Virus record (IMG/VR): IMGVR_UViG_3300037193_001237
Span: 1-25,343 of that record
Length of the DNA stretch: 25,343 nt
Origin: a virus
Strand: one strand, 5' to 3'
Shown piece by piece: positions 1 to 25,343 of this stretch. Within the stretch, counting starts at the first letter, position 1; every line of letters starts with the position of its first letter. The notes beneath the pieces are model-generated. The model ran no database searches. It worked only from the letters and a program-made list of their open reading frames with translations, and was not told the origin of the DNA. The position numbers and the translations under genes were made by a program.

Positions 1-1826
1 AACTCGTTCGTCGGGAGGTGGGTGTCCGGGAAGCTGGTGAACATCAGCTCTCGGCAACGGATCTCGGCAAACCAGAGACTCATGACGCAGTCAGTCAAGC
101 CCTTAGTCTCGGGAAACCAAGAGCAAAGCTGCTCAACGAGAGCGCGAACACTCTCACTCTGCGTCTGGCTCGGGAGGCGAATGAGATTCTTGCCGTCCTC
201 CCAGCCCTCGAAGAGGGTGGCCATGGACGCCACGCCAAAATCAGGGTCCCACTTCCGGGCGTCCGTGAAGTGCGGCTTGATCATGCAGCCCCGGGTCGCC
301 AGTTTCTGACGGATGTCACGGTCCTGGACGATCGACGCCTGATACGCGTTCTTTTCCACGCGCCACTCTTGGACTCCATAGCGCTCCGTCAAGCGATACA
401 TCTCGGAGCGCATCTCATGCGGCGGCAGTGCTCTCTTGTTCACCACGTCCAAGAGCCAGCGCACGCCGGTCTGCCGGTCGAGTCCGATGACCACCATGGC
501 GGTGTATCCAGCGGCTGCCGGGTCGAGCCCGGCTATGACCGCCAAGCCCTCCATGCCGTAGTTCCGGTGCTGCACCTGGCCGGGGAACATCCTGCCCGGG
601 TAGCGGGCCCGATCCACGCACCCTTGCACGGCCTCCTGCTTGAAGACGGCATCGTCGGCAACCTGCTCCTGCTGGTAGACCATCGACCAGTTGCGCGGGC
701 TCATCTTGCGCCGCTTCTTCGCCAGGGCCGGGCCGTTCCACATGGGCCACAGCCCATCCTCGTCCTGAGAGACAAGCTTCCTGGCGGCGATGGTGACCGG
801 CGGCCTGTTGGTCTTCGGCCAGAGCGTCACCCACTCCTCGGGGTCGTCGGCGTACTCCAGAACGGCAGGCTGCGTCAGGTACGTCCAGGGGGACTGACCC
901 TCGGCGTAGTACTGGGGCTTCAGGATCTCCGAGTAGAGGTCTACGGTCTCCATCCGGGTGCCGATGAGGAGCATCCGGCCGCCAGCATCGGCCACACGGG
1001 AACCGACCTGGTTCTGAATCCAGTTGATCTGAGACTCGAATTGCTGGTGGTTCGTGTGGTCCACGCAGTCATCCATGATGGCGAGATCACAGCGGGAGCC
1101 GTAGATGTGGCCGCCGATACCCACGGCCTGAACGGTCGGGTCCTTCTCGCCGGAGTCCCGGCCAGCCACATAGATCTTGTCCGCCGTCCACGCGGCGGCT
1201 CCCTCGGCGAAGCCCCCGGGGGGAGCGAAGGCGAGCTGTAGGTCAACGTACGCCTCGGACTCCGCCAGGCGTTCCTTGATGCTCAGCAGGAACTTCTTAG
1301 CCATGTCCTGCGTCTTGGAAATCAGCAGGATGCGGATGTTCGGGTCCTGGCAAATCCGCCACGTCACGTAGTTCACGGTGAGCGTGGTGCTCTTAGCATG
1401 CTCCGGAGGGGTGTTCACCAAGATCTGGTCTTCGTCACCCCGGATGTAACGCTGGCTCGGGTGAAGCCCCCGGGGCTCCTTGCCCTCCAGCAGGTCATAC
1501 CACTGGAGGTGGTGATTGAAGAGCCGGGTCTTCAGGTACTTCTCGGAGAACTCCGGGAAGTCAGGCAGCTCCTGTCGGTTCCCGGCCTTCTTCTCGATCT
1601 CGGACTGAAGGGCCTGGGTCACCAGCGCCTGGAAGTCGCTGTCCGTCTTCCGGTAGTAGTCGTAGGTCGTGCGGCCCTTCCCGGCCGCAAGGCACGCCTC
1701 GTCAACCGTGTGCCCGATGCGGAGCATCGCGAGAATCGTGCGCTTCGCGTCGGCGGAGGAGAGCTTGGATGCCCGGCGGTCGCGAGAGGCGACCTTGCCG
1801 TTGGCGAGGACCCGAACCTTCGCCAT
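1..1826 (-). CDS. Terminase large subunit (TerL), 3' end outside window
   Basis: ATP-driven DNA packaging motor and nuclease. I translated the minus strand from the ATG at 1826, which has a GGGAGG ribosome site just upstream; 608 codons are open and the gene runs off the left edge. A P-loop-like segment NTPPEHAKSTT lies at residues 138-148 (Lys145), followed by a Walker B block LAIMDD ending at Asp252-Asp253. A C-terminal RNase H-like nuclease domain begins with GLDPAAAG (Asp435) and continues with VEKNAYQ. The order ATPase then nuclease is standard for TerL. Before the ATPase are about 100 residues with a helix-turn-helix-like stretch (HTVDEACLAAGKGRTTYDYY), and no separate small terminase gene is visible next to it. 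First gene of the leftward late operon. Confidence 0.9.
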   Translation of the reverse strand, partial: MAKVRVLANGKVASRDRRASKLSSADAKRTILAMLRIGHTVDEACLAAGKGRTTYDYYRKTDSDFQALVTQALQSEIEKKAGNRQELPDFPEFSEKYLKTRLFNHHLQWYDLLEGKEPRGLHPSQRYIRGDEDQILVNTPPEHAKSTTLTVNYVTWRICQDPNIRILLISKTQDMAKKFLLSIKERLAESEAYVDLQLAFAPPGGFAEGAAAWTADKIYVAGRDSGEKDPTVQAVGIGGHIYGSRCDLAIMDDCVDHTNHQQFESQINWIQNQVGSRVADAGGRMLLIGTRMETVDLYSEILKPQYYAEGQSPWTYLTQPAVLEYADDPEEWVTLWPKTNRPPVTIAARKLVSQDEDGLWPMWNGPALAKKRRKMSPRNWSMVYQQEQVADDAVFKQEAVQGCVDRARYPGRMFPGQVQHRNYGMEGLAVIAGLDPAAAGYTAMVVIGLDRQTGVRWLLDVVNKRALPPHEMRSEMYRLTERYGVQEWRVEKNAYQASIVQDRDIRQKLATRGCMIKPHFTDARKWDPDFGVASMATLFEGWEDGKNLIRLPSQTQSESVRALVEQLCSWFPETKGLTDCVMSLWFAEIRCRELMFTSFPDTHLPTNE

Positions 1827-1846
1827 GCATGCCTCCCGCGCCCTGG

Positions 1847-1921
1847 GGGCCCCTGTGGGGCCCGCTGAGGGCGGAAGGTAACTCCCCTGTGGTCCACTTC
1901 CTAATGGGCCGCCAGGCGGCC
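1847..1921. other. TerL leader hairpins
   Basis: Two perfect inverted repeats lie in the 123 bases between TerL and the divergent gene at 1950. GGGCCCC pairs with GGGGCCC (1847-1853 with 1857-1863), and GGCCGCC is followed by GGCGGCC (1907-1913, 1915-1921). If transcribed leftward they form the 5' leader of TerL just ahead of its ribosome site. I see no convincing promoter hexamers. Confidence 0.5.
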
Positions 1922-1949
1922 GTACATGACTTCTGGAGGAAGATCGGAA

Positions 1950-2195
1950 ATGAAGGCCAAATTTTCCGGCCGGTGCCGACTCTGCGGGGAAGCGATCCGC
2001 GCCGGAGAAGAGATCAACATTCTGTTGAAGAAGTGGGTTCATCCCACCTGCAAGACGGCGGAGATAGCCGCCCGCGCGGGGCGGGCCGGAACGATCGTGG
2101 AGGTGCCCATGGAGTACGCCCCGGCGACCCTCGTGGTTGCCAGCAACCGGAGACGGCGTACGAGACGGAGCCACAAGAGCCGGGGTGCCCGCTGA
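1950..2195 (+). CDS. Small zinc-binding protein (81 aa)
   Basis: Function unknown. The ATG at 1950 is chosen because GGAGGA sits 9 bases upstream; an upstream in-frame ATG at 1926 has no such site. The N-terminal half carries Cys9-x2-Cys12 and, after a short hydrophobic stretch, Trp29-Val-His31-x2-Cys34. This is a C2HC layout like the small treble-clef or PARP-type zinc fingers often found in actinophage proteins. The C-terminus is very basic (RRRRTRRSHKSR), suggesting nucleic-acid contact. It is divergent from TerL and stands alone between TerL and the hairpin region, so it is either the first gene of its own short transcript or an isolated gene. A role next to packaging is possible but is only inference. 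Confidence 0.65.
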   Translation: MKAKFSGRCRLCGEAIRAGEEINILLKKWVHPTCKTAEIAARAGRAGTIVEVPMEYAPATLVVASNRRRRTRRSHKSRGAR

Positions 2196-2222
2196 CGGCA
2201 AAGCCGCAGCTCAGCATGCCAA

Positions 2223-3071
2223 CCAGCCCCGGAGGGCTGGAACGCAGTCCTGGAAAACGCAAGCATTTTTCCGACCATGCTAGACTGCTAGATTAGGCAT
2301 CTGACGATGCAACACAGAAGGCCCGGCGAACCCCGATAGCCGGGCCAACAGAGACTCAACAAGGGCCGCCATCAAGGCGGCCCTAAGAGTTTCCGGAGAG
2401 GCCCTTGAAGGGCCTCCATAGGGCGGCCCTAAGGCCGCCATAGGGGACTGGGGAGTTTGCGAGCGATGGATGGATGAACACCATCCATCCGAGCGAGCCA
2501 AGGATTTAAACATCCCGGGTCATACTGACCCGAATCCGGACAGAGTGAGACAAGATCTCACAAGATCTTGGCTCGCTCGGATGAAACGGAGGAGACCATT
2601 CACTCCTCCGGAGTTCATGGATCTCCCCCTGACCATTGCTTATAGACATACATCTAAGTCTTGTGTGTGGCCTATGGCCACACTCATACATGGTCATATG
2701 GGACACCTTCGGTGTCCCTCATGTGCGTGCCCACTGATGTGGGCACGCCTATGCGTGCATGTGCACGCACGTGAGGGCAGGGCTTGTCAGCCCATGCCCA
2801 TCACTCTTCCGCTCTCGGCAGAGCAACAGCTCTGCCTTGCTGGCCTCATCGCTCCGCACTCGGAATGCCGGAGGGCATTCCTTCGTGCTCCGCCTACCGG
2901 CCGCCCTTCCGGGCGGCCTTTGTCGCGTGCGCGAGGCTACGGCCTCGCTGCTTGTTCCTCGCCGAACTCAAGCCAAGGGCTTGACGTGTGCATGGTGAAT
3001 ACCAGGAGGGCACTTCCTGCCCCCTCCCGGGGGGATGTGTGAGTCAGGCACTTCGGATGCCTGCGGGCATC
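2223..3071. repeat. Dense array of about twenty different hairpins, no gene
   Basis: No ORF here has a ribosome site or protein-like composition. Instead perfect inverted repeats follow one another: 2223-2240 (7 bp), 2297-2310 (5), 2320-2346 (8), 2362-2384 (9), 2398-2416 (7), 2422-2439 (7), 2468-2490 (9), 2516-2532 (7), 2545-2561 (6), 2587-2610 (8), 2665-2683 (8), 2700-2718 (8), 2725-2748 (10), 2752-2769 (7), 2775-2799 (5+5 with a bulge), 2817-2836 (8), 2862-2881 (8), 2899-2918 (8), 2931-2948 (7), 2968-2984 (7) and 3056-3071 (6). Most loops are 3-5 bases. A 17-bp stem (2486-2502 with 2567-2583) encloses two of them and competes with 2468-2490. Stem sequences differ, so structure rather than sequence appears conserved. 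Role unknown. Confidence 0.85.
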
Positions 3072-3268
3072 TCTGGCCAGTCACCCAATCAGCGCAAGAG
3101 CCCTAAGGGGGGCCTGTGCGCCCCCGTGGGCCCCTTTCAGGGGCACCTGGGCTCCTGGCTCCAGATGGGCCCCTGACGTGCGCTCAGGCGGCCGCACAGG
3201 GGCTTGCAGGCCCTGAGTGCCCGGGAGTTGTCATCTCGTGCCACTTGAAACCGCTCCCGTAACTCTGC
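3072..3268. other. Gene-free stretch, G/C runs with weaker inverted repeats
   Basis: No supported gene. There are long C and G runs that can pair in several ways, for example GCCCCTG at about 3169 with CAGGGGC at about 3198, but no single dominant structure. It separates the hairpin array from the palindromic sites downstream. Confidence 0.4.
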
Positions 3269-3292
3269 GTGTCGTATACCAGATACCGACAC
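3269..3292. promoter_or_regulatory. Operator-like palindrome GTGTCG-N12-CGACAC
   Basis: Perfect 6-bp arms separated by 12 bases, containing TATACCAGATAC. The size and spacing fit a dimeric repressor site. It lies in the gene-free divergent region, where phage control sites are expected. The protein that would bind is not identifiable from the sequence. Confidence 0.4.
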
Positions 3293-3370
3293 ATGGCCAT
3301 CACATCTGTCACCAGCGGTGATGGGCTTTCCCTAGTGGTCAGGGAGGACTACTGCACGTGATGTGTGCAG

Positions 3371-3386
3371 ATCCACGTTCGTGGAT
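3371..3386. promoter_or_regulatory. Palindromic site, copy 1 (ATCCACGTTCGTGGAT)
   Basis: Six-base arms ATCCAC and GTGGAT around GTTC. Its core TCCACG[T/A]TCGTGGAT recurs at 3503. Two related palindromes in a phage control region suggest binding sites for one dimeric protein. Confidence 0.45.
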
Positions 3387-3502
3387 GACGGTGATCACGG
3401 ATGAAGTTAGGCAAGCCTCATTCGTGAAAGAGTGTAGGGCGCTGACCTGCATGAATGACTCGAACAAACAATCGTTACCGTCCCGTGATGAAAAGAGCCT
3501 TG

Positions 3503-3516
3503 TCCACGATCGTGGA
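3503..3516. promoter_or_regulatory. Palindromic site, copy 2 (TCCACGATCGTGGA)
   Basis: A perfect 14-base palindrome that differs from the copy at 3371 by one central base. The copies lie about 132 bases apart. Likely operator pair; the binding protein is unknown. Confidence 0.45.
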
Positions 3517-3577
3517 TGCCGTAGTGTCGTGACTGCTCCACTCGAACCGAAGCGCAAGCGGAGGACTCGGGAGAGAG

Positions 3578-3777
3578 CCGACAACCCGTTGGATGTCGGA
3601 CTCCGGGGCACACAACTTCAGCGACATAGCCACCCCTGGACGTAGAGGCGTTCTCAAGGGGCCGATCTTGAAACAGAGATCACGAGCGTGTACCCGAGCG
3701 GGTGAAGATCCCGCGATGACCGGCACGCAGAGGGTAGCGAGACAGAACCCCTCCACTCGCTATGTCCTAGGGGGTTC
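3578..3777 (+). ncRNA. Candidate structured RNA with possible H-type pseudoknot
   Basis: No gene is supported between 3293 and 4024. This part folds on paper into successive elements: CCGACA/TGTCGG (3578-3599), GATCT/AGATC (3664-3681), GCGGG/CCCGC (3698-3714), and then two interleaved perfect 7-bp stems. TAGCGAG (3735-3741) pairs with CTCGCTA (3756-3762), while GAACCCC (3745-3751) pairs with GGGGTTC (3771-3777). The connecting loops are 3, 4 and 8 bases, which is sterically reasonable for an H-type pseudoknot. Strand and transcription are not established. It resembles no tRNA, tmRNA or riboswitch that I can recognise. Confidence 0.35.
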
Positions 3778-3900
3778 GAAACAACTCGCATGAGGGGATA
3801 CGCGACCGGTTCCGAGCGCGGTTGAGCCACTAGCTCCCGCACACCAGCTCCCGGCGTCGCTTGACGCGTGACGTCGCCCTAGGCCATGCGAGATTGGCGA

Positions 3901-4003
3901 GACAGGCGCGAGCCTGTCACTCGTCATGCGGGCAGGGGGTTGGTAGTGAGTGACGGCGTTGCTGTCAGCGCTGGCTATCAGCTTTCTACAGCTCCCTGCC
4001 CGC
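3901..4003 (+). promoter_or_regulatory. Structured leader of the first rightward early gene
   Basis: A 7-bp hairpin GACAGGC-GCGA-GCCTGTC (3901-3918) with a GNRA-type loop is followed by a 10-bp stem joining GCGGGCAGGG (3928-3937) to CCCTGCCCGC (3994-4003). The second arm ends 5 bases before the AGGAGAGG ribosome site of the gene at 4025, so folding could influence its translation. I could not identify convincing -35/-10 hexamers upstream. Confidence 0.45.
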
Positions 4004-4024
4004 TTGATGAGGAGAGGAAAGATC

Positions 4025-4237
4025 ATGAGCGACACCAGCAAGGCGATTGGTCCCCGTGTCGTCGGGGGCCGGTACTTCGACGGTTATTGGCGGCAGGAGT
4101 ACGAGGTGACCGACATTCAGCCGGAGCGGCCGGATTGGATGGGTTGGTCGATCACGATCCGATGGGATGACGGCTTCATAGCCGAGCACTGCACGGCATG
4201 GGATGAGCGCAGCGACAAGGTGGTTTCCCAGCCGTGA
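4025..4237 (+). CDS. Hypothetical protein, 70 aa, first early gene
   Basis: Unrecognised. The ATG at 4025 has GAGGAGAGG about 8 bases upstream; an earlier in-frame ATG at 3950 lies inside the leader stem and is unlikely. The protein is rich in Trp, Tyr and Asp (RYFDGYWRQEYEVTDIQ; GWSITIRWDDGF), which suggests a small beta-rich fold. There is no membrane segment and no cysteine pair. It is the first gene after the divergent control region, so it is probably expressed immediately after infection. It is followed by the first copy of the CCTGCCGG/hairpin/AGGAGAGG intergenic element. Confidence 0.75.
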   Translation: MSDTSKAIGPRVVGGRYFDGYWRQEYEVTDIQPERPDWMGWSITIRWDDGFIAEHCTAWDERSDKVVSQP

Positions 4238-4297
4238 TCCTGCCGGAGCATCGGGCGCACAGTCTTCTGTGCGCCCTTTTGCTCTTACAGGAGAGGA
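4238..4297 (+). promoter_or_regulatory. Intergenic stop-hairpin-ribosome-site element, copy 1
   Basis: TCCTGCCGG follows the stop codon directly. Then comes a perfect 10-bp hairpin, GGGCGCACAG-TCTT-CTGTGCGCCC (4253-4276), followed by TTTT, which is terminator-like. Then ACAGGAGAGG supplies the next ribosome site. TCCTG (4238-4242) is the exact reverse complement of CAGGA (4288-4292), so the element could close on itself and mask the ribosome site. Confidence 0.7.
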
Positions 4298-4305
4298 GAG
4301 ACGCG

Positions 4306-4512
4306 GTGAAGTACTGTAACGTGCGTTCCCGCAATAGTGGCTACCCGTGCAATAAGGCCGCAAAGTACTACGTCACCTACTTCGGTGATGGTTCAGGCGG
4401 GGTAGAGACATGCGGGAGGCATCTCGCCAAAGCGGTAGACGACGTTCGTTCAGTCTCTACCGTGCCAGCGAACGGTATCATCAAGCTTCTCCCGCTGGGA
4501 GAGAAACCATGA
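4306..4512 (+). CDS. Small cysteine-containing protein, 68 aa
   Basis: Unrecognised. The GTG start at 4306 is placed by AGGAGAGGAGAG about 5 bases upstream. Cysteines at positions 4, 15 and 36, plus a CGRHL segment, suggest a small zinc-binding fold, but this is not a clean family match. The stop overlaps the start of the next gene (ATGA), so the two are translationally coupled. Confidence 0.7.
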   Translation: MKYCNVRSRNSGYPCNKAAKYYVTYFGDGSGGVETCGRHLAKAVDDVRSVSTVPANGIIKLLPLGEKP

Positions 4513-4688
4513 ATGACGACGACGGAATGTCAGTTGCAGACTTCATTCTTGGCCTATGGAACGGTGGTGGGACATACATGGCCCATCCCGAGACTGGCCA
4601 CACTAACGACGGTGCGGCCCCCTATGTGCACCATGAGGACAACGCTTTCAAGAGTTGCCCGGGATGCCGAAAAGAGGGATGGGCATAG
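4509..4688 (+). CDS. Hypothetical protein with C-terminal CPGC knuckle, 59 aa
   Basis: Unrecognised. It starts at the ATG that overlaps the preceding stop by four bases, with GGGAGAG upstream. The N-terminus is acidic (MNDDDGMSVADFILGLW), a histidine-rich middle follows (YVHHEDNAF), and the protein ends in SCPGCRKEGWA, a single CxxC with nearby histidines that could hold one zinc. The next intergenic element follows its TAG. Confidence 0.7.
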   Translation: MNDDDGMSVADFILGLWNGGGTYMAHPETGHTNDGAAPYVHHEDNAFKSCPGCRKEGWA

Positions 4689-4752
4689 CCCCTGCCGGAC
4701 CCGAGAGCGCGCAGCGCTATACTGTGCGCTCGACTGGTCTTACAGGAGAGGA
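4689..4752 (+). promoter_or_regulatory. Intergenic stop-hairpin-ribosome-site element, copy 2
   Basis: CCCTGCCGG after the TAG, then a 10-bp hairpin GAGCGCGCAG/CTGTGCGCTC (4705-4731, one G-U pair), then ACAGGAGAGG ahead of the ATG at 4760. Stem sequence differs from copy 1 but the layout is the same. Confidence 0.7.
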
Positions 4753-4759
4753 AGAGGCC

Positions 4760-4936
4760 ATGACGAACCAGGAAGCTACGTACGACATCACGCGCGCTGA
4801 GGTCTCGGAGACGTGCGACGGCATGTTCCTGCTCTGGGACACCGCCGCACATCTCGGCAACCGTCCCACGGATCGGGAGATCCGAGAGCACATCGCCGAG
4901 TGCGAGCAGTGCTCGGAGATCAACGCTGGTCTGTAA
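4760..4936 (+). CDS. Mini zinc-finger protein with anti-sigma-like HxxxCxxC motif, 58 aa
   Basis: The ATG at 4760 follows AGGAGAGGAAGAGG. The C-terminal segment EHIAECEQCSEI contains His-x3-Cys-x2-Cys on a predicted helix, the signature of the zinc-binding anti-sigma domain (zf-HC2 type) of actinobacterial anti-sigma factors such as RsrA. Those proteins bind and sequester ECF sigma factors. Here the motif stands nearly alone, without a membrane or C-terminal domain. A role as a phage sigma or RNA-polymerase modulator is inference; the motif could be coincidental in so short a protein. Confidence 0.72.
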   Translation: MTNQEATYDITRAEVSETCDGMFLLWDTAAHLGNRPTDREIREHIAECEQCSEINAGL

Positions 4937-4997
4937 TCCTGCCGGATTACCAGTGCGGCTCACGATGTGAGCCGTTGCTGTGAGCTGACAGGAGAGG
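4937..4997 (+). promoter_or_regulatory. Intergenic stop-hairpin-ribosome-site element, copy 3
   Basis: TCCTGCCGG directly after the TAA, an 8-bp hairpin CGGCTCAC-GAT-GTGAGCCG (4956-4974) followed by TTGCTG, then ACAGGAGAGG. TCCTG (4937-4941) again complements CAGGA (4989-4993). Confidence 0.7.
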
Positions 4998-4999
4998 AT

Positions 5000-5353
5000 A
5001 TGCAAAAGGAACTCGTTGGCGTCAACTGCCTAGCGCGCGAACTGAAAGCGCGCGACTTGATCAAACAAAGCTCCACATCTTCGGCATATTGGCTCGTTGT
5101 CGGTCGCCCCCGCGTCCAGGGCGACAAAGTCTTTCTCGTTGTGCGAGAGAGCAACCGTTACAGTGAGAGGGTAGGCGAGCGGCAAGAGCGGAAATATGAG
5201 GCTGATTATCACGTGCAGATTCTCCGATGGGTGGACTCGCGTTGCCCGGTCTGCGGCGAAGAATTCCCCCACATGCACGGCCGCTATCAACACCAGGTCG
5301 AAGAGGGTCATTGGAGCATTGACTACCCCGGAGACCCGCGCGGGGAAGACTGA
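5000..5353 (+). CDS. Hypothetical protein with C-terminal zinc finger, 117 aa
   Basis: Unrecognised. The ATG at 5000 lies 2 bases after ACAGGAGAGG, closer than at the sister genes but the only start that fits. The N-terminal 80 residues are charged and probably alpha/beta (YWLVVGRPRVQGDKVFLVVR). The C-terminal part has CPVCGEEFPHMHGRYQHQVEEGH, a classical Cys-x2-Cys followed by several histidines, compatible with one C2H2-type zinc site. DNA or RNA binding is plausible but not shown. Confidence 0.75.
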   Translation: MQKELVGVNCLARELKARDLIKQSSTSSAYWLVVGRPRVQGDKVFLVVRESNRYSERVGERQERKYEADYHVQILRWVDSRCPVCGEEFPHMHGRYQHQVEEGHWSIDYPGDPRGED

Positions 5354-5416
5354 CCTGTAAGAGGCATCGGGCGCACGTACACGCGACGTGCGTCCTGTTG
5401 CTTCCGCAGGAGAGGA
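5354..5416 (+). promoter_or_regulatory. Intergenic stop-hairpin-ribosome-site element, copy 4
   Basis: CCTGTAAGAGG replaces CCTGCCGG. A 10-bp hairpin GGGCGCACGT/ACGTGCGTCC with one G-U pair (5369-5395) follows, then TTGCTTCCGCAGGAGAGG. Same layout as copies 1-3. Confidence 0.65.
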
Positions 5417-5425
5417 GAGGAAGAC

Positions 5426-5686
5426 ATGTCAGAGATTCGCGAGCAGTGCGTTGCGAGTGAGGCTGACTGGTATGTGGAGGTCATCTTCGGAAAGACGTAC
5501 TGCCCATGCCTGGGTCGCTGCAAGCCCGAGCTGCGTGACAATCATGAGCGTCAGTACGGAACGGAGACAGACTCCAACTACAGCTACTTCAAGGGTGGCC
5601 AGCGTCCCACACTGGCAGAGATTAACACCCTGGTACCCAATGGGTACTACCGCATCGAATCCACAGTGAAGGAAATCGAGCGATAG
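5426..5686 (+). CDS. Hypothetical protein, 86 aa
   Basis: Unrecognised. The ATG at 5426 follows CAGGAGAGGAGAGG. A cysteine cluster CPCLGRC near residue 26, and several aromatic residues (DWYVEVIF; NYSYF; GYYRIES), suggest a compact metal-binding or beta-rich protein. It lies in the rightward early block between two intergenic elements. Confidence 0.72.
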   Translation: MSEIREQCVASEADWYVEVIFGKTYCPCLGRCKPELRDNHERQYGTETDSNYSYFKGGQRPTLAEINTLVPNGYYRIESTVKEIER

Positions 5687-5746
5687 ACCCTGCCGTAGCG
5701 ACTTGGCCACCGATCCCCACTCGGTGGCCTTGTTGCTTCTACAGGG
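5687..5746 (+). promoter_or_regulatory. Intergenic stop-hairpin element, copy 5
   Basis: ACCCTGCCG after the TAG, a perfect 9-bp hairpin GGCCACCGA/TCGGTGGCC (5705-5729), then TTGTTGCTTCTACAGGGAG. The ribosome-site end is degenerate, and a second hairpin and a new ribosome site follow before the next gene. Confidence 0.6.
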
Positions 5747-5750
5747 AGCA

Positions 5751-5780
5751 CAAGGGCCCTGGCTGCCACCAGGGCCCTTG
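5751..5780 (+). other. Perfect 12-bp hairpin
   Basis: CAAGGGCCCTGG and CCAGGGCCCTTG flank a 6-base loop. There is no T-run, so it is not a classical terminator. It sits between the worn ribosome site of element copy 5 and the functional AGAGGAGAGGG before the gene at 5815, as if inserted there. Confidence 0.7.
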
Positions 5781-5814
5781 CAGTGTCCGCCACAGTCAGA
5801 GGAGAGGGACGGAC

Positions 5815-6132
5815 ATGACAGAGGCTAGCAAGGTCGGGAGCATCACCTACCGCCGTGACAGACGGTGCGGTACGTGGCGCGCATACAGCACGTCACCCGA
5901 TCCCCTGCCCACCCCGGCTGGTTGGGAGCCGTCCGGGTACGTGGGAGAGGCGTTCCGGTGCCTGGAGACACGGCACTGCGCGTGCGGACGCTGGCACGGC
6001 TTCACGATGACCGCGCAGCTACCCGGACACCCGCAGCTCGAAGTGTGCGACATGGCAACCCGCGATGACGCCGTACGGGCGCTATACGCGGCTCGCATCG
6101 CCTGGGCTCAGACGCTCGGGGCGGGTGAATGA
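5815..6132 (+). CDS. Hypothetical protein, 105 aa
   Basis: Unrecognised. The ATG at 5815 follows AGAGGAGAGGGA. The middle carries FRCLETRHCACGRWHGF, three cysteines and two histidines within 16 residues, probably a zinc site. The C-terminal 30 residues are an alanine-rich helix (RDDAVRALYAARIAWAQTL). It ends in Gly-Glu-stop, within the GGTGAATGATCATG cassette that starts the next gene. Confidence 0.75.
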   Translation: MTEASKVGSITYRRDRRCGTWRAYSTSPDPLPTPAGWEPSGYVGEAFRCLETRHCACGRWHGFTMTAQLPGHPQLEVCDMATRDDAVRALYAARIAWAQTLGAGE

Positions 6133-6134
6133 TC

Positions 6135-6338
6135 ATGGCTAAGTTCGTGATCGGTGAGCGCGTGTGGCACATCGACAACCCCACCTGGCGCATTTGGGAC
6201 CGCACGATCAACGGGACTCGCTACCGCTTCGTGATCGGTCCCGAGCGTACTTGGGTCACCAAGAATCCCCCCGCTCCCATCAACGTGGACAACAAGGTCC
6301 ATGAGTGGTGGCACGAGAGTGGCGCGAGGGGTGAGTGA
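6135..6338 (+). CDS. Hypothetical protein, 67 aa
   Basis: Unrecognised. The ATG at 6135 is preferred over the ATG at 6129 because the other two copies of the GGTGARTGATCATG cassette start at the final ATG. The protein is rich in Trp and Arg with alternating hydrophobic residues (KFVIGERVWHI; YRFVIGPERTWV), consistent with a small beta-barrel or SH3-like fold. It ends in Gly-Glu-stop. Confidence 0.72.
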   Translation: MAKFVIGERVWHIDNPTWRIWDRTINGTRYRFVIGPERTWVTKNPPAPINVDNKVHEWWHESGARGE

Positions 6339-6340
6339 TC

Positions 6341-6415
6341 ATGCTCATTGACGCGATCTTCACGCTCGGAACCATCGTCATCATCGGCGCGTTTCTCATC
6401 TGGGTGGGTGAGTGA
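6341..6415 (+). CDS. Single-span membrane mini-protein, 24 aa
   Basis: The peptide is almost entirely one hydrophobic helix: IFTLGTIVIIGAFLIWV flanked by Asp4 and a terminal Gly-Glu. The start is fixed by the GGTGAGTGATCATG cassette and the stop lies in the next copy. Length and charge pattern fit a small inner-membrane protein. It is too short for family assignment. The signalled start and the coherent membrane helix argue that it is real. Possible roles such as superinfection exclusion or membrane targeting are guesses. Confidence 0.6.
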   Translation: MLIDAIFTLGTIVIIGAFLIWVGE

Positions 6416-6417
6416 TC

Positions 6418-6645
6418 ATGCAGCGAGTCATCATGCGCGCTCGGTACACCAAGGAGTGCACCGATGAGCAAGAGATCACCATGGACACCTACCGCTCACA
6501 TCTCGACACCTTCCGATCCTCTTTCGAGAGGGTCTGCGAGTGGGAAGGTGAGGACCGTGACGGTAGGCCCCTCCGCGTGGCATGGGTCCCCGACCCGTGC
6601 ATGAGAATGGCTACTTTCTACTGGTACGAGATCCAGGAAGCCTGA
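6418..6645 (+). CDS. Hypothetical protein, 75 aa
   Basis: Unrecognised. The ATG at 6418 is set by the third GGTGAGTGATCATG cassette. The protein is acidic in its middle (ERVCEWEGEDRDGRPL) and ends in a hydrophobic strand-like segment (RMATFYWYEIQEA). Cys23 or so and two later cysteines form no recognised motif. The intergenic element follows its TGA. Confidence 0.7.
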   Translation: MQRVIMRARYTKECTDEQEITMDTYRSHLDTFRSSFERVCEWEGEDRDGRPLRVAWVPDPCMRMATFYWYEIQEA

Positions 6646-6646
6646 A

Positions 6647-6725
6647 TCCTGCCGCCCCAGACTGCCGGGCACCCTTTACTCCCCCAGTAGCGGGGTGTCC
6701 GGCTCTCTGGAGTTGTAGGAGAGGG
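6647..6725 (+). promoter_or_regulatory. Intergenic stop-hairpin-ribosome-site element, copy 6
   Basis: TCCTGCCGCCCC one base after the TGA. A long hairpin follows, GCCGGGCACCC (6664-6674) with GGGTGTCCGGC (6693-6703, one G-U pair), and a TACT/AGTA inner pairing in its loop. Then TAGGAGAGG. It is the longest version of the element. Confidence 0.65.
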
Positions 6726-6733
6726 GCAAGCAC

Positions 6734-6895
6734 GTGGGCGCAGGAGCTAAGCGCGGAATCTGTCAGGGGTGCGAGCGCCCTTACGAGCTGAAGAGAGACG
6801 GCTGTGTGCGCAAGCACCGTATAGGCCAAGCTACTCCGGCAAGGGCTCTAGCAGTACTTGAATGCCCCGGGAGCGATCATCCGCCCCGTCGATAA
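6734..6895 (+). CDS. Small zinc-ribbon protein, 53 aa
   Basis: The GTG at 6734 follows GGAGAGGGG. The core GICQGCERPYELKRDGCVRKH has Cys10-x2-Cys13 and, ten residues later, Cys24 and His28, so a one-zinc ribbon is likely. Small proteins of this kind are common in actinophage early regions; their function is unknown, and nucleic-acid binding or protein contacts are the usual guesses. A fourth cysteine lies near residue 44. The next gene starts 29 bases after the stop. Confidence 0.72.
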   Translation: MGAGAKRGICQGCERPYELKRDGCVRKHRIGQATPARALAVLECPGSDHPPRR

Positions 6896-6924
6896 AGGAT
6901 CTCTGGAGAGACAGGAGAGGGAGA

Positions 6925-7134
6925 ATGGACCACTTCATAGCCAGCACGACGAATCTTCGCACTGGCAAGATTGAGACTCGTTCATGTCCGTCCGCAGACA
7001 ACGCGGCTGGCCAGCTCTACATCCTGCTTGAAGCGGACGGATGGACGGGCGATAAGGGGCAGACGATCTCTGATCTGGTCGCCGGTCAGAGGATCATCCA
7101 CAAGGGCTTTGAGTACAGCGTCATTTCAGGATGA
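6925..7134 (+). CDS. Hypothetical protein, 69 aa
   Basis: Unrecognised. The ATG at 6925 follows ACAGGAGAGGGAG, the same ribosome-site wording as in the intergenic elements, although here the CCTGCCGG half is missing. The sequence is mixed alpha/beta (FIASTTNLRTGKIETRSC; AAGQLYILLEADGW; GQRIIHKGFEYSVISG) with no membrane segment or metal motif. Confidence 0.72.
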   Translation: MDHFIASTTNLRTGKIETRSCPSADNAAGQLYILLEADGWTGDKGQTISDLVAGQRIIHKGFEYSVISG

Positions 7135-7163
7135 CTCGCCGTGGTTCTACGGGAGGAGAGAAC

Positions 7164-7496
7164 ATGACAGTCATCAAGGCCAGAGACTTCAATCCCAGCG
7201 TCTCCGACCCGTTCCGGGACGACTGGACGGAGGAGAGCATGAGTGCCGTTGTTGAGGCGCTCAAGGGCGCCAAGGTCCACGTAGAGGTAAACAAGCAGTA
7301 CGGCACGACCCATGAGGGCGTGCTGGTGAGGGTGACGCCCGCGCACGGCGGTTTCCCGGGCGTCCTGTTCCGGGGTGATCACGGGCCGGACACCCTATTT
7401 CCGCTGTACAAGATCGGCATCATCCTGGACCCGTCCGGCGACGCCAAATGGCACGCGATGGACATCTACAGGGAGAACAAGCGCGCTCGCGCCTGA
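7164..7496 (+). CDS. Hypothetical protein, 110 aa
   Basis: Unrecognised. The ATG at 7164 is chosen for GGGAGGAGAG about 5 bases upstream. An N-terminal acidic helical segment (DDWTEESMSAVVEALKGA) is followed by beta-like stretches (KVHVEVNKQYGTTHEGVLVRV; GFPGVLFRGDHGPDTLF; KIGIILDPS). It probably forms a small alpha/beta domain. Followed by a minimal intergenic element. Confidence 0.75.
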   Translation: MTVIKARDFNPSVSDPFRDDWTEESMSAVVEALKGAKVHVEVNKQYGTTHEGVLVRVTPAHGGFPGVLFRGDHGPDTLFPLYKIGIILDPSGDAKWHAMDIYRENKRARA

Positions 7497-7517
7497 CCCT
7501 GCCGGACCGGATAGGAG
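7497..7517 (+). promoter_or_regulatory. Minimal intergenic element, copy 7 (no hairpin)
   Basis: CCCTGCCGG and TAGGAGAGG are separated by only a few bases, without the usual hairpin. This shows that the two conserved ends can exist without the stem. Confidence 0.6.
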
Positions 7518-7522
7518 AGGGA

Positions 7523-7693
7523 ATGAAGGACATCATGCGCGTGTGCGCGGTATGCAACGCAATCATTGTGTGGCGTGGCGCACTGGCGTGCGGACAGTGG
7601 CGCCACATGAAGCCCGGTAAGGGAGACATCTTGCGGCGGCTCTACATCACGACGCACGCCCCGGAGCCTGCCCCGCAGTACGAGACGAACTGA
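7523..7693 (+). CDS. Small CxxC protein, 56 aa
   Basis: The ATG at 7523 follows TAGGAGAGGGA. RVCAVCNAIIVWRGALACGQWRHM has Cys-x2-Cys, a third Cys 14 residues on, and His nearby, a probable zinc knuckle. The C-terminus is basic, then proline-rich. No family recognised. Confidence 0.7.
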   Translation: MKDIMRVCAVCNAIIVWRGALACGQWRHMKPGKGDILRRLYITTHAPEPAPQYETN

Positions 7694-7829
7694 CCCTGCC
7701 GGGCCTGCACGGCTCAGCGTGTCGGCACCCGCCGCTACGCTGGGCTCGACCGCCGGGTGAGCACGTGCGCACGGGGTCAGCTCGTGCGCATCGCCCACCC
7801 TACGGAGATAGAAGACCAAGGAGAGGGAA
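7694..7829 (+). promoter_or_regulatory. Intergenic element copy 8 with two hairpins, no gene
   Basis: Begins CCCTGCCGG after the TGA and ends CAAGGAGAGGG before the GTG at 7830. Between these lie two inverted repeats: GCTCAGCGT/ACGCTGGGC (7712-7720 with 7737-7745, one G-U pair) and TGCGCAC/GTGCGCA (7766-7772 with 7784-7790). No ORF is supported within its 136 bases. Confidence 0.6.
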
Positions 7830-8063
7830 GTGACTGAGCGCAGGATGGATGAGAAATTCGCCCGGATGCTGGCGCAGGCTACGGCGGCGAATCTTCGTCG
7901 GCTGGAGGATTGGCAGGCCGATCGCCCCAGAGTCGCTGACTACCGGGTGACCAACGCTGTGGAGGGGCTAAAGGAGGCCGTGAAGGCACTGGAGGCCCTG
8001 GAGAGGGATGAGCATTACACCGAAACAGGGTTGGGCCGCCCGCTTGGCTACGCCGAGGACTGA
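7830..8063 (+). CDS. Hypothetical helical protein, 77 aa
   Basis: Unrecognised. The GTG at 7830 follows AAGGAGAGGGAA. The sequence is strongly helical and charged (KFARMLAQATAANLRRLEDW; VEGLKEAVKALEALERDEHY), suggesting a short coiled coil or helical bundle. No metal or membrane motif. Followed three bases after its TGA by the next gene. Confidence 0.72.
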   Translation: MTERRMDEKFARMLAQATAANLRRLEDWQADRPRVADYRVTNAVEGLKEAVKALEALERDEHYTETGLGRPLGYAED

Positions 8064-8066
8064 GCA

Positions 8067-8234
8067 ATGGATGCGCAGGAAGTCGTCAAGGTCTACTGCC
8101 TGAACTGTCGGCAGAACTACAAGGACAACCCCGGTAACCGCGAATGGCACGTCGCTCCCTGTACGCGATGTGATGGCGACGGGCACAGCACCTGCCAGCA
8201 CAGGGGCCCCGACCGGGCGCAGAAGTGGGCGTGA
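8067..8234 (+). CDS. Double zinc-knuckle protein, 55 aa
   Basis: The ATG at 8067 is three bases after the preceding stop, so translation may be coupled; GAGGAC is the only weak ribosome site. Two CxxC pairs, YCLNCRQNY and PCTRCDGDGHSTCQH, with extra His and Cys, resemble a DnaJ-type or rubredoxin-like zinc ribbon. Function unknown. Confidence 0.68.
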   Translation: MDAQEVVKVYCLNCRQNYKDNPGNREWHVAPCTRCDGDGHSTCQHRGPDRAQKWA

Positions 8235-8236
8235 TC

Positions 8237-8434
8237 ATGAGCGACGAACCGGATGTCCCTCCAGGGGAGGGGATGGTTCAGGGTGGCTGGCCGCCTCGTT
8301 GGATCGTTTTCGAGATGACGGACGAGGGTGGCCTAGCCGTTCGCACGCTTTATGGACGCAAGGATGTCAAGGACCCTGCGCAGGCAGGAGAGATCTTGAA
8401 GACACTCGTAGCGCTCATGGATGAGATCGACTAG
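8237..8434 (+). CDS. Hypothetical protein, 65 aa, last gene of the first early block
   Basis: Unrecognised. The ATG at 8237 lies in GCGTGATCATG, a shortened form of the cassette used at 6135-6418. It has an acidic N-terminus, then a compact alpha/beta pattern (RWIVFEMTDEGGLAVRTLYG; AGEILKTLVALMDEID). A strong terminator-like hairpin starts 7 bases after its TAG. Confidence 0.72.
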   Translation: MSDEPDVPPGEGMVQGGWPPRWIVFEMTDEGGLAVRTLYGRKDVKDPAQAGEILKTLVALMDEID

Positions 8435-8440
8435 GGACTG

Positions 8441-8478
8441 AGGGCGCCCCCGCCACCCTGCGAGGGGCGCCCTCTTTC
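8441..8478 (+). terminator. Intrinsic terminator of the first early block
   Basis: Perfect 10-bp stem AGGGCGCCCC/GGGGCGCCCT (8441-8450 with 8464-8473), 13-base loop, then CTTTCCT. The position right after the last gene of the block supports transcription termination. Confidence 0.75.
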
Positions 8479-8488
8479 CTCCGTGGCG

Positions 8489-8615
8489 TCAGACGCCCGT
8501 ACGTACCCGGTAGAGCCCTCCCTGAGGGCCCTCTCCCCCGCAGGGGGTTGCGCTCCTGGGTACGTGCGGGCATCTGAAGTCATGGAGAAGCCCCCGGGCG
8601 TCCGCTCCGGGGGCT
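8489..8615. other. Branched stem structure plus hairpin, no gene
   Basis: A 20-base stem with two G-U pairs joins TCAGACGCCCGTACGTACCC (8489-8508) to 8558-8577. It encloses two smaller hairpins, GCCCTC/GAGGGC (8515-8529) and CCCCC/GGGGG (8535-8547), which gives a three-way-junction layout. A further 9-bp stem, AGCCCCCGG/CCGGGGGCT, follows at 8589-8615. No ORF with a ribosome site lies here. It may be a non-coding RNA or an insulating structure. Confidence 0.55.
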
Positions 8616-8703
8616 CTCCTCTGCAAGTTGGGCCCAATGCCCGTCTGCCCCGCCAACCGGGGCGTGAACGGAGTGTAGCAGCCATGCCTCACGATGTTGA
8701 CGC

Positions 8704-8738
8704 GACTGGCTGACATCAGTCGGTTGCTGCGAGATACT
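8704..8738 (+). promoter_or_regulatory. Promoter with overlapping palindrome, upstream of the DUF5753 gene
   Basis: CTGACA (8710-8715) and GATACT (8733-8738) are 17 bases apart, a reasonable sigma-70-type pair. The -35 hexamer sits inside GACTG-N8-CAGTC (8704-8721), an operator-like palindrome, so repression or autoregulation is plausible. GCTGACATC within it recurs at 12801 near the integrase end. Confidence 0.5.
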
Positions 8739-8775
8739 GTCTGACCAGGTGTCAGGGGGGAAGAGGAGAGAGAGT

Positions 8776-9465
8776 ATGAAGGTAGAGGAGGTGATCCAGG
8801 CTCTACGCGCCCCCGACCAGCAGGGTACGGGCCGAGTAGAACACCTGGATCACGGGGCACGCAGCCTGGATCGCCTGCGAGAGCTGGAGCGACGGGCAGT
8901 CAGCGTCTGGAGCCTGGACACCCAGGTCATCCCGGGCGTACTCCAGACCCCCGCGTACTCAGCGGCCATAATCCGCGCGGCCAATCGTCGCCTGAGCGGT
9001 GATGACGTTCGACGCCGGATGTTGCTGAAGAACGCGAGAGTCGAACAGTTGAAGCAGCGGCTACGGGGACACCACCCCCCCGAAGTCATGTTCGTCATCG
9101 GGGAGTTGGCGATCCTGCGAGCTGCCCATGGTGTCGCAGACGGCGGGCAACAGCTCAGGTATCTCATGGAGGTGGCGCGGAACCCACGGTGCATTGTGAA
9201 GGTGCTGCCCACGTCAGTCATCACCCCGGGGCTAACGGAGCACTACACCATGTATGGGTTGTGGAGCCATGACGAGGGCAGGCGCTTCCTGGGATACGTT
9301 GAGACCGCCATGGGAGGCTGGTACTCAACGCGCACGGGCGACTTGTTGCGTTTGCATCGTGCGTGGAACGAGGCTATCGACCTGGCCAAAGCACCATCCG
9401 CCAGTCTGGCGTTCATCGGAGAGGTACTAGAAAAGTGGACAGGCAGCAGATCCCAACCTTCGTGA
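8776..9465 (+). CDS. DUF5753 regulator-type protein without HTH, 229 aa
   Basis: The ATG at 8776 follows GAGGAGAG. From about residue 25 the sequence follows the DUF5753 domain found C-terminal to an Xre HTH in Streptomyces regulators of the WhiJ kind: LERRAVSVWSLDTQVIPGVL, then QTPAYSAAIIRAANRR, VMFVIGELAILRAAHG, and CIVKVLPTS. The usual 60-70-residue N-terminal HTH is absent, replaced by about 25 residues (KVEEVIQALRAPDQQGTG). In-frame sequence upstream of the ATG does not restore it. A DUF397 gene overlaps its 3' end, the normal partner arrangement. DUF5753/DUF397 proteins are thought to act as interacting pairs in development and stress control. A DNA-independent or dominant-negative role here is inference. 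Confidence 0.85.
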   Translation: MKVEEVIQALRAPDQQGTGRVEHLDHGARSLDRLRELERRAVSVWSLDTQVIPGVLQTPAYSAAIIRAANRRLSGDDVRRRMLLKNARVEQLKQRLRGHHPPEVMFVIGELAILRAAHGVADGGQQLRYLMEVARNPRCIVKVLPTSVITPGLTEHYTMYGLWSHDEGRRFLGYVETAMGGWYSTRTGDLLRLHRAWNEAIDLAKAPSASLAFIGEVLEKWTGSRSQPS

Positions 9466-9620
9466 CCAGCAGCTACTCAGACCGGGAATGCGTCGGGGTT
9501 GCTCGTGCTGACGGAGTTCAGGTGGGCGACAGCAAGACCGGCTACGCGAGCCGGATCACGGTCTCGGATGTCGCCTGGCAGGTGTTCCTACAAGGAGTGG
9601 TCCGGGATGATGTGGGCTGA
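9435..9620 (+). CDS. DUF397 domain protein, 61 aa
   Basis: Start GTG at 9435, with GGAGAGGTACT upstream, overlapping the DUF5753 gene by 31 bases in another frame. The protein is one DUF397 domain: FVTSSYSDRECVGVA, then VQVGDSK, then a terminal SDVAWQVFLQGVV, matching the family pattern of SSYS...CVEVA...VRDSK...W..F. DUF397 proteins are typically paired with HTH-DUF5753 regulators in Streptomyces. Tight coupling implies that the two are made together and interact. Confidence 0.85.
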   Translation: MDRQQIPTFVTSSYSDRECVGVARADGVQVGDSKTGYASRITVSDVAWQVFLQGVVRDDVG

Positions 9621-9678
9621 ACAGAAGGCCAAGGAGACTCGGGAACAGCTCGGACTCCCTGCGGGCAGGCGACCGTGA
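9607..9678 (+). CDS. Possible 23-aa coupled mini-ORF
   Basis: ATGATG at 9607 has AAGGAG about 11 bases upstream and ends in TGA at 9676-9678, overlapping the GTG of the next gene (GTGA). The peptide is helical and charged (MMWAEQKAKETREQLGLPAG). It overlaps the DUF397 stop. It could be a real small protein or a coupling leader that delivers ribosomes to 9675. Confidence 0.4.
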   Translation: MMWAEQKAKETREQLGLPAGRRP

Positions 9679-9896
9679 GACGCCTCTGGGCTATCACGTT
9701 CACCATCTGGGCGGCGGTCACGTTCGTCGTAACCCTCGTCCTGGCGTACCAGGAGGGCTACGCCGGAGCCTTCGGGCTCTTGCCGACAGCTTTCCTGGCT
9801 CGCTGCGCCTGGGTCCTGTGGCACCCCGGGGCCGATGCCCCGGCGCCACGGATCGCGGCCCCTGTGGGCCCTGAGCGGCCCTGGAGGGCCCGCTAA
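9675..9896 (+). CDS. Small membrane protein, 73 aa
   Basis: GTG start at 9675 overlapping the preceding stop. Two hydrophobic segments are visible: LWAITFTIWAAVTFVVTLVL (about residues 4-23) and GAFGLLPTAFLARCAWVLW (about 31-49), followed by a proline- and alanine-rich basic tail. It is probably an inner-membrane protein. Located beside the DUF5753/DUF397 pair, it may be part of the lysogenic module. Family not recognised. Confidence 0.65.
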   Translation: MRRLWAITFTIWAAVTFVVTLVLAYQEGYAGAFGLLPTAFLARCAWVLWHPGADAPAPRIAAPVGPERPWRAR

Positions 9897-9909
9897 CAAC
9901 TACACACAC

Positions 9910-9940
9910 CGAGGGCCCCCGGCTGAAATGGGGGCCCTCG
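9910..9940. terminator. Strong hairpin, probable terminator
   Basis: Perfect 11-bp stem CGAGGGCCCCC/GGGGGCCCTCG with a 9-base loop. The T-tail is weak (TCATGTT). It follows the membrane-protein gene and precedes the ribosome site of the gene at 9962. Confidence 0.55.
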
Positions 9941-9961
9941 TCATGTTCGGAAGAGAAGGTC

Positions 9962-10153
9962 ATGCCCAATCCAACTGCCAGCCGGAGCTGGATGCTCCGC
10001 CTCCAGGCGGGCCCTCGCCGTTCACCCGACCCGCAGGGTCCACAGTTCCCCGAACCTGCCCCGCAGGGGCCACAGGTTCCGCCACCCGAGCCGCTTCCGC
10101 CCTCCGGCCCTCAGTTTCCCGACCCGAGTCCTCAGGGCCCGCAGACCAGGTAG
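9962..10153 (+). CDS. Proline-rich repeat protein, 63 aa
   Basis: The ATG at 9962 follows AGAGAAGG. After a basic N-terminal 20 residues the protein is built of degenerate repeats: PQGPQFPEPAPQGPQVPPPE, then GPQFPDPSPQGPQ. This is an extended polyproline-type chain. Such proteins may bind SH3-like or cell-wall partners, but nothing shows this here. Composition in this GC-rich frame could mislead; the ribosome site and the repeat regularity are the arguments for it. Confidence 0.5.
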   Translation: MPNPTASRSWMLRLQAGPRRSPDPQGPQFPEPAPQGPQVPPPEPLPPSGPQFPDPSPQGPQTR

Positions 10154-10263
10154 CCCTCTGGGCACTCAGGCCCCCGTCCCGGAAGGGATGGGCACGCGTC
10201 TCCCCGTCTCTGGGTGCGGGGGGTGAGACTGGCTGGCCCACCAGTGACGCGAAACGGGCTCAG

Positions 10264-10336
10264 CCCCTTGTAGCCCAACGGTAGAGGCGCATGGTTCAGG
10301 ACCATGACAGTGCGCGTTCGAATCGCGCCAAGGGGA
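10264..10336 (+). tRNA. tRNA-like gene, anticodon CAG (Leu by codon), class I body
   Basis: A full 73-base cloverleaf can be drawn. The acceptor is CCCCTTG/CAAGGGG (10264-10270 with 10329-10335, 7 perfect pairs) with discriminator A10336. The D arm contains GCC...GGC and a GG in its loop. The anticodon stem is CATGG/CCATG with loop TTCAGGA (10295-10301), giving anticodon CAG. The variable loop is 5 bases (ACAGT). The T arm is GCGCG-TTCGAAT-CGCGC. CCA is not encoded. CAG would read the Leu codon CUG, but bacterial tRNA-Leu has a long variable arm, which is missing. The C1-G72 pair, A73 and the loop recall tRNA-Pro(CGG) with one anticodon change. It lies 1.1 kb upstream of the integrase. Confidence 0.8.
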
Positions 10337-10495
10337 CGCAGTACCCGCACAGCAGGTCAGGAGGTTGTTAACGATTCAACCAGTCAAGATTAGGACAAGT
10401 GCACGGGGTCCCGGAGTACAGCCGACTCCGGGCCTGGCATGATGCCCCCACTTGCCCACCCTGACTGGTCCCCCCAGAGAGGACCCCCACGCACG
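10337..10495 (+). promoter_or_regulatory. Intergenic region after the tRNA, two hairpins
   Basis: Contains GGTTG/CAACC (10363-10381) around a GTTAAC palindrome, in a locally AT-rich patch where a promoter is likely. Also an 8-bp stem CCCGGAGT/ACTCCGGG (10410-10432). I cannot assign -35/-10 hexamers with confidence. It probably holds the control sequences of the integration operon. Confidence 0.4.
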
Positions 10496-10846
10496 ATGAC
10501 CACACCACCGCCGTCGAAGAGACGACGAAGGGGGCGACAAGATGTGCCGCAAGAGGTACTAGAGCAGGCACGCGAGCAGGCCAGATCCGAACTGGAAAAC
10601 AGCCAAGCTCTGGACATCATCGCCGATCTGTACGAAAAGAGCTTGCAGATAGACGAGGACATGAAGGTGAGGATTTACCTGGAGGCTCGGCGGGGCGTCG
10701 TTCAAGCGTCCATCGCCGAGCGGCTAGGAGTGAGCACCTCTGTCATCACGAAGTGGAAGAGACAGGGTGAGCAGGCTTACCAGCGCCGTCGCCAGAATCC
10801 TGAGCGACCCGGCGAACCGGAACAGAACGGCGGACGAGGTAGCTGA
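10496..10846 (+). CDS. Helix-turn-helix DNA-binding protein, 116 aa
   Basis: The ATG at 10496 is chosen over ATGATG at 10439, which has no ribosome site. The N-terminus is basic (PPPSKRRRRGRQ), then a long helical region (EVLEQAREQARSELENSQA). A clear HTH follows near residues 70-95: ARRGVVQASIAERLGVSTSV then ITKWKRQG. The C-terminus is basic and polar. It precedes the xis/int genes, so a role in control of integration or as a recombination accessory is plausible. A small-terminase function cannot be excluded by sequence but does not fit the location. Confidence 0.7.
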   Translation: MTTPPPSKRRRRGRQDVPQEVLEQAREQARSELENSQALDIIADLYEKSLQIDEDMKVRIYLEARRGVVQASIAERLGVSTSVITKWKRQGEQAYQRRRQNPERPGEPEQNGGRGS

Positions 10847-11279
10847 CGCCGTCATAGACACAATCAGACAGTCCGATGCCCGATCACAGCGCATAGCCGT
10901 GGTCGGGCAGATTTCTTTGGAGGCTGACTGGCCTGCGTCAGAACGGCGCAGGACGGTCGTTCTGGGGCCCTTCTCTGGCCGGGGGATACCCGACACCGAG
11001 GAGAAGTTCCAGAAGGCCACAGAGGGCCCTTCGGGGGCCAAAACGGCGGGCTATGGGCTCGCCTGGGATGCGAAGACGGGAACGGGGCGGGGCAGATTCA
11101 CGCTCGCCCCAGTCTTCAGCTCAGCCAGGGAAGCCTGGAACTTCTGGCGCCCGGAGCTGGCCCCACTGAGAGAGGTGGTGGAAGGGGCGGTTTCTGTGCG
11201 CACCAAGCACGAGCTGCCCCCTCTCTGCTACTGCTCATTCGTGGACCGGCGAGCCTGTCCGAAGCACGGGGAGAAATGA
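10767..11279 (+). CDS. Conserved-looking hypothetical protein, 170 aa
   Basis: GTG start at 10767, with GGAAGAG upstream, overlapping the HTH gene by 80 bases in another frame. The N-terminal helix SAVARILSDPANRNRTADEV followed by ADAVIDTIRQSD looks structured, which supports the early start. A beta-like part follows (RTVVLGPFSGRGIPDTEEKF). The C-terminus has PPLCYCSFVDRRACPKHGEK, with three Cys and one His that could bind zinc. Located between the HTH and xis-like genes in one operon. Function unknown. Confidence 0.65.
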   Translation: MSRLTSAVARILSDPANRNRTADEVADAVIDTIRQSDARSQRIAVVGQISLEADWPASERRRTVVLGPFSGRGIPDTEEKFQKATEGPSGAKTAGYGLAWDAKTGTGRGRFTLAPVFSSAREAWNFWRPELAPLREVVEGAVSVRTKHELPPLCYCSFVDRRACPKHGEK

Positions 11280-11294
11280 CCGAGGGGAGAGGAT

Positions 11295-11480
11295 GTGAGA
11301 TACGAAGACGATGAGCCGCTCACCATACCGGAGGTGATGGGATACCTCCGGATGGGGCGGTCTCAGGTCTACGAGCTGATCCGCCTGAAGAAGCTCGACA
11401 GCTTCACCATGGGCAAGGCCCGGCGAGTCAAGGCCGGGGCGGTACGCGCCTACGTCGCCTCCTGCCAAGGCGGGGAGTGA
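11295..11480 (+). CDS. Excisionase-type small HTH protein (Xis), 61 aa
   Basis: The GTG at 11295 follows GGGGAGAGG. The whole protein is a MerR-like winged HTH of the excisionase (HTH_17) kind: PLTIPEVMGYLRMGRSQVYE, LIRLKKLDSFTMGKARRV, then KAGAVRAYVAS. Directly upstream of and overlapping the integrase (TGATG), the usual order for actinobacterial integrative elements. It likely binds near attP/attL and biases recombination toward excision. Confidence 0.82.
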   Translation: MRYEDDEPLTIPEVMGYLRMGRSQVYELIRLKKLDSFTMGKARRVKAGAVRAYVASCQGGE

Positions 11481-12685
11481 TGGCCAAGCGCCGCCCCAAC
11501 GGGGCGGGCATGGACCCCGTGAAGCGCAAGGACGGCCGTTATGCGGCCCGCGTCTACATGCTTCAACCGGACGGCACGACCAAGGCCGTATGGGTCTATG
11601 ACCGGGACTACCAGGAGTGCATACGCAAGCGCGATGAACTTCTGTCGAAGAAGCGCGAGGAAATCCCCGTCCCCTCTAGGTCAGCCACCCTAGGCGAATG
11701 GCTGGACTACTGGCTTGAGCACATCGTCCTGGAGGAGCGCCCGTACACCACGTACGCGAAATACGAGGGCGACTCCAGGCTGTACCTAAAGCCCCTGCTG
11801 GGCAGCGTCCGACTCCGCCCCCTTTCCGTTGCTCAGGTGCGTGCTCTGAAGAACCAGGTCAAGAGGGAGAAGGGAGCAGCCAAGGCAAAGGACGTGTTGG
11901 TTACCCTGCGCTCCGCCCTCACGGCCGCCATGAGAGAGGACGTGCTTACGCGCAACGTGGCTCAGCTCGTGGAGTTCCCGGAGGTCGATCGAGAGGAGGC
12001 TGAACCCTGGTCCCCGGAGGAGGCGAGGGCGTTCTTCCGGGGTGCCCGAGGGCACCAGTTCGAGGCAGCGTTCCTCCTTATCATTCTTGTCGGACTTCGG
12101 GGTGGCGAGATTCGCGGACTGCGATGGTCGGATATTGACCTTGAGGACCGCACCATTCGAATCCATCGCCAGCGGCAGAAGATCTGGGTACCTGGCCGGG
12201 AGGTCAAGGAAGTCGAATACCGCGTCAAGGGCAAGGGACGCTTGAAGAAGAACCGGGGGCATGTAGGTCTTCCGGTTGCCATGATCCGCCCCCTGATGGA
12301 CCAGAGGGACAGGCAGGCGGATCTCCGAAAGACGGCTGGTGGCGAGTGGGAGGATCAAGGGCTGGTGTTCACCAATCGCCAGGGCGGACCGCTCAGCCGG
12401 GACACCTTCTACAAGAGCTACAGCCGACTGGCTGCCCGCCTCGGGCTTCGCCACGTGCCCCCCCATGGGGGCCGTCACGGCGTCAGTACCACTCTCGCGG
12501 ATCTGGGGGTCCACCCCCACGTGAACCAGGCGATCATGGGGCACTCCAGTGCCGAGATGACCATGGGCGTCTACACCCACGTAGCACTGGAGGCGCAGCG
12601 GGAGGCCCTGGATAGGGTCGGAGATCTCCTCTCTGGGCACGAGGATGTCAACGATGGGTGTCAGGAGGAAGGGAAAGACCCCTGA
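11480..12685 (+). CDS. int: Tyrosine-family site-specific integrase, 401 aa
   Basis: Integrates and excises the phage chromosome at att sites. The ATG at 11480 overlaps the xis stop. N-terminal arm-binding/AP2-like region (KRKDGRYAARVYMLQPDGTT), then a core-binding SAM-like domain (about residues 70-170), then the catalytic domain. Active-site residues are all visible: Arg207 in GLRGGEIRGL, His329-x2-Arg332 in PHGGRH, His355 in MGHSS, and nucleophile Tyr365 in MGVYTHV. Length is normal for the family. A candidate attP region with repeated GATGTCA motifs lies at its 3' end, and a terminator follows. Confidence 0.95.
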   Translation: MAKRRPNGAGMDPVKRKDGRYAARVYMLQPDGTTKAVWVYDRDYQECIRKRDELLSKKREEIPVPSRSATLGEWLDYWLEHIVLEERPYTTYAKYEGDSRLYLKPLLGSVRLRPLSVAQVRALKNQVKREKGAAKAKDVLVTLRSALTAAMREDVLTRNVAQLVEFPEVDREEAEPWSPEEARAFFRGARGHQFEAAFLLIILVGLRGGEIRGLRWSDIDLEDRTIRIHRQRQKIWVPGREVKEVEYRVKGKGRLKKNRGHVGLPVAMIRPLMDQRDRQADLRKTAGGEWEDQGLVFTNRQGGPLSRDTFYKSYSRLAARLGLRHVPPHGGRHGVSTTLADLGVHPHVNQAIMGHSSAEMTMGVYTHVALEAQREALDRVGDLLSGHEDVNDGCQEEGKDP

Positions 12686-12843
12686 CCAGCGAAGACGGAC
12701 GGTGTGTATGAAGATCCTCATCTCGGGATGCTGGCCCAACAAGCTGGGACACATCCTGACATGACCGTCCGGACTTGTCCGGTGTCGTCCACTCAGATCC
12801 GCTGACATCCAACACGGTTGATGTCAGCTCTGGATGTCAACGA
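12643..12843. other. Candidate attP / integrase arm-site region
   Basis: A 12-base direct repeat GGATGTCAACGA occurs at 12643-12654 (inside the int 3' end) and 12832-12843. GATGTCA is also present at 12820-12826 and, inverted, at 12803-12809, where GCTGACATC/GATGTCAGC forms a 9-bp inverted repeat (12801-12828). TGACAT recurs at 12757, and CCGGAC/GTCCGG is a further palindrome just before 12781. Clustered short direct and inverted repeats beside int fit arm-type integrase or Xis sites. The crossover core cannot be identified without the host sequence. Confidence 0.45.
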
Positions 12844-12873
12844 AGGCCCCCGCCCTGGGGGCCTTCTTCTTTT
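12842..12873 (+). terminator. Intrinsic terminator of the integrase operon
   Basis: Perfect 10-bp stem GAAGGCCCCC/GGGGGCCTTC with a 5-base loop, followed by TTCTTTT. It ends one base before the GGAGGTGATC ribosome site of the WhiB gene, so the WhiB transcript must either read through it or start within it. Confidence 0.85.
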
Positions 12874-12883
12874 GGAGGTGATC

Positions 12884-13579
12884 ATGTTCGATCCCGATCG
12901 GCGCTGGCTCGACCGGGAGGATCGAGCCTGCTACGGCACAGACCCGGAGCTGTTCTTCGCCCACCCCTCGAACGAGGAGGCAACCGAGCAGGCCAAGGAG
13001 CTCTGCGAGAGCTGCCCCATCCTGGAGGAGTGCCGCAGAGACACCCTCGGAGAGCCGTACGGCATCTGGGGCGGGCTGGACCCCGGAGAGCGCAGACTGC
13101 GCCGCAAGAGCCTCGCGCAGAAGGCAAGGAAGTGGCCCACCCAGGAGCGCCTGAGGTGGGGCAAGATCGCTCACGAGCTGCACCGGACGCGCGCCTACTG
13201 GGCATACGTCCAGGAGCGCACTGGACTCACCACTCATCTCGCCCAGAAGCTGGCCGAGGAGTATCGAGCATCCCTCAACAAGCCCCGAGAAGAGCCACAG
13301 GCGCCCCCTGAAGGGGCGTCCGTACTCCGTGCGGAGTTCCCGCTGGAGCACGGCAAGAAGCACGCCTGGATAAGGCGTCAGGGCCTTGTGAGAGACGCCT
13401 TCTATCGAGGGCAGACAGCGGACGGACGCCACTTCAACGTGGCCGTGTCTTTGTCGAAGGGCGCTCACAGCAATGTCTGGATTCCCGTCGATGACATCCG
13501 CATCTACAACCCGCAACCCGTAGAAATTATGGTGAAGCCGCGTGAGAGGCGACGATACACAGGCAAGCGGGCAGCCTAG
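12884..13579 (+). CDS. WhiB-family Fe-S regulator with long C-terminal extension, 231 aa
   Basis: The ATG at 12884 is fixed by GGAGGTGATC, a near-perfect match to the 16S anti-SD. WhiB features: Cys16, Cys41-x2-Cys44-x5-Cys50 for a [4Fe-4S] cluster, then GIWGGLDPGERR, the G[IV]WGG turn and basic helix. Wbl proteins usually have about 80-130 residues. Here about 150 extra residues follow, including a helical block (HELHRTRAYWAYVQERTG) and a beta-like end (RHFNVAVSLSKGAHSNVWIP). Phage Wbl proteins such as WhiBTM4 of mycobacteriophage TM4 alter host WhiB regulation and exclude superinfection; a similar role is inferred. First gene of the long second early operon. Confidence 0.9.
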   Translation: MFDPDRRWLDREDRACYGTDPELFFAHPSNEEATEQAKELCESCPILEECRRDTLGEPYGIWGGLDPGERRLRRKSLAQKARKWPTQERLRWGKIAHELHRTRAYWAYVQERTGLTTHLAQKLAEEYRASLNKPREEPQAPPEGASVLRAEFPLEHGKKHAWIRRQGLVRDAFYRGQTADGRHFNVAVSLSKGAHSNVWIPVDDIRIYNPQPVEIMVKPRERRRYTGKRAA

Positions 13580-14432
13580 CCCTGCGCACATCAGCTACAG
13601 CTCGCGCTCGACATACGAGTTGTGCCCCAAGCAGTACCAGCTCACCCGGATAGTCAAGGTCCCAGAGATCCCCGCTTGGTGGAACATCGGGGGGTCGGCG
13701 GTACACGCCGCCATGGAGAGCTATGACCATGGCGACGACATCAGAAATGGTCCAACGGGGCACCTGATTCCACCATTTGATGTGGAGCTGGTCTGGCGAA
13801 CAGCATTTGCCGACCAGATCGTAGAGGCCGATGAGAAGGAGCCTGACCGTTCCAAGTGGCGGCAGTCCACGGGTAAGAACCCTCCTCGCTCCGAGGAGGA
13901 GTGGAACGAGTGGGGCCCCATCTTCATTCAGCGCTACGTTGACTGGCGCAAGCGAGCCCCATGGACTGTCTGGGTAACCCCCGATGGAGAGCCAGCCATT
14001 GAGCTAGACGTCTCCGGAAAGCTCTTTGGCTTCAGCATGGAGATGGAGGTCAAGGGGTTCATTGACCGGGTCTTCCATGATCCGATCACGGATTCTCTCT
14101 GGATACTCGATCTGAAGTCAGGCTCCAAGGACGCCACGATCGAGCAACTGGGCACGTACTCAGCCCTGCTGGAAGAGAAGTACCGAGTCCGCGCAGACAA
14201 GGGGCTGACCTTCAACGTCCGCAGAGGGTCACCCTCCAGCGTCAAGGATCTGTCCGAGTGGGTAGGGGAGGCTGGGGAGCATTACGAAAACACCGTGAGG
14301 CGGATCAGCGCCGGAGACTTCACTGCCACTCCAGGCAATCACTGCAACTTCATGTGCGGTGTCAAGCACGCATGCGCCGCACTCAATGGCGCCGAGGCGT
14401 GGCGCTACGACCCAGACCATCACCCGTTCTGA
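13542..14432 (+). CDS. Cas4/RecB-like PD-(D/E)XK nuclease with Fe-S cysteines, 296 aa
   Basis: GTG start at 13542, overlapping whiB by 38 bases. Motifs of the RecB/Cas4 exonuclease family in order: SYSSRSTYELCPKQY (Cys28), GGSAVHAAME with the motif I histidine, GFIDRVFHD, then ILDLKSG containing Asp190-x-Lys192, then QLGTYSALLE (motif QxxxY). C-terminal Cys268, Cys272 and Cys278 with Cys28 make the iron-staple pattern of Cas4 and AddB. Likely a 5'-3' ssDNA/dsDNA exonuclease for phage recombination or replication. No Cas1/Cas2 or CRISPR array is near, so it is a phage recombination-type Cas4-like protein. Followed 6 bases later by the next gene. Confidence 0.9.
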   Translation: MRGDDTQASGQPSPAHISYSSRSTYELCPKQYQLTRIVKVPEIPAWWNIGGSAVHAAMESYDHGDDIRNGPTGHLIPPFDVELVWRTAFADQIVEADEKEPDRSKWRQSTGKNPPRSEEEWNEWGPIFIQRYVDWRKRAPWTVWVTPDGEPAIELDVSGKLFGFSMEMEVKGFIDRVFHDPITDSLWILDLKSGSKDATIEQLGTYSALLEEKYRVRADKGLTFNVRRGSPSSVKDLSEWVGEAGEHYENTVRRISAGDFTATPGNHCNFMCGVKHACAALNGAEAWRYDPDHHPF

Positions 14433-14438
14433 GGAGCC

Positions 14439-14654
14439 ATGAGCTACGCCCCGAGCCCCGCCGTGAAGTGGCTGGAAGAGGACCCGGAGAGCCCGTACAA
14501 CCTGGAGAACACTGGCCTCTCCCACCGGCTGTTCAACGCAATGTCGCCTTACTGGGAGGGGCCTCACAGAATCTACAAGGGGCGCGGTAAGCCCCTCCCT
14601 GAGGAGCCCGGCGTCAGCGTCAGTCAACCCATGATCTGGCTCAAGGTCGATTGA
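14439..14654 (+). CDS. Hypothetical protein, 71 aa
   Basis: Unrecognised. The ATG at 14439 follows GAGGAG. The protein is rich in Pro, Trp and charged residues (AVKWLEEDPESPYNLENTGL; YWEGPHRIYKGRGKPLPEE) and ends MIWLKVD at a TGA. The frame after this TGA stays open, in protein-like sequence, into the next gene, so a readthrough product or a recent truncation is possible. Confidence 0.68.
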   Translation: MSYAPSPAVKWLEEDPESPYNLENTGLSHRLFNAMSPYWEGPHRIYKGRGKPLPEEPGVSVSQPMIWLKVD

Positions 14655-14731
14655 TTGGATCACATAGACCGCCTCATAGCTGAGGCATTCCCGGACGCCA
14701 CAATCGTGAGCGTCACTCATCACAGAAACAG

Positions 14732-14755
14732 AGGCCCCCGGCGAGGGGCCTTTTC
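14732..14755 (+). terminator. Terminator-like hairpin inside the early operon
   Basis: Stem AGGCCCC/GGGGCCT (14732-14738 with 14745-14751), 6-base loop, then TTTCT. It lies between the genes at 14439 and 14778 and may lower expression of everything downstream or act as an attenuator. Confidence 0.65.
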
Positions 14756-14777
14756 TCATGCCCGGGAGGCATCACAC

Positions 14778-15383
14778 ATGACCACCGCACCCGAGATGAA
14801 CCAGGACCAGGGCGAGAACTGGGGCGATGGCGAGGAAGGCGCCACCTACCCAGAGTTCCACACCAGCCTGAGCAACCACCTCTTCACCTGGAGCCCGAAG
14901 TTCCCCGATGGCTCGATGCTGGTCATCCGGGCCAACTCGGCTGACGCCCTGGTGTCGGCGGCCAGAGCTGCCGCCACGGTGGCGGACCAGCTCATGAAGG
15001 CGTGGAACGGTGCCATCACTGCGCCGCCTCCCCCGGCTCCGATGGCGCCCGCTCCGCAGCAGTGGCAGCAGGCTCCTCAGCAGCCGAACCAGGGCTACCA
15101 GGGGCAGCCCGCCTGGCAGCAGGCCGGGGCCCCGCAGCAGGCGCCGCAGAACGGCGGCCAGCAGAAGAGTGCTTACCCGGCCCCTCAGGGCTGGTTCAGG
15201 CTGGCGGGCGATCTGGGCCTCAAGGGGGCCACGCTCAAGCAGCACGCGCAGAGTATCGGATTGCCCAAGGGCAATCCGAACCAGGGGGGCGCCTTCAACT
15301 TCTACAAGGCCCCGCAGATGGGCTGGTACTGCTCACCTCAGGCGGCGCAGGCGCTCCAGCAGTTCGTTCCGGTCCCGATGTGA
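14778..15383 (+). CDS. Gln/Pro-rich linker protein, possible ssDNA-related, 201 aa
   Basis: The ATG at 14778 follows GGGAGG; an upstream in-frame TTG at 14655 would read through a terminator hairpin and has no ribosome site. Three parts: an N-terminal alpha/beta domain (residues about 1-75, HLFTWSPKFPDGSMLVIRAN, then an alanine-rich helix), a disordered Pro/Gln/Gly linker (QQWQQAPQQPNQGYQGQPAW), and a C-terminal domain (GWFRLAGDLGLKGATLKQHA ... GWYCSPQAAQALQQF). It lies between the Cas4-like nuclease and the RecA-fold ATPase, so a recombination or ssDNA-handling partner is a fair guess. No family match that I can name. Confidence 0.72.
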   Translation: MTTAPEMNQDQGENWGDGEEGATYPEFHTSLSNHLFTWSPKFPDGSMLVIRANSADALVSAARAAATVADQLMKAWNGAITAPPPPAPMAPAPQQWQQAPQQPNQGYQGQPAWQQAGAPQQAPQNGGQQKSAYPAPQGWFRLAGDLGLKGATLKQHAQSIGLPKGNPNQGGAFNFYKAPQMGWYCSPQAAQALQQFVPVPM

Positions 15384-15384
15384 C

Positions 15385-15726
15385 ATGACCGCCCTGACCA
15401 TGCATCTCTTCACCGACCGACGCGAGACAGATGAGGCGGTGAAGCTCCTGAACGACCTCGTTCGGATGATCCCCAGGCCACGGAATGCCGCTGGACAGCC
15501 CACGGTTGTCGGGCTGAGTACGGCGTTCACTCCCACTTCCTGGAGCCCTGGCTATCCCCAGATCTGGGAGGGGCGATTCCTTGGAGTGAAGCCGGATTTG
15601 CTCCTGGAGTGCATCCGGGACACGGACTGGAGGTACCCCGTACTGGTCGTGTACCGGGAGTCCGGCGACAACCGTTGGAACTACTCCCTCTATGGGATGC
15701 AGACACCCGAATGGCTGAGGGACTGA
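15385..15726 (+). CDS. Hypothetical protein, 113 aa
   Basis: Unrecognised. ATG at 15385, one base after the preceding stop. Mixed alpha/beta with hydrophobic strands (PVLVVYRESGDNRWNYSLYG) and a helical start (DEAVKLLNDLVRMI). No cysteine or membrane motif. Directly abuts the ATPase gene (TGA then ATG). Probably a member of the replication operon. Confidence 0.7.
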   Translation: MTALTMHLFTDRRETDEAVKLLNDLVRMIPRPRNAAGQPTVVGLSTAFTPTSWSPGYPQIWEGRFLGVKPDLLLECIRDTDWRYPVLVVYRESGDNRWNYSLYGMQTPEWLRD

Positions 15727-16551
15727 ATGCTCACTCTCTCGAAGAGTGTGACGCGTGGGAGCGGAGCTACGGCTCCGCTCCCTGCGCCGTTCCGCTCATG
15801 GACTGACAGGGGAATCCGGTTCCGTCGAGCCAGCGTCTCCATGTTGGCCGGGGTTTCCGGCTCTCACAAGACTCGTATAGCGCTGAACGCGATGGTCAAC
15901 ATGCGTGTCCCGACCTTGGCATTCAGCACGGACTCCGACAGAGATACGGTCGCTTCCCGGCTGCTGGCTATCGCCACAGGCCAGACAACGGACACCATTG
16001 AGCAGATGCTAGTGATGGAGCCCGAGAAAGCGAAGGCCCTCCTGGCTCCATATGACGAGTTCATCACCTGGGACTTCCGTCCTGATCCGGACCTAGACCA
16101 TATCTGGCGTACGGCTTACGCCTACAACGAGCGAGAGGGCCGGTACCCGGAACAGGTCGTCATCGACATCGCTTCCGATGTCGGGCACGACACGGGAGAC
16201 GAGTGGGCGTCCCTGAGGGATCTCCTGAGGCAGGCGAAGGTGTTGGCCCGGGAAACAGAGGCTCACATCCTTCTCGTACACCATGCCTCTGACAGTCAGT
16301 ACACGAAGAAGCCTTGCCCGAAGCGCTCGGACATCCACGGCAAGGTGAGCATGATTCCCGAGGTCATCGTGACCTGCGGAATCCACTTCGACGGAAGTCT
16401 TCATGTGGCATGCGTGAAGAATCGTCACGCCAAGGCAGACGCCCAGGCAGAGAATCACTTCCCGATGGCCCTGGATGCGGAGCGTTCCTTCGTGGGGGAC
16501 TACATTCCCCAGATCCAGTACGCCTACAACTACGAGGAGAACGAGGACTGA
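15727..16551 (+). CDS. RecA/DnaB-fold ATPase, probable replicative helicase or loader, 274 aa
   Basis: The ATG at 15727 immediately follows the preceding TGA. The P-loop LAGVSGSHKTRIALN (Gly42 to Lys48-Thr49) is followed by a beta-strand acidic motif (LAFSTDSD), a Walker B strand QVVIDIASD, and a sensor-type strand ILLVHHASD, as in DnaB- and RecA-like phage ATPases. His replaces the usual Gly before the P-loop lysine. The protein is shorter than DnaB (about 450 aa) and has no N-terminal primase-binding domain. With the primase genes at 20921 and 21177 it probably forms the replication module. Confidence 0.82.
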   Translation: MLTLSKSVTRGSGATAPLPAPFRSWTDRGIRFRRASVSMLAGVSGSHKTRIALNAMVNMRVPTLAFSTDSDRDTVASRLLAIATGQTTDTIEQMLVMEPEKAKALLAPYDEFITWDFRPDPDLDHIWRTAYAYNEREGRYPEQVVIDIASDVGHDTGDEWASLRDLLRQAKVLARETEAHILLVHHASDSQYTKKPCPKRSDIHGKVSMIPEVIVTCGIHFDGSLHVACVKNRHAKADAQAENHFPMALDAERSFVGDYIPQIQYAYNYEENED

Positions 16552-16940
16552 TGGAGATCAACGATGAGACCTTCGTCCAGACCGTCCGGGACCTGGTGAC
16601 AGAGAGTCCGGATTACATCTACAGCTCTCCGGACCACATGAAGGAGGGGGAGTTCGACGCGGATCTGACCTGCTTCTACGTCCACATGGACGAGGATGGG
16701 GAAACTTCGGGCCCCGGGTGCCTGGTCGGGAAAGCTCTGCATCGGCTGGGAATTCCGCTGGAAACCCTGCGGGGGCAGGAAGCTAATGGGGCTCGGGAGG
16801 TAATCGCCAACCTGCACCTTCCGCTCACGGCGAAGGTGCGCCTCTTCGCTTCGACCGTCCAGGGCCATCAGGATGATGGTGATCCCTGGGCCGTGGCCCT
16901 GAGGCGCGGAGAGCGCGCCCTTACGGGATGGGAGGACTGA
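16551..16940 (+). CDS. Hypothetical protein, 129 aa
   Basis: Unrecognised. The ATG at 16551 overlaps the ATPase stop (TGATG). Acidic and globular (EFDADLTCFYVHMDEDGETS; GCLVGKALHRLGIPLETLRG; KVRLFASTVQGHQDDG). Translational coupling to the ATPase suggests a replication-linked role. It overlaps the next gene by one base. Confidence 0.72.
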   Translation: MEINDETFVQTVRDLVTESPDYIYSSPDHMKEGEFDADLTCFYVHMDEDGETSGPGCLVGKALHRLGIPLETLRGQEANGAREVIANLHLPLTAKVRLFASTVQGHQDDGDPWAVALRRGERALTGWED

Positions 16941-17158
16941 TGACCGGGCCTGAGCACTACCGAGAAGCGGAGAAGCTGCTCTCCTGGACCGAAAGTAAGG
17001 AGCGAGGAAGCGCCGAAGACGTTTCGCTTCTGACCGAAGCCCTAGCCCGAGCCGTGCTGGCCCTGGCTGCCGCTACGGCACTGGGCCCCTATGAGCCTGG
17101 CTCTGCGGCTCGTGGTCCGTGGATTCAGGCGGTCCACGGGATGCCCAGCGATGACTGA
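16940..17158 (+). CDS. Hypothetical helical protein, 72 aa
   Basis: The ATG at 16940 overlaps the previous stop (TGATG); GGGAGG lies upstream. Sequence EHYREAEKLLSWTESKERGS and TEALARAVLALAAATALG is of a type common in Streptomyces phage early operons and of unknown function. Probably a small helical bundle. Confidence 0.72.
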   Translation: MTGPEHYREAEKLLSWTESKERGSAEDVSLLTEALARAVLALAAATALGPYEPGSAARGPWIQAVHGMPSDD

Positions 17159-17327
17159 CCCCGACGAGCCCATTCCGTACAGCCTCACACCGAAGGCGTA
17201 CGCGCTACCCAGGCAGATGCACATCGCAACACCAGAAGAGATGGCGGCCCTCCTCGGAAGGGGAGGGCCTTCCCTTGACCAGAGAGATGAAGGGGATGGG
17301 ACTTTTTCACAGACACGACTGGACTGA
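17151..17327 (+). CDS. Hypothetical protein, 58 aa
   Basis: Unrecognised. The ATG at 17151 overlaps the previous gene by 8 bases; the ribosome site is weak, so coupling is likely. Hydrophilic with a short helix (ATPEEMAALLGRGG). The last third overlaps the next gene and may not be folded. Confidence 0.55.
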   Translation: MTDPDEPIPYSLTPKAYALPRQMHIATPEEMAALLGRGGPSLDQRDEGDGTFSQTRLD

Positions 17328-17463
17328 TTGGAAGACGCAGTCCACGGAGAAGTTGGCGAAAGCGGTGGAAGAGGCGGGGGATGGGAATCTCGACATCCCC
17401 CGCCAAGTCATTGAGTGGCGCATGTGTGACGGCTGCAGAACGGTGGAGACGAGGAAAGCGTGA
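17275..17463 (+). CDS. Small CxxC protein, up to 62 aa
   Basis: The start is uncertain. TTG at 17275 has GGAGGG 7 bases upstream; ATGs at 17287 and 17296 have poorly spaced sites. FHRHDW near the N-terminus and MCDGC near the C-terminus give two His and two Cys, a possible zinc site. The middle is helical (STEKLAKAVEEAGDG). Its stop overlaps the GTG of the SLOG gene. Confidence 0.6.
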   Translation: MTREMKGMGLFHRHDWTDWKTQSTEKLAKAVEEAGDGNLDIPRQVIEWRMCDGCRTVETRKA

Positions 17464-17858
17464 GAGTTCTGGTGACCGGCAGCCGCAATTGGCCCTCCTC
17501 GAATGCCGTCTGGCAGGCCCTCACGGCCCTCTATGAGGGCGCTGGAGAGCCTTTGACGGTCGTCCACGGAGATTGCCCCACAGGGGCCGACAAAGCCGCC
17601 TCAGAGTGGGTTAGAGAGCTTCGACAGGGGATCGAGGAGAAGCACCCTGCGGACTGGAAGAAGGATGGCAGAGCCGCAGGGCCCATCCGCAACGCAGAGA
17701 TGGTGGCCAAGGGCGCGGATGTCTGCCTGGCCTTCCTTGGCTCGTGCGTCAAGCCCGGCTGCACATGGGCGGAGATAGGCCACACGTCTCACGGCGCCAG
17801 CGACTGCGCCGTGAAGGCCATGGCCGCTGGCATCGACACACGGATATGGAGACTGTAA
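17460..17858 (+). CDS. SLOG-superfamily DUF2493 (YspA-type) protein, 132 aa
   Basis: GTG at 17460, overlapping the previous stop (GTGA). Rossmann-like SLOG motifs: RVLVTGSRNW at the N-terminus, VVHGDCPTGADKAASEW, HPADWKKDGRAAGPIRNAEM, then a hydrophobic strand DVCLAFLG. Members bind nucleotides or related ligands. They occur in many phages and near defence or signalling genes; the exact reaction is unproven. The length is typical. Embedded in a tightly coupled operon, overlapping both neighbours. Confidence 0.85.
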   Translation: MRVLVTGSRNWPSSNAVWQALTALYEGAGEPLTVVHGDCPTGADKAASEWVRELRQGIEEKHPADWKKDGRAAGPIRNAEMVAKGADVCLAFLGSCVKPGCTWAEIGHTSHGASDCAVKAMAAGIDTRIWRL

Positions 17859-18070
17859 TGCAAGAGTCCTGGATGAGCCCGGAAGACGTCATCGACCTCA
17901 TTGTCGAGCAGGCGATGGACTTCTTCGAGGAAGCCGAAGAGGTTGTCATAGCCGCTCGTAAGAGGAATGTGGATCGAGAGGCTCTGACTTCCCGCTTCTT
18001 CTGCTGCGAGGAGCACAAGGCGACCCTGGGCCCCCTCTTCGCGATGCTGTGGCCTCCGGAGGAGTCATGA
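17858..18070 (+). CDS. Hypothetical helical protein, 70 aa
   Basis: Unrecognised. The ATG at 17858 overlaps the last base of the SLOG stop. Acidic helices (PEDVIDLIVEQAMDFFEEAE) are followed by FFCCEEHKATLG, with adjacent cysteines and a histidine. The stop overlaps the next ATG (ATGA). Confidence 0.7.
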   Translation: MQESWMSPEDVIDLIVEQAMDFFEEAEEVVIAARKRNVDREALTSRFFCCEEHKATLGPLFAMLWPPEES

Positions 18071-18213
18071 GCTTCTGGGACAAAATCCGGTGCGCCACGT
18101 GCAAGCACACGCGCATCAAGCACACAGGCACACACGTCCGGGGCAGCAAGACGGCGTGCCGGAGGTGCAAGTGCAAGAGATTCCGTGACCCGGATCTGAG
18201 CTGGCTGAGATGA
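18067..18213 (+). CDS. Basic zinc-ribbon protein, 48 aa
   Basis: ATGA overlap with the previous gene. IRCATCKHTRIKHTGTH then ACRRCKCKRF forms Cys-x2-Cys...Cys-x2-Cys with many Lys and Arg, a four-cysteine zinc ribbon likely to contact nucleic acid. Too short for a family name. Confidence 0.7.
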   Translation: MSFWDKIRCATCKHTRIKHTGTHVRGSKTACRRCKCKRFRDPDLSWLR

Positions 18214-18341
18214 GCGAGCCCAGCCAGGGCCCAAAGGACCCGAGAGACCCGATAGGGCAGAACCCCACTGGCAGACCTCGGAAGAGCAGCGCCAGTAAGC
18301 GCCGCAAGGAAGAGAAGAAGGGGAAGGGGGAGAAGAAGTGA
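18210..18341 (+). CDS. Lysine-rich basic protein, 43 aa
   Basis: The ATG at 18210 overlaps the previous stop (ATGA) and its own TGA overlaps the next GTG. The protein is unstructured and very basic, ending KRRKEEKKGKGEKK. Possible nucleic-acid-binding peptide. Its purine-rich 3' end also supplies the ribosome site of the next gene, so coding may be secondary to coupling. Confidence 0.5.
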   Translation: MSEPSQGPKDPRDPIGQNPTGRPRKSSASKRRKEEKKGKGEKK

Positions 18342-18619
18342 GCGTAGATGATCCGTCAGAGAAGACTCTGACTTCGGTGCTCATGCACGCCACCAACGCT
18401 GCGGCGACGCATGAACTGCTGACCAACTTCAAGCGGGAGTACCGCGCAGAGGTGCTGCGCGAAGCGGCCGACGCGACAGACAAGCTCGCCATGGAGTTTC
18501 GTGAGGCTGACGAAACCGACGAATGGCCAGAGGAATGGTCATCGCGTGAGGTCATGGAAGCCGTTCGAGAGGTCGCGGGAGAGATGCGCCGCATGGCCGA
18601 AGGCGAGGGGGAGCGATGA
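18338..18619 (+). CDS. Hypothetical helical protein, 93 aa
   Basis: The GTG at 18338 follows a purine-rich GGGGAAGGGGGAGAAG. Nearly all-helical and acidic (LREAADATDKLAMEFREADE; VMEAVREVAGEMRRMAEGEG). Part of the coupled small-gene run. No recognised family. Confidence 0.72.
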   Translation: MSVDDPSEKTLTSVLMHATNAAATHELLTNFKREYRAEVLREAADATDKLAMEFREADETDEWPEEWSSREVMEAVREVAGEMRRMAEGEGER

Positions 18620-18852
18620 GCGCACTGCAACAGATCGAGGACTACGTACAGGAGATGTGGGCCCTCATCGGCCCTGAGCGTCCCTCCACCTGGACATCCG
18701 GGGAGCAGGCTCAGAAGCTCTACGACCTTGTAGCCCACGAGTTGGCGGAGAAGATCCGGGAGCAGATCACGCACAAGGACGATTACAAGTGCGTCCCGTG
18801 CTTCATCTACTGGTCTGTCGCCAACCACATTGATCCGGAGGTGGAGTCATGA
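18616..18852 (+). CDS. Hypothetical protein, 78 aa, related to 24014-24286
   Basis: The ATG at 18616 overlaps the previous stop. Helical, with YDLVAHELAEKIREQ and, near the end, CVPCFIYWSVANHIDPE. The protein at 24014 has FAHELAEKQRAF and AADLIDPE in the same order, so the two look like distant paralogues. An isolated CxxC is present here only. Confidence 0.7.
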   Translation: MSALQQIEDYVQEMWALIGPERPSTWTSGEQAQKLYDLVAHELAEKIREQITHKDDYKCVPCFIYWSVANHIDPEVES

Positions 18853-19043
18853 AGAACATCGGGCTTGTGAGCTTGCGTAGGTGCTCGAATCTTGAGTGCC
18901 CCAACAGGTTCGGGGAAGGCCCTTTCGTGCTGCTGACAGCCAATGAGCTTACGCGGCACCGAGGGCTCACGCTGATGTTGTGCGAGCCTTGCGCCATTGG
19001 GCTGATGGACTCCATTCCCCTCCAGAAGGGGGATGAGTCATGA
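18849..19043 (+). CDS. Zinc-binding small protein, 64 aa
   Basis: ATGA overlap with the previous gene. RRCSNLECPNRF and LMLCEPCAIGLMD give two cysteine pairs about 30 residues apart, a probable four-cysteine zinc site. Its stop overlaps the start of the metalloprotease gene (ATGA). Confidence 0.72.
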   Translation: MKNIGLVSLRRCSNLECPNRFGEGPFVLLTANELTRHRGLTLMLCEPCAIGLMDSIPLQKGDES

Positions 19044-19723
19044 GACGAACCCTCACCGCACTGGCCGCCGCTACGGCGGCTTTTTTCATGTCCGCATCCC
19101 AGGCTCAGGCCACAACCCTGAGCGGGGAGGGCTGGGCCATAGGCGTTGACCGGCCTCTGTACAGCCTGGACTCGGACTACCCCTACTACATCAAGTTCGG
19201 GTCGCAGCAGGCCCTTGAGGTGCTGCTGCCGTACGCCCTGGAGACCGCTCAGCATCTCCGGGACGCGACCGGGCTTCAGTTCATTGTCGCGGCAGAGGTC
19301 ATCGACAACCAGATGCACACCTGTGCGGAGCATCCCTTCCACGTCTTCACGCTGGGATACAGATACCGCCCGGCCGGAGACCACACCCGGGCCAGCATCG
19401 CCTACCCCTGCTACAGGGCTAGCGACGGCAGCGCCTGGGGCGGCTGGCTGTACATGAACTCCGAGATGTGGACTGAGCAGCCCTTCAAGTACGAGAACCC
19501 CGACAGCGACGAGTCTTTCCGGCGCAATGCCGTGTCGCACGAGGTTGGTCATCTCACTGGGCTGAGCCACCCTCCGGGTGATCCCTACAACTGCGTTCCC
19601 GAAGGAGTGGAGCCGATCATGTGCAGCCCTCTGGGGGGCTATCTGCACCCGGACAACGCCGGGAAGTACACGGTCTATGACCGCAACGGGCTTCAGCAGC
19701 TCGTGGCGAACGAGGAGGGCTGA
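19040..19723 (+). CDS. Secreted metzincin-type zinc metalloprotease, 227 aa
   Basis: The ATG at 19040 overlaps the previous stop. A Sec signal peptide is clear: MRRT, a hydrophobic alanine/phenylalanine core, then AQA near residue 24 for cleavage. The zinc motif HEVGHLTGLSH (residues 167-177) is the extended HExxHxxGxxH of metzincins, and Met194 in PIMCS fits the Met-turn. Four cysteines after the signal peptide could form two disulfides, as in an extracellular enzyme. Similar folds include Streptomyces snapalysin-like (M7) and matrixin-like peptidases; which is closest cannot be told. Codons 9-16 form a terminator-shaped hairpin. Its target, and why it sits in a replication operon, are unknown. 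Confidence 0.88.
   Translation: MRRTLTALAAATAAFFMSASQAQATTLSGEGWAIGVDRPLYSLDSDYPYYIKFGSQQALEVLLPYALETAQHLRDATGLQFIVAAEVIDNQMHTCAEHPFHVFTLGYRYRPAGDHTRASIAYPCYRASDGSAWGGWLYMNSEMWTEQPFKYENPDSDESFRRNAVSHEVGHLTGLSHPPGDPYNCVPEGVEPIMCSPLGGYLHPDNAGKYTVYDRNGLQQLVANEEG
19064..19086 (+). terminator. Terminator-shaped hairpin within the protease signal-peptide codons
   Basis: GCCGCCG (19064-19070), CTA loop, CGGCGGC (19074-19080), then six Ts (19081-19086). It has all parts of an intrinsic terminator, yet encodes the alanine core and the phenylalanines of the signal peptide. Translating ribosomes would disrupt it, so it may act as a translation-dependent attenuator for the protease and the genes after it. 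Confidence 0.7.
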
Positions 19724-19893
19724 TGAAGAACCTCATCATCAGTAAGGCTCCGGACAGAGTTGGAACCTACCTCTGGCTGGAGGAGAAAGACGGCTGGACT
19801 GCCCTAGCTCGGTTCCTCTCGCCGGAGAAAGCGGAAATGTTCATGGCCTGGAGCAAGGCCAGGGGGATCTTCAAAGAGGGCGAGGAGGGCTGA
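19723..19893 (+). CDS. Hypothetical protein, 56 aa
   Basis: The ATG at 19723 overlaps the protease stop (TGATG) and follows GAGGAGGG. Compact alpha/beta (TYLWLEEKDGWTALARFLSP; AEMFMAWSKARGIF). No signal peptide, so it is unlikely to be an inhibitor exported with the protease, though a cytoplasmic immunity role is conceivable. Confidence 0.68.
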   Translation: MKNLIISKAPDRVGTYLWLEEKDGWTALARFLSPEKAEMFMAWSKARGIFKEGEEG

Positions 19894-20036
19894 TGCCCTG
19901 CTGGCACAAGTGGGGGAAGTGGGAGCTGCGAGAAGGGACGGAGTACCGGCGCAACGGCACATCCGTTCCCACGACCCTTCAGATCCGTACCTGCAAGAGG
20001 TGCGGCAAGAACAAGCTAAGGAGGATCGTTTCATGA
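19893..20036 (+). CDS. Zinc-ribbon protein, 47 aa
   Basis: TGATG overlap with the previous gene, GAGGAGGG upstream. PCWHKWGKWE at the start and IRTCKRCGKNKLRRI at the end supply Cys, His and Cys-x2-Cys for one zinc ion in a basic background. This type is frequent in actinophages; function unknown. Confidence 0.7.
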   Translation: MPCWHKWGKWELREGTEYRRNGTSVPTTLQIRTCKRCGKNKLRRIVS

Positions 20037-20299
20037 GTGATCTGCACAGGCTCCCGCTGCTGGAGCATGACCTGCCGGAGTATCGGAGAAACGACGACAC
20101 ATCAGGCTGGGGGAAGAAGCGGGAGAAGGTCAAGGTCTACCGCAACGAGGATCACCGCTGGAGTTGGGAACACCTCTGCAAGGAGCCGACCCCGACGACA
20201 GCCGGTCGCATTGTCAGGGACCCCACCATGTGGGGATTCATTCTCTGGAGAGACGCCTACAGGATGGCCAACATGCACGCCAAGGAGTGCTGCCGATGA
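20033..20299 (+). CDS. Hypothetical protein, 88 aa
   Basis: The ATG at 20033 overlaps the previous stop, with AAGGAGGATC upstream. Hydrophilic N-terminus (LPEYRRNDDTSGWGKKREKV) and a helical Trp-rich end (MWGFILWRDAYRMANMHAKE). Unrecognised. Confidence 0.7.
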   Translation: MSDLHRLPLLEHDLPEYRRNDDTSGWGKKREKVKVYRNEDHRWSWEHLCKEPTPTTAGRIVRDPTMWGFILWRDAYRMANMHAKECCR

Positions 20300-20583
20300 A
20301 GCTCGTGAGAGACAAGATCCCAGCCCGGTACGGGCCGGAGAAGTACCGGCAGGCCAAGCGTGAGGAGATGGCCCTCCTCCTCCGCCTGAAGCTGGCAGAA
20401 GAGGCCGGAGAAGCCCTGTCGGCCCCGACCTCAAGCCACCTGTTGGTGGAACTGGCTGATCTCGCGGAGGTGATAGAAGCCCTCCTGGATGTGGAGGGTT
20501 TCTCCTACCGCGAGCTGACTGAGGCCATGGCAACGAAGCGAGCCCACAAGGGCGGATTCACCGAAGGATGGGTGCTGGAGTGA
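20296..20583 (+). CDS. MazG-like NTP pyrophosphohydrolase-fold protein, 95 aa
   Basis: The ATG at 20296 overlaps the previous stop. KLVRDKIP at the start and KLAEEAGEALSA with Glu35, Glu36, Glu39, then Glu52-x2-Asp55 in LVELADLAEVIEALL, give the EExxE...ExxD magnesium-binding pattern of all-alpha NTP pyrophosphatases. Such phage proteins hydrolyse (d)NTPs or alarmone-type nucleotides and may adjust host nucleotide pools. The KLVRDKIP start is typical of the phosphoribosyl-ATP-pyrophosphohydrolase-like subgroup. Overlaps the resolvase gene. Confidence 0.82.
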   Translation: MKLVRDKIPARYGPEKYRQAKREEMALLLRLKLAEEAGEALSAPTSSHLLVELADLAEVIEALLDVEGFSYRELTEAMATKRAHKGGFTEGWVLE

Positions 20584-21017
20584 CGAACAAGTCAAAGGAG
20601 CGGGGCACCGAGACAGAGCGCTTGGTGGTCAACTACCTCAAGCAGTGGTGGCCCATGGCGGAGAGACGGGCCCTTGCCGGAGAACTGGACAAGGGCGACA
20701 TCATCAACGTCCCGATGACCGTAGTTGAGGTCAAGGGCGACCGTCAGCAGGTGCCCAGCAATCTCGCCAAGTGGCGAGAAGAGACCGTGGCGGAGATGCT
20801 GAATGACCAACATGCACAATTCTGCATGCTGGTAGTTCGCCTTGAGGGCAGAGGCGTGGAACGCTGGGACGCCTGGATGCCTTTCCGGCAGCTTGGGATA
20901 CCCCTGTACGGGGAGGACGAATGGGCCCGTATGAATCTGAGCGTCGCCGTTCCGGTGCTTCAGCACCTCCACAGCTTCCCCTCGCTCCCGTTCTTGAAGC
21001 GTACGGAGTCGAAGTAA
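20580..21017 (+). CDS. Hjc-like Holliday junction resolvase / PD-(D/E)XK nuclease, 145 aa
   Basis: The GTG at 20580 overlaps the MazG-like stop (GTGA); the in-frame ATG at 20568 is less likely. The N-terminus NKSKERGTETERLVVNYL is the basic helix with catalytic Glu of archaeal Hjc-type resolvases. GELDKGDI contains Asp40, and VVEVKGDR contains Glu50-x-Lys52. The length is normal for Hjc-like phage enzymes. Resolves branched replication or recombination intermediates before packaging. Confidence 0.8.
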   Translation: MTNKSKERGTETERLVVNYLKQWWPMAERRALAGELDKGDIINVPMTVVEVKGDRQQVPSNLAKWREETVAEMLNDQHAQFCMLVVRLEGRGVERWDAWMPFRQLGIPLYGEDEWARMNLSVAVPVLQHLHSFPSLPFLKRTESK

Positions 21018-21331
21018 CAGGGGACCGCTGGGGCGAGCAGACCATCTGCTGCCCTGTACACGGAGACAGACGCCCTTCTATGAGAGTCAACGTTGGGAAG
21101 GGCGTCTTCTTCTGCCACTCGTGCGGCGCCAAGGGGGGCGCCGTACATCTGATCATGGCCATGGAGAGCACCACATATGAAGACGCTGTCAGCAGAGGAG
21201 AGGCGCTTCTTCGAGAGCGCGGTATCGCAGTACCAAAGCGGACTTCGGGCCGATACCAGAGGCCAGGAGTATCTGACGGGCCGGGGGATCGGGCCCGAGG
21301 TCGCCGGTACGTTCCGCCTGGGCGTAGTTAA
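20921..21331 (+). CDS. Primase zinc-finger (CHC2) protein, 136 aa
   Basis: The ATG at 20921 follows GGGGAGGA and overlaps the resolvase gene by 97 bases in another frame. The core TICCPVHGDRRPSM then GVFFCHSCGAKGG contains Cys44, His47, Cys65, Cys68, the CHC2 zinc-binding domain that reads primer-initiation sites in DnaG-type primases. After about residue 105 the sequence turns into low-complexity Arg/Gly, while the reading frame of the TOPRIM gene takes over. It therefore forms the N-terminal half of a primase split across two overlapping genes. Confidence 0.82.
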   Translation: MGPYESERRRSGASAPPQLPLAPVLEAYGVEVTGDRWGEQTICCPVHGDRRPSMRVNVGKGVFFCHSCGAKGGAVHLIMAMESTTYEDAVSRGEALLRERGIAVPKRTSGRYQRPGVSDGPGDRARGRRYVPPGRS

Positions 21332-21815
21332 CAATCCTCTCGCTGGCCACGAGTCATACCGGGGCCGACTGGCCATCCCCTACCTGACCCCGTCAGGGCC
21401 GGTCAACCTCCGCTTCCGATGCCTGAAGCCCCATGACTGCAAGGCGGAGAACTGCCCGAAGTACGTCAGCCTTGACGGAGCTGACACGAACCTGTTCAAC
21501 GTTGCTGCCCTGAAGGCAGAGTCCCCCCATATCTGTGTGACCGAGGGCGAGATTGACACCATCACCCTCACCATGTGCGGCATCGCCGCCGTGGGCGTTC
21601 CTGGTGTCGAGAACTGGCAAGAACACTTCCGACTCTGCCTTGACGACTTCGACGTTGTTTACGTCCTCGGGGACGGAGACAAAGCCGGTCGCAAGTTCAG
21701 CTCATTCCTGGCCCGGGAAGCCAGGGCGAGAAAGATTCAACTCCCGAGAGGAGAGGACGTAAATGACCTCTACAGACGAGCAGGGGCCGACGCAGTTCGA
21801 GGACTCCTCGGCTAA
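21177..21815 (+). CDS. Primase catalytic (TOPRIM) protein, 212 aa
   Basis: ATG at 21177 with GGAGAG 8 bases upstream, overlapping the CHC2 gene by 155 bases in the +1 frame. The N-terminal part (YLTGRGIGPEVAGTFRLGVV, then RGRLAIPYLTPSG) matches the primase RNA-polymerase-core fold. The TOPRIM domain follows: VTEGEIDT with Glu123, Glu125 and Asp127, and LGDGDKAGR with Asp166 and Asp168. It ends in the usual PRGEDVNDLYR segment. Together with the CHC2 protein it makes a complete primase. Confidence 0.85.
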   Translation: MKTLSAEERRFFESAVSQYQSGLRADTRGQEYLTGRGIGPEVAGTFRLGVVNNPLAGHESYRGRLAIPYLTPSGPVNLRFRCLKPHDCKAENCPKYVSLDGADTNLFNVAALKAESPHICVTEGEIDTITLTMCGIAAVGVPGVENWQEHFRLCLDDFDVVYVLGDGDKAGRKFSSFLAREARARKIQLPRGEDVNDLYRRAGADAVRGLLG

Positions 21816-22161
21816 GGCCAAGGAGGCTCCGAAGAACGGGGACTTTCCGAACCCTGCAACTGGGTTCCGTGACTACCTCATCGACGCTGGCGTCGCCTGG
21901 TACCGCTACAACCACGATGCTTCGGACTACGACGACGATTTCGATGAGGAGTACGCCGAGAGCCTCATGAGGGAGTTCCTGTCTTTGGAGGAGAGGCGTG
22001 TGGTCACGCGGGGTCATCAAGCCACCGAACTCGCCGCTAGCCGGATGGTCACCGGTGGCATAGCTCTACTGACGGAGGACGGAGAACAGCGCAGCTACCT
22101 GGACCTCCGTGACTGGCTCATAGGCGAGCTGGACAGGGCGTACGAGAGGGGAGCGCTGTGA
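21763..22161 (+). CDS. Acidic hypothetical protein, 132 aa
   Basis: Unrecognised. The ATG at 21763 follows GAGAGGAGAGGAC and overlaps the primase gene by 53 bases. Very acidic middle (HDASDYDDDFDEEYAESLMR) and a helical C-terminus (YLDLRDWLIGELDRAYERG). Could be a DNA-mimic-like or partner protein; that is a guess from charge only. Confidence 0.7.
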   Translation: MTSTDEQGPTQFEDSSAKAKEAPKNGDFPNPATGFRDYLIDAGVAWYRYNHDASDYDDDFDEEYAESLMREFLSLEERRVVTRGHQATELAASRMVTGGIALLTEDGEQRSYLDLRDWLIGELDRAYERGAL

Positions 22162-22355
22162 ACCCCCTGACCATCCAGGAACTTCACCTGAAGCAGGCGC
22201 AGCTCTCCGAGAAGGCTGAGCGACTGCGTCAGGAGTGGCGTACGGCCTCTGCCACCAGCCCCCGAGCCCTGAGCCTGGGCAAGGAGACGAAGCTCCTCCA
22301 GGAGCGAGCCGACGACTACGAGAAGCTGCTGAAGCTGGCAGAGGAGGGGCTGTGA
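22158..22355 (+). CDS. Coiled-coil hypothetical protein, 65 aa
   Basis: GTG at 22158 overlapping the previous stop (GTGA). Almost entirely helical with heptad-like leucines (QELHLKQAQLSEKAERLRQE; KLLQERADDYEKLLKLAEEG). Function unknown; may oligomerise. Confidence 0.7.
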   Translation: MNPLTIQELHLKQAQLSEKAERLRQEWRTASATSPRALSLGKETKLLQERADDYEKLLKLAEEGL

Positions 22356-22507
22356 TCCAGAAACGATGTGAACAATGCGGGCGAACGGGGACACGACAGT
22401 TCCGGACGCTCACCAGCGATGAACACAACATTCGCATCATCGTCTGTGCGAACAAGGCCGCCTGTCGGCGGCGCTGGCCTCGGCGTTCAGCAGAGGAGGA
22501 CCTGTGA
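22352..22507 (+). CDS. Zinc-ribbon protein, 51 aa
   Basis: GTG at 22352 overlapping the previous stop (GTGA). KRCEQCGRTGTRQF and IIVCANKAACRRRW give Cys-x2-Cys...Cys-x5-Cys, a probable treble-clef or ribbon zinc site. Its stop overlaps the next GTG (GTGA). Confidence 0.7.
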   Translation: MIQKRCEQCGRTGTRQFRTLTSDEHNIRIIVCANKAACRRRWPRRSAEEDL

Positions 22508-23058
22508 GCGTCGTTCACGGCACTAACGAAAACGGCCCCTGCGACTGCGGAGATGTCGCCAACTGTGCGGAGGAGCGCGACACGCTGACCAAGGAACGGT
22601 TCATGAAGATCCATAACATGGCCCCGGGCGACGAGCTGCGCGATCAGATCGCTCACAAGATTGGCGATGCCGTCTGCATTTGGAACGCAGGCGAGGGGGC
22701 CGAGGGGGTTCCATTCGAGGAATGGATTGCCGGTAACGTCATGGCCTTGGTCGATCCGCTCCTTCGAGGAATGTCTGTCTCTCGCGGCGCTGAGAGTTTC
22801 CATGCTCAGCACTCACTTTCAGAGGAGCGCCAGCGAGCGGAGCGAGCTGAGAAGAAGCGCGATGAGCTGTTCAAGATGATCAATGACCTCACGGCGCAAT
22901 TGATCGCCGAGAGGACGAGGCGCCTGAGGGCAGAGAAGGCCATCGAGCGCGTGAGGAAGCTCCATCGCGAGGAGTACGGCTGCTGCGTCGCCTGCATGGG
23001 CGAGGCGTCGATCCCCTACCCCTGCGACACCATCACCGCCATGGAGGGGGAGACATGA
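22504..23058 (+). CDS. Coiled-coil protein with terminal cysteines, 184 aa
   Basis: Unrecognised. GTG at 22504. N-terminal CDCGDVANC cluster, a globular part with GDAVCIWNAGEGAEGVPFEE, a long coiled coil from about residue 105 to 155 (EERQRAERAEKKRDELFKMI), and a C-terminal YGCCVACMGEA cluster. It may be an elongated dimer with zinc sites at both ends. Confidence 0.7.
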   Translation: MSVVHGTNENGPCDCGDVANCAEERDTLTKERFMKIHNMAPGDELRDQIAHKIGDAVCIWNAGEGAEGVPFEEWIAGNVMALVDPLLRGMSVSRGAESFHAQHSLSEERQRAERAEKKRDELFKMINDLTAQLIAERTRRLRAEKAIERVRKLHREEYGCCVACMGEASIPYPCDTITAMEGET

Positions 23059-23408
23059 TCTCCTTCCCCTGGAAGAAGCGGAGGCGGGCTCAACACAAGA
23101 GCCCGCCTCTTCGCGTTGTGAGGGAGGAGCGAGACGAGGCCCGCAGGGAACTGGGGAAAGCCAAGGCGAACCTGCTGAACGCCCGCCTGGAGCTTCAGCA
23201 CGTCCGCATGGCCCGGGACTACCTCCTGGACCAGAACGCCTACCTGAGGGGCCGTGTAGCCCTTCTGGAGAACGCCCTGGCTGTCTCCGTCCCGGCCCCC
23301 ATGGACCTGCCAGACATGGTCTGGAAGCCCAAGCCCTCACGCAGGCCCGAGCGGTCTGCCAAGGTGGTCCCACTGCATCAGGCCCCACTAGGAGGAAGAC
23401 GTGCCTGA
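23055..23408 (+). CDS. Basic coiled-coil protein, 117 aa
   Basis: ATGA overlap with the previous gene. Strongly basic N-terminus (PWKKRRRAQHK), a long helix (REERDEARRELGKAKANLLN ... LENALAV), then a proline/arginine tail. Possible nucleic-acid-binding coiled coil. Its sequence character resembles the coiled coil of the preceding gene. Confidence 0.68.
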   Translation: MISFPWKKRRRAQHKSPPLRVVREERDEARRELGKAKANLLNARLELQHVRMARDYLLDQNAYLRGRVALLENALAVSVPAPMDLPDMVWKPKPSRRPERSAKVVPLHQAPLGGRRA

Positions 23409-23706
23409 GCTGTCCATGAAGGTCACCCGTACCGGGGTGACCTTCGAACTGACCGACGACGACTCGGAGACGAGCGTCAAGCTCCTCCTGGAGGACAGCA
23501 AGGAAGTCCTCATCCGGAAGATGAGGAAGGTGCTGAGTCTGGCGGAGCCGAACGATGAGAAGCTGGCGAGAGCCCTGGAGGTCAGCGGTCGTGGCTTGCC
23601 CGATCCGAAGGACAAGCCTCGCGCCTTGGGCTGGGGGCGGCCGGATCTGCCCGACAGGCTGAAGAACGAGGTCGAGCTGATCCAGCCCGGAGAGGAGGGC
23701 GAGTGA
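23401..23706 (+). CDS. Hypothetical protein, 101 aa
   Basis: GTG at 23401 with GGAGGAAG upstream, overlapping the previous gene by 8 bases. Beta-like start (SMKVTRTGVTFELTDDDSET) and a helical acidic middle (KEVLIRKMRKVLSLAE), then a proline-rich part. Unrecognised. Confidence 0.7.
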   Translation: MPELSMKVTRTGVTFELTDDDSETSVKLLLEDSKEVLIRKMRKVLSLAEPNDEKLARALEVSGRGLPDPKDKPRALGWGRPDLPDRLKNEVELIQPGEEGE

Positions 23707-24017
23707 GCGAGGTGGAGGTAACTGTTCACTCCGATGAGCATTGGACCGTGCGTAAGTGGCTGGAGCTTTCAGGCGCACCGGACATGAGAGCTGAGTACAC
23801 GTCCGTCATTATCAGGCCGGAGTTGGCGGAACTGACTTACGTCTGGCGCCCGGGGGGATCGGGCACAGCCAAGGCAACGCTCAACGGCCCGCGCCGGAAG
23901 AAGAGTGGTGAGCTTGGCTTGGGCGCCAAGATCGCACTCTTCTCGTTCGATGCTTGGCCTGAATGGCTCCAGGCCATAGCCCTGGAGCACGCCCCTGAGG
24001 GGTGGAAGGCGAAGTGA
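23703..24017 (+). CDS. Hypothetical protein, 104 aa
   Basis: GTG at 23703 overlapping the previous stop (GTGA), with GGAGAGGAGGG upstream. Beta-rich (EVEVTVHSDEHWTVRKWLEL; AELTYVWRPGG), then a Trp-containing C-terminus (FDAWPEWLQAIALEHAPEGW). Unrecognised; no metal or membrane motif. Confidence 0.7.
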   Translation: MSEVEVTVHSDEHWTVRKWLELSGAPDMRAEYTSVIIRPELAELTYVWRPGGSGTAKATLNGPRRKKSGELGLGAKIALFSFDAWPEWLQAIALEHAPEGWKAK

Positions 24018-24286
24018 GCGCGAGGGAGGTGCTTCGGACCAGGCTCGTCGCCTACATGGATGTGAGTCATGAGAAGGCCAACGAACTCATCGACGCCTTC
24101 GCTCACGAGCTGGCGGAGAAGCAGAGAGCCTTTGCCGATCAGGGCTTGGAGGGCGAAGTCCCCGCCTTCTACGTGGCGGGCGTCAAGGATGCCGCTGACC
24201 TGATCGATCCTGAGAAGAACATCGACAAGCTAGCCATGGAGATGAGGGCCGACAGCATCGACCCTCAGACAGGTAGGGCGACATGA
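24014..24286 (+). CDS. Hypothetical helical protein, 90 aa, last early gene
   Basis: The GTG at 24014 overlaps the previous stop; GGAAGG lies upstream. Contains ELIDAFAHELAEKQRAFADQ and VAGVKDAADLIDPEKNID, parallel to the 18616 protein (AHELAEK; IDPE), suggesting an old duplication. Last gene before the convergent terminator. Confidence 0.72.
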   Translation: MSAREVLRTRLVAYMDVSHEKANELIDAFAHELAEKQRAFADQGLEGEVPAFYVAGVKDAADLIDPEKNIDKLAMEMRADSIDPQTGRAT

Positions 24287-24290
24287 AAGA

Positions 24291-24332
24291 ACCCCCGCCC
24301 TGGGAGAAATCCCGGGAGCGGGGGTCTTTTTT
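24291..24332. terminator. Convergent terminator between early and late operons
   Basis: ACCCCCGC/GCGGGGGT (24291-24298 with 24318-24325) extended by CCTGGGA/TCCCGGG (one G-U pair), one bulged A, a GAAA tetraloop (24306-24309), then CTTTTTT. A strong rightward terminator. On the other strand the T-tail is weaker (TTCTTTC) but may still stop the late operon. Confidence 0.88.
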
Positions 24333-24388
24333 GTGTCCGAGCCCTGGACACTGGTGCGTCCCGAAGAGGAGAGGACCGCACACACATA

Positions 24389-24685
24389 CTACTGCAAGAA
24401 CTGCCAGAGGCTGGCGCCACCGCCTGCGAGGCATCCCGCGAATCCCGCAGCCATCCAGACCTTTCTCTCCAGGGAGGAGACCCGGGCCTCAAGGGCTGAG
24501 ACATCGTCCCGGAGGCCCTTTACGTCTTCATCGACATCAGACTTCAGATCCTTGATGTCTCGCTCTACTACGTCCTGGCGCTGAAGGGCGCCATCCAACC
24601 GGCCACTGATCTGAGCGAAGCCGGTATTCACCGCCCCCTTCAGCGCTTCCAGCGCTATGGCTACCCCCACGCTCTCTTCACCCAT
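24389..24685 (-). CDS. Coiled-coil protein with C-terminal membrane anchor, 98 aa
   Basis: Overlaps the holin gene by 8 bases. A long coiled coil (QDVVERDIKDLKSDVDED; LEARVSSLERK) is followed by one membrane span (VWMAAGFAGCLAGGGASLW) at the C-terminus. This is the layout of XhlA-type and similar lysis accessory proteins. Last gene of the leftward late operon, in the lysis module. Confidence 0.75.
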   Translation of the reverse strand: MGEESVGVAIALEALKGAVNTGFAQISGRLDGALQRQDVVERDIKDLKSDVDEDVKGLRDDVSALEARVSSLERKVWMAAGFAGCLAGGGASLWQFLQ

Positions 24686-24863
24686 TGCCCCCCTCCAGGC
24701 GCTGCATCACCCACGTTTTGGCGCTGGAGAGCACCAGGGCCACGGGAGCGGCCCACCACACGGTGACGTCAGCCAGCTCGACCGCGAGCAGGGCCAGGGT
24801 CGCCTGGGCGCCCGTCCAGAAGGCCCTCTCCGCCATGTCGGCGGCCTGGTTGGTGTTCATCAT
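24678..24863 (-). CDS. Probable holin, 61 aa
   Basis: Start at ATGATG (24863 or 24860), with CTAGGAG just upstream overlapping the stop of the previous gene. Hydrophobic segments AFWTGAQATLALLAVELADV and WAAPVALVLSSAKTWVM suggest two spans, with a charged C-terminus (QRLEGGNG). Size, position after an endolysin end, and pairing with a coiled-coil membrane protein fit a phage holin that permeabilises the membrane at lysis. Confidence 0.78.
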   Translation of the reverse strand: MMNTNQAADMAERAFWTGAQATLALLAVELADVTVWWAAPVALVLSSAKTWVMQRLEGGNG

Positions 24864-24869
24864 GTACTC

Positions 24870-25187
24870 CTAGAAGGAAGAGACGACAGCGGAAACGGTG
24901 CCTGTGGGCACGTTGACCACGAGGCGCATGAACTGCACGGGGACATCAACCAGCTTCCATGCCCAGTTCGAGCCGGTGTTGGAGATGTTTCCGGAGAGCG
25001 GGGAATTGCTCCCCGCGTTGATCCCGAAGAAGTTCACGCCGTCGATGGAGAACTGAGGCATGATGGTTGCACCCGTTCCCGAGCTGTCCCACACGACGTG
25101 GATCGTGTAGTTCCGGCTCTCCGGAACCGGAACCCCCTCCGTGGTACCCGAACCGGTCCCCTCTGGTGCGAGCTGTATGACAGCCAT
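24870..25187 (-). CDS. Small beta-rich phage protein in the lysis block, 105 aa
   Basis: ATG at 25187 (minus strand) with GAAGGA upstream. Beta-strand-like throughout (NYTIHVVWDSSGTGATIMPQ; FMRLVVNVPTGTVSAVVSSF), no cysteine or membrane span. It looks like a small structural or decoration-type virion protein, yet it lies between the endolysin end and the holin. Function not assignable. Confidence 0.7.
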   Translation of the reverse strand: MAVIQLAPEGTGSGTTEGVPVPESRNYTIHVVWDSSGTGATIMPQFSIDGVNFFGINAGSNSPLSGNISNTGSNWAWKLVDVPVQFMRLVVNVPTGTVSAVVSSF

Positions 25188-25188
25188 A

Positions 25189-25343
25189 TCAGTCCTTCAG
25201 TTCAGGCGGCCTGAGCCGCTCCAGTCCCGCTGCCGTATTCATGTCCAGGACGCCCGACACGGGTAGCCCCAGAAGTCTCTGCACGCCCCTGAGAGAGGCT
25301 TTCGTGATGTCGTCCATGTCCCCGGTCCCTTCGAGCCCCAGGG
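25189..25343 (-). CDS. C-terminal end of endolysin: peptidoglycan-binding domain, partial
   Basis: Fifty codons plus TGA are visible on the minus strand, open at the right edge. The sequence ASLRGVQRLLGLPVSGVLDM followed by NTAAGLERLR matches the PG_binding_1 repeat (helix, GxxVDGxxGxxT, helix), typically at the C-terminus of cell-wall hydrolases. Upstream of holin-type genes it is most likely the end of the phage endolysin; a tail-associated hydrolase is the alternative. Confidence 0.75.
   Translation of the reverse strand, partial: LGLEGTGDMDDITKASLRGVQRLLGLPVSGVLDMNTAAGLERLRPPELKD

Follow-up and report, generated by a model that had tools for sequence, protein, structure and literature searches.

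An array of unlike, covarying hairpins beside the terminase gene of Streptomyces phages: a candidate folded-DNA element at the genome end

Introduction

What is the role of about 20 perfect hairpins, all different in sequence, packed into gene-free DNA between the large terminase gene (terL) and the divergent early genes of a virus? The hairpins lie in the IMG/VR virus fragment IMGVR_UViG_3300037193_001237 (25,343 bp, positions 1 to 25,343 of that record), the whole of which was analysed and is called the window below. A sequence-only reading of this DNA had proposed that selection acts on the structure, and had considered four meanings: a structured phage RNA, a packaging or end region, an origin of replication, or a multi-terminator insulator. 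Here, we examine these readings using folding, comparison with relatives and the genome ends of cultured phages.

Results

The hairpin array in the window

Between 2223 and 2984, 17 non-overlapping perfect Watson-Crick hairpins (stem of at least 7 bp, loop of 3-8 nt) were counted, as compared to 0.3 on average, and never more than 2, in dinucleotide shuffles of the same stretch (n = 200). The run of hairpins seen by eye is therefore real. With a stem cut-off of at least 5 bp, 19 hairpins were found against a shuffle mean of 4.3, and a few shorter ones continue at 3003-3071. Stems of 5-10 bp, all different in sequence, and loops mostly of 3-5 nt had been described, and this was borne out. The statement that more than half of the bases sit in perfect repeats was slightly high: 38% of 2223-2984 is in stems and 48% in stems plus loops, about half being reached once a 17-bp stem is added. 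The arms of this stem, which we call P1, are an exact match as had been claimed. P1 indeed holds two hairpins, P2 and P3, and a hairpin of the earlier description, at 2551-2570, competes with P3 (Table 1). Another hairpin, P0, overlaps the outer end of P1, so that pairing of the two would compete.

Folding of the whole stretch was compared with 20 shuffles for each strand. As RNA, z was -10.3 for the plus strand and -14.2 for the minus strand; as DNA, the values were -12.3 and -16.7, the minus strand folded as DNA being the best of the four. Both strands thus fold far better than dinucleotide-shuffled controls (z about -10 to -17). When the entire 25-kb window was scanned in 200-nt tiles, no second stretch of similar length was comparable to the array. 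The open reading frame at 2470-3042, which crosses part of the array region, is a mechanical one.

Table 1. Coordinates of terL and of the array features in the window
Feature	Position	Strand	Remarks
terL, large terminase	3..1826	-	Open reading frame and translation; matches to PHROG terminase large and small subunits
Left (terL-side) part of the array	2223..2439		Perfect hairpins at 2223-2240, 2252-2272, 2297-2310, 2362-2384, 2398-2416, 2422-2439
Left-part stem, 8 bp with 11-nt loop	2320-2346		
Motif A (ATAGGGGACTGGGGAGTT)	2440..2457		In array-bearing phages, CTGGGGxGTTTG is conserved, some 57 bp before the core
Hairpin P0 (GGATGGATG/CATCCATCC)	2468..2490		Position conserved, compensatory changes
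P1 left arm, 17 bp	2486..2502		Spacing from the core places the predicted genome end at its outer edge
Conserved core, here ATTTAAACATCCCGGGTCAT, consensus GTTTAACACCCGGGGTCAAA	2504..2523		Also just inside the DTR of cultured Beephvirinae
Hairpin P2 within P1 (CGGGTCA/TGACCCG)	2516..2532		
Hairpin P3 within P1 (GTGAGA/TCTCAC)	2545..2561		Competes with the 2551-2570 hairpin
P1 right arm	2567..2583		Exact complement of 2486-2502
Right (early-gene-side) part of the array	2587..2984		Hairpins at 2587, 2665, 2700, 2725, 2752, 2780, 2817, 2862, 2899, 2931, 2968; shorter ones to 3071
GCGTGCGCGAGG, alternating CGCGCG element	2925..2936		Such elements recur in many relatives towards the right end of their arrays

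The terL frame runs past the left end of the window and its transcription is directed away from the array. Residues about 15-79 of TerL match small-terminase (HTH) families. Between terL and the array, a small plus-strand open reading frame (1926-2195) carries a CxxC...HxxC pattern and matches phrog_1581, of unknown function (E 4e-9).

Arrays of the same kind in relatives

In about 45 non-redundant loci whose TerL identity is at least 58%, among them sequences from four sequenced Streptomyces, perfect hairpins are densely packed in the corresponding position, some 300-1500 bp upstream of terL. Streptomyces hoynatensis KCTC 29097, S. composti SBST2-5 and S. himalayensis PSKA28 are sequenced lysogens. 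The clade at 52-55% TerL identity is without the array. Across 47 loci, 421 stems of at least 8 pairs were counted, versus 35 from mononucleotide shuffles. Each phage has a dozen or more hairpins around a single conserved core, and hairpin density is centred on this core, mostly from about -250 to +500 bp. The core consensus is recognisable in 42 of the 47 loci, several of the missing ones being truncated contigs; motif A (CTGGGGAGTTTG) precedes it in array phages at the spacing given in Table 1. The hairpin sequences are unlike between phages and also within one phage. Scanning IMG/VR with the core alone returned few loci, and a search of the open-access literature found no described phage element of this kind.

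Covariation of the central stem

The geometry of P1 was compared in 38 phages. The stem has 9-20 bp, its outer edge lies 15-23 bp before the core, and it encloses the core together with 1-3 hairpins in 37 phages and with five in the remaining one, further hairpins lying beyond. The arms vary in sequence among phages and the pairing is kept: the median score of an arm with its own partner is 14, as compared to 6 with partners from other phages. Watson-Crick pairs account for 451 of the 457 P1 pairs, and none is G-T.

Covariation was counted in an alignment of 22 sequences anchored on the core. All 15 aligned P1 pairs had changed on both sides and none on one side only. For P0 and P1 taken together, compensatory changes were observed at 17 of the 20 aligned pairs, with 86 double-changed cells and again no one-sided change. 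None of 500 shuffles reached the observed covariation on any measure, and sliding the partner by one column halved the pairing. An earlier count, made of pairwise stem changes on MAFFT-aligned arrays, was diluted by misalignment and by coding hairpins, and the anchored core alignment replaced it.

Overall, the proposal of selection on structure is strongly supported: about 45 relatives have such arrays in the corresponding position, with unlike sequences, and the central stem covaries. The sequence-only reading had pointed to compensatory changes in relatives as a test, and these are present in P1; it had named absence of the hairpins from close relatives as an argument against itself, and about 45 relatives carry arrays.

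Relation to the terminal repeats of Beephvirinae

No DNA-level match to cultured phages, near or distant, was found. By TerL, the closest cultured phages are Streptomyces podoviruses of the subfamily Beephvirinae (53-55% identity); still nearer are contigs from IMG/VR and from sequenced Streptomyces. The records of six cultured Beephvirinae (Manuel, WRightOn, Immanuel3, FlowerPower, RosePharie and Stella) have direct terminal repeats (DTRs) of 253-276 bp. A 265-bp terminal repeat and podovirus morphology have been described for a cluster BF podovirus (PMC13097060). In the six records, the terL-proximal DTR edge always reads GGGACT then CACTCC, and the core starts 21-22 bp inside. Transferred to the window, this distance falls within a few bp of the start of P1. 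The genome end is thus predicted, by its spacing from the core, at about 2483, adjoining the outer edge of P1 at 2486. Motif A resembles the GGGGACT at the Beephvirinae DTR edge and predicts an alternative end at 2449/2450.

The array and the Beephvirinae DTR edge are homologous by position and by core: both lie between terL and the early genes and carry the same core motif. Beephvirinae, however, have neither the array nor P1, and few hairpins in their intergenic region. Because the DTR edge adjoins the same core motif in cultured relatives, a packaging or end region is the best supported of the four meanings considered earlier. In the search for the far edge of the terminal repeat, the sole recurring feature was the low-complexity CGCGCG element, a possible, weak marker of that edge at 2925..2936.

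The ends of contigs tend to fall in the array region. However, several contigs of full length are circularly closed and hairpins may interrupt assembly, for which reasons this clustering was dropped as a sign of genome ends. Circular closure fits collapsed repeats or permutation alike. In the Beephvirinae DTRs (loci L052, L054 and L164-L173), repeated TGTCCGATTTG/CAAATCGGACA-like words are found in and beside the terminal repeats, where array phages have hairpins.

Discussion

A folded single strand at the genome end

We propose that the array acts in cis, as DNA, at the genome end of a Streptomyces phage family, where the terminal-repeat edge and the concatemer junction lie, and that it does so as folded single-stranded DNA, a reading to which we give even chances. 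The mechanism that we infer would start when the concatemer is cut, or when a linear end is resected or incompletely replicated. The 3′-ended strand at the early-gene-side end, the minus strand here, would then fold: its terminal 17 nt would pair with a stretch 64 nt further in, with two hairpins between and others after. Such a fold could protect the end as a cap from exonucleases, could serve as a fold-back 3′ primer or a protein-binding platform for completing and duplicating the terminal repeat, or could do both. A hairpin intermediate in terminal-repeat duplication, in the style of T7, would be another form of the same idea.

The lack of one-sided G-U changes in P1, the scarcity of tetraloops, the fold of the minus strand as DNA and an excess of GNA triloops indirectly point to DNA rather than RNA. 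Right of the core, 41 GNA triloops lie on the minus strand, the presumed exposed one, versus 12, the left side being uninformative (4 versus 2). The loop strand bias also seemed to be reversed from one side of the array to the other, an effect that vanished after removal of duplicate hairpins and of the core.

Several points stand against this proposal. The DTR on which it builds is carried over by homology from relatives about 54% identical in TerL. The cut predicted from motif A (2449/2450) differs slightly from that predicted by spacing (about 2483). An end cap by itself would not account for the hairpins that continue for about 260 bp past the predicted end towards terL, and the GNA strand bias is confined to the right side.

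Other readings of the array

If the array were transcribed into a long structured non-coding RNA (acting as decoy, regulator or packaging RNA) and selection acted on the RNA fold, this would account for the RNA folding z on both strands, for covariation of the kind seen in structured RNAs and for the gene-free character of the region. Against it, no one-sided G-U change was observed in 20 aligned pairs of 22 sequences and no G-T in the 457 P1 pairs, UUCG and GNRA tetraloops are nearly absent from the array, and both strands fold well. Rfam 15 gave no match to the array at gathering score, and chance-level hits only at a relaxed threshold. Wobble symmetry (G-T versus A-C) over all stems showed no bias in the array and none in early-gene hairpins, and is thus a weak control. 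The RNA reading proposed earlier keeps its support from folding and covariation; the wobble pattern of P1 and the near absence of RNA-type tetraloops make it disfavoured, and we give it a small but real chance. We hold it unlikely that the array is a terminase recognition (pac) site, in which P1, the core, the hairpins or duplex dyads would be bound by the TerS-like HTH fused to TerL, with no single-stranded stage. Its place beside terL and at the DTR edge of relatives, and the small-terminase match of the TerL N-terminus, would suit such a site, and inverted repeats varying among phages could co-evolve with a DNA-binding domain. However, about 20 unlike hairpins in one phage are not repeated binding sites, loops of 3-5 nt and C-G closing pairs point to folding rather than to duplex dyads, and relatives with a similar TerL package their DNA without the array.

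Single-stranded hairpins act as priming sites in other replicons, and the phage encodes a primase and a DnaB-like helicase that could recognise such hairpins at a replication origin or primosome loading region, for which a gene-free region between divergent operons would be a suitable place. As no initiator or iterons were identified, and as no origin is needed to explain the location when the core coincides with the DTR edge of relatives, we find this quite improbable. Template switching at fold-backs could also correct the arms to perfect palindromes, leaving most hairpins without function. Perfect pairing, double changes without one-sided intermediates and fast sequence turnover are indeed expected from arm-templated correction or agree with it. 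We nevertheless regard a mutational by-product as very improbable, given that position, geometry and core are conserved across about 45 phages and that such hairpin density is absent from the rest of the same genomes; arm correction would, moreover, still require frequently single-stranded DNA at the array. As for the multi-terminator insulator between divergent operons, the hairpins are perfect and G+C-rich, and Streptomyces terminators can lack long T-runs. However, both flanking operons, that of terL and the early one, are directed outwards, leaving little transcription to block, and only one array hairpin, at 2931-2948, has a T-rich tail, so that this earlier suggestion appears hardly credible.

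Comparison with known systems

The end of the Streptomyces telomere is a 3′ overhang of roughly 300 nt with packed palindromes, in which palindrome I is complementary to part of palindrome IV, and II and III, closed by sheared G-A pairs, lie between; the first palindrome, of 13 nt, pairs with part of the later one (PMC4513846). The array resembles this layout in its packed unlike palindromes near a predicted replicon end, the first pairing with a later one around hairpins as P1 does (I/IV enclosing II/III, as compared to P1 enclosing 1-3 hairpins in 37 of 38 phages), possibly in the GNA-type triloops that lie right of the core on its predicted 3′-ended strand, and in its hosts. It differs in that telomeres have inverted repeats, whereas the phage repeats are expected, from Beephvirinae, to be direct; in that the array also lies inside circular or integrated prophage; and in that its hairpins, about 20 in 750-850 bp, flank the predicted end on either side. 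Comparison of 2223-3071 with 72,556 plasmid records, in which linear plasmid ends may be incomplete, gave no match, and no terminal-protein or telomere-associated gene (tpg/tap) was recognised among about 20 window proteins scanned. The array can thus be likened to the Streptomyces telomere by layout only, as an analogy, and is not classed as one because no similar sequence was found among the plasmid records, direct repeats are expected and no terminal-protein gene was seen among the window proteins scanned.

At the concatemer junction of T7, a hairpin end has been proposed as an intermediate when the terminal repeat is duplicated. The podoviral relatives share with T7 a short direct terminal repeat and a junction adjoining terL; a hairpin-end intermediate would be a further likeness, drawn by analogy. 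We know of no array of about 20 hairpins in T7. Phage N4 carries, near its genome end, a few shared-sequence hairpin promoters with a short stem and a 3-nt loop, used by its giant virion RNA polymerase. Short-stem, 3-nt-loop DNA hairpins near a genome end, a predicted one in the array phages, are common to both N4 and the array, whereas the array hairpins are many and unlike each other; a small set of shared-sequence hairpins of the N4 type was not found in the array.

Going further, we put forward tentatively, and with more doubt than conviction, that the array represents a new class of viral genome end. This would be a telomere-like forest of about 20 fast-evolving DNA hairpins at the terminal repeat of a tailed dsDNA phage, in which pairing and not sequence is selected. 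It would come into use on a single-stranded end, protecting it and letting it prime the completion of the repeat by itself, and would have arisen in parallel with the telomeres of the Streptomyces hosts. If true, tailed phages, in which selection on folded DNA has rarely been documented, would have a DNA-level structure that is large and covaries strongly. Such an end would tie the formation of phage terminal repeats to the palindromic telomeres of the same Streptomyces hosts, and open the question of how actinomycete phages complete and protect their linear DNA ends. The array is also a warning that covariation by itself is no proof of RNA.

Early genes and other observations

The early genes run rightward and encode a primase, a DnaB-like helicase, an exonuclease, a RusA-like resolvase, a tyrosine integrase, an excisionase-like protein and a WhiB-like protein. 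Because an integrase is present, the phage group is presumably temperate. The primase occupies two overlapping frames (20921-21815), one with the zinc-binding part (20921-21331) and one with the Toprim part (21177-21815), reflecting either a frameshift or two genes; split primases are present in other actinophage clusters (PMC13097060). A recurring unit spaces the early genes (4239-4296, 4691-4755, 5369-5410 and 5705-5729): CTGCCGG is followed by a perfect hairpin whose tail is T-rich, and this by ACAGGAGAGGA, the ribosome-binding site. Just before the first early gene, 3924-4007 gives a weak match to the DUF3800-IV RNA (RF02963, 37.9 bits, below the gathering score of 60.7). Positions 3911-3937 are 96-100% identical over 22-27 nt in four relatives (L003, L004, L006 and L019), the rest of the intergenic DNA being mostly unconserved.

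In the Streptomyces hoynatensis phage (L055), a type II hammerhead ribozyme (RF02276, 52.8 bits, E 5e-8, above gathering score) was found at 5090-5154 on the minus strand, about 2.9 kb upstream of terL and on the early-gene strand; neither the window nor eleven other relatives gave a type II hammerhead at gathering score. In one relative (L044, G014:C1:11077-13848), TerL matches in two pieces about 940 bases apart; both belong to a single open frame of 981 codons, suggesting that an element such as an intein has been inserted in frame. Finally, the S. hoynatensis contig NZ_RBAL01000034.1 has the length of a phage genome (46,451 bp, coverage 273). It starts with the integrase and stops beside the WhiB-like gene, an arrangement which suggests that the break lies at the attachment site and that the phage is free or is actively excising.
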